A stretch of DNA of 64,000 bases, taken from NCBI RefSeq assembly GCF_009668025.1, contig NZ_WJXZ01000014.1:764448-828447 (forward strand). The letters are read 5' to 3'. Positions 1 to 64,000 of the stretch are shown in pieces. Origin of the DNA: Larkinella terrae. GTDB taxonomy: Bacteria; Bacteroidota; Bacteroidia; Cytophagales; Spirosomataceae. Position numbers and translations under genes: made by a program. Position 1 is the first letter of the stretch; every line of letters starts with the position of its first letter. The notes under the pieces were generated by a model. That model saw only the letters and a program-made list of their open reading frames with translations, had not been told where the DNA came from and did no database searches.

Positions 1-2
1 GC

Positions 3-563
3 GTCAATCTGAGCAGTAACATCAGCCAGAAACTGGACTTCTCGCTGTCGTATTCGGGTAACTTCAACGATGTGAAATATTCGCTTCAGCCACAAAACAA
101 CAACAAGTATTATTTTCAGGTGCTGGGTGGTCGGGTCAACTGGATTTTTGGTCCCGGTCTGGTGCTGCAATCGGATATTTCCAACCAGAAATACACCGGT
201 TTCAACGGCAGCATCAATCAGCACTACACCCTCTGGAACGCCGGAGTGGGCAAGAAATTCCTGAAAGATCAGCGGGGTGAACTGAAGGTAACGGTTTTCG
301 ATTTGCTGAAGCAGAACAACAGCATCAGCGTGACGCAGGCCGATACGTACGTCGAAAACAGCCGCGCGCAGGTGTTGCAGCGGTATTTTATGCTGACGTT
401 CACCTACAACCTGCGCCAGTTCAAGGTGTCGCCCTCCAACGGTAATAACAACAGCAATGAAGACCGTCCGTATCGGCAAAACGGCGGTGGCGGAGGCCGT
501 TTCCCCGGCGGTGGTGGGGGCGGAGGCCGTTTCCCCGGTGGTCCGGGACCGGGAAACAATTGA
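3..563 (+). CDS. Outer-membrane beta-barrel protein, C-terminal part (gene begins before the window)
   Basis: The reading frame is open from the first bases of the window and ends at TGA 561-563, so only the last 187 codons are present. Alternating hydrophobic/polar segments rich in Tyr, Phe and Asn, and a strand near the end (FMLTFTYNLRQF), are typical of the last strands of a TonB-receptor-like barrel with a carboxypeptidase-like N-terminal domain. After the barrel comes an unusual low-complexity tail with two GGRFPGG units and many Gly, probably exposed or periplasmic. The exact family and any ligand cannot be read from this piece. A hairpin lies just downstream. Confidence 0.7.
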   Translation, partial: VNLSSNISQKLDFSLSYSGNFNDVKYSLQPQNNNKYYFQVLGGRVNWIFGPGLVLQSDISNQKYTGFNGSINQHYTLWNAGVGKKFLKDQRGELKVTVFDLLKQNNSISVTQADTYVENSRAQVLQRYFMLTFTYNLRQFKVSPSNGNNNSNEDRPYRQNGGGGGRFPGGGGGGGRFPGGPGPGNN

Positions 564-574
564 TTGAAGTGATT

Positions 575-1588
575 TTACAACCCGGCTTGTGTCGATGTCC
601 GAATCACAAGCCGGGTTGCGATTTTTACGGGCTCGGACGAAGCGGTTTTTTGCTTTCCTTCGATCAGATCAATCAAGCGTCCGGCGGCTACCTGACCAAT
701 TTCCAGCGCCGGTTGTTCGACCGTACTCATCGGCGGGTCGAGTAAATCAGCCACGGCAATGTTGGTAAATCCGATCAGCGCAATTTGGCTGGGGATCGAA
801 ATCTTCCGTTTTTTCAGCGTTGCCAGGCACCCGAGAGCCAGCCGGTCGCTGGCGGCAAAAAAGGCGTCTGGCATCTGATTGAGTAAATCATCCACAATTG
901 GCTCCACTTCATTCGGGCCAAAACCGGCATGCCGAACCAGCTTTTCATCGTACGGAATCCCGTATTTTTCCAGCGCAAACCGGTACCCCGCTAGCCTTTC
1001 CTGCGCAATCGAAATACCTGCCGGAATGGCCACGTGTGCGATGCGTCGGCGGCCCGATTGGATCAGGTGTTCCGTGGCCGCAAAAGCGCCCGCAAAATTA
1101 TCCGCTGTCACGCTCGGCACATCAAGGTCTTTCGACGCCCGGTCAAACAGGACAATCGGTAGCTTTTTCTCCTGCAGCTGGCGCAAATACGACACGTCGG
1201 TGGTGTTGCTGGACAGCGAGATCAGCAAACCGTCGGCTTTTCGGGAAACCACCTGCTGCACCGTCGCCAACTCCCGCTCGTAGGACTCGTGACTCTGGAA
1301 AATGCTGACGTGGTAGCCCCGGTTATAAGCCACGGCCTCAATTCCGTTGATGACCTGCGAGAAAAAGAGGTTGGCAATCTGCGGAACCACAACGCCGATG
1401 ACCCGGCTGCGGTTTTCCTTCAAACTCACCGCAATCGGATTGGGCCGGTAGTGCAATCGCTCGGCGTATTCAACGACCTGACGCTTGGTTTCGGCGTTGA
1501 TTTCGTAGCTGTCCCGCAAGGCCCGCGACACCGTCGAGGTCGAAAGATTCAGCGCGCGGGCAATGTCCTTGATGGTTATGGCGTCCAA
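575..1588 (-). CDS. LacI-family transcriptional regulator
   Basis: A 337-residue protein of normal LacI/GalR length. Residues about 4-50 form the helix-turn-helix and hinge (ITIKDIARALNLSTSTVSRA). The remainder is a periplasmic-binding-protein-like sensor domain (VIGVVVPQIANLFFSQVI; ADGLLISLS; PIVLFDR; IALIGFTN). The most likely start is TTG at 1588, because it gives the usual short lead before ITIKDIA and no ATG lies close upstream. The ligand is probably a sugar or sugar phosphate (inference). A 16-bp perfect palindrome 58 bp upstream suggests autoregulation and possible control of the divergent fructose bisphosphatase gene. Confidence 0.9.
   Translation of the reverse strand: MDAITIKDIARALNLSTSTVSRALRDSYEINAETKRQVVEYAERLHYRPNPIAVSLKENRSRVIGVVVPQIANLFFSQVINGIEAVAYNRGYHVSIFQSHESYERELATVQQVVSRKADGLLISLSSNTTDVSYLRQLQEKKLPIVLFDRASKDLDVPSVTADNFAGAFAATEHLIQSGRRRIAHVAIPAGISIAQERLAGYRFALEKYGIPYDEKLVRHAGFGPNEVEPIVDDLLNQMPDAFFAASDRLALGCLATLKKRKISIPSQIALIGFTNIAVADLLDPPMSTVEQPALEIGQVAAGRLIDLIEGKQKTASSEPVKIATRLVIRTSTQAGL
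578..618 (+). terminator. Hairpin between convergent genes, overlapping the end of the LacI gene
   Basis: Perfect 14-bp arms (578-591 and 605-618) with a 13-nt loop, followed on the + strand by a short T run, fit an intrinsic terminator for the barrel gene. The stem also covers the last codons (QAGL) of the convergent LacI gene. On the minus strand no T run follows, so it is a better terminator for the + strand. Confidence 0.6.
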
Positions 1589-1869
1589 AGCAATTATTGG
1601 TAAAATTCAAAAAAAGACCAATCACTTTTCCGGCAGAAGCAACTTCCGGGAACGTTCCCGGTAACGATTGCGTGAATAAATAGTCAGTAAAATTTTAAAA
1701 TAAAAAACTTCCTGCCTAATCTTATCCAGTTATCCAACTATTCCTTCCTCTATCCGGGTTTATCCATTTCTGCGAAAAAGATAATTTTTTAACTGGATCG
1801 GGCTGTCCTGTTCCTTCCGGTATTGCTTTTGTGTAATCGAACTATTCACCCATAAAATTCTCAACGACG
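1589..1869. promoter_or_regulatory. Divergent promoter region between lacI-type gene and fbp
   Basis: This AT-rich 281-bp spacer separates the divergent LacI and fructose bisphosphatase genes and must hold both promoters. I could not identify a clean Bacteroidota -33/-7 pair (TTTG / TAnnTTTG). The only strong signal is the operator-like palindrome at 1646-1661. Confidence 0.5.
1646..1661. promoter_or_regulatory. Candidate LacI-family operator (16-bp perfect palindrome)
   Basis: The sequence CCGGGAACGTTCCCGG is fully self-complementary with a central CG flanked by A/T (AACGTT), the pattern of LacI/GalR/PurR operators. It lies 58 bp upstream of the adjacent LacI-type start codon. Its use by this regulator is inferred. 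Confidence 0.6.
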
Positions 1870-2883
1870 ATGAACGTACAGCAGATGGAAACAGCCGTTT
1901 CGCACCCTTTGGCGTTGCCGGTTGGCGTTACCCTGGACCGGTATATCATGCACCGGCAAACCGCCTTCCCGTACGCAACGGGCGAGCTTTCGCAATTGCT
2001 GCGCGACATTGCGCTGGCCGGAAAAATCATTCACCGGGAAGTAAATCGGGCGGGTTTGATCGACCTCACCGGCGGAATGGGCATCCAGAATGTGCAGGGC
2101 GAAAGTCAGCAGAAACTGGACATGATCGCCAACATCCGGTTCAGCCGGGCGCTGAAAAACGGGGGAGAAGCTTGTGCGATTATCTCGGAAGAGGAGGAAG
2201 AAATTATTTACACCGGTAACAACCACGCCAAGTACGTCGTGGCCATGGACCCGCTCGACGGGTCGTCCAACATCGACGTGAACGTGTCAATCGGTACGAT
2301 TTTTTCGATTTACCGACGCGTGACGCCCATCGGAACACAACCCACGATGGCCGATTTTCTCCAGGGCGGACGGCGGCAGGTGGCTGCTGGTTACATTCTC
2401 TACGGTTCTTCGACGATTCTGGTGTATACGACCGGCCATAATGCCAACGGTTTTACGTACGACGCATCGCTGGGGGAATTTATTCTATCGCATCCCGACA
2501 TCCAGAGCCCGGCCGACGGCCAGATTTATTCCTGCAACGATGGCAATCTGGACGATTACGAACTGGGTGTGCAGAATTACCTGACCCAATGCCGCCGGAA
2601 AAAATACACCGCCCGCTACATCGGCTCGCTGGTCGGCGATTTCCACCGGAATTTGCTGAAAGGCGGTATTTACCTGTATCCGCCGACGAAAAAGAATCCG
2701 GATGGCAAACTTCGGCTGCTTTACGAAGCCTATCCGCTGGCTTTCTTAGCCGAAATGACCGGTTGCCTCGCTACTTCAGGCTACCAATCCGTGCTGGACA
2801 TCAAACCGTTCAGTTTCCACCAGCGCACCCCGCTTTACATCGGCTCGCCCGTCATGGTCGAAAATCTGCTGAATATGTTGTAG
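1870..2883 (+). CDS. fbp: Class I fructose-1,6-bisphosphatase
   Basis: Hydrolyses fructose 1,6-bisphosphate to fructose 6-phosphate in gluconeogenesis, in the cytoplasm. The 337-residue length is normal for class I enzymes. The acidic metal-binding stretch (SEEEEEI) and the hallmark motif DPLDGSSNIDVNVSIGTIF are present, as are the C-terminal EAYPLAFLAE and QRTPLYIGS segments that shape the substrate site. It starts at an ATG 281 bp from the divergent LacI gene and ends facing the convergent permease gene. In a bacterium living on sugar acids that give trioses or pyruvate, the enzyme is needed to make hexose phosphates. Confidence 0.95.
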   Translation: MNVQQMETAVSHPLALPVGVTLDRYIMHRQTAFPYATGELSQLLRDIALAGKIIHREVNRAGLIDLTGGMGIQNVQGESQQKLDMIANIRFSRALKNGGEACAIISEEEEEIIYTGNNHAKYVVAMDPLDGSSNIDVNVSIGTIFSIYRRVTPIGTQPTMADFLQGGRRQVAAGYILYGSSTILVYTTGHNANGFTYDASLGEFILSHPDIQSPADGQIYSCNDGNLDDYELGVQNYLTQCRRKKYTARYIGSLVGDFHRNLLKGGIYLYPPTKKNPDGKLRLLYEAYPLAFLAEMTGCLATSGYQSVLDIKPFSFHQRTPLYIGSPVMVENLLNML

Positions 2884-2964
2884 GGCAGAGGGGAACGGGC
2901 ATGGGGCAACGGGCACAGAGCGAAAGCGGTTTTACCCTCTGCCCTTACCCCTCTGCCCCATGCC
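2883..2964. terminator. Nested inverted repeats between convergent fbp and permease genes
   Basis: An 11-bp arm at 2883-2893 is perfectly complementary to 2948-2958, and GGGCATGGGGCA at about 2898 matches TGCCCCATGCC at 2954-2964. The C/G-rich repeats could form a bidirectional terminator. The second arm reaches the permease stop codon. Confidence 0.4.
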
Positions 2965-5633
2965 TATTCGCTCCGCAAGCTTTTCACGGGATTCGTTAGC
3001 GCGGCTTTGATACTTTGAAAACTTACCGTCAGCAGGGCAATGCCGACCGCCAGCAGTCCGGCCAGGGCAAAAATCCACCAGTCGATCGTCACCTTATAGG
3101 CAAACTCTTCCAGCCATCGATTCATGCCCCACCAGGCAAAAGGGGACGCCAGCACCAGCGCGATCAGAATGAGCTTGAGGAAGTCTTTGGAGAGTAGTGC
3201 GACAACACTGCCCACGGATGCGCCAAGCACCTTCCGAACGCCGATCTCTTTGGTTCGTTGTTCAGCGGTGTGAGTAGCCAGCCCGAATAACCCTAAACAG
3301 GCAATGAAAATCGTCAGGCTGGAAAAGAGCGTTAACACCTGTTCTATTTTTTGTTCGCCGACGTAAACCTGCGCAAATCGGTCGTCCAGAAACGAGTAGG
3401 AAAAAGGCGCAGCGGGCGAATAGGATTCCCATTGCTGTTTCAAGGAAGCGAGAAACTGCGGGAGGTTTTCCGTGCGGGTTTTGACGAGGATATTGCCTGA
3501 GTTTCTGCCCAAAAACATGGCTAACGGCCCGATTTTCTGCCGCAGGGATTCAAAATGAAAGTCGCTGACTACACCGACAACCCGATAAATGATCTGGACG
3601 CCATTGTCATCCGTGTAGCCGATCAATTCTCTTCCGATTGGGTTTTTCTGCCAGCCCAACGCCTGAACCGCCGTTTCATTCAGAATTACCCCGGAGGCAT
3701 CGGAGGGGAAACTTTTTGAAAAATTCCGCCCCTGCACCATCCGCATTCCCAGGGTTGGAATGTACTCCGGATCAACAAAATAAAACCGGGTCATGACACC
3801 CTGATCCGGGTTGTCTTTGGCGCGTACGGTGGTGTTATCCATGTTCGATCTCCCGACGGGTACCTGCCCCGAAATGCTCCCCGAAACGACTTGCGGAAAG
3901 CGAGTGATCTGGTCGCGGAAAACCGCTTCGTTATTGCGAAGCATGTGCGTATCATGAATCACCAGCACCTGTTCGTGGTCAAAACCTACTTTCTGCGCTT
4001 GCATGTAGCGCAGTTGCCGATCCGCCGTAACGGTGGCAATGATCAGCGAAATAGTTACAAAAAATTGAAACACCACCAAACCGCTACGCAGGTTGAAGCT
4101 CCCGCGCCCGGCGACCATCCGCCCTTTTAAGACTAAAACCGGTTTAAAAGAGGCCAGGTAAAAAGCCGGGTAACTACCCGCGAGCAATCCCACCAAAACC
4201 GTACCTGCTACCAGTCCAGCCGCTATTGAGGGTTGTGTCAATAAGTTGATTGTAAGGGTTTTACTGGTTAGTTGGTTAAAGAAGGGCAATGCCATACTGA
4301 CAATCAGCAAGCCCACCAGCAGGGCCACCGTCGCCAGCAGGATCGACTCGATCAGAAACTGTTGCTGCAATTGCCCTTTCACCGAACCCAGCACTTTCCG
4401 GACGCCAACCTCGCGCGAACGCCGGACTGCCGTGGCCGTCGACAGGTTCATGAAGTTCACACAGGCAATCAGCAGCATAAAGGCCGCAATGGCCGTCAGC
4501 ACGTAAACGTAGGTGATAGCTCCCCCCGGGTTTGAATCGGTTTTGGAGTACAAGTGAATGTCGGTGAGCGGTTGCAGAAAAACTCCGAAATCATCACCCC
4601 GCTCGCGAAACTGTTTGGGGGTCAGTTTCATCCATTTCAGTATTTCGCTCCCGATCTGTTTTTCAGCGAGTTGGGGGATTTTGGCCTCCAGCTTTTTATA
4701 ATCGTAGTGCTCGGGCAGCAGCAGAAAGGTTTCATAGCTTAGATTATACAACCATCCCGGCCAATCGATGATCTGGTCACGACCGGCTAGCGTCGCCAGC
4801 ATATCGAACTGAAAATGAGAGTTCGCCGGTACATTTCGGACCACGCCCGTAACCCGAAAGGGCGATTTGTCACTGCCAAATGAGATGATTTTCCCAATCG
4901 GATCCTGCTTACCGAAGTATTTCCGGGCGGTTTCTTCGGTCAACACCACCGTGTTTGGCTCGGCCAGCGCCCGGCTCGGGTTCCCTTTCAGAAACGGAAT
5001 GGTGAATACGTCGAAAAAAGTGGAATCGACGAGCAGCAGATTATCCTGTCGGAACGAGGTGGTTCCGTAGCTCACAAACTCACTCCACCCGCGGACGCGC
5101 GTCACTTTGAGGACTTCCGGGAATTCCTGTTTCAAATCCCGGGCGGCATTCTGGCCTAAACCGTATCCGCCAATATCCTTCCCGTTCAGCTGCAACTTCA
5201 ATCCAACCCGGAAAATCCGATCCGCTTTCTCGTTGTAGCGATCGTAGGATAATTCATCCTGCACATAGAGCATGATCAGAATGCAGGTCGCCAATCCGAT
5301 GGCCAGACCGATGACGTTAATACTTGTTGAAACTTTTTGTCGTTTCAGGTTCCGAAACGCTATTTTCAGATAATTACGAATCATAGTGGGGCTTAAGCTG
5401 GAAGGGGTTTGTTGATACTGTTCTTGTTTATTCGTTTTTCGTCGGCGCACAAACGGCGGCAGCACCGACACGACGTTCAGCAGGTAACGGAGCGTAGCCG
5501 GGGTTTTGCCCGAACGGTTATACCAATAAATATATAATTCATCCAGATCACCTTCCACCTCCTCCAGCGTATTGGCGGGATGGAGCCGGGTGAGTAGCCA
5601 GTGAGCCCAGGTGGGCGGTTTATTCGATTTCAT
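2964..5633 (-). CDS. MacB/FtsX-type ABC transporter permease with N-terminal prefix domain
   Basis: An 889-residue inner-membrane protein. Residues 1-70 form the small prefix domain common in Cytophagales permeases (HWLLTRLHPANTLEEVEGDL). It then shows the MacB layout twice: a transmembrane helix (about 97-117), a large periplasmic MacB_PCD domain, then three FtsX helices. The second half repeats this, ending with TAEQRTKEIGVRKVLGAS and two more helices. The RSREVGVRKVLGS motif marks the first FtsX module. No ATPase gene is adjacent, so the partner must be encoded elsewhere. Such permeases are often tied to efflux or envelope stress; the substrate is unknown. Confidence 0.9.
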   Translation of the reverse strand: MKSNKPPTWAHWLLTRLHPANTLEEVEGDLDELYIYWYNRSGKTPATLRYLLNVVSVLPPFVRRRKTNKQEQYQQTPSSLSPTMIRNYLKIAFRNLKRQKVSTSINVIGLAIGLATCILIMLYVQDELSYDRYNEKADRIFRVGLKLQLNGKDIGGYGLGQNAARDLKQEFPEVLKVTRVRGWSEFVSYGTTSFRQDNLLLVDSTFFDVFTIPFLKGNPSRALAEPNTVVLTEETARKYFGKQDPIGKIISFGSDKSPFRVTGVVRNVPANSHFQFDMLATLAGRDQIIDWPGWLYNLSYETFLLLPEHYDYKKLEAKIPQLAEKQIGSEILKWMKLTPKQFRERGDDFGVFLQPLTDIHLYSKTDSNPGGAITYVYVLTAIAAFMLLIACVNFMNLSTATAVRRSREVGVRKVLGSVKGQLQQQFLIESILLATVALLVGLLIVSMALPFFNQLTSKTLTINLLTQPSIAAGLVAGTVLVGLLAGSYPAFYLASFKPVLVLKGRMVAGRGSFNLRSGLVVFQFFVTISLIIATVTADRQLRYMQAQKVGFDHEQVLVIHDTHMLRNNEAVFRDQITRFPQVVSGSISGQVPVGRSNMDNTTVRAKDNPDQGVMTRFYFVDPEYIPTLGMRMVQGRNFSKSFPSDASGVILNETAVQALGWQKNPIGRELIGYTDDNGVQIIYRVVGVVSDFHFESLRQKIGPLAMFLGRNSGNILVKTRTENLPQFLASLKQQWESYSPAAPFSYSFLDDRFAQVYVGEQKIEQVLTLFSSLTIFIACLGLFGLATHTAEQRTKEIGVRKVLGASVGSVVALLSKDFLKLILIALVLASPFAWWGMNRWLEEFAYKVTIDWWIFALAGLLAVGIALLTVSFQSIKAALTNPVKSLRSE

Positions 5634-5747
5634 AAGCTACCAGTTCATCCAATAAAACCGCTCCATCAAATTCACACAAATACGTCCGAAGCATCAGTGC
5701 AGTCTATTAGTCTCTATTTTATCGTACAAATCTGTTGCCAACAAATT

Positions 5748-5781
5748 AAAAAGGCCGTTTCTGGATGGAAACGGCCTTTTT
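5748..5781 (-). terminator. Intrinsic terminator downstream of the lipoprotein gene
   Basis: Perfect 13-bp arms (5748-5760 and 5769-5781) with an 8-nt loop, rich in GGCCG/CGGCC and ending in a T run on either strand. It lies about 110 bp after the lipoprotein stop and before the permease start, both transcribed leftward. Confidence 0.75.
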
Positions 5782-5889
5782 ACGCCAAATAACCAGTTAA
5801 TTACTGTCCGCAAATGGACAAGTTTTGTCCCGCACCGGACATCTTAAATAGACACCCAGGGATTGACTTTTACAAAATTTTCAGCCCGG

Positions 5890-6771
5890 CTATTTATAAG
5901 TGATTGTGTAATAAAAGGTGCCCATGGCGCCCACCCGGGCGCTCCGTTGCGTCGGAAAATTAGCGGCATTCACACGCTGCGTCTCACTGAGTACTTTACC
6001 GCCGTTGCAACCGTATAAGGCGGTGCATTGCTGGATTGTTCGGTAGCGCAAATTATTCGTCGTGAGCGCATTATCCAGGCCCACCAGCCCGGTCACGTCC
6101 GCTACACTTCGGTTCGAAGTAGCTAACAGGGCGGCTAAAATCTGATATTCTTTGCTGTCGGCGAACACATTCTGGTTCTGGTCATATTCCTGATCAAGCA
6201 CCTCAAAAAAGTGGTTGGGATTTTTCGCCTTATTCATCTTTGTTTCGGCTACGTAGTCCAGATGTCCCTGAGCATCGAGGAATAATTGACCTAAGGTAAC
6301 ATTGCGTTTTACGGGATATCCTTCCTGATCCAACTGAAAGCTCATTTTTTTGACTTCCCGGTTATTGACGAATAACTGAGCATTGACCGTTTGGTCCGCA
6401 TACGTTAACACAAAACTCGCGGGCCTGATCTGACTCGTCCCAACCGAATCCAGGTCGTTGGAAATGGAGCTTAGGTTAATCCGGGTCAGGCGCTCATCGC
6501 TATACGTGAACTGGACCCAGGGTGTGCCACTCGTGGTCGAAGCACTCTGTAGATTGTCTTTAATCGACAGAAGCTGGTTCCGATCATTGTATTCAAACGT
6601 TGAGCGATAGACCAGATGAGCGAGTGTACCTTCGGCGTGGTAATCAATAAATGCCGGTAACATCAGGCTCTTCTGAGCCTCCTTATCAACCTTCGTCGAT
6701 TCCTGACAGGAGGAAAGAAAGTAAACTGAAATCAATGAAAGCAGGGAGGTTAAACGAAATAAACGATTCAT
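5890..6771 (-). CDS. Hypothetical lipoprotein
   Basis: About 293 residues from ATG 6771; a GTG two codons upstream is less likely. The N-terminus has a signal peptide with lipobox (SVYFLSSC), so it is probably lipid-anchored. The body contains repeated strand-like segments such as STFEYNDRNQLLSIKDN and VQFTYSDERLTRINL, resembling YD-type repeats seen in Bacteroidota cell-surface lipoproteins. I recognise no enzymatic motif. It is monocistronic, with its own terminator. Function unknown. Confidence 0.75.
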   Translation of the reverse strand: MNRLFRLTSLLSLISVYFLSSCQESTKVDKEAQKSLMLPAFIDYHAEGTLAHLVYRSTFEYNDRNQLLSIKDNLQSASTTSGTPWVQFTYSDERLTRINLSSISNDLDSVGTSQIRPASFVLTYADQTVNAQLFVNNREVKKMSFQLDQEGYPVKRNVTLGQLFLDAQGHLDYVAETKMNKAKNPNHFFEVLDQEYDQNQNVFADSKEYQILAALLATSNRSVADVTGLVGLDNALTTNNLRYRTIQQCTALYGCNGGKVLSETQRVNAANFPTQRSARVGAMGTFYYTITYK

Positions 6772-6889
6772 GAACACTACGATTTATGGTTTGGAAATAA
6801 AAAAGGGTAATCTGACTTGAAAACGGATTTGCAGAAGGTAACAATCCAGGATCGAACTTTCATTTATCTAACGACGAAGTGAAAGGTGA

Positions 6890-7092
6890 ATGACAAAGGA
6901 AAGAAATCGTATTTTTTTAATTAACTCCCTTGGGCAGGAAGTAGTTAAAAATGAAAATCCTGGTTTCGAAAGTACTCCGGTTTCATTGGCATCAGCGTTG
7001 GAAAATTCCCGACCGGTTTTGCTATTTATCTACATGGCTGGGGAGGAACACCGGTCACGCGCCGGGCAGTGGCGAATGATAATATTCTATAA
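6890..7092 (+). pseudogene. Remnant of a type IX secretion C-terminal sorting domain, frameshifted
   Basis: From 6890 the frame reads NRIFLINSLGQEVVKNENPG, then TPVSLASAL. The product continues one frame over from about 7000 as GKFPTGFAIYLHGWGGTPVTR and stops at 7090-7092. Together these match the T9SS type A sorting domain pattern (N-LLGQ-V ... LP-TGVY-L ... G-PVTRR-VV). A one-base frame change near 7000 splits it, and no upstream catalytic portion exists in the window. I read it as the last trace of a deleted secreted protein gene. Confidence 0.55.
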
Positions 7093-7234
7093 ATTGCCGA
7101 GAAAATGATATAGGTATTGCCGCTTTTTTTAGCCTTATTTTGAGAAACAGTATAACAGGTAGCCATTGTGATTCTGATCAACAGGCAATGTTCTGTTTCT
7201 GAACACACTAGCTGCCTGATAGAAACCCTTTCAG

Positions 7235-8875
7235 ATGAAAAAGCGACTTATTCCGGTACTTGTTTTCGGCGCTCTGCTCATGGAGCAGCGGTTTGCATTG
7301 GCTCAGTATCCGACCATTCCGGCGGATGTTCAGAAGCAAAGCGACAACCTGCTCAATGAATCCTACCGGCAGTCTAACATCGCCTGGCAAAAAGCCCTGC
7401 CGATTATCGAAAAAGAGGCAAAAGAAGGAAAACCGTATATTCCGTGGGCATCCCGTCCGGTCGATTTGCCGCAGGCCAGCATTCCGGCTTTCCCGGGTGC
7501 GGAAGGCGGTGGCGCTTACGCCTTTGGTGGGCGGGGCGGTAAAGTAATTGTGGTCACCAGCCTGGACGATCAGGGCCCCGGAACCTTGCGGGAAGCCTGC
7601 GAACAGGGCGGGGCGCGCACCATCGTTTTCAACATCGCCGGAATTATCAAATTGAAAAGTCCGCTGATTATCAGGGCTCCATACATTACGATTGCCGGTC
7701 AGACGGCGCCGGGCGACGGTGTTTGCATTGCGGGCGAATCGGTTTGGATCAACACCCACGACGTCGTGATTCGGTACATGCGGTTTCGCCGGGGCGAAAC
7801 CTTTGTCGGTCGGCGCGACGATTCCATCGGCGGAAATCCGATCGGGAACATCATGATCGACCACGTGTCGGCGAGCTGGGGACTCGACGAAAACATGTCG
7901 ATGTACCGCCATATGTATAATGACAGTACCGGCAAAACCGAGGACAAACTCGGCACGGTGAACATCACGATTCAAAACTCGATTTTTTCGGAAGCGCTCG
8001 ATACCTACAACCACGCCTTTGGCAGCACGCTGGGGGGCGAAAACTGTACGTTCATGCGCAACCTCTGGGCCGACAACGCGGGCCGGAATCCGTCGATTGG
8101 CTGGAATGGTATTTTCAACTTTGCCAACAATGTGATTTTCAACTGGGTACACCGTTCGACCGACGGGGGCGATTACCGCGCGATGTACAACATGATCAAC
8201 AACTACTACAAACCGGGACCGCTCACGCCGAAAGATTCGCCGATTGGCCACCGGATTTTGAAACCCGAATCGGGCCGTAGTAAATTGGGGTATCTGGTCT
8301 TCGGGCGCGCTTACGTGAACGGCAATATCTTGGAGGGAAATGAAAAAGTGACGAAGGACAACTGGGCCGGTGGGGTGCAGGTAGAGGATTGGCCGGATGC
8401 CGGGAAATACACCGCCAACATCAAATGGAACGAGCCGTTGCCCATGCCCAAGTTCACTATTTTGCCCACCCGACAGGCTTATGATTATGTGTTGGAAAAC
8501 GCCGGGGCCACGCTGCCGAAGCGTGACCCGGTTGATAACCGGATCGTTGAGCAGGTCCGAACCGGAAAAATTACCTACGACCCCAGTGTAAAGGCGCCGG
8601 AAACGCAGTTCAAACACCGCCGGTTGCCGCTGGATTCGTACAAAAACGGCATTATTACCGATATCAATCAGGTGGGCGGCTATCCGGCCTATACCGGAAA
8701 ACCGTACCTGGATTCGGACAAAGATGGCATGCCGGACGAGTGGGAAACCAAAAACGGCCTGAACCCGAAAGATCCTTCAGACGCCAGCCTGGACAAAAAC
8801 AAAGATGGCTATACCAGCATCGAAGACTACCTGAACAGCGTTGTTCCGGTGCAGAAAGTTCGTCCGAGAACGTAA
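7235..8875 (+). CDS. Secreted pectate-lyase-like polysaccharide lyase (PL1 type)
   Basis: A 546-residue protein with a signal peptide (cleavage near FALAQ). Residues about 85-370 resemble PL1 pectate lyases: FPGAEGGGAYAFGGRGGKV, TLREACEQGGARTIVFNIAG, ITIAGQTAPGDGV, then a right-handed beta-helix containing IMIDHVSASWGLDE, in which Asp and His-type residues of the Ca/substrate site lie. The C-terminus carries a Ca-binding thrombospondin-3-like segment (DSDKDGMPDEW; DKNKDGYTS). It cuts polygalacturonate by beta-elimination, probably outside the outer membrane. It heads the ten-gene + strand run. Exact specificity is not proven. Confidence 0.9.
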   Translation: MKKRLIPVLVFGALLMEQRFALAQYPTIPADVQKQSDNLLNESYRQSNIAWQKALPIIEKEAKEGKPYIPWASRPVDLPQASIPAFPGAEGGGAYAFGGRGGKVIVVTSLDDQGPGTLREACEQGGARTIVFNIAGIIKLKSPLIIRAPYITIAGQTAPGDGVCIAGESVWINTHDVVIRYMRFRRGETFVGRRDDSIGGNPIGNIMIDHVSASWGLDENMSMYRHMYNDSTGKTEDKLGTVNITIQNSIFSEALDTYNHAFGSTLGGENCTFMRNLWADNAGRNPSIGWNGIFNFANNVIFNWVHRSTDGGDYRAMYNMINNYYKPGPLTPKDSPIGHRILKPESGRSKLGYLVFGRAYVNGNILEGNEKVTKDNWAGGVQVEDWPDAGKYTANIKWNEPLPMPKFTILPTRQAYDYVLENAGATLPKRDPVDNRIVEQVRTGKITYDPSVKAPETQFKHRRLPLDSYKNGIITDINQVGGYPAYTGKPYLDSDKDGMPDEWETKNGLNPKDPSDASLDKNKDGYTSIEDYLNSVVPVQKVRPRT

Positions 8876-8881
8876 AAAAGT

Positions 8882-8946
8882 TGCCTCCAACCCCCTGAAG
8901 GGGATTTTGTCGGATTGTGAGAGCCCCCTGAAGGGGGTTGGAGGCA
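8882..8946. repeat. Palindromic repeat, family A (copy 1)
   Basis: The outer arms TGCCTCCAACCCCC and GGGGGTTGGAGGCA are perfectly complementary; the inner part is imperfect, with CCCCTGAAGGGG in both arms. It sits between the PL1 gene and the next gene. Related copies lie at 12123, 24079, 60942 and 63557. Confidence 0.8.
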
Positions 8947-8962
8947 TAAAGATCCTGAAACT

Positions 8963-11900
8963 GTGTTCAAGCCCATCCTTTTGATCGCCCTGCTTTCTTT
9001 GTCCCTCGCTCTGATGCGGGTGGGGGAGGTGCGTGCGCAGGGGAATAAAGCGGAGAAGCCCAAACCGGTGGCGCTGGGCACTAATGGCCGATTGATTTAC
9101 ACGGCAGATGAACAGGGAAACCGCATTCCTGATTTTTCGTATTGTGGATATCAGGCTGGTAACCAGCCTATTCCGGCTGTCGAGATTAAGGTTGTTGTGC
9201 CTTTTCGGAAAGGCGATGCGACCCGGCGCATTCAGTCGGCAATTGACTATGTCGCTAAGTTGCCGCTGAATCAGGACGGTTTTCGGGGAGCAGTTTTGCT
9301 GGAAAAAGGGATTTTTGAAGTTGCGGGAAGTTTGAAAATACGGGCGTCGGGCGTGGTTTTGCGCGGCAGCGGCATGAACGGAACAGCGATTTTGGGCACC
9401 GGTTTCAGCCGCGAAAACCTGATTACAATATCGGGACAAAACGACCGCCGTGTGGAGTCCGCCGTGCCGATCGCCGATTCCTACGTCCCGGTCAACGCGC
9501 AGAAAATCCGGGTGGCTAAACCGGCGGTTTTCAACGTCGGCGATTTCGTCCAGATTCGTCGGCCTTCCACCAAAGAATGGATTCAGAAGCTGGGAACGGA
9601 TCATTTCGGCGGGGGAATTACGTCGCTGGGCTGGAAACCGGGTCAGCGCGATCTGTCCTGGGACCGCCAGATTACGGCTGTAAATGGTCCGGAATTGACC
9701 CTCGATGCTCCCTTGACCATGGCCCTGGATTCGGTTTACGGGGGCGGTGCGGTTTCCCGGTATGGGTGGTCGGGGCGAATTGCGCAGTCGGGCGTCGAAA
9801 ATCTGCGGCTGGAATCAGCCTATAACAAAGCTAATCCGAAAGACGAAGATCATCGCTGGGTGGCGATTGGGCTCGAAAACGTACAGGATGCCTGGGTACG
9901 GCAGGTGGTTTTTCGCCATTTTGCCGGTTCTGCCGTGATCGTTCAGGAAACCGCCAAGCGGGTCACGATTGAAGATTGCCAGTCGCTGGAACCGGTTTCG
10001 GAAATCGGGGGAGAACGGCGAAATACGTTCCTGATTCGGGGGCAACAGGTTCTCTGTCAGCGACTTTACGCCGAATACGGTTTTCATGATTTTGCGACCG
10101 GTTTTTGCAGCGCCGGACCGAACGCGTTTGTGCAGTGCGAATCGCACCTGCCGTTTGGCTTCAGTGGCGGAATCGATAGCTGGGCGTCGGGCGTGTTGTT
10201 CGATGTCGTCAACAGCGATGGAAATGCCCTGCGGTTTTCCAATCTGGGCCAGGACGGCCAGGGCGCGGGCTGGAATGCCGCCAACAGCGTTTTCTGGCAG
10301 TGCACGGCCGCCCGCGTCGATTGTTATCAGCCGCCGACGGCTCAAAACTGGGCGTTTGGTACCTGGGCGCAGTTTGCCGGGGACGGTTTTTGGGATATGT
10401 CGAACGAGCATATTCAACCCCGCAGCCTGTATTACGCTCAACTGAAAGACCGTCTGGGGGATGCCATTGCCAACCGGACGATCCTGCTGCCGGTCGAATC
10501 CGAAGCCTCAAGCAGCCCGAAGGTCGAGGTGGCTGCCGCGTTGACGAAACAGGCTGCTCAGCCCGCGCCAACATTGTACGATTTTATCACGAAAGCCGGA
10601 ACGCGTCAACCCATTCCAACGGCTTCCCGGGCGCAGTCGATCGATGCGATTGGTTTGTCGAAAGAACCGGTTTTGGCGAAGGCCGAACCCATGCAGATTC
10701 AGCACGGAAAGCTGGTTCACGGCAGTGCGTTGCTGACCGGTCGGCGGATGGAAGTGCCCTGGTGGAACGGCAGCGCACGGCCCTACGGACTGGCGAATGC
10801 CAAACCGCACATTACACGCTTTGTGCCGGGGCAGACCGGTCGCGGGTTGACCGATGACCTGAACGCGATGACCGATTCGATGAAAACCGATCACGCCGTT
10901 GCCATCGATCACAACTATGGGTTGTGGTACGACCGTCGGCGCGACGATCACGAGCGCATCCGGCGGATGGACGGCGAAGTCTGGCCCCCATTCTACGAAC
11001 TGCCCTTTGCCCGCAGCGGCAAGGAAACCGCCTGGGACGGTCTGAGCAAGTACGACCTGACGACGTACAATCATTGGTACTGGAACCGATTGAAGCAGTT
11101 TGCCGACCTCGCCGACCAGAAATCGCTGGTGCTGATTCACGAAAATTATTTTCAGCACAACATCATTGAAGCCGGGGCGCATTACGCCGATTTCCCCTGG
11201 CGACCCGCCAATAACCTGAACAACACCGGTTTCCCGGAGCCGGTCCCGTACGCGGGTGACAAGCGGATTTTTATGGCCGAACAATTTTACGACGTTTCGC
11301 ACCCGGTTCGTCGGGCCTTGCACCGGGCGTACATCCGGAAATGCCTGGACAATTTTGCGATGAATTCGAGTGTAATTCAGCTCATTGGCGCGGAGTTTAC
11401 GGGGCCGCTGCCTTTCGTTCAGTTCTGGATCGACACCATCAGCGAGTGGGAAAAGGAAACCGGGAAGAAAGTGGTGGTGGGCCTGAGCACAACCAAAGAT
11501 GTGCAGGATGCGATTCTGGCGGATGCGAAACGAACGTCGGTGATCGATCTGGTTGATATTCGGTACTGGCATTACCAGGCCAATGGTACGGTTTACGCGC
11601 CCGCCGGGGGGCAAAATCTGGCGCCCCGCCAGCACGCCCGCTTGCTGACGCCGAAGAAAAGCTCGTTTGGGCAGGTGTACCGGGCTGTTTCAGAATACCG
11701 CCGGAAATTCCCGGAGAAAGCCGTTACCTACGCAGCTGACGGGTCCGACGCGCTGGGTTGGGCGGTTTTGCTGGCGGGCGGCTCACTGCCCAACATTCCG
11801 CCCGTAAGCGACCCGCAGTTGCTGGCCGATGCCGCCCACATGAAACCGCTCGATTTGCCTCAAACCCCGGAAAATCACTGGGCAATGGGTGACGAAAAAA

Positions 11901-12109
11901 CCGGCTACCTTCTCTATTCCGAATCGACAAATGCTGTTTCGCTGGATTTGACCAAGGTGACGGGCTTATTTTCAGTTAGTTACGTGAATCCAAAAACCGG
12001 TCAGGTTGCCAAATCGAAAGAAACGTTGAAAGGCGGCAGCGTAGTCAGTCTGAAAAATCCGACCGAAGGTGCGGGCATAATCTGGGTTAAACGAAGCAAG
12101 GGATTATGA
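8963..12109 (+). CDS. Secreted beta-helix protein with C-terminal glycosidase-like barrel (DUF6298-like)
   Basis: A 1048-residue exported protein. The start is GTG 8963, which gives a good signal peptide ending near VRAQG. Residues about 70-470 look like a right-handed beta-helix of the pectate lyase superfamily (DFSYCGYQAGNQPIP, then repeated strand ladders). A Pro/Ala-rich linker (about 490-590) joins it to a second domain (about 600-1000) with features of a TIM-barrel glycosidase: IDHNYGLWYDRRRDDHER, LVLIHENYFQHN, IGAEFTGPLPF. I believe this matches the DUF6298 arrangement of Bacteroidota pectin loci, from memory. Its stop overlaps the next start (ATGA), so translation is coupled. Substrate unknown. 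Confidence 0.65.
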   Translation: MFKPILLIALLSLSLALMRVGEVRAQGNKAEKPKPVALGTNGRLIYTADEQGNRIPDFSYCGYQAGNQPIPAVEIKVVVPFRKGDATRRIQSAIDYVAKLPLNQDGFRGAVLLEKGIFEVAGSLKIRASGVVLRGSGMNGTAILGTGFSRENLITISGQNDRRVESAVPIADSYVPVNAQKIRVAKPAVFNVGDFVQIRRPSTKEWIQKLGTDHFGGGITSLGWKPGQRDLSWDRQITAVNGPELTLDAPLTMALDSVYGGGAVSRYGWSGRIAQSGVENLRLESAYNKANPKDEDHRWVAIGLENVQDAWVRQVVFRHFAGSAVIVQETAKRVTIEDCQSLEPVSEIGGERRNTFLIRGQQVLCQRLYAEYGFHDFATGFCSAGPNAFVQCESHLPFGFSGGIDSWASGVLFDVVNSDGNALRFSNLGQDGQGAGWNAANSVFWQCTAARVDCYQPPTAQNWAFGTWAQFAGDGFWDMSNEHIQPRSLYYAQLKDRLGDAIANRTILLPVESEASSSPKVEVAAALTKQAAQPAPTLYDFITKAGTRQPIPTASRAQSIDAIGLSKEPVLAKAEPMQIQHGKLVHGSALLTGRRMEVPWWNGSARPYGLANAKPHITRFVPGQTGRGLTDDLNAMTDSMKTDHAVAIDHNYGLWYDRRRDDHERIRRMDGEVWPPFYELPFARSGKETAWDGLSKYDLTTYNHWYWNRLKQFADLADQKSLVLIHENYFQHNIIEAGAHYADFPWRPANNLNNTGFPEPVPYAGDKRIFMAEQFYDVSHPVRRALHRAYIRKCLDNFAMNSSVIQLIGAEFTGPLPFVQFWIDTISEWEKETGKKVVVGLSTTKDVQDAILADAKRTSVIDLVDIRYWHYQANGTVYAPAGGQNLAPRQHARLLTPKKSSFGQVYRAVSEYRRKFPEKAVTYAADGSDALGWAVLLAGGSLPNIPPVSDPQLLADAAHMKPLDLPQTPENHWAMGDEKTGYLLYSESTNAVSLDLTKVTGLFSVSYVNPKTGQVAKSKETLKGGSVVSLKNPTEGAGIIWVKRSKGL

Positions 12110-14016
12110 ACAGGAAGCGATTTGCCCCCAACCCCCTAAAGGGGGCTTTTAGAAAACTGATTAGGAAAGCCCCCTTTAGGGGGTTGGGGGCATTTTTATT
12201 CCTGTTCATTACCCACGCTCAGGCGCAGGATACTGTGCGCTTTGTCGGACAAACGCTTGCCAACGTCGATTACCACCACGGGCAATTGAGTCCGGTCGTG
12301 GGTGTGCACAATATCCAGGTTTTTCGGGCCAACCGCGAGCATCCGGAACTGGCCGGAGGCACCAACTGGACGTACAACCACGCGCCGATGCTGACGTACT
12401 GGAACAATTCGTTTTACCTGCAATACCTCAGCAATCCGGTGGGTGAGCACGTGCCGCCGGGCCAGACACTGCTGCTGACGTCCAAAGACGGGTACAACTG
12501 GTCGAAACCGGCGATTCTGTTTCCGCCATACAAACTGCCGGACGGCTGGAAAAAAACCGGTCGGCCCGAGGTCGCGAAGGATTTGTACGCCGTGATGCAC
12601 CAGCGGATGGGCTTTTTTGTCGCGAAAAACAAGCGGCTTTTGACGCTGGCTTTTTACGGAATCGTGATGGGTCCGAAAGACGACCCGAACGACGGTAATG
12701 GTGTTGGCCGCGTGGTTCGGGAAATTTACCCGGATGGCAAGTGGGGACCGATTTACTTTATCCGGCACAACGCTTCCTGGGATAAGTCGAAATCGACCTA
12801 TCCGTTCTACACCAGTTCCAAAGACAAGGGGTTTGTGGAAGCCTGCGCGGAGTTGTTGGGCAACACCTTGATGATGCAGCAATGGATTGAAGAAGCCGAC
12901 CGCAACGACCCGCTGATTTCGCTCAAAAAAGATGTTAAAGCCTTCAGTTATTACCATTTGCCAGACAAGCGGGTCGTAGGATTATGGAAACACGCCTTGA
13001 CCACCATCAGCAAAGATGAAGGGAAAACCTGGCTCTATAACCCGCTGCGGGCACCCGGTTTTGTGAACAGCAACGCCAAAATCTGGGGTCAGAAAACCGC
13101 CGATGGAAATTACGCGACGGTGTATAATCCCTCGGAGTTCCGCTGGCCGCTGGCGATTTCGACCAGCAAAGACGGGTTGAATTACACCAATCTGCTGTTA
13201 ATCAACGGCGAAATTACGTCGATGCGCTACGGCGGGGCCTATAAATCCTACGGGCCGCAGTACGTTCGTGGGATCGAAGAAGGCAACGGAACGCCCCCCG
13301 GCACCGACCTCTGGGTGACGTACAGCATGAACAAGGAAGATATCTGGGTAGCGAAAATTCCGGTGCCGGTTACCGAAACCGTTACGACGCACCCGAACGA
13401 AACCTTTGCGCAATTGCCGGCGGGTGACGAATTGAAATACTGGAATCTGTACAGTCCGCTGTTTGCCACGGCAAAAATGGAAACGGTTTTGGGCGCGAAA
13501 GCGCTGGTTTTGCGGGATAAAGATCCGTTCGATTATGCCAAAGCCGAGCGCGTCATTCCCGATTCGAAGAAACTGGTGGTTGAATTCTCGATCGTTCCTC
13601 AACCGGTCGCTAAAGGCGGTTTGCAGATTGAATTTCAGGATGCGAAAGGCACGGCGGCCGTCCGGCTGATGTTCGATGCGGACGGGATTTTTAAAGCCAA
13701 AGTGGGCTATCGCGATTCGGAAATTCAGAAATACGAGTCCGGAAAACCGTACGAAATCCGGGTGGAGCTGGACCGCGACAAGCGGATGTTTACGGTGTTT
13801 GTCAACGGTCAATCGAAAGGAAACCGCCTGTTTTTTGCGCCGGTGGCATCGTTTCGGCGGGTGACGTTCCGTACCGGCGGGGTGCGTAGGTTCCCCGATG
13901 CCGATACGCCGACCGACCAGAGTTACGATTTGCCCAAAGCCGGTGAGCTGGATGCGGAGTCAGTTTTTGTGATTAAATCCTTTAAAACGAGTGCCTTGCA
14001 AAACCGGGTGGAGTAG
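12106..14016 (+). CDS. Secreted sialidase-like beta-propeller protein with C-terminal sandwich domain
   Basis: A 636-residue protein. The first 40 residues are a signal peptide (GAFLFLFITHAQAQ) whose middle is encoded by a palindromic repeat. Residues about 45-440 show propeller blades with Asp-box-like motifs (LLTSKDGYNWSKP, TTISKDEGKTW, ISTSKDGLNYTN), as in the sialidase superfamily. Residues about 450-630 look like a LamG/concanavalin-type sandwich (VVEFSIVPQPVAKGGLQIEF, IRVELDRDKRMFTVFVNGQ). The true substrate may be a keto-deoxy sugar or glucuronate linkage rather than sialic acid; this is inference from its pectin and acid-sugar context. Its start overlaps the upstream stop. Confidence 0.7.
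   Translation: MNRKRFAPNPLKGAFRKLIRKAPFRGLGAFLFLFITHAQAQDTVRFVGQTLANVDYHHGQLSPVVGVHNIQVFRANREHPELAGGTNWTYNHAPMLTYWNNSFYLQYLSNPVGEHVPPGQTLLLTSKDGYNWSKPAILFPPYKLPDGWKKTGRPEVAKDLYAVMHQRMGFFVAKNKRLLTLAFYGIVMGPKDDPNDGNGVGRVVREIYPDGKWGPIYFIRHNASWDKSKSTYPFYTSSKDKGFVEACAELLGNTLMMQQWIEEADRNDPLISLKKDVKAFSYYHLPDKRVVGLWKHALTTISKDEGKTWLYNPLRAPGFVNSNAKIWGQKTADGNYATVYNPSEFRWPLAISTSKDGLNYTNLLLINGEITSMRYGGAYKSYGPQYVRGIEEGNGTPPGTDLWVTYSMNKEDIWVAKIPVPVTETVTTHPNETFAQLPAGDELKYWNLYSPLFATAKMETVLGAKALVLRDKDPFDYAKAERVIPDSKKLVVEFSIVPQPVAKGGLQIEFQDAKGTAAVRLMFDADGIFKAKVGYRDSEIQKYESGKPYEIRVELDRDKRMFTVFVNGQSKGNRLFFAPVASFRRVTFRTGGVRRFPDADTPTDQSYDLPKAGELDAESVFVIKSFKTSALQNRVE
12123..12192. repeat. Palindromic repeat, family A (copy 2), inside a signal-peptide coding sequence
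   Basis: Perfect 27-bp arms (12123-12149 and 12166-12192) around a 16-bp loop. The repeat lies wholly within codons of the propeller gene and encodes the stretch between MNRK and the hydrophobic core of its signal peptide. Confidence 0.9.
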
Positions 14017-14043
14017 TCGGGCCGAATTAACCCCACGCAGAAC

Positions 14044-14748
14044 ATGAAAAAGACACTAACATACGGTTTTCTGGCCGTCACGTTGGCGATGACAAAACCG
14101 GTTTTCAGTCAGGAACAACCGAAACCGCTTGCTTCGGCGGTGGAAACGAAGGCGAAAGCCGACGACGAGCAGGAAAAGAAAGCAACTGAATGGATTGCCT
14201 CCCTGAATCTGGGCGATGCCGGAAAGGAAAAACGACTGACGGAGGTGGTCGCAACGCATTTGAAGGCGGTTCGCGACTGGCACAACGAACATCCCGCCAG
14301 CACCGTTCCGGCGGGCATCAACCCGGTAACCGGCAAACCGCTGACCGAACTCGACCGGCAGCTCATCGCGGATTCGGCCATGCCCGAAACCGTGCATCAG
14401 GCGCTGATGAGCGGGTTGCAGCGGGATTTGGTTAAAAAACAGGTCGACGCCATTCTCGATAAATACACGATTGGAAAGGTGGCGTTTACGATGAATGGCT
14501 ACCGCGCCATTGTGCCGAACATCACCGAAAAAGAAGAGGCCACACTTCTCAGTTTTATGGAACAGGCCCGCGAACAGGCCGTTGATTACAAAAGCATGAA
14601 AGAAATCTCGGCCATTTTCGAGATCTACAAAACCAAATCCGAGCAGTATCTGAACGCCAACGGGCGGAACTGGCGGGAGATGTACGCCAATTACACGGCG
14701 GTTCTCAAGGCCAAAAAAGCCGCTGAGAAAAAAGAAGCAACCAATTAA
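14044..14748 (+). CDS. DUF3826 domain secreted protein
   Basis: A 234-residue protein with signal peptide (AMTKPVFSQE) and a largely helical, charged body. The segment KVAFTMNGYRAIVPNITEKEEATL...EQAREQA is the DUF3826 signature, also present in the paralogue at 47572 as ITYKGYQAMLPDLTDEQKK. DUF3826 proteins occur repeatedly in Bacteroidota pectin and rhamnogalacturonan loci, but no activity is known to me. It lies 27 bp after the propeller gene and 50 bp before the next start, within one transcription unit. Probably periplasmic. Confidence 0.85.
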   Translation: MKKTLTYGFLAVTLAMTKPVFSQEQPKPLASAVETKAKADDEQEKKATEWIASLNLGDAGKEKRLTEVVATHLKAVRDWHNEHPASTVPAGINPVTGKPLTELDRQLIADSAMPETVHQALMSGLQRDLVKKQVDAILDKYTIGKVAFTMNGYRAIVPNITEKEEATLLSFMEQAREQAVDYKSMKEISAIFEIYKTKSEQYLNANGRNWREMYANYTAVLKAKKAAEKKEATN

Positions 14749-14798
14749 TTTCTCTGTCTACCCGCTTTCAGCTTGTGTGTCGCGGAAGCTTTTTATCT

Positions 14799-15932
14799 AT
14801 GATGAGAAAGAAACACTTTATTCTTCTGCTGATCAATTTGCTGTTGGTCAGCCCGGCATTTGCCCAGCTAGCGAAGTGGCAGTCGGGGCTGGTGATCGAC
14901 GAATTCGTGGTCTCCAATCCGCCTTTCCCGGAAAGTCATGCGGCTACGATTGTAGAAACGCCGACCGGTTTGGTGTCGGCCTGGTTCGGCGGGACCAAAG
15001 AGCGAAACCCGGACGTGTGCATCTGGGTGAGTCGGCAGGAGAACGGAAAATGGTCGGCTCCGCAGAATGTCGCCAACGGGATTGTCAGCGAAACGCTGCG
15101 GTATGCCACCTGGAACCCGGTTTTATACCAGATTCCGAAGGGCGATTTGCTGCTGTTTTACAAAGTTGGCCCAAGTCCGGCAAAGTGGCAGGGCTGGCTG
15201 AAGCGGTCGTCCGACGGTGGGCGCACCTGGTCGGCGGCTCAGTCGTTGCCCGAAGGCTACATTGGGCCGGTGAAGAACAAACCGGTTTTGCTCGCCAACG
15301 GCAACCTGTTCTGCCCGTCGAGCACGGAAGGCGACGGCTGGAAACTGCACTTTGAAGTGACGTCGGATTTTGGCAAAACCTGGCGGAAAGTGGGGCCGAT
15401 CAGCGACGGCAAAGGGCTGAATGCCATTCAGCCCAGCATTTTGTCGTACGGAAACGGAAAACTCCAGATTCTGGCCCGGAGTAAAAACCGCGCCCTGATC
15501 GAATCCTGGTCGACCGATAACGGCGAAACCTGGTCGCCCCTGGCGAAAACCGCCCTGCCCAACAATAACTCGGGCACCGACGCCGTGACGCTAAAAGACG
15601 GTCGGCAGGTGCTGGTTTATAACCACGTGTTGCCGCCCGGCGAGCTGGCGAAAGGGCCGCGGACGCCGTTGAATCTGGCGGTTTCGAAGGATGGCAAAAG
15701 CTGGTCGGCCGCGGTCATTCTGGAAGATTCTCCCATCAGCCAGTATTCGTACCCGTCGGTGATTCAGACGAGCGACGGACTGATTCACGTGATTTACACC
15801 TGGCGTCGGCAGAAAATCAAACACGCAGTGATTGATCCGGCCAAATGGAAGCTGAAACCCATCGAAAACGGCGTCTGGCCTGCGCTGGAAGGGTACGAAG
15901 CGCCCGTGGCGAAGGAAGGTGCGAAAGAGTAG
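14799..15932 (+). CDS. Secreted sialidase-family (BNR/Asp-box) protein
   Basis: About 377 residues from ATG 14799 (ATG 14802 also possible), giving the signal peptide HFILLLINLLLVSPAFAQ. It has the compact single-domain sialidase fold: SHAATIVETPTGLVSAWFGG near the N-terminus and Asp boxes (KRSSDGGRTWSAA, VTSDFGKTWRKV, STDNGETWSPL, AVSKDGKSWSAA). YSYPSVIQTSDGLIHVIYTWRR closes the propeller. Such proteins are annotated as exo-alpha-sialidases, but in non-mucosal Bacteroidota they often accompany DHDPS/NAL aldolases in acid-sugar clusters, as here. The next gene starts 13 bp downstream. Confidence 0.8.
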   Translation: MMRKKHFILLLINLLLVSPAFAQLAKWQSGLVIDEFVVSNPPFPESHAATIVETPTGLVSAWFGGTKERNPDVCIWVSRQENGKWSAPQNVANGIVSETLRYATWNPVLYQIPKGDLLLFYKVGPSPAKWQGWLKRSSDGGRTWSAAQSLPEGYIGPVKNKPVLLANGNLFCPSSTEGDGWKLHFEVTSDFGKTWRKVGPISDGKGLNAIQPSILSYGNGKLQILARSKNRALIESWSTDNGETWSPLAKTALPNNNSGTDAVTLKDGRQVLVYNHVLPPGELAKGPRTPLNLAVSKDGKSWSAAVILEDSPISQYSYPSVIQTSDGLIHVIYTWRRQKIKHAVIDPAKWKLKPIENGVWPALEGYEAPVAKEGAKE

Positions 15933-15945
15933 GAACAACGAGAGA

Positions 15946-17094
15946 ATGATACAGGAGTTAACGATACATTTCCCCGGAAAACTGGTTTTTGGCAAAGGTT
16001 CGCTGAGCAATCTGGCTGCGGAAGTGCAGCAAGGATCGCCCGAAAACGTGTTGCTGGTGACGATTGAACCGTTGCTGGATTCGTTGCAAAATCTGATCGA
16101 AGTACTGGAAACCAGTCGGATACGGGTTCAGGTTGACACGAGCATTGTACAGGAACCGTCTTTCGCGGATTTCGGGAAGTTGATGAAAACCGTCAAACCG
16201 TTCAACCCCGATGTGGTGCTGGGAATCGGTGGCGGAAGCGTGCTGGATGTCGCCAAGCTGGTGGCCGCCCAATTGGAAAATGAGCAGACTTTACCGGAAA
16301 TGGTAGGCATCGGGAATCTGAGTGGTCGACGGAAAAGACTGATCTGCGTTCCGGCGACTTCGGGGACCGGCAGCGAGGTGTCGCCCAACGCCATTCTGGT
16401 GGATGAGTCTGACAATCAGAAGAAAGGAATCATCAGCCCGTTTCTGGTGCCGGACGTCGTCTACGTCGATCCGCTGCTGACGCTCAGTGTGCCGTCGGCG
16501 ATAACGGCGGCTACCGGAATCGATGCACTGACGCATTGTCTGGAAGCGTATACGAACAAATTTGCGCATCCTTTCATCGACCTATATGCGCTGGAAGGCA
16601 TGCGGTTGATTGCCGCCAACATCGTTCAGGCGGTGCAGAACGGAGCAGATGAGGAAGCCCGGACGCAGGTGGCAATGGGAAGTTTGCTGGGCGGTTTTTG
16701 CCTGGGACCGGTGAATACCGCCGGTGTTCACGCGCTCTCGTATCCGCTGGGAAGTCAGTTTCACCTGGCCCACGGTCTTTCCAACGCGCTGTTGTTGCCC
16801 TACGTCATGGAATTTAATACCCCGGCAGCCGTGGGGCGGTATGCGCAGGTAGCGATTGCGCTGGGTTGCGGGCGCAGCAGTACGGACGACGAAACGGCTG
16901 CGAACGGTATTCAGAAAATAAAAGAACTGATTCGGGACGGCGGTATTCCGGCCCGGTTGCGCGACGTCGGTATTCCGAAGGAAGCCATTCCGCAGATGGC
17001 GGACGATGCGCTGAAAATCACCCGATTATTGAAAAATAACCCGCGCGAGATCACCCGCGCGGATGCGATTACCATCTATACAGCTGCTTATTAG
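15946..17094 (+). CDS. Iron-containing alcohol dehydrogenase
   Basis: About 382 residues from ATG 15946 (MIQELTIHFPGKLVFG). The in-frame GTG further up overlaps the previous gene and is unlikely. It has the group III Fe-ADH fold: the GIGGGSVLDVAKL nucleotide motif, CVPATSGTGSEVSP, then the metal-binding region GIDALTHCLEAY and LSYPLGSQFHLAHGLSNALLLP with its conserved histidines. It oxidises an alcohol or reduces an aldehyde with NAD(P). Placed directly upstream (2 bp gap) of an aldolase, it may supply or remove the aldolase's aldehyde substrate or product (inference). Confidence 0.9.
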   Translation: MIQELTIHFPGKLVFGKGSLSNLAAEVQQGSPENVLLVTIEPLLDSLQNLIEVLETSRIRVQVDTSIVQEPSFADFGKLMKTVKPFNPDVVLGIGGGSVLDVAKLVAAQLENEQTLPEMVGIGNLSGRRKRLICVPATSGTGSEVSPNAILVDESDNQKKGIISPFLVPDVVYVDPLLTLSVPSAITAATGIDALTHCLEAYTNKFAHPFIDLYALEGMRLIAANIVQAVQNGADEEARTQVAMGSLLGGFCLGPVNTAGVHALSYPLGSQFHLAHGLSNALLLPYVMEFNTPAAVGRYAQVAIALGCGRSSTDDETAANGIQKIKELIRDGGIPARLRDVGIPKEAIPQMADDALKITRLLKNNPREITRADAITIYTAAY

Positions 17095-17096
17095 CT

Positions 17097-18017
17097 ATGA
17101 GTATGAACAAGAAATACCGGGGTGTTGTGGTCCCGCTGGTGACGCCCCTGACGGAAGCGTTTCGACTGGATGAAGCGGCTGTGGAACGCATCGTTGCCAA
17201 CCTGCAGGCCAACGGGGCCATGCCGTTTGTGCTGGGAACAACGGGCGAAGCAACGTCCTTGCCGTTATCGGTCAAGAAGGCTTACGTGAAAAAGGCCGCG
17301 CGGCTGAAAACCGCCGATACGGTTTTGTACGCGGGGATTTCGTCCAACTGCCTGGAAGAATCAGTCGAGTTTGCGAATTACTGTTTTGATCTGGGCGTCG
17401 ATGCGGTGGCGGCTACGCTGCCCTGTTATTATACCTTGTCGGAAAGCCAGATGAAGCGGTATTTTGAGCAATTGGCCGACCGGTTGAATGGCCCGCTGAT
17501 CATGTATAACATCCTGGCAACCACGCGGATGTCGATTCCGGTTGCGGTGATCGACGACCTGAGCTATCACCCGGCCATTGTCGGCATCAAAGACTCCGAG
17601 CGGAACGCCGACCGGCTGACCGAATCCCTGAATCTGTGGGCCAACCGCCCCGATTTCAGCCATTTCATGGGCTGGGCGGCCCGCTCGGCGGATGCGTTGC
17701 TGGCCGGAAGCGACGGACTGGTGCCCAGCACGGGCAACCTGATTCCGGTCATTTACCGTGACATGCTGAAAGCCGTTGAAGAGGGTGACTCGGAAAAAGC
17801 GTTCTACCACCAGAACCAGTCGGATGTGTTCGGCCACCTCTACCAGTCGGGGCGCACGCTGGGCGAATCGCTGTGGGCGCTGAAAGTGCTGATGCAGGAA
17901 TACGGTTTTTGCGGCACGACCGTGATGCCTCCCTTGCAGGCCCTTTCCAAATCCGAAGAAACCCAGTTAAAAACCGCCCTGGCCGAAGTGCTGGTGAAGG
18001 AGGAGATACAGTTTTGA
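17097..18017 (+). CDS. Dihydrodipicolinate synthase / N-acetylneuraminate lyase family aldolase
   Basis: 306 residues, normal for this class I (Schiff-base) aldolase family. The Schiff-base lysine lies in AIVGIKDS and the active-site tyrosine in LIMYNILATTR; the N-terminal GVVVPLVTPLTEAFRLDE and GTTGEATSLP loops are canonical. It probably cleaves a 2-keto-3-deoxy acid to pyruvate and an aldehyde. It is not the lysine-biosynthesis DapA, judging by its position among acid-sugar genes and departures from the DapA motif. Cytoplasmic. The 2-bp gap upstream and 19-bp gap downstream show operon membership. Confidence 0.88.
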   Translation: MSMNKKYRGVVVPLVTPLTEAFRLDEAAVERIVANLQANGAMPFVLGTTGEATSLPLSVKKAYVKKAARLKTADTVLYAGISSNCLEESVEFANYCFDLGVDAVAATLPCYYTLSESQMKRYFEQLADRLNGPLIMYNILATTRMSIPVAVIDDLSYHPAIVGIKDSERNADRLTESLNLWANRPDFSHFMGWAARSADALLAGSDGLVPSTGNLIPVIYRDMLKAVEEGDSEKAFYHQNQSDVFGHLYQSGRTLGESLWALKVLMQEYGFCGTTVMPPLQALSKSEETQLKTALAEVLVKEEIQF

Positions 18018-18036
18018 AAACCGTAAACTTCTAATT

Positions 18037-19092
18037 ATGAAGAACGAACATAAACCAGTCATCGGAATCACGATGGGTGATCCGGCGAGCATTGGGCCCG
18101 AGATTGCGGTGAAAGCGCTGCTGAATCCGGCGATTTACGAGCTGTGCAACCCGATTCTGGTGGGCGATGCGGGTGTTTTTGAGGACATTGCCGCCCGTTT
18201 GCAACTGGATGCGGTTTTTAGGGTTGTCAGGTCGGTGTCGGACACTGCCTTTCAGTTCGGGATAATCGACGTGTATGATCTTGATAATGTGGATCTTGCG
18301 CAATTACAATTCGGGGAAATCTCGGCGATGGCGGGGGAAGCCGCGTTTGCCTCGGTGAAAACCGTGATTGAACTGGCACTGGCTGATGAAATCGACGCGA
18401 CGGTGACGGGGCCAATCAACAAAAAATCGATCAACGAAGCCGGGCATCATTTTGCGGGACATACCGAAATCTACGCCCATTACACGAATACGAAGAAATA
18501 CGGCATGTTACTGGTCGAGGATCGGCTGAAAGTCATCCACGTTTCGACACACGTTTCGTTGCGGCAGGCCTGCGATCTGGTCAAGAAAGACCGGATTCTG
18601 GAAGTGATCGAATTGCTGCACAACGGCCTGATTTCGTTGGGCGAAACCAACCTGAAAATCGGTGTGGCAGGATTGAATCCCCACGCGGGCGACTCGGGTT
18701 TGTTCGGAACGGAAGACGACGGGGAAATTCTCCCGGCGGTGGAAGAAGCCAAACGACGCGGTTTTGATGCAGAAGGCCCGGTTCCGGCCGATACACTGTT
18801 CTCCAAAGCCGCCACCGGTTATTACGGGGGTGTAGTGGCGATGTACCACGATCAGGGCCACATTCCGTTCAAGCTGACCGGTTTCAAATGGAACGCCGAG
18901 AAGAAACAGATGGACAGCGTCAAAGGCGTGAACATCACGATGGGGCTGCCGATCATCCGGACGTCGGTCGATCACGGAACGGCGTTTGAAATTGCCGGAA
19001 AAGGCGTCGCGAGCGCGGATGCGATGATTCTGGCGATTGAATCGGCGGTGCAGCTGGCGAAAAACCGGCGGAAAAACCTGCAACCTGCGTAA
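18037..19092 (+). CDS. pdxA2: PdxA2-type 4-phospho-acid-sugar dehydrogenase (PdxA family)
   Basis: 351 residues. PdxA-family motifs are present: GITMGDPASIGPEI at the N-terminus, metal-binding histidines in STHVSLR, GLNPHAGDSG and AMYHDQGHIPFK. True PdxA acts in vitamin B6 synthesis. A copy placed next to a DUF1537 kinase is instead the known PdxA2 arrangement, which oxidises and decarboxylates 4-phospho-D-threonate or erythronate to dihydroxyacetone phosphate. The downstream kinase begins 1 bp after its stop, strong support for that role. Cytoplasmic, NAD-dependent. A B6 role cannot be excluded if no other pdxA exists in the genome. Confidence 0.85.
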   Translation: MKNEHKPVIGITMGDPASIGPEIAVKALLNPAIYELCNPILVGDAGVFEDIAARLQLDAVFRVVRSVSDTAFQFGIIDVYDLDNVDLAQLQFGEISAMAGEAAFASVKTVIELALADEIDATVTGPINKKSINEAGHHFAGHTEIYAHYTNTKKYGMLLVEDRLKVIHVSTHVSLRQACDLVKKDRILEVIELLHNGLISLGETNLKIGVAGLNPHAGDSGLFGTEDDGEILPAVEEAKRRGFDAEGPVPADTLFSKAATGYYGGVVAMYHDQGHIPFKLTGFKWNAEKKQMDSVKGVNITMGLPIIRTSVDHGTAFEIAGKGVASADAMILAIESAVQLAKNRRKNLQPA

Positions 19093-19093
19093 G

Positions 19094-20221
19094 ATGATTG
19101 CCGTAATCGCCGACGATTTTACGGGAGCCGCCGAGCTGGGCGGAATTGGGATGTCGTTCGGGTTGGAGGTCGAAATGGCCATGTCGGTCGACCTGCGATC
19201 AACGGCGGATTTGCTGGTGATTACCACCGATTCGCGCTCGGTTTCGGAGGAAGCGGCCGTTCAGAAAGTGACCGAAATTAGTGCCGATTTGCAGGCGATG
19301 AAACCGCACCTGATCTACAAAAAGATCGATTCGGTGTTGCGGGGGCACGTTATAGCCGAAACGATGGCCCAACTGCGGGTTTTGAACGTGCCGAAAGCGC
19401 TGCTGATTCCGGCCAATCCAGCGCTCGGACGAACGCTGGTCGGTGGGCATTATTTCGTCAATGGCAAACCGATTCACCAGACGCATTTTACCGACGACCC
19501 GGAGTTTCCGGTCACGGAATCGGACGTGCTGAAGCGGTTTCGGGGAAAAGCCGATGCGGTTTTTGTTCGTTCGCAATCGGAGCAATTACCAGACGACGGA
19601 ATCGTTATTGGAGAAGTCGCAAAACCGGCGGATTTGTCGGCCTGGGTAAATCGGATCGACAACCGGACTTTAGTAGGGGGTGGTTCCGGTTTTTTCAGCG
19701 CCATTCTCGCGTCCGAACACCCGTCAAAAGCCAGCGCAACCGAACCGGTGAAATGGGGAACACGCTGGCTTTACGTGTGCGGAAGTGCGTTTGGCGAGCG
19801 TGTTGAACTGGTAAAAAAAGCGGCAAATACTGGTTATTCAGTGTATTACCTGCCCGAACAGGCCGCTGATTTTGACGACCACGACTGGGTATCGGGAATG
19901 GCAACGAGCCTGCAACAATCGAAACCGGTGTTGCTGGCCATCGACCCGATTCGGGTCCAACGTTCGGACGCGCTGCAACTGCGAACGGCGATGGCCAAAG
20001 CCGTCAAGGCAGTTTTGGAAAAGACAGGAGTTCACGAACTGGTAATCGAAGGAGGCTCCACGGCCTCGGCGGTGTTGCAGGAAAGCGGGATTACCAGACT
20101 GATTCCAACGGAAGAACTGGCAACCGGCGTTGTTCGGAGTGTTGCCATCGGAAAAGTAGATTTGCATGTTACCGTAAAACCGGGAAGCTATCGCTGGCCA
20201 TCGGGATTATGGCCATTTTGA
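19094..20221 (+). CDS. Four-carbon acid sugar kinase (DUF1537 family)
   Basis: About 375 residues from ATG 19094 (MIAVIADDFTGAAELGGIGM), which follows the pdxA2 stop by one base; upstream in-frame codons lie inside pdxA2. The ADDFTGAAE and KKIDSVLRGHV motifs belong to the DUF1537 N-terminal sugar-binding domain. The C-terminal nucleotide-binding domain includes VIEGGSTASAVL and VKPGSYRWPSGLWPF. Characterised members phosphorylate D-threonate, D-erythronate or L-threonate. With PdxA2 the expected pathway is acid sugar, then 4-phosphate, then DHAP and CO2. The precise epimer cannot be told from sequence. Confidence 0.88.
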   Translation: MIAVIADDFTGAAELGGIGMSFGLEVEMAMSVDLRSTADLLVITTDSRSVSEEAAVQKVTEISADLQAMKPHLIYKKIDSVLRGHVIAETMAQLRVLNVPKALLIPANPALGRTLVGGHYFVNGKPIHQTHFTDDPEFPVTESDVLKRFRGKADAVFVRSQSEQLPDDGIVIGEVAKPADLSAWVNRIDNRTLVGGGSGFFSAILASEHPSKASATEPVKWGTRWLYVCGSAFGERVELVKKAANTGYSVYYLPEQAADFDDHDWVSGMATSLQQSKPVLLAIDPIRVQRSDALQLRTAMAKAVKAVLEKTGVHELVIEGGSTASAVLQESGITRLIPTEELATGVVRSVAIGKVDLHVTVKPGSYRWPSGLWPF

Positions 20222-20237
20222 TTAATTCCTGAACCGA

Positions 20238-21875
20238 ATGCTGAACACGAGCCTGAGCATAATCGATTACCTGATTATCGGTATCGTATTGATAGTCAAT
20301 CTCTATTTCGGGTTACGATACGCCCGAAACCAGCGGACGACGGAAACGTATTTTGCCGCCAAAGGTCGGGTTCCGGCCTGGGCCATTGGCATGTCGTTGC
20401 TGGCAACCCTGATCAGCAGCGTGACGTTTCTGGGCTACCCGAGCGAAGGCTACTCGTCGAACTGGATTTTGCTGGTTCAGGGCCTGATGGTGCCGGTCGT
20501 TTTGCTGGGGACCATCTGGTTTATCGTGCCGCTCTACCGCAAAGTCATTGGCCTCAGTACCTACGAATATTTCGAAAAACGCTTCGGATCGCTGGCCCGG
20601 TATTACAGCTCCATTGCCTTCGTTCTCAGGCAGTTCTCGTCGATGGGGACGGTTTTCTTTCTCCTCTCGGTCGCCCTGACCAACATGACCGGCGCTGATA
20701 CGTTTTATATCATTCTGATCGTCGGACTGATCATCATTACCGTCAATTTGCTGGGCGGGATCGAAGCCGTCATCTGGCTGGATGTGTTTCAGGGATTCAT
20801 GCTTTTTGCCAGTGGCATTCTCTGTCTGGCGGTTATTGTTTTCTCCGTGAAGGGCGGTTTTCCCGAAGTAATTGAGGTGGCTTCCGCGAACAATCGGACC
20901 GGTTTTGGCCCTTATGATCTGGATTTTACGAAACTGACGTTCGTCGTCATGGTGATCAACGGGATGTTCTACGCCATTCAGAAATACGGCACCGACCAGA
21001 CCGTCGTGCAACGCTACCTGACCGCCAAAACCGATAAAGCGGCCATCAAAGCGTCCATTCTGGGTATTTCGCTGACGGTGCCGGTCTGGGCGCTGTTCAT
21101 GTTCATCGGAACCGCCCTGTTTGTCTATTACCGGCAACAACCGCTGCCTGCCAATTTGCGACCCGATGCGGTTTTTCCGTATTTCATCATGACCAAATTT
21201 CCGACGGGTGTCGTCGGGTTCATTCTGGCTGCCATGATTTCGGCCGCGATCTGCAGCCTGAGCGCCGACCTCAACTCGCTGGCGGCCGTCGGGCTGGAAG
21301 ATTTTTACAAGAAATGGCGCCCCGCCCGTACTGATCAGGAATATTTGGCTGTCAGCAAAACGATTGTTGTCATTTCGGGGCTGATCGCCATTCTGATCGG
21401 AGCCATCTATTTGCGGGCTGGTAATGAGGGCGTTCTGGGTATTGTGTTTACGTTGTACGCCATTTTTTCCGGCGGTATTGTCGGCATTTTTCTGCTGGGT
21501 ATTTTCAGTGCGCGTGCCAACCGGCAGGGCGTCAACATCGCGATTGTGGTCTGTATTCTGTTCACGGCCTACGCGTTTCTGACCTCCACGAAAATCGGTT
21601 ATGGCAACAACTCCGAACGGCTGCTCGACCTCGGTGCTTACAATTTTACCCATCACAAACTGATGCTGGGCGTGTACAGCCACCTGGTCGTAATTGGCGT
21701 TGGCTACCTTGCCAGCCTGTTTTTCCCGAAACCAACGCTGGATAAAAATCTGCTGTACAGCGGCTGGCGGAATGGCAAAACGGATCAGGCTGCAGAAAAA
21801 GAGACTGGCAAAACGGTTGCTTTTTCAGGCGCAGGAAGGCAGGACCAGACGAAAGCAGGTAATTATAAAGTTTGA
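20238..21875 (+). CDS. Sodium:solute symporter (SSS family)
   Basis: 545 residues with about 13-14 hydrophobic segments and SSS hallmarks: RTTETYFAAKGRVPAWAIGMSLLATLISSVTFLGYP near the start and AAMISAAICSLSADLNSLAAV in the middle. The C-terminal tail is charged. It imports a small organic solute with sodium. As the last gene of the run (16 bp after the kinase) it most likely brings in the acid sugar or uronate handled by the preceding enzymes. Specificity is inferred from context only. Confidence 0.9.
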   Translation: MLNTSLSIIDYLIIGIVLIVNLYFGLRYARNQRTTETYFAAKGRVPAWAIGMSLLATLISSVTFLGYPSEGYSSNWILLVQGLMVPVVLLGTIWFIVPLYRKVIGLSTYEYFEKRFGSLARYYSSIAFVLRQFSSMGTVFFLLSVALTNMTGADTFYIILIVGLIIITVNLLGGIEAVIWLDVFQGFMLFASGILCLAVIVFSVKGGFPEVIEVASANNRTGFGPYDLDFTKLTFVVMVINGMFYAIQKYGTDQTVVQRYLTAKTDKAAIKASILGISLTVPVWALFMFIGTALFVYYRQQPLPANLRPDAVFPYFIMTKFPTGVVGFILAAMISAAICSLSADLNSLAAVGLEDFYKKWRPARTDQEYLAVSKTIVVISGLIAILIGAIYLRAGNEGVLGIVFTLYAIFSGGIVGIFLLGIFSARANRQGVNIAIVVCILFTAYAFLTSTKIGYGNNSERLLDLGAYNFTHHKLMLGVYSHLVVIGVGYLASLFFPKPTLDKNLLYSGWRNGKTDQAAEKETGKTVAFSGAGRQDQTKAGNYKV

Positions 21876-22034
21876 TTTATTTCTCGGGTATTCCAATTGA
21901 GTGAAATTCTTAATTTATTGTAAATGCCTGTTTTATAGTGTGTTAATTCAATTAGTGATGGTTTGATTCTTGAAGGATCTAAGCTAATAACCCACGGTTC
22001 AAACCGTGGACTGCAATTCAAAATATCTATCTCA
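21876..22034. repeat. Intergenic region with a solitary family B hairpin
   Basis: At 21991-22010 CCACGGTT and AACCGTGG form a hairpin matching the first stem of the composite elements at 53321 and 55111. The rest of the spacer is AT-rich and probably holds the GH127 promoter; no clear consensus was identified. Confidence 0.65.
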
Positions 22035-24074
22035 ATGACTTTACATAAACCGTTTTTGCGAAACGCCTTCGTTTTTTTAGCCGGAATAGTTGTCACTTTT
22101 ACCACGCACGCCCAGCCCAAAGCCCTGGTCAATACCGCGCAGAGCAAGTTCGTCCGGTTGCAGGGCGTTAACCTGAATGACGTACAATGGACGACCGGTT
22201 TTTGGGCCGACCGGTTTAAGGTTTGCCGCGATTCGATGGTGCCGCATTTGTGGAAAACCTACACCGATGCGAACCTGAGTCATTCTTTCGAGAACTTCAA
22301 AATTGCCGCCGGACTGGCACAAGGGAATTTCAAAGGTCCGTCGTTTCACGATGGCGATTTCTACAAAACGCTGGAGTCCGTCGCCGGAATGTACGCGATT
22401 ACCCGAGACCCGAAGCTGGATGCGTTGATGGATAATGCCATTGCGGTGATTGGCAAGGCGCAAACGCCTGAGGGCTACATTTATACGAAAGCGATTATCC
22501 AGCAGAAGAAAACCGGTGAGAAGAAAATGTTTGATGATAAGCTGAGTTTTGAAGCTTATAATTTCGGGCATTTGATGACGGCAGCCTGTGTGCATTACCG
22601 CGCCACGGGCAAAACCACCCTGCTTGACATTGCAAAAAAAGCGACCGGTTTTCTGATCGGTTTTTACAACAACGCCACACCCGAACAGGCCCGCAACGCC
22701 ATTTGTCCGTCGCACTACATGGGCATCATTGAAATGTACCGCACCACCCGCGAACCCAGTTACCTGGCGCTGGCCCAGAAACTGATCGACATTCGGGGCC
22801 TGACCGAAGGCACGGATGACAACTCCGACCGGGTTCCATTCCGCAAAATGACCAAAGTTATCGGACACGCGGTTCGAGCGAATTACCTCTTTGCGGGCGT
22901 CGCCGACGTCTTCGCCGAAACCGGTGACAGCACCTTGCTGTCGACCCTGGATCTGATGTGGGACGATGTGATCAACCGCAAAATGTACGTAACCGGAGGC
23001 TGCGGGGCTTTGTACGATGGCGTGTCGCCCGAAGGTACTTCGTATAAACCTGACACGGTCCAGAAAGTGCATCAGGCGTATGGGAAAGCCTACCAGCTGC
23101 CCAATCATTCGGCTCACAACGAGACCTGCGCCAACATTGGCAACCTGCTCTGGAATTACCGGATGCTGCAAATTACCGGGCAGGCTAAATACGCCGATGT
23201 GATGGAACTGGCACTGTATAACAGCATTCTGTCGGGCATTAGTCTCGACGGTAACCGGTTTTTTTACACCAATCCGCTGAGCGCGTCCGACGATTATCCG
23301 TACCAGATGCGCTGGATGGGCGGGCGTCAGATCTATATCAGTAAGTCAAATTGCTGCCCGCCCAATACCGTACGGACGCTGGCCGAAGTGAGCAGCTATG
23401 CCTACAGCGTATCGGATAAAGGGCTGTGGCTGAATCTGTTCGGTGCGAACCAGTTGGCAACGACCTTGAAAGACGGCTCGGCCATTCGGCTGACGCAGGA
23501 AACGGTTTATCCCTGGGACGGCCTGGTCAAACTCCGGCTGCAACAGGTTTCGGCCAAACCGTTTTCGGTGTTTGTCCGGATTCCGGGCTGGTGTCAGGGC
23601 GCGATGATCAAAGTGAATGGCGTGGCGGTTTCGTCGGTGATTCGGTCGGGCGAATATGCCGAACTGAACCGGACGTGGAAAGCGGGCGATCAGGTGGAAA
23701 TCAATCTGCCAATGCCGGTCAAACTGATCGAAGCCAATCCACTGGTTGAAGAAACCCGCAACCAGGTCGCGGTGAAACGCGGGCCGGTGGTCTACTGCCT
23801 GGAGTCGGTCGATAACCCGGCTAACAAGCTGACCAGTCTGGCGCTTTCATCCAAAAACAACCTGAAACCGAAGCTGATCAGTATCGAAAACAGCGAAATG
23901 ATGGCACTGGAAGGGGCGGCCCAACGCGTTGATAACCGTTCGTGGACAAATCAGTTGTACCGCGAATTGTCGGACAACGGATCTGCTTCCACAACTGTCC
24001 GGCTTATTCCTTATTATGCCTGGAGCAACCGGGGACATTCGGAAATGTCAGTCTGGATTCCGCTGGTTCGGTGA
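22035..24074 (+). CDS. GH127 beta-L-arabinofuranosidase-like enzyme
   Basis: About 679 residues from ATG 22035, giving a signal peptide (FVFLAGIVVTFTTHAQ). A longer frame would run through the hairpin repeat and is rejected. The GH127 (DUF1680) fold is shown by WTTGFWADRF, the (alpha/alpha)6 core and the zinc/cysteine site: Glu363 and Cys365 in NETCANIG, Cys440-Cys441 in SNCCPPN, where one cysteine is the nucleophile of characterised members. It removes beta-L-arabinofuranose (some family members cut other furanosides) from plant glycans in the periplasm. It suits arabinan or extensin side-chain removal in this locus. Confidence 0.9.
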   Translation: MTLHKPFLRNAFVFLAGIVVTFTTHAQPKALVNTAQSKFVRLQGVNLNDVQWTTGFWADRFKVCRDSMVPHLWKTYTDANLSHSFENFKIAAGLAQGNFKGPSFHDGDFYKTLESVAGMYAITRDPKLDALMDNAIAVIGKAQTPEGYIYTKAIIQQKKTGEKKMFDDKLSFEAYNFGHLMTAACVHYRATGKTTLLDIAKKATGFLIGFYNNATPEQARNAICPSHYMGIIEMYRTTREPSYLALAQKLIDIRGLTEGTDDNSDRVPFRKMTKVIGHAVRANYLFAGVADVFAETGDSTLLSTLDLMWDDVINRKMYVTGGCGALYDGVSPEGTSYKPDTVQKVHQAYGKAYQLPNHSAHNETCANIGNLLWNYRMLQITGQAKYADVMELALYNSILSGISLDGNRFFYTNPLSASDDYPYQMRWMGGRQIYISKSNCCPPNTVRTLAEVSSYAYSVSDKGLWLNLFGANQLATTLKDGSAIRLTQETVYPWDGLVKLRLQQVSAKPFSVFVRIPGWCQGAMIKVNGVAVSSVIRSGEYAELNRTWKAGDQVEINLPMPVKLIEANPLVEETRNQVAVKRGPVVYCLESVDNPANKLTSLALSSKNNLKPKLISIENSEMMALEGAAQRVDNRSWTNQLYRELSDNGSASTTVRLIPYYAWSNRGHSEMSVWIPLVR

Positions 24075-24078
24075 AAAC

Positions 24079-24140
24079 TGCCCCAACCCCCTACAGGGGC
24101 TTACAGCATCCAAATTTTTAGCCCCCTTCAGGGGATTGAT
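24079..24140. repeat. Degenerate palindromic repeat, family A (copy 3)
   Basis: TGCCCCAACCCCCTACAGGGGCT and its decayed partner around 24120-24139 lie between the convergent GH127 and DUF5703 genes. Several mismatches suggest an older insertion; it may act as a bidirectional terminator. Confidence 0.6.
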
Positions 24141-24147
24141 GGTAGCT

Positions 24148-26502
24148 TCATTTTAGCATATTCACAATATCTTTCCGACGGGATTCTGGGATTACGGTCA
24201 AAGATTCCAGTTTCCCATTTTTCAAAACCGCTTCCACTGTTGTGTTATACGGCGCGTGGAGTTTGACGTGAACATCCCAGTTTTTGGGCCAGGCCGGAAA
24301 CAGGTAGATCTTTTTACCGTCGGCCTGCAACAGCATTTCCTGCAGACCAATTTGGCCCGAACCGCCCCAGTTGTGGTCGGGTGTCCAGTCAAAACCGGGC
24401 CCCCAGAAGGCGGGAAACCGACGGCCGGAATTACCCAGCTTCAGTAGCGTCAATCGGGCGGCTTCGTCGGTCAAACCCAGCCGGGCTGCAAAAATATTGT
24501 CCTGCTTCCAGCCAATGTGACTCCGAAATTTCAGCGCATCCCGGTCGAACCGGTACGTATTGAGCGCGGTATCCAGGCCCGGTTTTCCAATTCCATAAAT
24601 ACCCCACGGAAAAACCGGGTAGAGTTGGGGCGTCTCGACATTGTTGATCCGTTCCCAAAGCTTGGCGGGCGCAATCGTCGGGTGGCCATCGAAGGATCGA
24701 AAGCTGAGCGGAGGAATCCGGTTAAGCATTTGTTGCCAGAACGTCCGTTTTTCGCTGGTCAAATAGGAGTCGGGCAGGTCCAGCAAACGCGTCAAAACCG
24801 TACGCAGGGCCGCAATCGTGGACGACGCATTATAGGTCATTTTGTAGGTTTCGGCGGCTGATCCCGGATACAAAATCAGTTTGTTTTCGCCATCGAACGC
24901 CTTGCTGCCCCGTTTTTTCGCCAGGTATTGGTAGTGTTCATTGAAAAAAGTCAGGCAGCTTTCGATAAACGGAATGTCGCCCGAAATGTCTTTTCCGGCG
25001 TAGCGCTCGGTTTCGAGCATCATCAGACAAAACTCCAGAACCGTATCCCACTCGTATTCGAGCCAGGCGTTGTATTCCATGCCTTTGTCGTAACCCGCCG
25101 GGCGTTTCCAGCCATATTCAGCGGAGTTGGGCAGTCCAAAATTCTCGATCTGTTCCGTAAAACTTGCGCCCTTGTGTTGCCAGTAAACGACGGTCCGTAA
25201 CTCGGCGGTTTTCAGGCTGTTCCGGTAAAAATCGAACTGCGGTTTCATCAATTCCCAGTCGCCGGTTTTCAGCATCGGCCAGTAGACCAGCCGCTGATTC
25301 TGAGCCGTATGAATGCCCCCGCCCCAGTTGCGAAAATCGGGCGTGAACCGCATCGACGAGTCGATCAGCGAGGGGTCGTAGGTAAACAGGCCGCCGTTGA
25401 ATTTGGTCGGGTAGGTACCGAACGCGTTGCAGCCCAGCATGTACCGGAACAACTGATAATTTCGCGCTACCTGCCATTCCGGCGAATTCGGGGCGGTTTC
25501 GACGTAAATGAAACTTCTCGCCCAGAAGTCGTTCCACCAGGTTTGCGTCCGTTGCTGAGCGGTTTTTGCCGACGAAACTGCTTCCTTTTTTACAACTTCC
25601 AGCCTTTTTTTCCACTCTTCGACACTCGCTGCCTGAGCTGTATGGAGATGAAGAACCAGTTCATGTTTCCGCGCAGCGGTTTGGCTGACCAGTTTCCAGC
25701 CCTGAAATTCCGTGTCAAGGTACTTGCCCTGATAGGTTCCGGCCGGTTTTAGTCCGCTGCCCGACAAGAGCCCGCCAAACGTCAGATTGGTTAACGGATT
25801 AAACAGTTGATTTTTAACGCTATCCAGCCCCTGCTGCTGGACGGTTACATCGAAGGCCGAGCGTTCGGGGCCATTTCGGTGGTAAAAAACCAGCGCGTCG
25901 TTGTTGAACCGGATCTCGTCTTTTAATGTCTTGACCTCGCCCTGCGGAGCCCATTTATACGAATTGGCGTTGTTTTCCCGGCCTTTTGTGACGCGATCGA
26001 CGTGCCTCCAGCTTTCAAAAGAGGCTTCAGTTTTGACGACCTTGCTGGCAGTAACATCGACGTGAATTACTGGTCGGAACACATCGACCCAAACCGTGAT
26101 CTGTGCCGAAAAACCGGAGCGGGCCCCGGTGATCTCGATGTGACCTTTGTTCAGCACCAGTTCCTGTTTGAATGTATCGCCCGATTCAAAGGGATTGGGC
26201 GAGAGCTTCAGCCGAACGCGCCCCAGTTTCAACAGCGTATTGTTGTGATCGAAGGTGCCGCTTCGGGCCACATAAAACAGCAATTCGCCGTTTTCCACCC
26301 AGACATTTAACCCAATATCGCCCCCGCCACAGGGCATCGATTCGGATGAGTTTTTACTCGGACTGGTCCAGATTTCGTTGTATTGATTAAGCGAAACGGA
26401 TTGCGCTCGACTAATTAATAAGCTGCTGAAAAACAGAGTATTGACAAGCAGGAGTGTGGCTATGGACCGGTTTCCGGAAAAGCGGGCGATGGACTGGCTC
26501 AA
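24148..26502 (-). CDS. DUF5703 domain glycosidase-like protein (GH95/GH65-type fold)
   Basis: About 784 residues if translation starts at TTG 26502, which gives an ideal signal peptide (RSIATLLLVNTLFFSSLLISRAQS). The frame is open to another TTG at 26550 and holds no ATG before the signal peptide. The N-terminal beta-sandwich starts with SESMPCGGGDIGLNVWVENGE, the DUF5703 mark. The C-terminal (alpha/alpha)6 region includes AYNA/EYEWDTVLEF and GPGFDWTPDHNWGGSGQIGLQEML, near the position of the catalytic base in GH95-like enzymes. It probably hydrolyses an alpha-linked sugar in pectin. Convergent with GH127 and divergent from the following gene. Confidence 0.75.
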   Translation of the reverse strand: MSQSIARFSGNRSIATLLLVNTLFFSSLLISRAQSVSLNQYNEIWTSPSKNSSESMPCGGGDIGLNVWVENGELLFYVARSGTFDHNNTLLKLGRVRLKLSPNPFESGDTFKQELVLNKGHIEITGARSGFSAQITVWVDVFRPVIHVDVTASKVVKTEASFESWRHVDRVTKGRENNANSYKWAPQGEVKTLKDEIRFNNDALVFYHRNGPERSAFDVTVQQQGLDSVKNQLFNPLTNLTFGGLLSGSGLKPAGTYQGKYLDTEFQGWKLVSQTAARKHELVLHLHTAQAASVEEWKKRLEVVKKEAVSSAKTAQQRTQTWWNDFWARSFIYVETAPNSPEWQVARNYQLFRYMLGCNAFGTYPTKFNGGLFTYDPSLIDSSMRFTPDFRNWGGGIHTAQNQRLVYWPMLKTGDWELMKPQFDFYRNSLKTAELRTVVYWQHKGASFTEQIENFGLPNSAEYGWKRPAGYDKGMEYNAWLEYEWDTVLEFCLMMLETERYAGKDISGDIPFIESCLTFFNEHYQYLAKKRGSKAFDGENKLILYPGSAAETYKMTYNASSTIAALRTVLTRLLDLPDSYLTSEKRTFWQQMLNRIPPLSFRSFDGHPTIAPAKLWERINNVETPQLYPVFPWGIYGIGKPGLDTALNTYRFDRDALKFRSHIGWKQDNIFAARLGLTDEAARLTLLKLGNSGRRFPAFWGPGFDWTPDHNWGGSGQIGLQEMLLQADGKKIYLFPAWPKNWDVHVKLHAPYNTTVEAVLKNGKLESLTVIPESRRKDIVNMLK

Positions 26503-26592
26503 GGCTAATATGGTATAATTATGGGGAAAAATAATAGAGAGTTGCGTCAAATTTACAGACTAAATTTGTGAAGATACGGTCTAAAACGGGCA

Positions 26593-28143
26593 ATGATAAA
26601 TTTTAGAAAGACAGCAAAATGGGGGTGGTTGATCGGAATGTTGCAGGTAACGATTTGCGCGGCTCAGCCAGCCATTTTAACCACGACTCCACTTAAGAAA
26701 TACGTAACGTATTTTAATTCCATCGACGGTGAAGCCGTGAAAAACTACGTTCCGAACGAACAGGCGTTCGACTGGCTTTCCCGGAATATTCCGCTCTTCG
26801 ATTGCCCCGACTCGACGTTGCAAACCGTCTATTACTACCGTTGGTGGGCGTTTCGGAAACACCTGAAACAGACGCCCGAAGGCTTCCTTTTTACGGAATT
26901 TATCACAAAAGTCAACCACGCCGGGAAATACAATGCCGTCAGCAGTGCGCTGGGCCATCACATCTACGAAGGGCGCTGGCTGCACGATCCGCAATACATC
27001 GACGACTACATTGCGTTCTGGCTGTACGTCGATCCGAAGCACACGGCACCCCGGTTTCACGCGTTCAGCAGTTGGGTGGACGATGCGGTTTACAACCGGT
27101 TTCTGGTCAACCTGGACCATTCCTTCATCCGGAAAAATCTGACAGCTTTGGATGCTGATTACCGCAAGTGGCAGCAGGAGAGGCAGTTAGCGAGCGGTTT
27201 GTTCTGGCAATTCGACGTACGGGATGCGATGGAAGAATCCATCAGCGGTTCGCGAAAAGAGAAAAACCGACGCCCGACCATCAATAGTTACATGTACGGC
27301 AATGCCAAAGCGTTGGCAGAAATGGCGGTCATCGCTAAGAATGATACGCTGAAAAACCGCTACCGGAAGCTCGCAACGGAACTGAAAAAACTGACGCTGG
27401 ATAGCTTGTGGAGCGAGGATGCCCATTTTTTTGAAGTGAAATCCGGGAAAGGCGGTTTTGCGAATGCCCGCGAAGCCATCGGGTTTATTCCGTGGTACTT
27501 CAACCTGCCTGACGACAGACCGACGTATGCGCAGCAGTGGGATCAGTTGACCGATACGACCGGTTTTTCGGCGCCCTGGGGGATTACGACGGCCGAGCGT
27601 CGCCACCCGCTTTTTCGCACGCACGGGTCCGGTCACAGTTGCGAATGGGATGGTGCGGTCTGGCCGTTCGCGACGACTCAGACGTTGAAAGGCTTGTCGA
27701 ATCTGTTGACCAACTATCGGCATCAGGCAAGCATGACCAAGGCGGTTTTTTACGAGGAACTGCTGAAATACGCGCGTTCGCACACCATGAACGGAACGAT
27801 TTACCTGGGTGAATACCAGGACGAGAAAACCGGTGAATGGTTGAAAGGCGACAATCCACGCAGCAAATTCTACAACCACTCCGGTTTCGCCGATCTGATT
27901 ATCAGTGATTTAGTTGGATTGAAGCCCCGGGCCGACGACGTGCTGGACATTCGGCCGTTGGTTCCCGATCAGTGGGAGTGGTTTTGCCTGGACAATGTGA
28001 AATACCACGGCAAAATCCTGACGGTTCTGTACGACAAAACCGGCAAACACTACGGAAAAGGCAAAGGATTCCGGGTTTTTGCGAACGGAAAAGAAGTAAT
28101 TCGAACTGCAAGAGTGGAAGCGGTTTCCGGAAAAAGACTTTAG
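26593..28143 (+). CDS. MGH1-like (GH63/GH37-type) glycoside hydrolase
   Basis: 516 residues with signal peptide (LIGMLQVTICAAQ). The body is an (alpha/alpha)6 barrel: YYYRWWAFRKH, GHHIYEGRWLHDP, DVRDAMEESISGSR, PTINSYMYGNAKALAEMA and HSCEWDGAVWPFATTQTL. These resemble the glucosidase/trehalase clan (GH-G) and bacterial proteins annotated as MGH1-like. The Asp in DVRDAMEES and Glu in GEYQDEKTGEW are possible catalytic acids (inference). Divergent from the DUF5703 gene with only a short gap, so the promoters overlap. Likely periplasmic; substrate unknown. Confidence 0.75.
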   Translation: MINFRKTAKWGWLIGMLQVTICAAQPAILTTTPLKKYVTYFNSIDGEAVKNYVPNEQAFDWLSRNIPLFDCPDSTLQTVYYYRWWAFRKHLKQTPEGFLFTEFITKVNHAGKYNAVSSALGHHIYEGRWLHDPQYIDDYIAFWLYVDPKHTAPRFHAFSSWVDDAVYNRFLVNLDHSFIRKNLTALDADYRKWQQERQLASGLFWQFDVRDAMEESISGSRKEKNRRPTINSYMYGNAKALAEMAVIAKNDTLKNRYRKLATELKKLTLDSLWSEDAHFFEVKSGKGGFANAREAIGFIPWYFNLPDDRPTYAQQWDQLTDTTGFSAPWGITTAERRHPLFRTHGSGHSCEWDGAVWPFATTQTLKGLSNLLTNYRHQASMTKAVFYEELLKYARSHTMNGTIYLGEYQDEKTGEWLKGDNPRSKFYNHSGFADLIISDLVGLKPRADDVLDIRPLVPDQWEWFCLDNVKYHGKILTVLYDKTGKHYGKGKGFRVFANGKEVIRTARVEAVSGKRL

Positions 28144-28228
28144 AAACGGTTCTTTCTGTAAGTAGTCTAATCGAACATTTTAGAAGACTTTTGAGGCCCG
28201 GCTTTTACTGCATCTTGCTTGTGACTTA

Positions 28229-28260
28229 GTCAGATCGATCAGCCTGCCGATCGATCTGAC
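28229..28260. terminator. Hairpin between convergent glycosidase and P450 genes
   Basis: Perfect 12-bp arms (GTCAGATCGATC at 28229-28240 and its complement at 28249-28260) with an 8-nt loop. It lies between the glycosidase stop (28143) and the P450 stop (28299), consistent with a bidirectional terminator; the following T run is weak. Confidence 0.6.
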
Positions 28261-28298
28261 GTTTACAGCATTAGCCTGTTTTTTACTTGTGGACCTGC

Positions 28299-29546
28299 TC
28301 AAACTCGAATCGTTGGCAGTGTTCCAAAACCCCTCAACAACAAGTTCTTACGCTGGATTGCCCGGGGCAAATCCGCCCGCAGATCCGGAAATTGATGCAG
28401 TAATATCGGGAACGCCTGCATGGCCTGCATCCGGGCCAGGTTGGCGCCCAGACAAAAGTGTGAACCGTAGCCAAAGGCCAGGTGCTTGTTTTTCTGACGG
28501 GTGATATCCAGCCGATCCGCTCCTTCAAACTGGAGTTCGTCGCGGTTGGCCGAACCCAGACAGACGTAAATCTGCTCCCCGGCCCGAATGGTCTGGCCCG
28601 AAACGTCGACATCTTCCAGCGCAATCCGCGATGTAATCTGGACGGGGCTGTCGTATCGTAACATTTCCTCAACGGCCGGTTTCAGGAGTTCTGGTTGTTG
28701 ATGGAGCAGGGCGAGTTGATCCGGAAACGCCGTTAAAGCCGCAAAACCGTTCCCGATCAGGTTGCGGGTGGTTTCTTCGCCCGCTACAAACAGGTTGGCA
28801 ATCAGCGAGATCAGATCGTCGCGGTCGATGGGCTGGCCGTCGGCGCTTCGCTGGGCGAGTAGCTTCCCAATCATCGTATCGGCCGGTTTTTCTTGGTGGG
28901 CCGTAATGCAGTCGTCGATAAAAACCAGAAAATCGCTCGCGGCCTGATTGATTTCAATCATTTCGGCCTGCGTCAGCATCGGTTCAAAAATCGTGGCAAG
29001 TCGCTCACCCCAGTGCTTCAGTTCTTCAATATGGGATTCCGGAAAACCCATCAATTGCGAAATGACCCGAACGGGCAGCGGTTTGGCAAAATCATCGATG
29101 AGGTCAATGGTGGTCTTGGTGGCCAAATCGGCCGTCAGTTCCGCCAGAACCGCCTGCACACAGCCCGCGAAATTGAGCGATGGCCATATTTTCATCACCA
29201 TCTCCCGCGTTCGCCCGTGCATCGGGCGTCGCAGGTACAGCAGCCAGTTGTACGACGCCTGATACGTCGGGTACATTTCGATAGCGGAACTGTTGACTGT
29301 CAGGGTTTTATCCCGAAAATACGAAGGCATGTCGATGACATCGATTCGCTTGTCCATCAAAACCGTGCAGACATCGGCGTAGCGACTGACCACCCAGTCG
29401 CCGGTTTTAAGCTGATGAACCGGGTCCAGTTCGCGTAAATTCCGGTACATCGGGTAGGGATTGATTCGGTTGACCGGTGAAAACGGAGCCCAGAGGGTCG
29501 ACAACCCTTTGCCCATTAGCGTTCCTTGCGAAGCGGGTGCGTTCAT
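28299..29546 (-). CDS. Cytochrome P450
   Basis: 415 residues from ATG 29546; a GTG one codon upstream is also in frame. All P450 hallmarks are present: I-helix AGEETT (255-260), ExxR as E294-R297 and the heme loop FGYGSHFCLG with ligand Cys365. No membrane anchor, so it is a soluble class I-type enzyme needing a separate ferredoxin and reductase, neither of which is nearby. It overlaps the acyl carrier protein gene by one base (TGATG). By analogy to P450s acting on carrier-bound acyl chains, it probably oxidises an acyl-ACP made by the adjacent ligase (inference). Confidence 0.92.
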   Translation of the reverse strand: MNAPASQGTLMGKGLSTLWAPFSPVNRINPYPMYRNLRELDPVHQLKTGDWVVSRYADVCTVLMDKRIDVIDMPSYFRDKTLTVNSSAIEMYPTYQASYNWLLYLRRPMHGRTREMVMKIWPSLNFAGCVQAVLAELTADLATKTTIDLIDDFAKPLPVRVISQLMGFPESHIEELKHWGERLATIFEPMLTQAEMIEINQAASDFLVFIDDCITAHQEKPADTMIGKLLAQRSADGQPIDRDDLISLIANLFVAGEETTRNLIGNGFAALTAFPDQLALLHQQPELLKPAVEEMLRYDSPVQITSRIALEDVDVSGQTIRAGEQIYVCLGSANRDELQFEGADRLDITRQKNKHLAFGYGSHFCLGANLARMQAMQAFPILLHQFPDLRADLPRAIQRKNLLLRGFGTLPTIRV

Positions 29547-29818
29547 CACGACGGCGTTTGGGTGGGAAGATACTCATCAACTAACCAGTCGGACAAACTG
29601 GCGATATCGGGCATTTCCCAGAAAATAGACGGGTCAATAGCGGTGCCGAGCCAGGTTTCCAGGTCAACGGCTAAGGTAACAACGAAAACCGAGTCGAGCC
29701 GGAGCGAAGCAAACGGTTGGTTGACATCAATCTGCTCGGGAGCAATTTTAAGTTCAGTGGCAATTCGTTGAGTAAGCCAATTTTGGATGGCCACTGAAGA
29801 TGGATGGGAAACAGGCAT
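29546..29818 (-). CDS. Stand-alone acyl carrier protein
   Basis: 90 residues, the size of a discrete ACP/PCP. The phosphopantetheine attachment serine is Ser43 in RLDSVFV, a variant of the DSL motif (Leu to Val). The flanking helices and the acidic IDPSIFWEMPDIASLSDWL end are typical of carriers paired with fatty acyl-AMP ligases. It is coupled to the P450 and lies about 100 bp after the ligase stop. It should hold the acyl chain as a thioester during oxidation and transfer. Confidence 0.88.
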   Translation of the reverse strand: MPVSHPSSVAIQNWLTQRIATELKIAPEQIDVNQPFASLRLDSVFVVTLAVDLETWLGTAIDPSIFWEMPDIASLSDWLVDEYLPTQTPS

Positions 29819-29919
29819 TACAGCGTTATCGTTTTGGGTTATTGAAGTTTAGTTAAGATTTTAAAAATCAACTAGTTAAAAATATAGATATTCGTTGGTC
29901 TAAGCTGATCGGTCAACCA

Positions 29920-31671
29920 TCAGGATTGTTGTTCGCTGATCGGCAGCGAATCCCAGCGGTAATGTTCGGCCAGATTGTTTTCAAGGAAAGCCCGCTGGCA
30001 GGCCGACCGCTGAACTTTGCCGCTGGTTGTTTTAAACAAGCCGTTGGGCCGCAGTAAAACCACCGCGACGGGCGCCAGCGCATGCCGCAGGCCGATTTCC
30101 CGCAGAATCGCGTGCGCAATGTCCTGAACGGGCGCCGTCGGTAGAGCCACCCGTTTCAATTCATGAACGACGACGAGCTGTTCGCCTTCGCTGGTGTACA
30201 CCGAGAACGCGGCTCCGGCGTTGCTCGCCAGCGCTTCGTGACTTTGCTCAACGGTCAGTTCAATGTCCTGCGGATAATGATTCGTTCCCCGAATAATGAT
30301 TAAATCTTTGAGCCGACCGGTTACAAAAAGGCCTTCTTTTTCCCGAAAAAAACCGGCGTCTCCCGTTCGCAGAAAAGGCCCTTCGCCCGTGCTGGTATAG
30401 CCTTCAAACCAGTCGGCGGTCAGTTCGGGTTTGTTCCAGTAGCCCCGCGCCACGCTGGGGCCTTTACTCCAGATTTCGCCAATTTCACCTTCCGGACAAA
30501 CCCGACCGGTTTCCGGATCGACAATCCGGAGCACGCTGTCGTTCATCGGCCAGCCCGAGCTGACCAGCTCGCGGGTTCCCGGTGTTCCGGCAGGTCGGGT
30601 GATGATCCGGCCGTCGGTCAGGGCGTTGGCGTCGACGGTTTCGAGGAAAGGCTGACGGTCGCTGCGGCACATCGTCACGGCCAGCGTCGATTCGGCCAGG
30701 CCAAAGCAGGTAAACAGACTTTTGGGGCTAAAACCGCTGACTTCGAACGCTTCCGTAAACCGGTGGACGGTGCGGGCCCGAATGGGTTCGGCCGCGTTGT
30801 AAATGTGTTTGACCCGGTGTAAATCCAGCCCGGCCCGTTCTTCGGGTGTCGAGCGGTCAACGCAGAAATCAAAGATAAAATTAGGCGCACCGCCGTACGT
30901 ACCGCCGTATTTGTCGAAAGCCCGTAGCCAGCGAAGGGGTCGTTGCACGACGTGTACGGGATTGAGTAACACGGCTTTAAAACCGCAGTAAATGGGCTGC
31001 ATGATGCCGTCGATCAGCCCCATATCGTGGAACGACGGCAACCAGCAAACGGATACGCTCGACGCATCGTTCTGAAAAGCGTGTCGGATAAAGGCCGAAT
31101 TGGCCATGATGTTGGCGTGGGTCACCATCACGCCTTTGGGCTGGCTGGTCGAGCCGGAGGTGTATTGCAGCAGCGCCAGATCGTCGGGGGCGGGCAGGGG
31201 AAATTCCGGAGTTTCGGCGGTCGGAATCGTGTCGGTAATCAGCCAGTTCAGGGACTGAAACCACGAATCGTTACTGAAATTTTTCTGAAGGATTTCGTAG
31301 GTTTTGGCGGTCGTCATCCCGGTTTTAATTCCCGCATCTTCCACCAGATAACCAATTTTATTGGCCCCCCGGTTTTTACCCGGAACGGCAATCGGAACGG
31401 CGACCGTTCCGGCATATAAACACCCCAAAAAAGCTTCAATAAAATCGAGTCCCTGCGGATATACCAGTAAGAAAAGCGGACGCTCCGGCGATGGAGCCGG
31501 AGTGGATGAAAGATGGCTGGCAATGGTTCGGGCGCGAGCGTCTAACTGACTGTATCGGAGTATTTCTTCCTCATTTTCGCCGTCTTTTAAATAGACAAAT
31601 GCAGGTTGGTCGGGAGTGTGAGTGGCACGAAAACGAACGATTTCAACAATGGTCTTAAACGTTCCAACCAT
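29920..31671 (-). CDS. Fatty acyl-AMP ligase (FAAL-type adenylate-forming enzyme)
   Basis: About 583 residues from ATG 31671 (MVGTFKTIVEIVRFRATHTP). A longer frame to 31851 would overlap the ABC transporter gene and lacks homology-like sequence. The P-loop LQYTSGSTSQPKGVMVTH lies at 168-185; PSFHDMGLIDGIMQPIYCG is the FAAL-type motif. LRTGDAGFF and VTGRLKDLIIIRG complete the adenylation core. It activates a fatty acid as acyl-AMP and loads it on the carrier protein encoded next. The C-terminal catalytic Lys is seen in KTTSGKVQRSACQ. Cytoplasmic. Confidence 0.92.
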   Translation of the reverse strand: MVGTFKTIVEIVRFRATHTPDQPAFVYLKDGENEEEILRYSQLDARARTIASHLSSTPAPSPERPLFLLVYPQGLDFIEAFLGCLYAGTVAVPIAVPGKNRGANKIGYLVEDAGIKTGMTTAKTYEILQKNFSNDSWFQSLNWLITDTIPTAETPEFPLPAPDDLALLQYTSGSTSQPKGVMVTHANIMANSAFIRHAFQNDASSVSVCWLPSFHDMGLIDGIMQPIYCGFKAVLLNPVHVVQRPLRWLRAFDKYGGTYGGAPNFIFDFCVDRSTPEERAGLDLHRVKHIYNAAEPIRARTVHRFTEAFEVSGFSPKSLFTCFGLAESTLAVTMCRSDRQPFLETVDANALTDGRIITRPAGTPGTRELVSSGWPMNDSVLRIVDPETGRVCPEGEIGEIWSKGPSVARGYWNKPELTADWFEGYTSTGEGPFLRTGDAGFFREKEGLFVTGRLKDLIIIRGTNHYPQDIELTVEQSHEALASNAGAAFSVYTSEGEQLVVVHELKRVALPTAPVQDIAHAILREIGLRHALAPVAVVLLRPNGLFKTTSGKVQRSACQRAFLENNLAEHYRWDSLPISEQQS

Positions 31672-31802
31672 AATTATTAGGGTGAAATAAAGTTGAGCAG
31701 GTAACAATAGGTTAATGATAACAAACTTTTGGTTGCGATCACAGTATTGCTTTGTTAAATCCCGGACTAATTCCCGATAATTGTGTAAACGGCGATGAAA
31801 TA

Positions 31803-33596
31803 TTATCCTATTTCCGATTCTTCCGTTTTCTGAACTTTCTGGTGCTGCCACATTTCCTGAAAAACCGCACTTCGCTGCATCAGTTCCACAAAACTTCCTT
31901 CGTCGATCAGGTGGCCGTTGCGCAGGATGTAAATGTGGTCGAACATGGCCAGCAAATGCAGCCGGTGCATGGTGGACAGAATGGCTTTGTCGCGAAAACC
32001 GGCGAGCATATTCTGGTAAATTTCAAACTCGGTTTTTGAATCAACGCTGCTGGTGGGTTCGTCGAGCAGAATGATGTTGCTACTCCGGGCGGCCAACACG
32101 CCCCGCGCCAGTGCCAGCCGTTGTTTCTGCCCGCCCGACAGGTTGACGCCCTTCTCCTGAATATTGGTTTCCAAACCGTGGGGCAACTGGCCGATTACGT
32201 CCGTAAATCGCGCCATTTCGCAGGCTTGCTGCACATCGGCTTCGTCGAACGGCAGGCCCAGCGTGATGTTGTAAGCAATCGTGTTTTCGAAGATTTCCGG
32301 CTCCTGGGGCATGAGCGTCACCGTGTCGGCAATCAGGCTCAATTCCGGATAGCTTTCGCCGTCGACCCGGAGTTCCAGATTCGGTTCGGGTGTATATAAA
32401 CCGCGCAGGAGCGTGAGCAGAGTGCTTTTTCCGCTGCCACTTTCCCCGATCAGGGCAATGCGCTGCCCGCGCCGAATCCGAATACGCAGGTCGTATAAAC
32501 CGGCCCGCTGCGGTTTTTGGGAAGGACCGGTTTCCTGGTCGTGCCGGAAATTCAGACGGTTTATGTCGATGGTTTGCCAGTTTGCGGGTAGCGTTTCGGT
32601 GGCTTCGGGGCGGTGCTGCTGCGCATAGGCTTCGCCAATGCTGCGGGCGGTCTGGACGTCGGTGTTGTGCTGAACGATGTCGGTATATTGAAAAGCCACG
32701 TCGGTAAACACACTGCTGAATTTGTTGATGTAACCCAACAACGTTACCAGTCCGCCGATCAGGAAGACATCGCCGGGCACGTAATGCTGGTAGACGTAAC
32801 CGACGGTGATGACGCCGTACATCAGGGCAATCAACATACTGGCCGCAAACCACTTCCATTCGTTGATGCGGACGTGACGGCGGAACGGCGGGAGAATGGC
32901 CATGATTTTGCCCAACAGACTGGTTTCCATCTGCTTCTCCAGCCGGAGCGTAATCACGGTAATGATGTTGGAAAGGCTGTCGAAAAGCGTGGACGACACC
33001 TCGTGTTCGCGTTCGTTGGACTCATCGACGGCTTTGATGAACGGTTTATCGAATTTGAGAATCACCCAGATGGTCAGCGCGCCGAGCAAAACGCCGATAC
33101 TGCCAAAAATGGGCGAAAAATAAACCATAGCTGCGAACGAAAACACGCATTTCGAAATGGTATGCAGGTACAGAAAACCGCTCTGAAAGAAATCCTTGAG
33201 GGCGTCGTTGGCCTTGCGAATCCGGTTGATGGTCGCACCGCTGTGGTGATCTTTGTGCCAGCTCACCGGCAGATTAAGCGTCTGGTGGTACAGTTCCGTC
33301 AGAAAATTGCGGCTGAGCGAAAACGCCAGTTCACGCTCCAGAATGCGGGCGGGTCCGTGAAAAACCCATTCGCCCAGTTGAAGCCCCACATAGGCAGCAG
33401 CATACCACAGGACAACGGACGTAACCGGGGCGTCTTTTTGCTGAATGGCCCCGACGAACCAGCCAAACAGCAGCGGCTCCATCGCCGAAACGACGTTGGC
33501 CAGAATGAACAGAAAATAAACCAGTAAAAACCGCCGTTTTTCGTGACGGGCGTAATGCCAGGCCGTGCGGAGCAGAGCCAGGTAAGGATTTTGCAT
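31803..33596 (-). CDS. ABC transporter, fused permease and ATPase (exporter type)
   Basis: 597 residues: a six-helix transmembrane domain (about 1-340) and ATPase (about 360-590). The Walker A GESGSGKST is near residue 385, signature LSGGQKQR near 480 and Walker B IILLDEPTSS near 510, all intact. It is a type IV (MsbA/LmrA-like) homodimer or half of a heterodimer. It lies in the P450/ACP/FAAL cluster, so it may export the product or a lipid precursor (inference). No second half-transporter is nearby. Confidence 0.9.
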   Translation of the reverse strand: MQNPYLALLRTAWHYARHEKRRFLLVYFLFILANVVSAMEPLLFGWFVGAIQQKDAPVTSVVLWYAAAYVGLQLGEWVFHGPARILERELAFSLSRNFLTELYHQTLNLPVSWHKDHHSGATINRIRKANDALKDFFQSGFLYLHTISKCVFSFAAMVYFSPIFGSIGVLLGALTIWVILKFDKPFIKAVDESNEREHEVSSTLFDSLSNIITVITLRLEKQMETSLLGKIMAILPPFRRHVRINEWKWFAASMLIALMYGVITVGYVYQHYVPGDVFLIGGLVTLLGYINKFSSVFTDVAFQYTDIVQHNTDVQTARSIGEAYAQQHRPEATETLPANWQTIDINRLNFRHDQETGPSQKPQRAGLYDLRIRIRRGQRIALIGESGSGKSTLLTLLRGLYTPEPNLELRVDGESYPELSLIADTVTLMPQEPEIFENTIAYNITLGLPFDEADVQQACEMARFTDVIGQLPHGLETNIQEKGVNLSGGQKQRLALARGVLAARSSNIILLDEPTSSVDSKTEFEIYQNMLAGFRDKAILSTMHRLHLLAMFDHIYILRNGHLIDEGSFVELMQRSAVFQEMWQHQKVQKTEESEIG

Positions 33597-33698
33597 GAAT
33601 GGTAGTTCGTTACGACGAATCGTAAGTAAAACGACAAAATACGCGCCAGAAAGTCATTTTTACTAGTATCGATGCACGTAACGAGGCCATTGGGCTGT

Positions 33699-35927
33699 CT
33701 AATGCACTTGTTGACTCTGGCCAGTCAGCTCTTTTTTCTCGGAATCGGTAAACAAAGATGCCCAATAATGCCAGACAATTTCCTGGATCTTGGGGGCTGA
33801 TAGACAACCTTTTCCCGATTTAAGCTCTTCCTGAAGACGTAGTTTGTCCTGCGGGTGTTGTTTGTGACCAAACGAGTGATTATAAGCCTGCTGTAATTTT
33901 TGCCGGCAATTTTCCAAAGCTTCCGCCGATTGGTCGAGTGTATAGCGGTGGCCCCAGTAGCAACCCGATTCAAAATGAATAAGCCGATAATGATCTTTCC
34001 GGGGGCGGGGTTCCCGACCGGGCTGGAGGTTCAATTCTATAATGCGGTTATAGTCACCATTGATGTAGCTCATCAGGAAAGGGTGCGAATTCTCAAGTTG
34101 TATATAGCGTTCGCTGTCGATATGAATCATGGAATAAGAACCGGTGTGGAAGGTGTCGGTCGGAATCAAAACCTCGGTCAAGGCAATCAGCCCACGGTCG
34201 GTTCTGGTCATCGAAATGCCATAGGCTCGCTGAATCTTATTCCGTGGAGTCATGTGAACCATGAACAGGTAGGTGTCGAGCCAGTCGATTGCCAGCCGTT
34301 TCTGAATGGTAAGTCGCAGGCAGGCACTGCCATCGTAATGCGCATCACCCGTTAGGATATGGCCATCGCTGGAAACCACGGAAACACTGCCGCCGGATGA
34401 AATCCGGATGGGTGTCTGAACGATAAAATATTCGTAGTTAGGATTGGCGTCCGACCCGTGATTTTCTTTGCGCAGCGAATAGCTGAACCAGTTGCCAACG
34501 TAATTAACAACGGAAGCGCCCCGACTCGACTTGTCATCCAGGTATTCGTTGATGATTGGCCCATCGGTGACGGTTTTGTGGGATTTCCCAATAAAAAATG
34601 GCCGGGCATCCTGCTCTTCGATCAATTGCTGGGCCTGAGCCGTCGCATTGACCAGAGAGATGCTGCTTACTTTAATCTCCGCACTGTCTAACTTTAACCA
34701 TAACCGGCCACTGATAAGCTGGAATTCGGCGGAAAGCCCACTGAAACAGCCGTAGAGTGTTCCATTTTCGTCCAGTCGGGCCTGAATTACGAATTGGTAC
34801 CGGTAGTAGTATTCTTCCGGTGAGTTGGAGCCGGCGTTATTTTGCTTCTTTTCCTGGATAAAATCAAACGAGCCCATCAGGAAGCCCACATTCAGCCATT
34901 TAAAATGACCAATGTAAGGCCGGGCGTTATCATGATCCATTTCCATTTCCGCCCGGCCATTTTTTTCAATGATCAACTTAAATTGTTCAAGCGTTTGACT
35001 GGACGACCGAACCAGCATTCCCCGGTAGGTACCCGCAAACCGCGTGAGTTGTTCCGCATTGAATTCCCTGGGGTAGGTCTTATTCTGAACCAGAAAGGTA
35101 TCCCGGACAATCCAGCGCTGCTGCGCCAGGGCGTAATAGATTTTATCCGGAATCTCAACCTCCGAGGCTTTCGTGGTCAGGAGTTGAATCGCTTCTGCTT
35201 CCGTTTTGCGTTCCATAATGAATAACCCGCCGGCCGGAATGTTGGTCGACCGCTCGACCGTCACATAATTTCCGGCAAATACATTTCGTTTTGATCGGTT
35301 ACCCGTTCCGACCAATAGCGACATTTGCAGAAAGACCGGGCGCGACGAACCGCCCGCCGGGACGTCGTGCAGGTTGATAAACAAATTTTTACCCCCGGGG
35401 TAGTCAAGAACGGGACCCTGCATATGGTAGTGTGCGATCTCGCCATAATCCTGATTGTTGATGTATAAATCCGCCTTCTTCCAGTCGTCACTCATACGCA
35501 TGTAACCGATGCCCGCCGTTGCTACCCGCCAGTAGTAAAGCGCAAAATACTCGTCGGCGCTGCCTTCGGGCTTAAAATCAGGATTGGCCAGAATCCAGCC
35601 TTCCGTGGGGTCCGAGACGGGGACGTTTTCCCTGTTCCGGCTGACTTTAAAAGGATATTTGGTTTCGGCGATCTCGCACCATTTTTTGAATTTGGCGATG
35701 ATTTCATCGGCCCGGTTCTGAGTTGCCGAATTCAGACCCTCACTGTACTCGGGTTTTATCTCTCTTCGGAAATTATTATAGGACAAATCCTTAACGCATA
35801 TTTTATCAAAGATCTCAGAGTCGGTGGGGGTTTGCTTTACTTTTTGAGCTTTTATCTTTTGTCTAAATTCAGCGGCAATGGTAATCCATAGTTTTGCTTC
35901 TGCAATGCTTTTTAGGCGGTCAGTCAT
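33699..35927 (-). CDS. Unknown 742-residue protein with two similar beta-rich domains
   Basis: I do not recognise a family. There is no signal peptide or membrane segment, so it is predicted cytoplasmic. Residues 1-90 are helical and charged (SIAEAKLWITIAAEFRQKI). Two later parts look related: residues about 300-430 (FAGTYRGMLVRSSSQ ... YGCFSGLSAEFQLISGRLWL) and about 480-610 (YVGNWFSYSLRKEN ... YGISMTRTDRGLIALTEVL), each a lipocalin-sized strand-rich barrel. The C-terminus is helical and Lys/Gln-rich. It is the first gene of the minus-strand cluster that leads to the ABC transporter, FAAL, ACP and P450, with a 102-bp gap. Confidence 0.75.
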   Translation of the reverse strand: MTDRLKSIAEAKLWITIAAEFRQKIKAQKVKQTPTDSEIFDKICVKDLSYNNFRREIKPEYSEGLNSATQNRADEIIAKFKKWCEIAETKYPFKVSRNRENVPVSDPTEGWILANPDFKPEGSADEYFALYYWRVATAGIGYMRMSDDWKKADLYINNQDYGEIAHYHMQGPVLDYPGGKNLFINLHDVPAGGSSRPVFLQMSLLVGTGNRSKRNVFAGNYVTVERSTNIPAGGLFIMERKTEAEAIQLLTTKASEVEIPDKIYYALAQQRWIVRDTFLVQNKTYPREFNAEQLTRFAGTYRGMLVRSSSQTLEQFKLIIEKNGRAEMEMDHDNARPYIGHFKWLNVGFLMGSFDFIQEKKQNNAGSNSPEEYYYRYQFVIQARLDENGTLYGCFSGLSAEFQLISGRLWLKLDSAEIKVSSISLVNATAQAQQLIEEQDARPFFIGKSHKTVTDGPIINEYLDDKSSRGASVVNYVGNWFSYSLRKENHGSDANPNYEYFIVQTPIRISSGGSVSVVSSDGHILTGDAHYDGSACLRLTIQKRLAIDWLDTYLFMVHMTPRNKIQRAYGISMTRTDRGLIALTEVLIPTDTFHTGSYSMIHIDSERYIQLENSHPFLMSYINGDYNRIIELNLQPGREPRPRKDHYRLIHFESGCYWGHRYTLDQSAEALENCRQKLQQAYNHSFGHKQHPQDKLRLQEELKSGKGCLSAPKIQEIVWHYWASLFTDSEKKELTGQSQQVH

Positions 35928-36194
35928 TATAATAAGTTGGTTTAGAGATAGGATGAGTTGTATTTAGAAGGCAAAAAATAGTGACAAATGTTGACATGCT
36001 CAAAATTTGTTCAGTCTGCCCCGTAAAATGTCCAGATCCGGGGATAAATGTCAGATAAGCCAATTTGGTTTTTTTGCCATTGTTCAAAATATTGTTCGGT
36101 TGTTTTTGTGAATTTTATCTTAAATCTTTGAAATAAGTAAAGGTTAACCTGTTTTTGTTTGTCGTTTTAACTCTAACTTTTTCCCGACAAAATC
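35928..36194. promoter_or_regulatory. AT-rich divergent intergenic region
   Basis: A 267-bp spacer between divergent genes. It should contain promoters for the unknown 742-aa gene/P450 cluster and for the small membrane protein gene. Many A/T runs are seen, but no exact TAnnTTTG with a properly spaced TTTG was found. Confidence 0.35.
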
Positions 36195-36728
36195 ATGGCA
36201 GCACTTCTGTATTACCTGACCCGGCTGGGCCTGATTTCGCTGATAGAAGCGTTTCACATGGCTTACAATGCCAAGTTTCTGAATGCCGTACTACACGAAC
36301 CCATGACGTTTGAAGTGGTGTTTGCGGTAACGGTATTGTTGTCGCTAACATCGGCGGCTCTCCGCATGAATCGTCCCCTGGCTTCTGCCCAACTGAACCT
36401 CACCAAAATTCTGGGGGGGGCCGTCTGGTCCTCCTACCTGCTGGTGATAGCCCGTGTGTTTATCGATCACGAAGGGAAATTTATCTTCGACTTTTCTACG
36501 TTTGCCTGGCTCAAACTGGCCGCCACCCTGATTGTGTTGGCTTACTGTGTACTGGGAGCGGAGGTTTTGACTGCCGTTAAGTATATCGCGCGGTTTCCGG
36601 TCAAATCCGTCAGAATCGGCAGCAAAGGACGGAAAAAGACGACCAGGCTGCGGCCGCCAAAATCCGCGGAAAAGCAACCGGTTAGTCGGTTACGCGGGAA
36701 GTCATCAGAGGGAACGAATCTGGCATGA
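36195..36728 (+). CDS. Small hypothetical membrane protein
   Basis: 177 residues with about four hydrophobic segments (about 5-25, 38-57, 72-90, 105-127) and a positively charged tail (RIGSKGRKKTTRLRPPKSA), so the C-terminus is probably cytoplasmic. No family recognised. It stands alone with a clear terminator downstream. Confidence 0.65.
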   Translation: MAALLYYLTRLGLISLIEAFHMAYNAKFLNAVLHEPMTFEVVFAVTVLLSLTSAALRMNRPLASAQLNLTKILGGAVWSSYLLVIARVFIDHEGKFIFDFSTFAWLKLAATLIVLAYCVLGAEVLTAVKYIARFPVKSVRIGSKGRKKTTRLRPPKSAEKQPVSRLRGKSSEGTNLA

Positions 36729-36798
36729 CCTACAGGATCAGAAACTACAACGGGCTTATGGAAACAGACGTCAGCCGAATCGAGCCGGTTCAGATTTT

Positions 36799-36820
36799 GG
36801 GTGAATCTTTCGATTCACCC
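36799..36820 (+). terminator. Intrinsic terminator after the small membrane protein gene
   Basis: GGGTGAATC (36799-36807), a TTTC loop and GATTCACCC (36812-36820) followed by ATTTTTA: perfect stem and T run. Confidence 0.85.
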
Positions 36821-36862
36821 ATTTTTATGGCCAATTGCTACCGGATATCGGGCGTGAAAAGG

Positions 36863-38269
36863 TTATAAATCGTACGTAAAATTAAAGAAAATACCGGTCT
36901 GGCCCTGCCGGTTGACGGAGTAACTGATGCGGCCGACGATGTTGTAGAAGGTCGCAATGTCCAGCGCGACGCCACCGCCGTACAGCCACGAATTCGCCAG
37001 ACGGCTTTGGTATTCCTGCGCCAGCGTGCTGCCCACGTAACCCGCGTCGCCAAACATGCTGAGATACAACGCCAGCGGAACCGTGCTGAATTGTTTCATC
37101 GGAACCCAGTTAAGCTGCTTCCGAACGTTCATCAACTGGTATTTCAGGGTATTTCGAACGAGACCATACCGCTGACCATCAATAACATACAATTCATATC
37201 CCCGGACGAAATCCGTCAGATAACCCAAACCGCGCAGGTTGATATACGGTTGGCGGTCGGGCCAGGAGAGTTTGCCGCGCAGGCTGTTGCTGGCGTAAAA
37301 CTTCCCGCCCATCGGCCAGTAGCGGGTGTAGCTGGCCGTCATTTCGAACAGCCGCAGGTTGTCGGATCGCAGCAAACCGTACTGATTGGCGGCCAGGTTG
37401 AGGTAATGGCCCCGCAGCGGGTAGGCCACGGCGTCGCGCCGGTCGTGGGTGAACAGGTAACTCAGCAGAAAATACCGCTGCCGGGTTTGCCCATTCAGGA
37501 AATAATCGGGGTTGAGCTTGGCCACGGTGTCGGCAATCGAGTTGCGGACGAACCGCAGTTCCAGGCGGTGAAAATTATAAAACTGGTTCCGGCGCGTCAG
37601 AATAACGTTCGTATAAAACCGGTCGCGCATGAGGTCTTCGCTCCGAAAATAAACGAGTTTGTCGAAGGCCGAGCGGTAGGCAACTTCCTTGTTGGTCTGG
37701 TACGACGCGCCCACGCTGATGCCGGTTTTCTGTGCCTTATCGATGTACGGAAGGGTGTATAAAACCTGCGTTCGGCGCGTAAAACCGAACTCGAAAATGG
37801 CGTTGATTTTGTCGGCGTTGCCGGTTACATTTTTGTAATTCAGCCGCGCGCCGTAGATCGTCCGCCGGAAGCTGCGGCCCCGTTCATACCACCATTCGTT
37901 GAAATTCCGGTCGGCCAGATCGAAAACCGGTATCACGAAAATGTACCAGCGTTCCTTCACCGTCACGTCAATGTCTACCTCATGCGGCCCCACTTCCCGG
38001 GCCACCACGTCGACGGTAATAAAGAGGTTGGTATTGGCAATCTTGCGCTGATCCCAGGCCAGTTTTTCGGTCAGTTGCTGCCGCTGGATGGTGTCACCGG
38101 TTTTTACTTCCAGCTCACGCAGGATGATGCGCTCCCGCGTTTTGTGGTTGCCCTGAATGGTGACCGAGCGAATTACCCGGAAATCGTTCTGCACCGAATC
38201 CGCCACGGCCTGCGATTTTGCCGTAGTATCCGCTAATGATAAGGTCCAGAAGAGGAAAGATAGTAGCAT
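36863..38269 (-). CDS. BamA/TamA-family outer-membrane protein
   Basis: 468 residues from ATG 38269; the upstream TTG is less likely. After a signal peptide come one or two POTRA-like repeats (IRSVTIQGNHKTRERIILRELEVKTGD, residues about 30-110). A 16-strand Omp85 barrel (about 130-468) ends in the aromatic strand IFFNFTYDL. RHGHYLNL-type and YLTDFVRGYELY segments match surface-antigen motifs. It is shorter than BamA, so it is a TamA-like or group-specific Omp85 protein. Monocistronic, divergent from the sugar transporter gene. Confidence 0.85.
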   Translation of the reverse strand: MLLSFLFWTLSLADTTAKSQAVADSVQNDFRVIRSVTIQGNHKTRERIILRELEVKTGDTIQRQQLTEKLAWDQRKIANTNLFITVDVVAREVGPHEVDIDVTVKERWYIFVIPVFDLADRNFNEWWYERGRSFRRTIYGARLNYKNVTGNADKINAIFEFGFTRRTQVLYTLPYIDKAQKTGISVGASYQTNKEVAYRSAFDKLVYFRSEDLMRDRFYTNVILTRRNQFYNFHRLELRFVRNSIADTVAKLNPDYFLNGQTRQRYFLLSYLFTHDRRDAVAYPLRGHYLNLAANQYGLLRSDNLRLFEMTASYTRYWPMGGKFYASNSLRGKLSWPDRQPYINLRGLGYLTDFVRGYELYVIDGQRYGLVRNTLKYQLMNVRKQLNWVPMKQFSTVPLALYLSMFGDAGYVGSTLAQEYQSRLANSWLYGGGVALDIATFYNIVGRISYSVNRQGQTGIFFNFTYDL

Positions 38270-38431
38270 CAAACGAGCGCGGGTGACGTAGGCATTTACA
38301 AAAATACCGGAATAAAAAAATAGGTAAAAACAATCTTAGAATCTTGCAACAAAATCCTTATTATTGTCAGAACCGCGCCCATTTGGGACGAATTCGCTAA
38401 CCTAAACATCTGCTATTCTTCGTTTTCTCTC

Positions 38432-39784
38432 ATGAAAGACAAGCCCCGCTTAAGCTTCTGGCAAATCTGGAATATGAGTTTTGGATTTCTGGGCATTCAA
38501 TACGGTTTTGGGTTGCAACAGGCCAACATGAGCCCGATTTTCCGGTACCTTAACGCCGACGAATCGGCCATTCCCATCCTGTGGCTGGCTGGTCCGGTAA
38601 CGGGTTTGCTGGTGCAGCCCGTCATCGGAGCCATGAGCGACCGAACATGGTCACAACGCTGGGGACGCCGAAAACCGTATTTTCTGGTCGGCGCGATCAT
38701 CACCAGTTTTGCGTTGGTAATGATGCCCAACTCGTCGGCACTCTGGATGGCCGCCAGCCTGATGTGGCTGCTCGATGCCGGTTTAAACATCACCATGGAG
38801 CCATTCCGGGCGTTTATTGGCGACAAATTGAACGTTCAGCAACGGAACCTCGGGTTTGCCGTTCAGAGTTTTTTCGTCGGCTTCGGGCAAACCCTGGCCA
38901 ATCTGATGCCATTTATTCTACCGGTTTTCGGGATCGCGATGGCGGCAACCGGTGCCAATCTCATTCCGGATTTCGTGAAATATTCGTTCTACATCGGTGC
39001 CATAGCGATTCTGGTTGCGGTTTTCTGGACGATGTACACCACCACCGAATATCCGCCCGAGAATATGGAAGAGTTCGAGCGAATGAAGCAGGAGAAAAGC
39101 GGTGTTTTTCACGCCTTTACCGAAGTGTTCGACGCTTTTCGGCACATGCCCGCGACCATGAAACAGCTCTGGTGGGTGAAATTTTTTACCTGGTACGGCT
39201 TGCCGCTGATGTGGCAATATCTGTCGCTGGCCGTCGCCCGCCATGCCTTCAACGCGCCGGACGCCATCAGCAATCCGACCGGTTTTGCCGAAGGATTGAA
39301 ATGGAGCAACCTGTGTTTTGCGTTGTTCAACGTCGGCTGCTTCGGTATCTCGTTTCTGCTGCCGCCGATTGCCGCCCGGATGGGGCGCCGGAGCACCCAC
39401 GCGGTTTTTCTGACCATCGGCGGACTGGGTTTTCTTTCGATGTTATTTTCCCCGGACAAATACATCTTTCTGGTAGGGATGACCCTCGTCGGGCTGGCCT
39501 GGGGCTCCATCATGTCGATGCCCTACGTCATGCTTTCCACCTCCGTTCCAAAAGAGCGGATGGGTGTTTACATGGGTTTGTTCAACGGTTTTATCGTGGT
39601 GCCGCAGATCATCAACAACATGACTATTGAGTTTCTGTACAAAACGCTGCTAAATAACGACCCGCGCAATGCCCTGGCGCTGTGTGGCGTATGTCTCATC
39701 CTGGCCGCCGGAGCCTGTTTCCTGGTAAAAGAATCCCGCCAATCCGAAGAGGCCGCGTTCCCGATTGGAGCCGGTGGACATTAA
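38432..39784 (+). CDS. SLC45-type MFS sugar transporter
   Basis: 450 residues, twelve predicted helices. [31 protein letters not shown] at the N-terminus, and the MFS loop motif [19 protein letters not shown] between helices 2 and 3, are typical of the GPH/SLC45 (sucrose/maltose-proton) group in Bacteroidota. It lies 4 bp before a PfkB-family sugar kinase, suggesting uptake of a sugar (perhaps sucrose or a disaccharide) and phosphorylation of the hexose. Inner membrane. Confidence 0.88.
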
Positions 39785-39788
39785 GCGT

Positions 39789-40736
39789 ATGAACTCCCAA
39801 AACCGTACGTACGACCTGCTGGCGGTTGGCGAACTGCTGGTCGATCTGATTGGCCGCGAGCTGGCCGACGACCTGCGGCAAACCCGTGATTTTCACCGGT
39901 ATCAGGGCGGCAGTCCGGCAAACATGGCCGCCAACATGGCCCGGCTGGGCAATCGGTCGGCGCTCGTAGCCTGCGTCGGCAACGACAACCTGGGCATCTA
40001 CCTGAAAGACCGCGTCGCCGAATCCAGCGTAGAGACGCAATTCATTGCGTCTAATCCCACCGCCCCGACCAGCGTCGTCATCGTTTCCCGCACCAAAGGA
40101 ACCCCCGATTTCATTGCCTACCGCGAAGCCGACTGCTGGATCAAACCGGAACACCTGCCGGATGACTTACTCAAAAACTCCGCCATTTTTCACACCACCT
40201 GCTTTGCCCTGAGCCGCCAGCCCGCGCAGGACGCCATCGTCGATGCCGCCCGGCGAGCCCATGAAGCCGGTTGTCAGGTTAGTATCGACGCCAATTATGC
40301 GCCCACCATCTGGCCCGACCGGGAGCTGGCGCAGCGCGTTTTGCAGCAGTATTGTTCGGCCCGCGCCCTGGTCAAGCTCAGCGACGACGATGCGGCCCGG
40401 TTGTTCGGTTACCAACAAAAACCGGAAGAGATTGCAGCCCGTTTTCACGCCTGGGGTGCCCCGTTGGTTTGCCTGACGCTAGGAGCCGAAGGCAGCTTTG
40501 TTTCCTACGAAAATGGCCATCAAAACGTCCGGATTTCCGGCCGAAAGATTGACGTCATCGACGCGACCGGCGCGGGCGACGCCTACTGGGCGGGTTTCCT
40601 GACCGCCTGGCTCGACGGCCACGACCCGACAACCTGCGCCCGGGCGGGTGCTAATCTGGCCGAAAAAAAATTAACCCGCCAGGGACCCTTGCCCGGCGGG
40701 TTGAATAAGGAGGAATTGTATGTTTTTGACGATTGA
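39789..40736 (+). CDS. PfkB-family carbohydrate kinase (fructokinase-like)
   Basis: About 315 residues from ATG 39789; a TTG further up overlaps the transporter. It has both PfkB signatures: GGSPANMAANMARLGN near the start and DVIDATGAGDAYWAGFL near the end, with the catalytic Asp in GAGD. It phosphorylates a ketose or other sugar using ATP. Translational proximity to the SLC45 transporter suggests fructokinase activity on an imported sugar. Ribokinase or keto-deoxygluconate kinase activity is possible. Confidence 0.88.
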   Translation: MNSQNRTYDLLAVGELLVDLIGRELADDLRQTRDFHRYQGGSPANMAANMARLGNRSALVACVGNDNLGIYLKDRVAESSVETQFIASNPTAPTSVVIVSRTKGTPDFIAYREADCWIKPEHLPDDLLKNSAIFHTTCFALSRQPAQDAIVDAARRAHEAGCQVSIDANYAPTIWPDRELAQRVLQQYCSARALVKLSDDDAARLFGYQQKPEEIAARFHAWGAPLVCLTLGAEGSFVSYENGHQNVRISGRKIDVIDATGAGDAYWAGFLTAWLDGHDPTTCARAGANLAEKKLTRQGPLPGGLNKEELYVFDD

Positions 40737-40807
40737 CCATTGTCGATTGACCATTGACGATTGTCGATCGACCAATGCCGAAGCATATTTGTCCATGGTC
40801 AATCGTC
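40728..40807. repeat. Inverted/tandem repeat between the kinase and lipoprotein genes
   Basis: Imperfect tandem units around GATTGACCATTG (about 40731-40776) face the inverted units ATGGTCAATCGTC and GGTCAATGGTC (40795-40821). Arms 40728-40740 and 40795-40807 are perfectly complementary. This convergent spacer probably works as a bidirectional terminator. Confidence 0.7.
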
Positions 40808-40832
40808 GGCGGTCAATGGTCAGCAACACTTC

Positions 40833-41465
40833 TCACTTCAACTCCGCCAGTTTATCGAGGTCGATTTTTTCGAGCGTGGCTTTGATTTTATCCATTTCGA
40901 CGCCGTTGCCTTTGGCGGTGACGATGAAGCGGTTTTTGATCAGTACGGCGATTTCACCGCTTTTATTGCCATTATCGTACTTTTCGTACGACTTGTAATC
41001 GCCGAATTTGGTGGTTTTTTCGTAGCCGTTCTCGGTTTCTTTGTCCACTTCAATGATCGACCAGGCGGCCAAACCCATCAACGCGCCGGTTCCGCCCGCA
41101 TCGACAATGTCAATTTCGATGGATTGGCTACCGTCTTCGTTGCGGTAATCACCTTTCGCGGTCGAAATATTGAAACCCGCCATGCCGTTTTTCTCGCCGG
41201 TAGCTTCTTTCCGGGCCAGACCGTCGGCGTCGGCGGGGAGCATTTCTTTCAATTTGCGAAAATCGACGGTTTCAACCGGTCCGTTTTTCGACATGTCTTC
41301 CGCCTGTTCGGCCATTTTTTTCAGCGCCTTGACGCTCTCGGTGGCCGAAATGGAGGTGCCGTCATCGCCCGACTCCTCCGTTTTTTCTTCTTCTTTATTT
41401 CCACCACAACTCATCAGCAGCATTGCCGCCAGCAGGAAAACCGGTACCGATTTGATCCGTTTCAT
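40833..41465 (-). CDS. Hypothetical lipoprotein
   Basis: 210 residues. Signal peptide with lipobox LLMSC (Cys20), then an acidic linker (EEEKTEESGDDG). A compact domain of mixed alpha/beta follows (GFNISTAKGDYRNEDGSQSIEIDIVDAGG, YKSYEKYDNGNKSGEIAVLIKNRFIVTAKGNG), repeated in many Cytophagales lipoproteins without known function. Probably outer-membrane or periplasmic lipid-anchored. It precedes lgt on the same strand, and Lgt is the enzyme that would acylate it. Confidence 0.75.
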   Translation of the reverse strand: MKRIKSVPVFLLAAMLLMSCGGNKEEEKTEESGDDGTSISATESVKALKKMAEQAEDMSKNGPVETVDFRKLKEMLPADADGLARKEATGEKNGMAGFNISTAKGDYRNEDGSQSIEIDIVDAGGTGALMGLAAWSIIEVDKETENGYEKTTKFGDYKSYEKYDNGNKSGEIAVLIKNRFIVTAKGNGVEMDKIKATLEKIDLDKLAELK

Positions 41466-41582
41466 TGTCAGATTGATTGGTTAAGTCGAGAATGCAATCA
41501 AAAAAACAAGGTAAGAAGTATTTCAACTTCTGGTAACCAATTTTGAGTCTTCGGTAATTAAATAAAGGTTAAAAGGCTGATT

Positions 41583-42416
41583 CTAACGGTGTTTGCTGGA
41601 GTCAACGGGCACCGGACGTTTCCGGAAACTGACGACCAGCAGGTAGATGCCGGCCAGCACGGCGGGAATACTCAGAATCTGCCCCATGTTCAGCGCCAGC
41701 GAGTTTTCGAACTCCACCTGGTTTTCTTTGAAGTATTCGTAGAAAAACCGCAGGCCAAACACCCCGATCAGGAAGATGCCTAGCAAACTGCCGTGGGGCG
41801 TATTTTGCTTGTAGCGGTTCCAGAACCAGAATAGGAAGAGGCAAATGAACAAGCACGAAATGGCTTCGTATAATTGCGCCGGATGGCGGGGAATCTGTAA
41901 GTACTCCGTGTTGTTAACAAAAACGAAGCCCCAGGGCACATCGGTCGGACGGCCGACGATCTCGGAGTTCATCAGGTTACCTAAACGAATAAAACAACCA
42001 CCTAAAGCAACCGCGATCACGATGCGGTCGGTAACCCAAAGGAACGTCTGGTTCGTGGCCCGGCTGGATTTCCGGCGGGAGTAGAGCCATAAACCGGTCA
42101 GAATGCCGACGGTGGCGCCGTGGCTGGCGAGTCCGCGGTAGGGGGGGAGAATGACTTCGAGCGGATTTTTGATTAAAACTTCGGGTTCGTAAAAAAGAAA
42201 ATGGCCGATGCGCGCGCCTAAAACCGTGGCAATGACCATGTAAAGCGTCAGGGCGTCGATGTCACTAATGGGTTTGCCTTCCCGTTTGAAGATGTAGAGC
42301 ATGATTTGCTGGCCCAATAAAAAGCCCAGCGCAAACAGAAGGCCATACCAGCGAACGGAGAAGGTACCGATGGAAAACAATTCGGGATTGACGTCCCAGA
42401 TGATGTATGAGAGCAT
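41583..42416 (-). CDS. lgt: Prolipoprotein diacylglyceryl transferase
   Basis: 277 residues, seven predicted helices. The Lgt signature GGCFIRLGNLMNSEIVGRPT is complete, with the essential Arg/Asn/Glu set, and HPAQLYEA and the ARIGHFLFYEPE segment are conserved. It transfers diacylglycerol from phosphatidylglycerol to the lipobox Cys of prolipoproteins in the inner membrane, the first step before Lsp and Lnt. ATG start at 42416. Confidence 0.96.
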   Translation of the reverse strand: MLSYIIWDVNPELFSIGTFSVRWYGLLFALGFLLGQQIMLYIFKREGKPISDIDALTLYMVIATVLGARIGHFLFYEPEVLIKNPLEVILPPYRGLASHGATVGILTGLWLYSRRKSSRATNQTFLWVTDRIVIAVALGGCFIRLGNLMNSEIVGRPTDVPWGFVFVNNTEYLQIPRHPAQLYEAISCLFICLFLFWFWNRYKQNTPHGSLLGIFLIGVFGLRFFYEYFKENQVEFENSLALNMGQILSIPAVLAGIYLLVVSFRKRPVPVDSSKHR

Positions 42417-42561
42417 TCGATTTAAAGAAGTGTTAAAAAATAGACCCGCTCCGGCGGTTTAGGGTTTGAATGCGTCCGGATGATCCGGCGGTTTTGAAAA
42501 CCGGCTGGCGCGGACGGAAAGCAAAGATAGAAAAGATTTAATCAAGGATTTGTTACCAACT

Positions 42562-42771
42562 ATGAAAACCGTGTTGATTGGTTTCGTTCGATTTTACCAG
42601 GGAGCGATCTCGCCGTACCTGCCCAACGCGTGCCGGTATACCCCGACCTGCTCCCAGTACATGATTGAAGCGGTGCAGAAATACGGCGCATTGAAAGGCG
42701 GTCAGCTGGGATTGAAACGGATTTCGCGCTGCCATCCGTGGGGCGGCAGCGGTTATGACCCGGTTCCCTGA
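42562..42771 (+). CDS. yidD: Membrane protein insertion efficiency factor YidD
   Basis: 69 residues from ATG 42562 ([18 protein letters not shown]). It holds the complete YidD pattern: [24 protein letters not shown] and the GWNPWGG-like [13 protein letters not shown] end. A small amphipathic protein on the inner face of the membrane that helps YidC-dependent insertion. Divergent from lgt, with about 145 bp between. Confidence 0.95.
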
Positions 42772-42907
42772 CGGTTTCTGGCAAAAAAAAACCGTTCCGG
42801 CTACTGACAATTTGTCGCATTTGAAGCCGGAAACCGGCGTAGCCTGATTGTTGCGCTGACTGCCTCGCAACGCGGATTGCGCGAAAAATGACAAGTGACT
42901 TACTATA

Positions 42908-43285
42908 ATGGAAATAACGGCAGATAACCGATTGAGACGATTGATCGTTGTGGGTGACCGGGTGCTGGTGAAGCCCAAGAATCCGAGTGAACGCACCAAC
43001 AGCGGTTTGTATTTACCCCCGACCGTAACGGAGAAAGAACAGGTGCAGAGCGGTTACGTCATTAAGGTGGGACCGGGCTACCCGATTCCGGCGCCGGTAG
43101 AGGACGAACCCTGGAAGGAAACCGAAGAAAAAGTGAAATACATGCCGCTGCAGGCCCAGGAAGGCGATCTGGCCATTTACCTGCAACGGAACGCCATTGA
43201 ACTGGAATACGAAGGCGAAAAATACTGCATCGTTCCCCAATCGGCCATTCTGTTGCTGGAACGATCCGAAAACCTCTTCGAATAA
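42908..43285 (+). CDS. GroES-like co-chaperone domain protein
   Basis: 125 residues. The GroES fold is seen in RRLIVVGDRVLVKPKNPSERTNSGLYLPP, the middle QSGYVIKVGPGYPIP and GDLAIYLQRNAIELEYEGEKYCIVPQSAIL. It has a longer mobile-loop region than standard 95-residue GroES (an insert of charged residues, EDEPWKETEEKVKYMP). Such a variant is common in Cytophagales and is separate from the groESL operon. It could be a specialised cap for GroEL; this is unproven. Confidence 0.8.
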   Translation: MEITADNRLRRLIVVGDRVLVKPKNPSERTNSGLYLPPTVTEKEQVQSGYVIKVGPGYPIPAPVEDEPWKETEEKVKYMPLQAQEGDLAIYLQRNAIELEYEGEKYCIVPQSAILLLERSENLFE

Positions 43286-43295
43286 AAAGGAGTTT

Positions 43296-43325
43296 AAGAG
43301 TTCGTAAATGCATTTACGAACTCTT
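43296..43325. terminator. Perfect 30-bp palindrome after the GroES-like gene
   Basis: The sequence at 43296-43325 is exactly self-complementary with its centre at ATGCAT (15-bp half-sites, no loop). The following bases are CTATTTT. It may be a terminator for the GroES-like gene or a binding site for a dimeric protein. Confidence 0.5.
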
Positions 43326-43336
43326 CTATTTTGACG

Positions 43337-43768
43337 ATGAACACGGCTTGGATAATGGGCATGCTGGTGGGGATGACCTGGTTAGGGGCGCTGGAAAATA
43401 CCGGTTTTCAACCTTCATCCCTGAAAAATACGCTGGCGGAGAAACGGGATCACCGACGTGTGCTGGTACTCTTCAGCCGCGGAGATGCTCAGACGGCGTG
43501 GGGCACGTTACAAACGGAAAAAACCGGTCTTGCCGAGCGTGACCTGGACGTACTGGTGTTTACCGACGCGAACTTATCGGATTCGGATCGCCGGTTTTTG
43601 ACGCAAAATCCGTTCAAACTGGCACCTTCCGACGAATTTAAAGGCTGGCTTATTGGGAAAGACGGTGGAGTTAAACGTACGTTTGTCAAACCGATTAATC
43701 CCAACGAACTCTTCCGACTGATCGACAGCATGCCCATGCGTCAGGCAGAAATGAGAAAACCGCAGTGA
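43337..43768 (+). CDS. DUF4174 domain protein, probably exported
   Basis: About 143 residues from ATG 43337, which follows TTG ACG in frame. An N-terminal hydrophobic segment (AWIMGMLVGMTWLGALEN) serves as signal peptide or anchor. The core (KRDHRRVLVLFSRGDAQTAW ... RDLDVLVFTD ... KGWLIGKDGGVKRTFVKPINPNELFRLIDSMPMRQAEM) is DUF4174, a thioredoxin-fold relative lacking the CxxC pair, so it is unlikely to be an oxidoreductase. Function unknown. Confidence 0.8.
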   Translation: MNTAWIMGMLVGMTWLGALENTGFQPSSLKNTLAEKRDHRRVLVLFSRGDAQTAWGTLQTEKTGLAERDLDVLVFTDANLSDSDRRFLTQNPFKLAPSDEFKGWLIGKDGGVKRTFVKPINPNELFRLIDSMPMRQAEMRKPQ

Positions 43769-43839
43769 TTTCGGGCACCTGCAAAACCGGGTCGAAGCGG
43801 TTTAGCACACGGGGAATCGTAAGCAAATGATTGTGTGCG

Positions 43840-45801
43840 CTATTTAAACCGCCCGGCTTCGGTGATTCCTTTCCAGGTATCAGTGCGGAACGGAACGGCC
43901 GGTAAACCGTCTTTATTGTAGAGATTCACTTCGCCGTTGTCGTCGGCCCAGCCGTAATGCACCGAAACGGGCGTTGCGACTTCGTTGGCGTAAACCACTA
44001 CTTTATCACCCTGAATCTCGGCTTTGGCCCAGTAGAATTTCTGGTCGGCACCCGCTACCTCGAAGCCTTTCAAATACCCGTATTTGTCGGACGACATCAA
44101 GCCGCTCCCCACCTGATCGAAGGTCAGAATGGCTTTGTTGCCGTTGACTTCCATCGATTTAAAAACCGGTCCGGAATACACCCGGTTTTGACCGTATACG
44201 GTTTTCAACGCGTTTAGCGCCAGTCGTTTACCAACATCCTGTTTGTTTTTCGGGTGAATGTCCTTCGGTTCGCCAATGTCGGAGGTGACGGCCATGCCGG
44301 TGTTGGGCAGCGCGAGGGTCATGGTCTGGGCTTCGCGGAGTTCGCCCCAGGTGCTGCCGCTGGCGCTGTTTCCGTTAGCCGCATTGAAGCTGGCCAACTG
44401 CACGAAAAGAAACGGGAAATCGCCCTGGCCCCAACGCGTTCGCCAGTCGGTGATCATCAGCGGAAACGTCTTGCGGTATTGGTAAGCCCGGCCCGCGTTC
44501 GATTCGCCCTGGTACCAGATCACGCCCTCGATGGCATACGGAATCAGGGGATTAACCATCGAGTTGTACAGAATCGTACCCGTCAGATTCGGATTCACCA
44601 GCACGGCGTTGCGGTTGAAATCGGCAATCCGGTATTTCCAGTCGCCCGCCAGCGGAATGTCTTTACCGGTTCCGGTCAATTTAAGCTGGTCTTCTTTCGC
44701 CGAAAAACCGCCCCCTCCGCCGTAGTCTTCCACGCGGATGGCGATGACATTCCGGCCCGGTTTCAGCGTCCCGACCGGAACCGTATAGTTGCGCACCTGC
44801 CCAACCTGACCGGTATTGCCGACCTTAACGCCATTGACGTAGGTTTCGTCCGCATCATCGATCTGGCCCAGACTTAGCGTCAGTTGCTTACCGGCCAGCT
44901 CGTCCGGAATCGTGACTTCGCGCCGGAACCACACCACACCGTCGAAGTTGGGAATGGCTTTCCGGTCGAACAGATCGGGCAACCGGAGCGTCTGCCAGCC
45001 TGCATCGTTGAAATCCGTCGCGGACCATTGCTTCACTTCTGCCGCGTCAGGCAAAGCGCCCTGCAGCTTCGCGATCTGGCCCTGCAACTGCTCCATGCGT
45101 TGTTTGCTGTAGTCCTCCAGGCTTTTGGGCATCGTGGCCAGCGCCGGTTTAAATTCCTCGAAGCTTTCCATGGCCTCGCGGCTTGTCCAGGATTCGGACT
45201 GGGTTCCGCCCCAGGACGTGTTGAGCAAACCAATCGGGACATTGAGTTCTTTCTGGAGTTCGCGCGCAAAAAAGTAACCGACCGCCGTAAAATCACCGGC
45301 GGTTTCGGGCGTGCACGGTTTCCATTCACCACCCAGCAGGTCGTCCTTTGGCGTCAGGCTGAGGTCGTGCGGAACTTTGAAATGGCGAATGAGCGGATAA
45401 TTAGCCTCCTGAATTTCTTTGGCGGTATTGAACGACGATTTCACGGTCCATTCCATGTTCGATTGTCCCGAACAAACCCAGACGTCACCCACCAGCACAT
45501 CGTCAAAAGCCACGGTATTACGTTTGCCGCGCACCGTTAGGGCGTACGGACCACCGGCTTCGGTCGGGTCCAGCCGCAGCATCCATTTTCCGGCTTTATC
45601 GGCCTTTGCGGTTTTGGTCTGATTATTGAACTGAATCGTTATCTTCTCGCCGGGATCGGACCAACCCCAGACCGGGATGGGTTTCCGACGTTGTAAAACC
45701 ATGTGGGAACCGAAAACTTTCGGTAAGCGGACATCGGCCCACGTTTGCAAAGCCATCAGCATGAAGCCAATGGCGGCTACGTGACGAAATTTGAATAGCA
45801 T
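43840..45801 (-). CDS. Secreted sialate O-acetylesterase (SGNH) with inserted sandwich module
   Basis: 653 residues. Signal peptide ends near ALQTWA. The SGNH catalytic Ser is Ser114 in VCSGQSNMEW, with Asp and His expected in IGEPKDIHPKNK near 525-535. Between the catalytic parts is a galactose-binding-like sandwich (about 260-370: DFNDAGWQTLRLPD ... VNGVKVG ... GRNVIAIRVEDYG). It removes O-acetyl groups from sugars; pectin and rhamnogalacturonan are also acetylated. It lies beside the AraC/SusCD locus but on the opposite strand. Confidence 0.9.
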   Translation of the reverse strand: MLFKFRHVAAIGFMLMALQTWADVRLPKVFGSHMVLQRRKPIPVWGWSDPGEKITIQFNNQTKTAKADKAGKWMLRLDPTEAGGPYALTVRGKRNTVAFDDVLVGDVWVCSGQSNMEWTVKSSFNTAKEIQEANYPLIRHFKVPHDLSLTPKDDLLGGEWKPCTPETAGDFTAVGYFFARELQKELNVPIGLLNTSWGGTQSESWTSREAMESFEEFKPALATMPKSLEDYSKQRMEQLQGQIAKLQGALPDAAEVKQWSATDFNDAGWQTLRLPDLFDRKAIPNFDGVVWFRREVTIPDELAGKQLTLSLGQIDDADETYVNGVKVGNTGQVGQVRNYTVPVGTLKPGRNVIAIRVEDYGGGGGFSAKEDQLKLTGTGKDIPLAGDWKYRIADFNRNAVLVNPNLTGTILYNSMVNPLIPYAIEGVIWYQGESNAGRAYQYRKTFPLMITDWRTRWGQGDFPFLFVQLASFNAANGNSASGSTWGELREAQTMTLALPNTGMAVTSDIGEPKDIHPKNKQDVGKRLALNALKTVYGQNRVYSGPVFKSMEVNGNKAILTFDQVGSGLMSSDKYGYLKGFEVAGADQKFYWAKAEIQGDKVVVYANEVATPVSVHYGWADDNGEVNLYNKDGLPAVPFRTDTWKGITEAGRFK

Positions 45802-45891
45802 ACGACTAGGTTTAGGAAAGGAATTTTTCTAAAAAAAACTTGTACAGGCGGGAAAAATACAGATATTTAGCCCAAAGTGCAATTGACCTTG

Positions 45892-46146
45892 ATGAAGCTT
45901 GACGATTTTCTAAGACTGCCTCACGACCACCAGCAGGAACAACTTTGGTTCCGTGGATCAGTGCTGGCCAACCGGTACGAGGACACCCACATCTACCTCC
46001 TGTATGCCCTGGATTTGTTTTACGTTGAGTTGCAGTACGACTCCGGCGATAATAAACTGCTCCGTTTATCCGCTTTTACTTCGATCGAACCACTGACGCC
46101 TTACCTACCGTTACTGCCCGACGATTTGCTGGCGGAACTGGGTTGA
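45892..46146 (+). CDS. Small hypothetical protein
   Basis: About 84 residues from ATG 45892 (MKLDDFLRLPHDHQQEQLWF); GTG and TTG codons upstream are less likely. Acidic with short strand-like segments (HIYLLYALDLFYVELQYDSGDNKLLRLSAFTS). No domain recognised. Convergent with the AraC gene. Confidence 0.65.
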   Translation: MKLDDFLRLPHDHQQEQLWFRGSVLANRYEDTHIYLLYALDLFYVELQYDSGDNKLLRLSAFTSIEPLTPYLPLLPDDLLAELG

Positions 46147-46173
46147 GGCAGGGCAGATCTCCCGGATAAAAGT

Positions 46174-46197
46174 GTCTGACAAACCGCAGCGTCAGAC
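46174..46197. terminator. Hairpin between convergent small gene and AraC gene
   Basis: GTCTGAC (46174-46180) and GTCAGAC (46191-46197) flank a 10-nt loop, with AAAG before and TTT after. The second arm overlaps the AraC stop codon (46192-46194). Confidence 0.45.
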
Positions 46198-47088
46198 TTT
46201 AGCCACCAGCGATTTCGACTTGTTCAGATACTGCCGTTTGTATTCCAGCGGAGTGACGCCGGTTACTTTTTTAAAGTGCCGGTAGAAATTCGACACGTTG
46301 TTGAAACCGCAATCGAAACAGATCACCTCGGTGAGGGTTTTGCCCTCGATCAGCGCCCGGCAGGCGTGACTGATGCGGATTTCGATCAGAAAATCGTAGT
46401 ACGTTTTGTTGGTCATCAGCTTGAAATACCGGCAGAACGAGGTGACGCTCAGGTTGCTGATGGCCGAAATTTCTTCCAGCGAAATCTCTTTTTTGTAATT
46501 GGTGAGGGTATAGTTACAAACCGTATTCAGGCGCTGGGTATCCGTCTCGTCCGACTGGTAAAAAACCGCCCGGCCGCTGACGATCAGTTCGTATTCATCC
46601 GTTTCGGCCAGGGTTTGCAGGATCGAAAGCAGGATGATGATTTTGTCGAGATTGGTTGCGTCGAGTGCCTGGCGCATCAGTTTGGCCAGTTTTTCGTTAG
46701 CCTTTCCGGTCAGCACCATACCGCTTTTGGCTTTCTCGTACAGCTTGGGAATTAAATACGCTTCCGGCAATTTTAATAGATCTTCACCCAGGCAATCGGG
46801 CAGAAACTGAATGACGATAACTTCGATACCCAAGTCTGGATCGTTGTTGAAATATTCTTTTCCGCTGCGCCAGGTATGCGGCAGATTCTCGCCCACTAAT
46901 ACAATTTCGCCCGGTGAAAAATTGGCAATTTTGTCGCCGATAAAACGGACACCTTCCCCCTTGATAATATAATGTAATTCGAGTTCGGGGTGGTAATGCC
47001 AGATGTTTTTAAAATGCGGTAATGTAACGTGCCGGATGGTAAATGAGCTTTCCAGTTTATCCGTTACTTTTCGAAATAATGGCTTCAT
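46192..47088 (-). CDS. AraC-family transcriptional regulator
   Basis: 298 residues. The N-terminal cupin sensor (IWHYHPELELHYIIKGEGVRFIGDKIANFSPGEIVLVGENLPHTW) is the carbohydrate-responsive type. The C-terminal 100 residues carry two HTH motifs (SLEEISAISNLSVTSFCRYFKLMTNK; DCGFNNVSNFYRHFKKVTGVTPLEYKRQY). Divergent from the DUF3826-SusC-SusD genes with a 483-bp spacer, it is the best candidate activator of this locus. The inducing sugar is unknown. Confidence 0.92.
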   Translation of the reverse strand: MKPLFRKVTDKLESSFTIRHVTLPHFKNIWHYHPELELHYIIKGEGVRFIGDKIANFSPGEIVLVGENLPHTWRSGKEYFNNDPDLGIEVIVIQFLPDCLGEDLLKLPEAYLIPKLYEKAKSGMVLTGKANEKLAKLMRQALDATNLDKIIILLSILQTLAETDEYELIVSGRAVFYQSDETDTQRLNTVCNYTLTNYKKEISLEEISAISNLSVTSFCRYFKLMTNKTYYDFLIEIRISHACRALIEGKTLTEVICFDCGFNNVSNFYRHFKKVTGVTPLEYKRQYLNKSKSLVAKV

Positions 47089-47571
47089 CGTATTGAGTAA
47101 TAAAAATCAACATAGCTGATAATGTGGCAATCCGCATCGGACCGATTCACCAGCAAATTGGCCCTGGCGGTTTCTAACGTCCTTTCCGGGTCATCCATTC
47201 AACCGGCTCCGTTTGTGCCTGACTTTCAGAAGCGAGTCCCGAGTCGTCGCTAGACTCCCGACCGGTTTTCCCATTTCCAGTGTGCTATCGCGTTCGTTTC
47301 GGCAATCTATATACAAAAATAAAAGAAATAACTCCAATAATTCCTATTTAGCCCATGATAACTTCCTATAATAAATTGGCAAAAAAATGCAGCTATGCCC
47401 TAGAAATGTACCATATTTTTGTACTGTATTATAGAAAAATAGAGTTAATTCCCGCTATAGTCTTCTTTTAACGCGTCTTTTTATAGACTGTTTAGCATCC
47501 TGCCGGGAAAAACGGGAATTAGCAAATACCAGGCTGTTTCTAACCTTTTTATCGATTTACAACCAACCGAT
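47089..47571. promoter_or_regulatory. 483-bp regulatory region between AraC and DUF3826/SusCD genes
   Basis: The left part is GC-moderate and the right part AT-rich. TATTTTTG at 47414-47421 matches the Bacteroidota -7 consensus TAnnTTTG exactly, but I see no well-spaced TTTG -33 element. No clear AraC half-site repeat was identified by eye. Confidence 0.35.
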
Positions 47572-48249
47572 ATGATACCGAAAATCATTGCATTGAGTGG
47601 TTTGATCTACCTGCTGGGCGTGGTTTCCGTTCGTGGGCAGGAAGTGGCGAAAGCAGGTACCGACTCTGCGTATATACAGGTCGTTACCGAGCGGGCCGCT
47701 AAAATCGTTGCTCCGCTGGAACTTACCAGTCCGTCGGTTAAGGCGCGCGTTCAGGAGCGGATTGCCCGGCAGTATCGCGACCTGAATACGCTTCATGAAT
47801 CCCGTAAAGAAGCGATTAAAAACCGGAAAGAAACCGCTTCAACATCGGAATTAGAAAATGAAAAAAAGCGGATTGAAGCAGGAATAAATGAGCAATTAAC
47901 AAGGCTACACGTTGCATTCCTTGCTGATTTATCTGCTGATTTAACTCACCCGCAGATTGATCAGGTAAAAGACGGTATGACGTATGGCGTTTTACCCATT
48001 ACCTATAAAGGTTATCAGGCCATGCTGCCGGATTTAACCGATGAACAAAAGAAACAGGTGTTAGCGTATTTAACCGAAGCGCGTGAGCGGGCAATGGACG
48101 AGGGGTCATCGAAAGAAAAACACGCGATGTTTGGGAAATACAAGGGCCGGATCAACAATTACCTGTCGGCATCCGGAATCGATATGAAAAAGGCGAGCAA
48201 AGCCTGGGAAGAACGGATCGCCCGCGACGCCCTGAAGACCAACGAATAG
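47572..48249 (+). CDS. DUF3826 domain secreted protein (second copy)
   Basis: 225 residues with signal peptide (ALSGLIYLLGVVSVRGQE). DUF3826 core segment: GVLPITYKGYQAMLPDLTDEQKKQVLAYLTEARERAMDE, matching the paralogue at 14044 in length and order. Heavily charged helices dominate the N-terminal half. It is the first gene after the regulatory region and 47 bp before SusC, so it is likely co-expressed. Function unknown; probably helps a pectin-active periplasmic enzyme. Confidence 0.85.
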   Translation: MIPKIIALSGLIYLLGVVSVRGQEVAKAGTDSAYIQVVTERAAKIVAPLELTSPSVKARVQERIARQYRDLNTLHESRKEAIKNRKETASTSELENEKKRIEAGINEQLTRLHVAFLADLSADLTHPQIDQVKDGMTYGVLPITYKGYQAMLPDLTDEQKKQVLAYLTEARERAMDEGSSKEKHAMFGKYKGRINNYLSASGIDMKKASKAWEERIARDALKTNE

Positions 48250-48296
48250 TCCCGATCAACCTATACCAAACTCTATTTCCAAATCCTTTCGACACC

Positions 48297-51200
48297 ATGA
48301 AATCGGTTTTACGAACCCAAACAATGCGCATTGGCACGGGCCAACTCCTCGGTGCGCTGATGCTCGGATGGCTGCCCGGAGCGTTTTGCTACGCCGGATC
48401 TAACGGAAATGCCGCGGTGGTTTCAACCAGATCTGCTGCTCCGCTGGAAAACATTACGGGAACCGTGAAGGATGCCAAAGGCGAACCGCTGCCGGGCGTT
48501 AACGTCCTGATCAAAGGCACGAAAACCGGCACGGTTTCGGACATCAAAGGAACGTTTCGGCTGAACCTGCCCAAGGGCGACGAGACGCTGATTTTCAGTT
48601 ACATCGGTTTTAAAACGCAGGAAGTGCCGGTTAAAGGCCGGACGACGTTTGAGGTGCAGCTGGAAGAAGATGCAGCCTCGCTGAGCGAAGTCGTGGTGGT
48701 GGGCTACGGGGTTCAGAAGAAGGTGAGCCTGACGGGCGCGGTGGCCACGATCGACATGAAATCCGTGCAGGATCTGCCGGTCAACAGTCTGTCCGCTGCG
48801 CTGGTCGGTCAGATGCCGGGCGTGGGCGTTACGGGCGGAACCAGTCGGCCGGGCGAAAATGCGCAGATCACGGTTCGGAACCCGATCATTCTGTCGAAAG
48901 ACGGCGGAACGCTGCGGCCGTTGTACGTGATCGACAACGTGGTTCGGTCGGAAGACGATTTCAACGCGCTGGACGTTTCGGAGGTCGAAGCCATTTCGGT
49001 GCTGAAAGACGCGGCTGCCGCCATTTACGGGGCGCGTTCCAACCAGGGCGTGGTCGTTGTGTCAACCAAGCGTGGGAAGTCCGGTGCTCCCAAGTTCAGC
49101 TACAGCGGCTCGACCGGTATTTCGGACGCCAAACTGCCGACGATGATGAACGGTTTTGAACAGGCGACCTACCTGAATGACCTGAATTTTGCCGCCGGAA
49201 AAACCGCTACTGATCCATTGATTTACACGCCCGACGAACTGGCTCACTTCAAAAATAATAACACCGACTGGTTGCGGCAGGCCTGGCAACCCTCTACGGT
49301 TCAGCGACATGCACTCAATGTCAGTGGCGGAAACGAGAAGGCAACCTATTTCGCGGGCGCTTCCTATAACGCGCAGAATGCGAATTTCGATAACATCAAC
49401 TCGGGCAAATGGACGTTCCGGGCCAGCGCGGATATGCAGGTGAACAAGAGCCTGAAAGCCGCCCTGTCGCTCAGCGGGGACCTGTCGGACAAACGGATGT
49501 ATTACCTGAAACAGGGTGGGGAAAGTCCGGAAAATGACATGAAAAGTCTGCTCTACACGCCCCAGTTTGCGACGCCATACGTGAATGGTTTACCGGTTTT
49601 GTTGTCGAACGGCGGGGCCAACGATTTCGGCGCTTTTCACTTTTTTGAAGTCCAGAAATCCAACAATTACACCCAGACCCGCAGCAGCGGTTTGAACGTA
49701 ACGGCCAACCTGGATTATTCCGTTCCGTTTGTAAAAGGCTTGAAAGCCAGATTGTTGTACAGCCGGACGTTCGATAATACGTTTGGGAAACAGTACGGAA
49801 CGAAATACAATGTATATAGTCTCTCGATGCTGGGCGACCACAAACACATTTATGGTGGCGATGTGTTAAAGATCGTGACCCTGAACAACGGCGACCGTGT
49901 GCGGGCGAATCCCGGTTACATCGATACCTACCAGTTGAACGGGTATTTGAATTACGACCGGCAGTTTGGCAAACACCAGATTTCGGCGATCGCGTTCTTC
50001 GAACAGTCGGAAACCCACGCCGATAACATTGCCGCAATGGCCGAGGGCGTGATTATTGGCGGTCTGGACAACATGCGCTACGCAACCGGCACGCAAACCA
50101 CCACCGAAACCGAAACGGAAGTGGGTTTTCTGTCCTACGCGGGTCGGCTCAACTACAACTACGCCAACAAATATTTCTTCGAAACCGCCATTCGCTACGA
50201 CGCTTCCACCAAGTTTGCACCCGAATACCGCTGGGGCCTTTTCCCTTCGTTCTCAGCGGGTTGGGTAATTTCCGAAGAGCCCTTTTTCCGGTCGGGTGTA
50301 CGCTGGGTTGATTTCCTGAAACTGCGCGGATCGATCGGTTTTCTGGGGGGAGACGCCACCAAACCGTATAACTGGCTGACGAGTTACGGCATTCAAACGG
50401 GAAAAGGAGCGGTTTTTGGCGGGAACGCCGACCGTCCGCTGACGGTGGTGCCCGGCAACGCGATGGCCAACCGGGGCGCCCGCTGGGATGACAACACGAA
50501 GTACAACCTTGGTATCGATGCGCAATTCCTGAAAAACCGCCTTTCGTTCACGCTGGATGCGTTTTACGACCATCGCTACAACATGCTGACCTCGCTGACC
50601 TCGTCGGTTCCGCTGCTCGTAGGGGCTACGTTGCCGTCCGAAAACTACGCGACGGTCGATGGTTTTGGAACGGAAATTTCGCTGGGCTGGTCCGACAAAA
50701 TCACCAGCGACTGGTCGTACAAAGTCAACGGTTTCTTCACCTGGAGCGACAACAAACAGATTAAGGTGGATGTCGATAAGGGCAAAATCGGCACGTTCGA
50801 AGATCCGCTCGGAAAGTCGTCGGATCTGGGTTTCAAAGGGTACAAATATGCGGGCATGTTCCGGACGCAGCAGGACGTGGACAGTTATCTGGAAAAACAC
50901 CCGGGCTACACGCTCTTCGGGGCGGTGCCAAAACCGGGGATGCTGTATTACGAAGATGTGCGCGGCCCCAAAGATGCGTTGGGCCAATACACGGCACCGG
51001 ATGGCAAAATCACCGAAGCTGACATGCAGTTCCTGACCCGGAAAGCCAGCAATCACTACGGTTTTGGGTTCAATTTTACCACGAGTTACAAGGGCTTCTC
51101 TATTGGAGCCGTCATCAGCGGTTCGTTTGGCGGACAGGATGCGGTTGAATCGACGGCCCGGTCGCAGGCGACGGCCACGGCCAACCGTCCGCAGTTCTGG

Positions 51201-51509
51201 GCAGATCACTGGACCCCCGAATCTCCGAATGCGACCTATCCAAGTCCCTATTACAAAGATACTTACAACGTCGATTCGGATTTCTGGTTTCGTAGTTCCA
51301 CGCAGGTTTCGGTTCGTAACTTCAACGTTTCCTACGGCTTGCCCGCCGGTTTCAGCAGCAAACTGGGCCTGAACAACGTGCGGGTGTACCTCGTCGCGAC
51401 CAACCCGCTCAATCTGTACAATCCGTACGATTACAAGACGTATTCGGGCAACTACGACACGTATCCGGTTTTGCGTTCCTTCTCACTGGGTTTAAATCTT
51501 GGCTTGTAA
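48297..51509 (+). CDS. susC: SusC/RagA-type TonB-linked outer-membrane transporter
   Basis: 1070 residues, normal for SusC. Signal peptide (LMLGWLPGAFCYAG), a carboxypeptidase-like domain (52-125: ITGTVKDAKGEPLPGVNVLIKG ... SDIKGTF), the TonB box/plug (EVVVVGYGVQKKVSLTGAVATI, about 131 on) and a beta-barrel to the end (SFSLGLNLGL). It imports oligosaccharides in a TonB-dependent way together with the SusD lipoprotein encoded 11 bp downstream. Substrate inferred from neighbours: pectin or rhamnogalacturonan oligomers. Confidence 0.95.
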   Translation: MKSVLRTQTMRIGTGQLLGALMLGWLPGAFCYAGSNGNAAVVSTRSAAPLENITGTVKDAKGEPLPGVNVLIKGTKTGTVSDIKGTFRLNLPKGDETLIFSYIGFKTQEVPVKGRTTFEVQLEEDAASLSEVVVVGYGVQKKVSLTGAVATIDMKSVQDLPVNSLSAALVGQMPGVGVTGGTSRPGENAQITVRNPIILSKDGGTLRPLYVIDNVVRSEDDFNALDVSEVEAISVLKDAAAAIYGARSNQGVVVVSTKRGKSGAPKFSYSGSTGISDAKLPTMMNGFEQATYLNDLNFAAGKTATDPLIYTPDELAHFKNNNTDWLRQAWQPSTVQRHALNVSGGNEKATYFAGASYNAQNANFDNINSGKWTFRASADMQVNKSLKAALSLSGDLSDKRMYYLKQGGESPENDMKSLLYTPQFATPYVNGLPVLLSNGGANDFGAFHFFEVQKSNNYTQTRSSGLNVTANLDYSVPFVKGLKARLLYSRTFDNTFGKQYGTKYNVYSLSMLGDHKHIYGGDVLKIVTLNNGDRVRANPGYIDTYQLNGYLNYDRQFGKHQISAIAFFEQSETHADNIAAMAEGVIIGGLDNMRYATGTQTTTETETEVGFLSYAGRLNYNYANKYFFETAIRYDASTKFAPEYRWGLFPSFSAGWVISEEPFFRSGVRWVDFLKLRGSIGFLGGDATKPYNWLTSYGIQTGKGAVFGGNADRPLTVVPGNAMANRGARWDDNTKYNLGIDAQFLKNRLSFTLDAFYDHRYNMLTSLTSSVPLLVGATLPSENYATVDGFGTEISLGWSDKITSDWSYKVNGFFTWSDNKQIKVDVDKGKIGTFEDPLGKSSDLGFKGYKYAGMFRTQQDVDSYLEKHPGYTLFGAVPKPGMLYYEDVRGPKDALGQYTAPDGKITEADMQFLTRKASNHYGFGFNFTTSYKGFSIGAVISGSFGGQDAVESTARSQATATANRPQFWADHWTPESPNATYPSPYYKDTYNVDSDFWFRSSTQVSVRNFNVSYGLPAGFSSKLGLNNVRVYLVATNPLNLYNPYDYKTYSGNYDTYPVLRSFSLGLNLGL

Positions 51510-51520
51510 CCCCTGAAACC

Positions 51521-53296
51521 ATGAAACTATCACATAAAATCCTGACCGTTTGCTGTGCGTCGCTGGCGTTGACCAGTTGCAAGGATGTGCTCGATAAAAC
51601 CGATCTGTCTTCCACCAGCGGGGCGCTGATTTTCAACGATTCGACGCTCACGCAGATGAACCTCGATTACGTGTACGATCAGAATTTGCCGACCGGTATT
51701 CCGACGCTGGGTCCGGGCAGTCCGAGTGTTACCAGCCTGACGGATGAATCGTTCGGAGAAAGCAAATTGCTGGAAGGGACACTTCTGGTTAACGAAATAG
51801 GCGATTTCGGAACATCGCTGGATGTGAAGAACAACTACGGCAAAATCCGGGTGATCAACATGTTTCTGAGCGATGTCAACAAGGGAACCTTGCCGCCATA
51901 CACCAAAAATAAGCTCCGGGCGCAGGCGCAGTTTTTCCGGGCCTGGCGGTATTTCGATCTGGTGCGTTTGTACGGCGGGGTGCCGCTGCTGATGACGCCA
52001 CTGGCCGCCGTGGGTGTCGAAGCGCGCGACCAGGCTTTTCTGCCCCGGAACTCGACGACCGAAACCTTTGCCGCCATCGTGAAAGACCTGGATTCGACCA
52101 TCGCGGCCGTGCCGGGTCGCTGGAGTTCGTCGGCCGATTGGGGGCGGATTACCAAAGGCGCAGCTGCGGCCCTGAAAGGCCGGGTTTTGCTGACAGCCGC
52201 CAGCCCGCAGTTCAACCCGAACGATGAGGTAGCGCGGTGGCAGACATCGTATGATGCTAACAAACAGGCGTTTGATTTGCTGACGGCCAACGGATACGGC
52301 CTGCATTCGTCCTTCGATCAACTCTGGTTTCAGGAGGTCAACAACCCCGAAGCGGTTTTTGTGACGGGTTACAATACCGCGACGGGCGACCAAACCCGAA
52401 AAAATAATGGCTACGACAACGCGACGCGACCGTCGTATACCGGAACGGGCGGAGGCTCCAATCAGCCGTCGTGGGAAATGGTAAAGGCGTTTCCGATGCT
52501 GGACGGTAAAAAACCGGGGGAGTCGACCAAATACACCTATACGGATCAGTTGTTTTTCAAAAACCGGGACCCGCGTTTCGACAAAACGATTGCTTATAAC
52601 GGCGTGACCTGGCCCCTGAACGGAAATAATTCCTATAAAATCTGGACCTATTTTGTGGGCGGAAAAACCGTTGAGCCGAAAGCAAGCAATACCGGTTTTT
52701 ATGCGCGCAAAGCCGTTAATCCAACGCCGGCCATTGGCGACGTACAGTTTTCGGGCACCGACTGGATCGAAATTCGGTTTGCGGAAGTGTTACTGAATCT
52801 GGCTGAAAGTGCCGTTGGAATTAACAAGCTGGAAGAGGCTTACACGCAGCTGAAAGCCATTCGCAAGCGGGCGGGCATCGAAGCCGGAACCGACGGTTTG
52901 TACGGCCTGAAAGCCAACATGACGCGGGCCGAACTGTTCAGCGCCATTCTGTACGAACGCCAGATCGAGTTTGCGTTTGAAGGCAAGCGGTTCTATGATC
53001 TGCGTCGCTGGAAGCTGATCGAAAAAACGCTGAACGGCACCAGGCGGACGGCGGTGACGATCAACCTGAGAACCACCGGAGTCCCGGCGGATTTTGCCAC
53101 CTCCCGCGACAACCTCATCCTGGAGCAGGCGTATACCAATTATTTTACGCTGGAATTCAAGCCGTTGGATACGAAGTACAGCATCAACTGGAAACCCGAA
53201 TACTATTTCTTCGCGATTCCGCAAACCGCTATCGACAACAACCCCAAGCTGATCCAGAACACGACCTGGGGTGGGGCGTTTGATCCGTTGAAGTAA
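51521..53296 (+). CDS. susD: SusD/RagB-type nutrient-binding lipoprotein
   Basis: 591 residues. Lipobox ALTSC (Cys20) anchors it to the outer-membrane surface. The four TPR-like helices (KNKLRAQAQFFRAWRYFDLVRLYGGVPLL) and the C-terminal SusD region (ERQIEFAFEGKRFYDLRRWKLIE; FFAIPQTAIDNNP) are standard. It forms the lid of the SusC transporter and captures glycans. It is followed by a repeat element and then the GH28 gene. Confidence 0.95.
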   Translation: MKLSHKILTVCCASLALTSCKDVLDKTDLSSTSGALIFNDSTLTQMNLDYVYDQNLPTGIPTLGPGSPSVTSLTDESFGESKLLEGTLLVNEIGDFGTSLDVKNNYGKIRVINMFLSDVNKGTLPPYTKNKLRAQAQFFRAWRYFDLVRLYGGVPLLMTPLAAVGVEARDQAFLPRNSTTETFAAIVKDLDSTIAAVPGRWSSSADWGRITKGAAAALKGRVLLTAASPQFNPNDEVARWQTSYDANKQAFDLLTANGYGLHSSFDQLWFQEVNNPEAVFVTGYNTATGDQTRKNNGYDNATRPSYTGTGGGSNQPSWEMVKAFPMLDGKKPGESTKYTYTDQLFFKNRDPRFDKTIAYNGVTWPLNGNNSYKIWTYFVGGKTVEPKASNTGFYARKAVNPTPAIGDVQFSGTDWIEIRFAEVLLNLAESAVGINKLEEAYTQLKAIRKRAGIEAGTDGLYGLKANMTRAELFSAILYERQIEFAFEGKRFYDLRRWKLIEKTLNGTRRTAVTINLRTTGVPADFATSRDNLILEQAYTNYFTLEFKPLDTKYSINWKPEYYFFAIPQTAIDNNPKLIQNTTWGGAFDPLK

Positions 53297-53320
53297 GACA
53301 CAGAAAGAAATTTGTGTTGT

Positions 53321-53466
53321 AACAGCCTACGGTTTTAACCGTGGGACATAGTGAAATACGTTCTTCACGGCAACCGTTTTAACGGTTTTAAAATCTCAAA
53401 ACCGTTAAAACGGTTCGTATTTTCCGAATCCTCTCACGATCCCCCGGTTAAAACCGGGGGCTATTA
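53321..53466. repeat. Composite three-hairpin element, family B (copy 1)
   Basis: Hairpin 1 (about 53324-53346: CTACGGTT/AACCGTGG), hairpin 2 (18-bp perfect arms 53372-53389 and 53398-53415, each arm also self-complementary), hairpin 3 (CCCCCGGTT/AACCGGGGG, 53441-53460). The ends AGCC and GGCTA are complementary. It lies between SusD and the GH28 gene; copy 2 lies after the GH28 gene. Confidence 0.85.
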
Positions 53467-53481
53467 TTTTTACTTCTGAAA

Positions 53482-55062
53482 ATGATTTCATCACATTCTG
53501 GAACAAAATGCGGTTTTCTACTGACGTTCGTCCTGACGGTTTTCACGGCGATCAGCACGTTGGCGCAACAGGGTATTTACCACAATGTATTGCACTAAGG
53601 CGCGAAAAATGACAGCAGCCAACTGGCGACGGCGGCCATCAGAAAGGCCATCGACACGGCCGTGAAGGGTGGGGGAGGAACGATTTATTTTCCGCCGGGA
53701 AAGTATAAAACCGGTCCGATTCACCTGAAAAGCAACATCACGATTCTGATCGACGCCGGGGCCGAGCTGCATTTCAGTGACAACTTCGACGATTACCTGC
53801 CGATGGTGGCGTCGCGCTGGGAAGGCACGGACGTGACCAATTTTTCGCCCCTATTTTACGCCTACAAAGCCGAAAACATCGCGATTCGGGGGCGCGGAAT
53901 CATCGACGGTCACGGAAAAAAATGGTGGTATTATTCGGAAGTGATCGTGAAGAATTCGCCGGGCTCGAAGTGGCAGGACGAGTTTCACCGCCTGAACAAA
54001 GACATTCTGCGCCCCGATTTGCCGGGTTGGGTGGAGCGCGGTTTTCTGCGTCCGCCGTTCATTCAGCCGATGCACTGCAAAAACGTCCTGATCGAAGGCA
54101 TTACCATCCGCAATTCGCCGTTCTGGACGGTGAACCCCGAATTTTGCGAAAATGTAACCGTTACGGGTGTCACGATCAATAACCCCAAATCGCCCAACAC
54201 GGACGGCATCAATCCCGAATCCTGCCGGTACGTTCACATTTCCAACTGCCACATCAGTGTTGGCGACGACTGCATCACCATCAAATCGGGCAAGGATCGG
54301 GCGGGCCGAAAGATGAATGTTCCGGCGGAGAATTACACGATTACGAATTGCACCATGCTGGCCGGACACGGGGGCGTGGTGATCGGCAGCGAAATGTCGG
54401 GTGGAGTGCGGAAAATCAGCATTTCCAACTGCATTTTTGACGGCACGGACCGGGGCATCCGCATCAAAACCGCCCGCGGTCGCGGGGGGGTGGTGGAAGA
54501 AATTCGGGTCGATAACGTCATCATGAAAAACATGAAGGAACAGGCGATTGTCCTCGACATGCACTACGCCAAGACGCAGCCCGAACCGGTTTCGGAGCGA
54601 ACGCCCGCGTTTCGGAACATCCATTTCAGTAACATCACCGCCGAAGCGAAACAGGCTGGGTACCTGAGCGGTCTGGAAGAAATGCCGATCGGCAACATCA
54701 CGTTTACCAACCTCAACATTACCTCAGAAACCGGTTTTTTGATCAGAGAAGCCCGAAATCTGGAATTTCACAACGTTTCCGTCGACACGAAAACCGGCCC
54801 CGCGATTGTCGCCGAAAAAGTGATAACGCTGGAAATCGACGGTGTGAAAATCGCTACCCCGCACCCGAATACGCCAGTCGTGGAACTCACCAACGTGGAC
54901 GATGCCTTCGTATATGACTGCTTCCCGAAACCGGGCACCGACGTATTTCTGAAACTCAACGGCGAGCAAACCCGGCACATCACCGTCGGCGGCAACAACT
55001 TCCGACACGTTAAAACGCCGGTTTTGAAGGAAGGAAAGCTGGAGAGTTTGAAAGTTGATTAA
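53482..55062 (+). pseudogene. GH28 polygalacturonase with one in-frame stop codon
   Basis: From ATG 53482 the frame gives a signal peptide (VLTVFTAISTLAQQ) then GIYHNVLH, stops at TAA 53596-53598, and continues in the same frame as GAKNDSSQLATAAIRKAIDTA up to 55062. In intact GH28 enzymes this place reads NVLDYGAK, so D has become H and Y has become the stop. All GH28 catalytic motifs are intact downstream: NTDG, GDDCITIKSG, GHGGVVIGSEM and RIK. The only restart seen (GTG 53662) lacks a signal peptide. An assembly error is the alternative explanation. The enzyme would cut polygalacturonan. Confidence 0.85.
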
Positions 55063-55110
55063 ACTGTTTTCAAACGTTACCGCTGAAGCAAATAAGGGTG
55101 CAATCAAAAA

Positions 55111-55230
55111 AATAGCCCACGGTTGAAACCGTGGGATCAAGGCAGTTTCGCAATTTTTACAAACCGTTAAAACGGTTCCCACCAATTTCAGGATATTTTC
55201 TGTTTCCCCGGATTAAAATCCGGGGCTATT
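55111..55230. repeat. Composite three-hairpin element, family B (copy 2)
   Basis: Same order as copy 1: CCCACGGTT/AACCGTGGG (about 55116-55135), AAACCGTT/AACGGTT (about 55161-55177), and CCCCGGATT/AATCCGGGG (55206-55225). The outer ends AATAGCCC and GGGGCTATT are complementary. With copy 1 it brackets the broken GH28 gene. Confidence 0.85.
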
Positions 55231-55260
55231 ATTTTCAATTGTGGGAGTTTACGATCTATC

Positions 55261-58098
55261 TTAAATCCCTTTCAATTCTCCACTCAGCCGGTATGTTTTT
55301 CCCTTTTCGGTTGTCAATTGAACTTCTTTCGTTCCGTAGCGTAGCGTACACGGCTGCCCGGCTTTGGAGGTAACTTCAACGCTACTTAACGTTCCGTTCT
55401 GCCAGCGGATGTTCAGCACAAAACCGCCCGACGCACAGATTCCGTGGATCGAACCGGTGGGGATGTCGGTTGGCAGGGCGGGAAGCAGGTCGATCGTTTT
55501 GCCCTGACTTTGCAGCAACATCTCGCCAATGCCGCTGGCACCGCCAAAATTACCATCGATTTGAAACGGCGGATGGGCGTCGAACAGGTTGGGGTAGGAG
55601 CCGCCACCGGTCACGCCTTCGGGTGAAATCGCCGGGCGGAACAGCAACTTGACCATGTTATAAGCGTGATTACCATCGCGAAAACGGGCCCAGAAGTTGA
55701 TTTTCCAGGCCAGGCTCCAGCCGGTTCCTTCATCGCCCCGCTCCCGCAGCGACTGCCGGGCGGCTTTCATCAGGTCGGGTGTTTCGTCCCAGGTGATGTC
55801 GGTGCCGGGGTGAACGCCCCAGAGGTGCGACACGTGCCGGTGATGGTCGTTCGGGTCGTCGATGTCCGTCAGCCACTCCTGCAACTGGCCGCGCTTGCCA
55901 ATCTGGTTGGGGGCAATCTGGCCGTACATCGTTTTGAGCGTGTCCCGAAAGGCGGCATCAGTGCCAAGAATTTCGCTGGCCGCTATGCAGTTTTTGAACA
56001 GATCGCGGATAATCTGGTGGTCCATCGTCGGCCCGGCAACCAGCCCCAGGTGTTCGGGCGAGTTCGACGGGGAACTGATCAACCAGCCGGTTTTCGGGTC
56101 TTTGACCAGGAAATCGACAAAAAACCGGGCGGCTTCTTTCAACACCGGATACGCCCGGTTTTGCAGAAAATTCCGGTCCTGTGTGTAGCGGTAATGCTCC
56201 CAGAGGTGCCGCGAAACCCAGGCGCCCCCACTCACCCAAATGCCGTGGTTCGATGCGTTGATCGGGGCCGTTCCGCGCCAGAGGTCGGTGTTGTGGTGCA
56301 GCACCCAGCCCCGGGCGTTGTAATGCGCCTTTGCGGTTTTCCGACCGCTTTCGACCAGTTCATCGGTGGCAGCAAACATCGGTTCGTGGCAGGCCGAAAG
56401 ATTGAGCATTTCGGCGGGCCAGTAATTCATCTGGAAATTGATGTTCGTCGTGTATTTGCTGCCCCAGGGCGGAGTGAGCAGGTCGTTCCAGATGCCCTGC
56501 AAATTGGCCGGTCGCGTACCGGGCCGGGAGCTTGAAATCAGCAGATACCGCCCGTATTGCACGTAAAGTGCTAAAAGCGCCGGATCGGGCGATTTCTCGA
56601 AATGCTGCAGTCGCTCGTCGGTCGGGAGTTGTTCACTGGCGGTATGCCCCAAATCCAGCGATAAGGTGTTGAAATAAGATTGGAAGTCGTTAATGTGGGC
56701 GGTTTTCAGGGCATCAAATCGTTTGGTGATGGCGGTTTGCAGCGGTTTTTGACTCAGTATGGCCGGGTCGCCGGAAACGTCTTTGTAATTCTTGAAATTG
56801 GTGCCAGCCGTCAGGTACAAGGTGGCTTCGTCGGCTCCCGAAACGACGAGTTTATTTCCAGAGACCGAAATCCGGCCTTTCTGCGTCTGAATTTGAAGCA
56901 GACTTTCTCCCTTCAGCGCGCCATTTTGCACCTGAACTGAAAGGGCAATCGTTTGATTATCAATCGTTCGGACGGAGGATTGTTTATGCGGACTATCCAG
57001 CGTAGCTTCAAAACTGATTTTCCCCGGCCGACTGGCCGTCAGGTGAACGGCGATAACCTGATCGGGGGCGCTGGCGAGGTATTCCCGGGCGAATTGTACG
57101 CCGTTCGACGAAAAGGTAACGCGGGAGAGGGCGGTTTTTAAATCCAGTTCGCGCCGGTAATGGAGCGGTTTTTTGGCATTCTTAAACCGCAACCACAGAT
57201 CACCAAAGGGCTGGTAATCGGCCTGATAGCGTGGCATGGCCGGGGGCGTGTCATCCTGAATCCAGTAGCGGAACGGTTTTTTCAGGGAAATGCCATCGGC
57301 TGGTTGTTGGCCTTCGGGATACACCACGAACGTCGGCTGGTTGGTTTTGACGCCGATAAAACCGCCTTTGTCGAACCAGTTGATGACCTGAATCGCCAGT
57401 TGGTTTTTGCCAGTCCGCAGCTTGCCTGCCGGAATTTTGTACCGCCGGTTTTTCGCAATTCCTTCGTCGGAACCGATCAGTTCGCCGTTCAGATAGGTAA
57501 AATCCTGATCGCGAATCCGGCCCAGATCGAGCACGACATCCTTGCCCGCCCAGGCTTGCGGAAGTTCAAACGAGGTGCGAAACCAGACCGCGCCGTCCAA
57601 TCCTTCCATCCCGACTCGTTCCCAGCCTTCGGCTGTTGGAACCGGCAGGGTTTTCCAGGAGCGATCATCAAAAGACGCTGACGCCGGATTGGCTTTTAAG
57701 TTTTCTAGCTTGCGGACACTGGTAAACCAGGCGGTTTTCCTGGCCTCATAATCAGCTTCGTTGCTTTGTCGCCCCATGAATTTTTCCTGCGCCAGTTTTT
57801 CGGCTTCGGCCTGTTTGCCCTCAGCGAGTAAGCGCCGGATTTGGGGCAGGTATTGGGCAGCTCCTTCGCGCTGGTACTCACGCGGTTCGCCCGTCCAGAG
57901 GGTTTCTTCGTTGAACTGGATGTGGTCCGTTTCCACCCCGCCGAACACCATGCCGCCCAATCGCCCGTTGCCGATGGGCAGCGCTTCCACCCACTGACTG
58001 GCCGGTTGTTTGTACCAGAGCGTCAGCGGTTGCTGAACCGGCGGTTGCGCCGTTGCCGTAAAACAGGAAAGCCAAACGAAGAAGGCGGTTTTTTTCAT
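55261..58098 (-). CDS. GH95 glycosidase (alpha-L-fucosidase/galactosidase type) with inserted sandwich module
   Basis: 945 residues, about 150 more than typical GH95. Signal peptide (SCFTATAQ). The N-terminal beta domain (LPIGNGRLGGMVFGGVETDHIQFNEETLWTGEPR) is interrupted after residue 112 by a roughly 180-residue jelly-roll resembling GH2 sugar-binding modules, then resumes at YQADYQPFGDLWL. The catalytic (alpha/alpha)6 domain carries Asn552 and Asn554 (KYTTNINFQMNYW), acid Glu682 (SSPSNSPEH) and Asp848 (FQIDGNFGG), the known GH95 set. It removes alpha-1,2-fucose or alpha-L-galactose, sugars found in pectin side chains. Confidence 0.9.
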   Translation of the reverse strand: MKKTAFFVWLSCFTATAQPPVQQPLTLWYKQPASQWVEALPIGNGRLGGMVFGGVETDHIQFNEETLWTGEPREYQREGAAQYLPQIRRLLAEGKQAEAEKLAQEKFMGRQSNEADYEARKTAWFTSVRKLENLKANPASASFDDRSWKTLPVPTAEGWERVGMEGLDGAVWFRTSFELPQAWAGKDVVLDLGRIRDQDFTYLNGELIGSDEGIAKNRRYKIPAGKLRTGKNQLAIQVINWFDKGGFIGVKTNQPTFVVYPEGQQPADGISLKKPFRYWIQDDTPPAMPRYQADYQPFGDLWLRFKNAKKPLHYRRELDLKTALSRVTFSSNGVQFAREYLASAPDQVIAVHLTASRPGKISFEATLDSPHKQSSVRTIDNQTIALSVQVQNGALKGESLLQIQTQKGRISVSGNKLVVSGADEATLYLTAGTNFKNYKDVSGDPAILSQKPLQTAITKRFDALKTAHINDFQSYFNTLSLDLGHTASEQLPTDERLQHFEKSPDPALLALYVQYGRYLLISSSRPGTRPANLQGIWNDLLTPPWGSKYTTNINFQMNYWPAEMLNLSACHEPMFAATDELVESGRKTAKAHYNARGWVLHHNTDLWRGTAPINASNHGIWVSGGAWVSRHLWEHYRYTQDRNFLQNRAYPVLKEAARFFVDFLVKDPKTGWLISSPSNSPEHLGLVAGPTMDHQIIRDLFKNCIAASEILGTDAAFRDTLKTMYGQIAPNQIGKRGQLQEWLTDIDDPNDHHRHVSHLWGVHPGTDITWDETPDLMKAARQSLRERGDEGTGWSLAWKINFWARFRDGNHAYNMVKLLFRPAISPEGVTGGGSYPNLFDAHPPFQIDGNFGGASGIGEMLLQSQGKTIDLLPALPTDIPTGSIHGICASGGFVLNIRWQNGTLSSVEVTSKAGQPCTLRYGTKEVQLTTEKGKTYRLSGELKGI

Positions 58099-58110
58099 TA
58101 CGAACAGGTG

Positions 58111-59685
58111 TTAATGAAAGGTGAGGTAGAGCGCTAACATCGTACTAATCAACGAAATCCAGGCAATCCAGACGCGTCGGGTGGGCTTGGCAACGGTTTC
58201 CGATGCAACGGCTTCGTACCTGGACGGATTGGAATCGAATACCGAAATGAGCACAGCGGTAACTACAAGGATCGCAAAAATAGAAAAGGAAACCAGCAAA
58301 TAGTGCGGCCAGAACGTGTAACGGTCGGGCGGCAGCACCCACAAATACAGAATCCCAACGCCCAGACTGAAGGCCGAACCGACGGATAAAATGGCGTTGA
58401 CGGCGGTGCGCGTGGTGCGCTTCCAGAAAACCGTCAGCAGAAAAACCGTGGACAGGGGCGGGGCAGTGAACCCCAGCACCGACTGAAAAACGTCGAACAG
58501 GTTAAGCCCTTTGATGCTGTCAATCGCAAGCGCCATCAGTATGGCAAATAAACAACCGGCCACCACGACCATCCGCCCGACCCCAATCAGTTGCTGCGTA
58601 CTGGCGTTGGGGTTGATTTTCCGGGCGTAAACGTCCATCGTAAAGACCGTGCTCAGCGAGTTGAGTGACGAACCGATCGTACCAACTAAAACGGCAATCA
58701 GCACCACGATCACCAGCCCGTTCAGGCCGGGCGGAAACAGGTTGGTGACCATCGTCATGTAGGCTTCGGCGGGGTCTTTCAGGTTCGGAAACAGAATGAA
58801 ACAGAGAATGCCCGGTAGAATGAACAACGGCAACGACAGGATTTTAAGCCAGCCAATGAAATTGACGCCCAACTGCCCCTGTTCCAGGTTTCGGGCACCC
58901 AAAACCGATTGAACCATTGCCTGGTCGGTGCAGAAAAAAGCGACAGCGGCCACCGGATAGCCAAGCAAAATGGCGGGCCAGGGATAACTTTTGTCGCTGG
59001 CGGGGTGAATCAGACTCCAGTAATGGGCGGGGGCTTTTTGAAAAACCGCATCGAGTCCGCCTACCCGGTTGATGCCGAGAATCGTGAGCGTCAACGACAC
59101 GCCAATGAGCAGAATCATCTGGAACACATTGACGCGGGCAATGGCTTTCAGTCCGCCCGAATAGGCAAACAATCCCGCGAAAAGGACCAAAACCGTCACC
59201 GACAGCCCCATCGGGAAGCCCAGAATCTGCCGCACCAGAAAACCGCCCGCGAACAGGCCCAGCGACAGCCACGAAATCAGGATTTTGATAAGGGCATACC
59301 AGGCCAGAATCGTCTGCGTCGATTCGCCAAACCGTTTCCCCATGAATTCGGGCATGGTGGATACGTTGGCGGCCAGGTATTTGGGCGCAAAAACAATCGC
59401 CAGCAGAAACAGGAAAACGAAGGCGTACCAGTCGAAATTGATGGCGACAATGCCGGTGCTGTAGCCGATGCTCGCGAACGCCAGCAGCATGGACGGTCCT
59501 ACGTTGGTGCCCCACATGTTGAAGCCGATGCTCGCCCAGCCCAGCGATTTATTCGCCAGAAAAAGGGTTTCGTCGGTACCGGTTTTCTTCGGCGCACTGG
59601 CTTTGTAACCAATCACCGCCAGCACGGTCAGGTAAGCGAAAACGATGCCGTAATCGAGGAGCGTCAGGCGGTCGAGGAGGTTCAT
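58111..59685 (-). CDS. Sodium:solute symporter (SSS family, second copy)
   Basis: 524 residues with about 13 helices. N-terminal SSS pattern (TLFLANKSLGWASIGFNMWGTNVGPSMLLAFASIGY) and VGTIGSSLNSLSTVFTMDVYA in the core. It lies 12 bp upstream of the GH95 gene and after the oxidoreductase, so all three may be one minus-strand operon. It is distinct from the other SSS copy (different N-terminal motif), suggesting a different substrate, perhaps a monosaccharide released by this locus. Confidence 0.9.
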   Translation of the reverse strand: MNLLDRLTLLDYGIVFAYLTVLAVIGYKASAPKKTGTDETLFLANKSLGWASIGFNMWGTNVGPSMLLAFASIGYSTGIVAINFDWYAFVFLFLLAIVFAPKYLAANVSTMPEFMGKRFGESTQTILAWYALIKILISWLSLGLFAGGFLVRQILGFPMGLSVTVLVLFAGLFAYSGGLKAIARVNVFQMILLIGVSLTLTILGINRVGGLDAVFQKAPAHYWSLIHPASDKSYPWPAILLGYPVAAVAFFCTDQAMVQSVLGARNLEQGQLGVNFIGWLKILSLPLFILPGILCFILFPNLKDPAEAYMTMVTNLFPPGLNGLVIVVLIAVLVGTIGSSLNSLSTVFTMDVYARKINPNASTQQLIGVGRMVVVAGCLFAILMALAIDSIKGLNLFDVFQSVLGFTAPPLSTVFLLTVFWKRTTRTAVNAILSVGSAFSLGVGILYLWVLPPDRYTFWPHYLLVSFSIFAILVVTAVLISVFDSNPSRYEAVASETVAKPTRRVWIAWISLISTMLALYLTFH

Positions 59686-59714
59686 ATAATAGATGTGAGG
59701 GGATAGACGTGAGA

Positions 59715-60776
59715 TTAGAGACCGTGTTCGCTCAAAATCTCCCGAACGTTCACTGGTTTTCCGGTTTGTAACGATTTGTCCATTGCCTGCAGCAGGGCGA
59801 CGGTGCCAACGCCTTCCCGGATGTCGGGGTAAGCGGTTTGACCCGACGCCAGGCAGGTGGCGAAATAATCGAGGTAGTTCTGGTACTCGCCCGCGTGGTG
59901 GCTTTTTCCCTCGAACCGGAAATAGTGTTTCAACTTATGTTCCCAGGTCTGCACAATCTCGTCGCCGGTGTTGGTCGTGACGGCGTAGCGTAAATCCATG
60001 TAATCCGCCTGGCTGCAGCCTTCCGTACCGCGCAGGATGCAGCTCATTTCGGAGTCGCGCACGACGGGTTGGACCGGGCCGGTGTAGGCCCCACTGACGC
60101 GGGCGATGCGGCCGTCGGAGGCTTTGAAAATGAAGTGCATGGTGTCGTCGTTTTTCAAACCGCCTTTCCGGCCGTTGGCGCTGAGCATGCCGTAGCCCAT
60201 CACCTCTTCGATGTCGGGCAAATACCAGCGGATGAAATCGACGGGGTGGCTCAGGCCGCCGTACAGCCATTTGAACGCGTTTTCGAGCGACCAGCCTTTC
60301 GCCAGAAACCAGCGGTGGTCGGCGTGGTAATAGCCTTCGACGGTGATCAACTCCCCGATCAGACCGGCTTCAAAATCCGCCCGCTGCTTTTTCATCGGCT
60401 CGAAAAACCGCGAACTCTGCCCGACAAATACCTTTTTGCCGGTTTGTTCGCTCAGCTCAATCAGCTCTTTGGCCTTCGCCAGGTCGTCGATGAACGGTTT
60501 GGTGCAGACCACGTGCTTGCCGTGCAACAGCGCCTGCCGGGTATGCTCGGCGTGGAATTTGTCGGGCGTATAAATCGCAATGACGTCGATCGTCGGATCG
60601 TCCAGTAATTCCTGATACTGAGTGGTATAGCTCTGAAAATCAAATTCCTTGGCCCGCTGCTGACACAGTTCCAGTTTCTGGTCGCAGACTTTCGCCAGTT
60701 CGAAATGGGGGCTCGATAATGCCGCCGACATCGTGCTGCGCCCTTCGCCTAATCCAAGAATGCCTAATCGTAACAT
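59715..60776 (-). CDS. Gfo/Idh/MocA-family oxidoreductase
   Basis: 353 residues. N-terminal Rossmann domain (LGILGLGEGRSTMSAAL; DVIAIYTPDKFHAEHTRQALLHGKHVVCTKPFIDD, where the EKP-like CTKP motif holds the catalytic Lys). The C-terminal alpha/beta domain has WLYGGLSHPVDFIRWYLP, with the conserved His. No signal peptide, so cytoplasmic. It oxidises or reduces a sugar or inositol derivative with NAD(P). Starts at ATG 60776; the next gene begins 30 bp after its stop. Confidence 0.88.
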   Translation of the reverse strand: MLRLGILGLGEGRSTMSAALSSPHFELAKVCDQKLELCQQRAKEFDFQSYTTQYQELLDDPTIDVIAIYTPDKFHAEHTRQALLHGKHVVCTKPFIDDLAKAKELIELSEQTGKKVFVGQSSRFFEPMKKQRADFEAGLIGELITVEGYYHADHRWFLAKGWSLENAFKWLYGGLSHPVDFIRWYLPDIEEVMGYGMLSANGRKGGLKNDDTMHFIFKASDGRIARVSGAYTGPVQPVVRDSEMSCILRGTEGCSQADYMDLRYAVTTNTGDEIVQTWEHKLKHYFRFEGKSHHAGEYQNYLDYFATCLASGQTAYPDIREGVGTVALLQAMDKSLQTGKPVNVREILSEHGL

Positions 60777-60814
60777 GGTTTGTCGGAATACGTTTTAATG
60801 GGTTTTAGTGTATG

Positions 60815-60904
60815 GTTTAGAGTTTATTGTTTAAAGGTTAATCTTTTGATTTTCAATAAAATACAAGTGTAATAACCATAAAATAAAAACGATAAACTCT
60901 AAAC
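60815..60904. repeat. Long-arm AT-rich inverted repeat
   Basis: The 18-bp arm at 60815-60832 pairs with 60887-60904 with one mismatch, separated by 54 bp of AT-rich sequence. It lies in the 263-bp spacer between the oxidoreductase start and the next gene's stop, together with the family A repeat. Confidence 0.6.
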
Positions 60905-60941
60905 TTTAGGACTTTCGTCTGATAATTCTATTCGTTGAAAT

Positions 60942-61021
60942 TTGCCCCTAAATCCCCTAAAGGGGACTTGGACCCAATTAATCCAGATTCTTAAAGTCCC
61001 CTTTAGGGGATTTAGGGGCAA
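60942..61021. repeat. Palindromic repeat, family A (copy 4)
   Basis: Perfect 28-bp arms (60942-60969 and 60994-61021) around a 24-bp loop. Core CCCCTAAAGGGG, variant outer sequence TTGCCCCTAAATC. Just downstream of the beta-helix/mutarotase gene stop. Confidence 0.9.
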
Positions 61022-61039
61022 CAAGCAAAAATCCTAAAC

Positions 61040-63547
61040 TTATTTCTGCTGAAAATTGACCCAGACTTCGCCCGGCTTGGTGCCGGGAATGCCTTCCTGG
61101 TACTTCTTCATGCGGGCGTTCCAGGCGTCGACGCGCGGGTTGTTTTCGGTTGTTTTGGGGTTGAGTTTGTCCAGACTTTCGCCCTTCGGAATGCTGATGA
61201 CCAGCATGAGTTGCCGACCGTTTCTGAAGAGCAGCAATTGCTGAAACCGGGCGTTGCAAAAACCGTTGGACACCTCCGGCCACTTCTCAAACTGGGTAGC
61301 GTGATCGGCCAGGTACTCCTTCTGAAGCGTTTCGTCGGCCACCAGATTAGCCGTTAGAATGGTGTGATCCCACTCGTCGGTCGTCGGACCGGATGCGCAG
61401 CGGTTTCGGTTGAATTCGTAGAATAAATCATAATAAGTCTTCACCATTGCCGTCGGAAAAGCCGAGCGCAGTCGCCCGCTCAGCACCGAAACATCCTGCA
61501 CTTTGTCAAAAATAACATACCGGTTTTCCCACTGATACAAAGCCTCCGGACGAACTTTCGCCCGAGTCATTATCTCTTTTAATCGTTGTAAATCAATAGG
61601 TTGATTTGGACTGGTGATCAATTCGACAATCACCGGATTTTCCTTGTTGATCGACCAGTTCGGATCAGGCTGCAGCTTGTCGGCCAACAAATACTGATAC
61701 GGTTTTTGAATGCCCGCCTGGGTACGAATGCTGTCGGCCACCTGCGGCCCGTTGTGTTCCCAGACGTTGTTGGGGCCGTTGGCATTTTGCAGAAATTTCT
61801 CCGACGGCGTCCAGTTGCCTTTGATCGTAAAATATGACGAACCTTCGTCGGTGTAGAGGTAAAACCAGTGCGTGGGCAGGTGCGCATACGGCGCCTTGTA
61901 AACGCTGTCGATGTAATTCTCCGCAATCATCGAACCGGGTTGCGCCGACAGCGTATAAACCGCTGCCGCATCGTAGAGGTGCTTGGCAAAATGGTGAATC
62001 TTGTTTGCGACCACCCGGTTATTGCGCATGGCGTTGATGGTGCGCGTCCAGCCCCAGCCCAGGCTAATACCGCTGTACGATACCTCGCTGATTTCGTTGT
62101 GTTCGATCGTACTACCCCGAACGTAACCCGCGCCAATGCCCACGCAACCCCAGTCTTCGTTCGTAACGTTAGTGATCAGGTTGTTGGTAATGAGCAGGTT
62201 CGTGCAAATTTCGCGTTCGTCGGTGGGGTTGTAAGGCAGGTGAATTTCGGTGGCTTCGTCGGCAAAAACGCCCGCCAGAATGCCCGTACCGCCAATGTCT
62301 TTGAAAAGATTGCCCCGAATCACATTGTCGCGACCGCCCTTGTGGTAATCCAGCCCGGTAGCGGCCAGGTGCTCAAACCGGCAGTTCTCAAAACCGGTCT
62401 GGTTCGCAAACGAGACCTCCACAGCCGCGGCCGGGCGACCCACCCAGGCCTGATTTTCCAGCGTCTTTTTGTCGGGCGTACCCGGTATTTTCAGCTTGTA
62501 AGCGTCCAGCATGTACAATCCGGCCTGATGCGGCACATTTCCCTGCTGCGACGGCCGGAGCCAGCCCGTGTGCTGAAACGAAATGCCTTTGAAAAGGACG
62601 TTCGAAACCGGATGATCGGCGGTTCCGGCGATGCGGAGCAGTGTTTCGAGCGAAGGGGCGACAACCGTTGCCGTGGACAGATTTTCGTTGGGGCGCGGAA
62701 TGTAGTAGATTTTTTCACCTTTGGTATCCAGAAACCACTCGCCGGGCTGGTTCAGGAACTGGATGGCGTTGGTCAGGTAAAACGCCGAATTGCCGGTTTC
62801 TTTCGAAAGCCAGGGCGCGGGCCAGGGGTGCTCGGATTGGATGCGGCTTTCGGGCTGGTGAAACCAGAGTTTTGCGCTATCACCCTGAACGTCAATTTGC
62901 TTGATGCGCAGATTGGCAATGGCCCACCACTGGTGAATCAGCATTTCCAAACCAGCGGCTTTCGACAAATCACCGAAAGGGGGAGCGGGAATCCAGCAGG
63001 TTTGCTCGGTTTTGTTCCACGACAAAATCCGGTTCATCAGCGGATACGGTGTGTCTCTGGCCCGGATTGCTTTTTCGCCGTTCACCCACAACTGCCGGAA
63101 TTCAGCCAGCCGACCGCCCACTTGGGGCGCATCGGCCACCCAGACTTTTCCATTGGCTTCTTTGGGCAAACCGGGTACCGACGTTTTCAGCTTCTGCCAA
63201 CCGGTAACCGGAACCCCACCGCTCAAAACCGGGTGCGCGTTCGGCGCGGCTTCAACCACCGTCGAACTTGTCGACGTTCCCGAATCCTTCGGACGGATGA
63301 AAACCGGCTCATTTAGTGTATAAACGCCATTTTTGAGGTAAATATGCGCGCCATTTGCCACAACGGGGTCCGACAGCCGACGCCATTCCCGAACCTTTCG
63401 CAACGCCATCTGTAAACTCAAAACCGGTTTTTCAATCGTTCCGGCATTTTGGTCCGACCCATCCGGTGACACCCAGATTTCGGCTGGCTGGGCACGGGAA
63501 GGCCAGGGGAGGAAGAGAAGGATAAAAAGTGCTGCGAGTCGTCTCAT
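61040..63547 (-). CDS. Secreted beta-helix protein fused to an L-rhamnose-mutarotase-like domain
   Basis: 835 residues. Signal peptide (LFILLFLPWPSRAQ). Residues about 20-600 are a right-handed beta-helix (PAEIWVSPDGSDQNAGT ... NGAHIYLKNGVYTLNEPVFIRP, then KGISFQHTGW, FENCRFEHLAATGLDYH, IEHNEISEVSYSGISLG) like glycan-acting helices. The last 200 residues resemble RhaM mutarotase: LADHATQFEKWPEVSNGFCN and QQLLLFRNGRQLMLVISI match the HxxxWPE and strand pattern. RhaM normally interconverts alpha and beta L-rhamnose in the cytoplasm, so an exported, fused copy is unusual. Probable role: rhamnogalacturonan or rhamnoside processing (inference). Confidence 0.75.
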   Translation of the reverse strand: MRRLAALFILLFLPWPSRAQPAEIWVSPDGSDQNAGTIEKPVLSLQMALRKVREWRRLSDPVVANGAHIYLKNGVYTLNEPVFIRPKDSGTSTSSTVVEAAPNAHPVLSGGVPVTGWQKLKTSVPGLPKEANGKVWVADAPQVGGRLAEFRQLWVNGEKAIRARDTPYPLMNRILSWNKTEQTCWIPAPPFGDLSKAAGLEMLIHQWWAIANLRIKQIDVQGDSAKLWFHQPESRIQSEHPWPAPWLSKETGNSAFYLTNAIQFLNQPGEWFLDTKGEKIYYIPRPNENLSTATVVAPSLETLLRIAGTADHPVSNVLFKGISFQHTGWLRPSQQGNVPHQAGLYMLDAYKLKIPGTPDKKTLENQAWVGRPAAAVEVSFANQTGFENCRFEHLAATGLDYHKGGRDNVIRGNLFKDIGGTGILAGVFADEATEIHLPYNPTDEREICTNLLITNNLITNVTNEDWGCVGIGAGYVRGSTIEHNEISEVSYSGISLGWGWTRTINAMRNNRVVANKIHHFAKHLYDAAAVYTLSAQPGSMIAENYIDSVYKAPYAHLPTHWFYLYTDEGSSYFTIKGNWTPSEKFLQNANGPNNVWEHNGPQVADSIRTQAGIQKPYQYLLADKLQPDPNWSINKENPVIVELITSPNQPIDLQRLKEIMTRAKVRPEALYQWENRYVIFDKVQDVSVLSGRLRSAFPTAMVKTYYDLFYEFNRNRCASGPTTDEWDHTILTANLVADETLQKEYLADHATQFEKWPEVSNGFCNARFQQLLLFRNGRQLMLVISIPKGESLDKLNPKTTENNPRVDAWNARMKKYQEGIPGTKPGEVWVNFQQK

Positions 63548-63556
63548 TTCATATAT

Positions 63557-63643
63557 TGATTGCCCCTGAATTCCCTAAAGGGGACTTAAAAAATTTAGCC
63601 ATTTCGGCGTCCAAGTCCCCTTTAGGGGATTCAGGGGCAATCA
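63557..63643. repeat. Palindromic repeat, family A (copy 5)
   Basis: 31-bp arms (63557-63587 and 63613-63643) with one mismatch, loop 25 bp. Lies between the start of the beta-helix gene and the stop of the next gene, immediately upstream of the former. Confidence 0.9.
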
Positions 63644-63646
63644 GCC

Positions 63647-64000
63647 TCATTTCCCGGAAAAATCAAAAAACAGGGTTAGCTCCTTGGCGCGGGTGGGCTC
63701 TTTTTCGTAATCGTAAAAAATGTGTTTCATACCCATCGGACCGGTCGTTTCGTTGCGCTGCGTTTTGCTGCCAATGCTGCTGATGCCCTGCATGAACGAG
63801 AGGTCGCCCGACGGAAAAACCGGCTCGTAATTATGCCATTGATCGGTTTTCCAGGCGGGAGTAAACAGACGAAAGAAAGCGTCTTCCTTGTCGGTTACCA
63901 CCGTAAACGGCTGGCCCGTTGTTTCAAACCGACACCAGTACAGATTAGCGTGATAGCCCTTGAATTCGGGGTAAACAACCGGCGTTTCACCGGTTTCGGT
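63647..64000 (-). CDS. C-terminal end of a probable GH2-type glycoside hydrolase (gene continues past the window)
   Basis: The frame is open to the window edge, giving 117 residues. GYHANLYWCRFETTGQPFTV, AFFRLFTPAWK, FPSGDLSFMQGISSIGSKT and LTLFFDFSGK resemble the closing beta domain of large Bacteroidota GH2-family (beta-galactosidase/glucuronidase-like) enzymes. That recognition is by memory of pattern, and other large glycosidases share similar endings. Same strand as, and upstream of, the beta-helix/mutarotase gene, so probably part of the same operon. Confidence 0.5.
   Translation of the reverse strand, partial: TETGETPVVYPEFKGYHANLYWCRFETTGQPFTVVTDKEDAFFRLFTPAWKTDQWHNYEPVFPSGDLSFMQGISSIGSKTQRNETTGPMGMKHIFYDYEKEPTRAKELTLFFDFSGK

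Follow-up and report, generated by a model that had tools for sequence, protein, structure and literature searches.

Five minus-strand genes in a 64,000-nucleotide stretch of Larkinella terrae DNA (the window) raise the question of whether a fatty acyl-AMP ligase (FAAL), an acyl carrier protein (ACP), a cytochrome P450, an ABC exporter and a 742-aa protein work together and, if so, on what. An earlier note read them as one unit, in which FAAL loads the ACP, the P450 oxidises the bound chain and a hydroxylated, unsaturated or chain-cleaved fatty acyl product might result. Open reading frames and Pfam matches bear out all five genes, the 742-aa protein as a frame without a Pfam match (Table 1). 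The one-base overlap that the note described between ACP and P450 is seen in the sequence as TGATG, base 29546 being shared by the ACP stop and the P450 start. The listed FAAL frame opens at an upstream GTG (31851), and ATG 31671 is the start that aligns with relatives. As a single unit the set survives in part: only FAAL, ACP and P450 belong together, and both the exporter and the 742-aa protein drop out.

Table 1. Genes at the locus, with positions in the window
Gene	Position	Strand	Pfam match
P450, bacterial cytochrome P450, 415 aa	28299..29546	-	PF00067, E 1.7e-23
ACP, stand-alone acyl carrier protein, 90 aa	29546..29818	-	PF00550, E 9.7e-14
FAAL, fatty acyl-AMP ligase, 583 aa	29920..31671	-	PF00501 E 2.9e-64, PF23024 E 1.3e-10
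ABC exporter, neighbour outside the module	31803..33596	-	PF00664 + PF00005
742-aa protein, outside the module	33699..35927	-	no match above cut-off

The FAAL, ACP and P450 core

Gene order across genomes, the check that the note had proposed, comes out in favour of the core. The order FAAL-ACP-P450 recurs in four other genomes of the family, with P450 identities of 32-91%, and a wider module is found in 27 of 222 family genomes; the order is therefore more than chance.

Both FAAL domains, AMP-binding (PF00501, 217.7 bits) and DIP2-like C-terminal (PF23024, 41.7 bits), score above cut-off. The best solved matches are 7r7g (listed as a polyketide synthase; E 1e-143) and 3kxw (E 3e-110), both of which we take to be FAAL domains, and the solved long-chain fatty acid-AMP ligase FadD23 is matched as well (E 1e-90). 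Fatty acid-AMP ligase models of NCBIfam rank high, all under their cut-offs (PRK05850, 412.9 vs 775 bits). A FAAL-specific insertion is absent from acyl-CoA synthetases; here, against three such synthetases from the same genome, it measures about 16-26 residues, and in the L170 enzyme it is about 15 residues shorter. By its model and structure matches the window enzyme ranks with fatty acid-AMP ligases, and it did not qualify as the D-Ala-specific adenylating enzyme (DltA). At E <= 4.8e-192 the FAAL profile is matched in 29/222 family genomes (next match 7.5e-176); FAAL-ACP is present in G065 and G092 without the remaining module genes.

The ACP keeps its attachment site (D42-S43) in 15/15 aligned ACPs, and in NCBIfam it is matched by four PKS and ACP models, of which none bears the name DltC. 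An ACP gene directly precedes the P450 in every one of the 27 module genomes, including eight with a second ACP there, and loading by FAAL followed by oxidation by the P450 is still the best reading of the core. Residues Cys365, E294/R297 and A255/E258/T259 of the P450, which we take to be the haem cysteine, the ExxR motif and the I-helix motif, are invariant in 16 aligned sequences (one from Nostoc). The closest solved relatives are PksS (E 9e-61), a P450 hydroxylase (E 4e-59) and BioI (3ejb, E 1e-58); a plasmid search returned five records at 33-37% identity. The Larkinella P450 shares 38% identity with a P450 encoded in a Nostoc PKS locus, as against 23-31% with module P450s from outside Larkinella. 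We considered whether two lineages had recruited the P450 independently and set the idea aside: in a tree of 27 P450s (12 module, 14 generic, 1 Nostoc) a single branch separates all 12 module P450s from the rest, which is compatible with a single origin, under long-branch warnings.

Neighbours that do not travel with the core

The ABC exporter was rejected as a module member because it is matched (E <= 1e-100) in 121/222 family genomes and because, in the Larkinella genomes G133 and G135, it directly adjoins the same Omp85 gene while a profile search finds no FAAL at E <= 1e-120. Exporter and Omp85 are separated in the window by the 742-aa gene and a plus-strand ORF. The 742-aa protein was likewise discarded as a pathway enzyme: it was not found in the matching loci of G136, G138, G139 and G158, has matches of just 24-26% in 5 of 221 other family genomes, and gave no Pfam match above cut-off, no PADLOC match and none in a plasmid search. 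No PKS, NRPS or desaturase occurs among 29 Pfam-scanned proteins, drawn from the window (neighbours at 24148-28143 and 36195-38272) and from loci L030-L033; NRPS-sized AMP-binding frames are present elsewhere in the window's genome. A promoter and terminator scan gave the same counts as shuffles.

MBOAT and SGNH-like genes as partners

The comparison reveals two partners, a DltB-like MBOAT and a small SGNH-like protein, for which the idea of a free product (an alkyne or a cleaved chain) has no place. The MBOAT profile is matched in 27/222 family genomes at E <= 1.4e-206, with a score gap to the next match (2.5e-126). All 27 lie within the 29 FAAL genomes, none of the 222 carries this MBOAT subfamily at that threshold without FAAL, and in the regions read around the matches each of the 27 holds FAAL, ACP, P450, MBOAT and SGNH-like genes. 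The five are contiguous in 16 genomes and split in 11, in two ways (8 + 3), and P450-MBOAT-SGNH is contiguous in 24/27, from three genera. In the eight, FAAL and P450 each have their own ACP. In the three, all Larkinella, MBOAT and SGNH-like gene(s) sit between a glycosyltransferase gene and aspS, and five module-less Larkinella genomes have these two genes adjacent with no insert at this second site. The window's genome is itself split: its MBOAT and two SGNH-like genes occupy G000:C6:125848-129370, which is about 0.67 Mb away from those in the window. Since there is kinship among the module genomes, with 22 of the 27 belonging to one genus, 27/27 represents far fewer independent events, and the eight and the three split genomes may each go back to a single one. 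The glycosyltransferase and the deacetylase that adjoin MBOAT in three Larkinella genomes were excluded as members, the former being matched in 93/222 genomes, including 9/9 Larkinella, five of them without the module.

Searched against solved structures (limit E 1), the MBOAT profile has DltB as its sole match (E 2e-29), and its sole NCBIfam match is again DltB (TIGR04091, 158.9 bits vs a cut-off of 375). On these comparisons the protein is homologous to DltB and, by curated score, falls outside the DltB family. GLWHG and a C-terminal FxYxxF are present in 27/27. As PMC12148441 describes them, FxYxxF is the motif by which DltX and PatA shuttle acyl groups, and a conserved His with a C-terminal FxYxxF is a feature of the MBOATs of MBOAT-SGNH acyltransferases. 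Three other MBOATs of the window's genome likewise end in FxYxxF, so the motif is no marker of the module.

The SGNH-like protein shows G[ST]SRT followed by DxxH[LV]N in 27/28 proteins, finds no match in Pfam or NCBIfam and no relevant one among PDB sequences, and did not qualify as DltD. Its AlphaFold model, built from two sequences, is poor (mean pLDDT 56.5) and too weak to serve as structural proof of an SGNH fold. In Foldseek nothing reaches E <= 0.001; beta-carbonic anhydrases rank first, intermixed with SGNH-type matches (E. coli thioesterase I, which has the SGNH fold, E 0.22-0.48).

A putative Dlt-like acylation pathway

From the families, motifs, gene order and joint distribution read in these genomes, we consider it probable that FAAL, ACP and P450 are the cytoplasmic half of a carrier-protein-dependent, Dlt-like MBOAT-SGNH acylation pathway. 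FAAL would activate a fatty acid with ATP and load it onto the ACP, a role like that of DltA, and the P450 would oxidise the ACP-bound chain, hydroxylation being the simplest possibility. The DltB-like MBOAT would then take the acyl group from the ACP, and its conserved His would pass it, at the periplasmic face, to the Tyr of its own FxYxxF tail. The SGNH-like protein may finally accept the acyl group on a Ser and esterify an envelope glycan or lipid. Chances are slightly better than even that an oxidised long-chain fatty acyl group crosses the inner membrane in this way and is attached by the MBOAT-SGNH pair to a glycan or lipid of the periplasm or the cell surface. The likely product is an acylated envelope component and not a free product leaving through the ABC exporter.

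Several known systems resemble parts of the proposed pathway. The BioI P450 acts on acyl-ACP, forming pimelate; it is related to the P450 described here, which scores higher with PksS and another P450, and its setting is biotin synthesis whereas ours is FAAL and MBOAT-SGNH. JamABC-type modules combine FAAL, a desaturase/acetylenase and an ACP next to a PKS or NRPS. They share with our core a FAAL, a stand-alone ACP and an oxidising enzyme presumed to work on the carrier-bound chain, but here a P450 stands beside the ACP in place of the desaturase, MBOAT-SGNH follows in most relatives, and no PKS or NRPS neighbour occurs among the scanned proteins of the window or L030-L033. Teichoic acid D-alanylation by Dlt (DltABCDX) has in common with the module an adenylating enzyme, a stand-alone carrier, a DltB-like MBOAT, a partner with SGNH-type motifs and the Tyr of an FxYxxF hexapeptide. 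It differs in using a D-Ala ligase where the module has a FAAL-like enzyme, in lacking the P450, in placing the hexapeptide on the microprotein DltX where the module has one on the MBOAT, and in an MBOAT whose curated cut-off ours stays well under; a further difference is that the module host is Gram-negative. PatA/PatB-type O-acyltransferases of Gram-negative envelopes resemble the module in an MBOAT with its own FxYxxF and conserved His and in the adjoining SGNH-like gene; what the module adds is FAAL, ACP and P450, encoded in one operon or present in one set of genomes. According to the Discussion of PMC12148441, the described PatA/PatB-type systems have no carrier protein and are evidently acyl-CoA users, and among MBOAT-SGNH pathways only Dlt has such a carrier; finding one in the operon therefore suggests Dlt-like feeding.

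Three other readings have to be weighed. The acyl group might be another carboxylate (an aryl, amino or hydroxy acid), activated by a FAAL-like enzyme and still delivered to the envelope by MBOAT and the SGNH-like protein. The substrate cannot be read from sequence here, the curated fatty acid-AMP ligase cut-offs all go unreached and the insertion is shorter in the L170 enzyme; nevertheless, several fatty acid-AMP ligases stand among the best-ranking families and structures, with no enzyme specific for amino acids near them, and we regard this reading as unlikely. A small-molecule pathway of BioI-like or alkyne-like type, whose oxidised or cleaved fatty acid leaves through the adjacent ABC transporter, would agree with the resemblance of the P450 to BioI and PksS. 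A Nostoc linckia row (L056) of fused FAAL-ACP, P450 and PKS illustrates that the trio can feed product assembly. We judge it quite improbable, given the spread of the exporter and its place beside Omp85 in two FAAL-less genomes, the absence of assembly enzymes and desaturases among the 29 scanned proteins, and travelling partners that are MBOAT and SGNH-like genes.

It could also be argued that MBOAT-SGNH is an ordinary acetyl-CoA-dependent O-acetyltransferase of the AlgI/PatA type and FAAL-ACP-P450 an unrelated operon that shares its distribution by chance. Unrelated genes are co-inherited among related genomes, and the FxYxxF end is the same in the three other MBOATs of the genome. This explanation has to contend, however, with the contiguity of all five genes in most module genomes and of P450-MBOAT-SGNH across three genera, with two distinct split forms that both keep all five, with a second site that is filled in three module-bearing Larkinella and empty in five module-less ones, and with an MBOAT subfamily that none of the 222 genomes has without FAAL. 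We find it very unlikely.

The carrier-fed, Dlt-like pathway is the preferred reading. Its parts are known, and the combination is apparently undescribed: searches of open-access PMC found no description of FAAL, ACP, P450 and MBOAT together, of FAAL with DltB or MBOAT, of MBOAT-DltB-DltD-SGNH-ACP, or of a Larkinella P450. If true, the reading would allow a concrete test of whether bulky acyl chains can pass from a carrier protein to a bacterial MBOAT, and the P450 would have both a defined partner, the ACP, and a readout by genetics. Dlt would be joined by a second carrier-fed MBOAT-SGNH pathway, with a P450 step in line, and bacterial MBOAT-SGNH transfer would extend beyond acetyl and D-alanyl groups. 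Some Cytophagales would then use a Dlt-like route to decorate their envelope with a fatty acyl group that enzymes have tailored.

Gene order in relatives and the upstream neighbours

The earlier note had read five minus-strand genes, for an FAAL, an ACP, a P450, an ABC exporter and a 742-aa protein, as one candidate pathway. The five genes exist as described, as does the one-base overlap of the ACP and P450 genes, and the comparison of gene order that it proposed gave a divided answer: FAAL-ACP-P450 is kept in four relatives (G136, G138, G139 and G158), but the ABC gene is absent from the last two. These relatives, Larkinella knui, L. rosea, L. soli and a Cytophagales MAG, came from an FAAL-alignment search of an 84,980-species collection, which does not bound the distribution, since it retained the best 80 of 369 confirmed loci and relied on a pair of short peptide patterns. 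P450 matches at E ≤ 1e-40 occur in 19 of 222 family genomes, that of the window among them. Identity to the P450 of the window is 91% in G138, 82% in G136, 64% in G139, 33% in G158 and 28–30% in 14 others, where the FAAL profile, run over the 222 family genomes, found no match.

G136 and G138 retain the order ABC-FAAL-ACP-P450, with no 742-aa gene there; the P450 gene of G139 and of G158 is followed by an MBOAT (PF03062) and a 338–354-aa protein. The ABC exporter, counted earlier as part of the pathway, is judged an older neighbour, because it has a match in 121 of 222 family genomes (E ≤ 1e-100) and, in two Larkinella genomes with no FAAL match (G133 and G135), adjoins the same Omp85 gene found upstream of the window genes. 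The 742-aa protein also drops out of the set: no family match was found for it, and five other genomes of the 222 hold its only matches, at 24–26% identity, in open frames of 765–895 aa.

Downstream of the P450, the window has carbohydrate-type genes. Elsewhere in the genome (7.85 Mb; the window lies on contig C6), contigs C12 and C7 carry AMP-binding frames of NRPS size in two pairs that are near-equal in spacing and lengths, possibly a duplicated cluster. In Nostoc linckia, a fused FAAL-ACP and a P450 38% identical to that of the window precede a type I PKS, and the FAAL, ACP and P450 trio apparently feeds polyketide assembly there. Five loci (L106, L109, L111, L114 and L115) from MAGs labelled Bacteroidetes, Verrucomicrobiota, Crocinitomicaceae and Flavobacteriales have a 1081–1085-aa FAAL with a P450 directly after; the two FAALs scanned with Pfam (L109 and L111) have a reductase-type domain, NAD_binding_4, as their last domain.

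Coordinates of the features discussed
Feature	Position	Remark
Five minus-strand genes	window 28299-35927	
ACP/P450 overlap	window 29546	one base
742-aa protein	window 33699-35927	
Carbohydrate-type genes	window 24148-28143	DUF5703 protein and MGH1-like glycoside hydrolase
MBOAT	G000:C6:127946-129370	genome of the window
SGNH-like gene, after MBOAT	G000:C6:126934-127986	with next row, L118:6849-8987
SGNH-like gene, tandem	G000:C6:125848-126843	with previous row, L118:6849-8987
NRPS-sized frames	G000:C12:333816-342946	
NRPS-sized frames	G000:C7:202613-211741	
FAAL-ACP, P450, PKS	L056:7971-17704	Nostoc linckia
FAAL frame of G056	L182:10369-11679	437 aa

Joint occurrence of five genes

Over the order, the FAAL profile matched 21 of 390 genomes at E ≤ 1e-120, 11 of them in one genus of the same family (g8). 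In regions of this genus, whose neighbours were compared with module seeds (with a domain scan for one symporter of L170), 10 of 11 genomes have the gene order FAAL-ACP-P450-MBOAT-SGNH-like; in G061 it is split. Among the 222 family genomes, the FAAL profile gave 29 at E ≤ 4.8e-192 (next best 7.5e-176; 31 in all at E ≤ 1e-120) and the MBOAT profile 27 at E ≤ 1.4e-206 (next best 2.5e-126; 74 in all at E ≤ 1e-110). All 27 fall inside the 29. Applied naively to 27/2/0/193, a Fisher test returns 1e-32, a value that takes no account of descent and so overstates independence; 22 of the 27 cases come from a single genus.

Fetched regions of the 29 FAAL genomes and the next two were read with HMMs of the five families. 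The genes are contiguous in 16 genomes; eight have FAAL-ACP in one place and ACP-P450-MBOAT-SGNH in another, and three have FAAL-ACP-P450 apart from MBOAT-SGNH. FAAL-ACP stands alone in two (G065 and G092), and two (G112 and G046) have the FAAL only. G056 has a shortened FAAL frame, its other four module genes being of usual length. Our searches of an open-access library returned no earlier description of the module.

A second site and a Dlt-like reading

In the genome of the window, the MBOAT is followed by two SGNH-like genes, 60% identical; the G136 and G138 regions have one. Upstream lie a glycosyltransferase gene, present also in module-less Larkinella genomes, and a polysaccharide deacetylase, whose best-scoring NCBIfam model, PgaB, stays under its cut-off. 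In G133, G134, G135, G137 and G140, aspS (named from sequence) directly follows the glycosyltransferase gene, and in G000, G136 and G138 the MBOAT and SGNH-like gene(s) stand between them. A second, unlinked site is therefore filled in three species with FAAL-ACP-P450 and empty in five without.

DltB was the only match of the MBOAT profile among solved structures and the only NCBIfam model matched, below cut-off. All 27 module MBOATs contain GLWHG and end in FxYxxF. In PatA, the Tyr of FxYxxF carries the acyl group to the SGNH partner, as it does in DltX, and the His of the MBOAT is required as well (PMC12148441). According to that paper, MBOAT-SGNH pathways outside the Dlt system have no such carrier protein. 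Since FxYxxF is common to all four MBOATs found in G000, it supports the transfer mechanism and not a link to the FAAL. The SGNH-like proteins have a hydrophobic N-terminal stretch, judged by eye, and 27 of 28 carry both G[ST]SRT and DxxH[LV]N (G054 is without the strict second motif); no family match was found, and the structural hint of an SGNH fold is weak.

The FAAL of the window reached no curated NCBIfam cut-off. The haem Cys, ExxR and helix I acid-Thr pair of the P450 are kept in 16 of 16 aligned sequences, one from Nostoc. The simplest reading is that the P450 would oxidise the ACP-bound chain before transfer, because an ACP gene precedes the P450 gene in all 27 module genomes and the P450 remains with MBOAT-SGNH in the eight where FAAL-ACP is elsewhere; in the three Larkinella genomes with a split module, the P450 remains with FAAL-ACP instead. 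By analogy with the Dlt system, the FAAL and ACP would be expected to take the roles of DltA and DltC, feeding the MBOAT with acyl-ACP.
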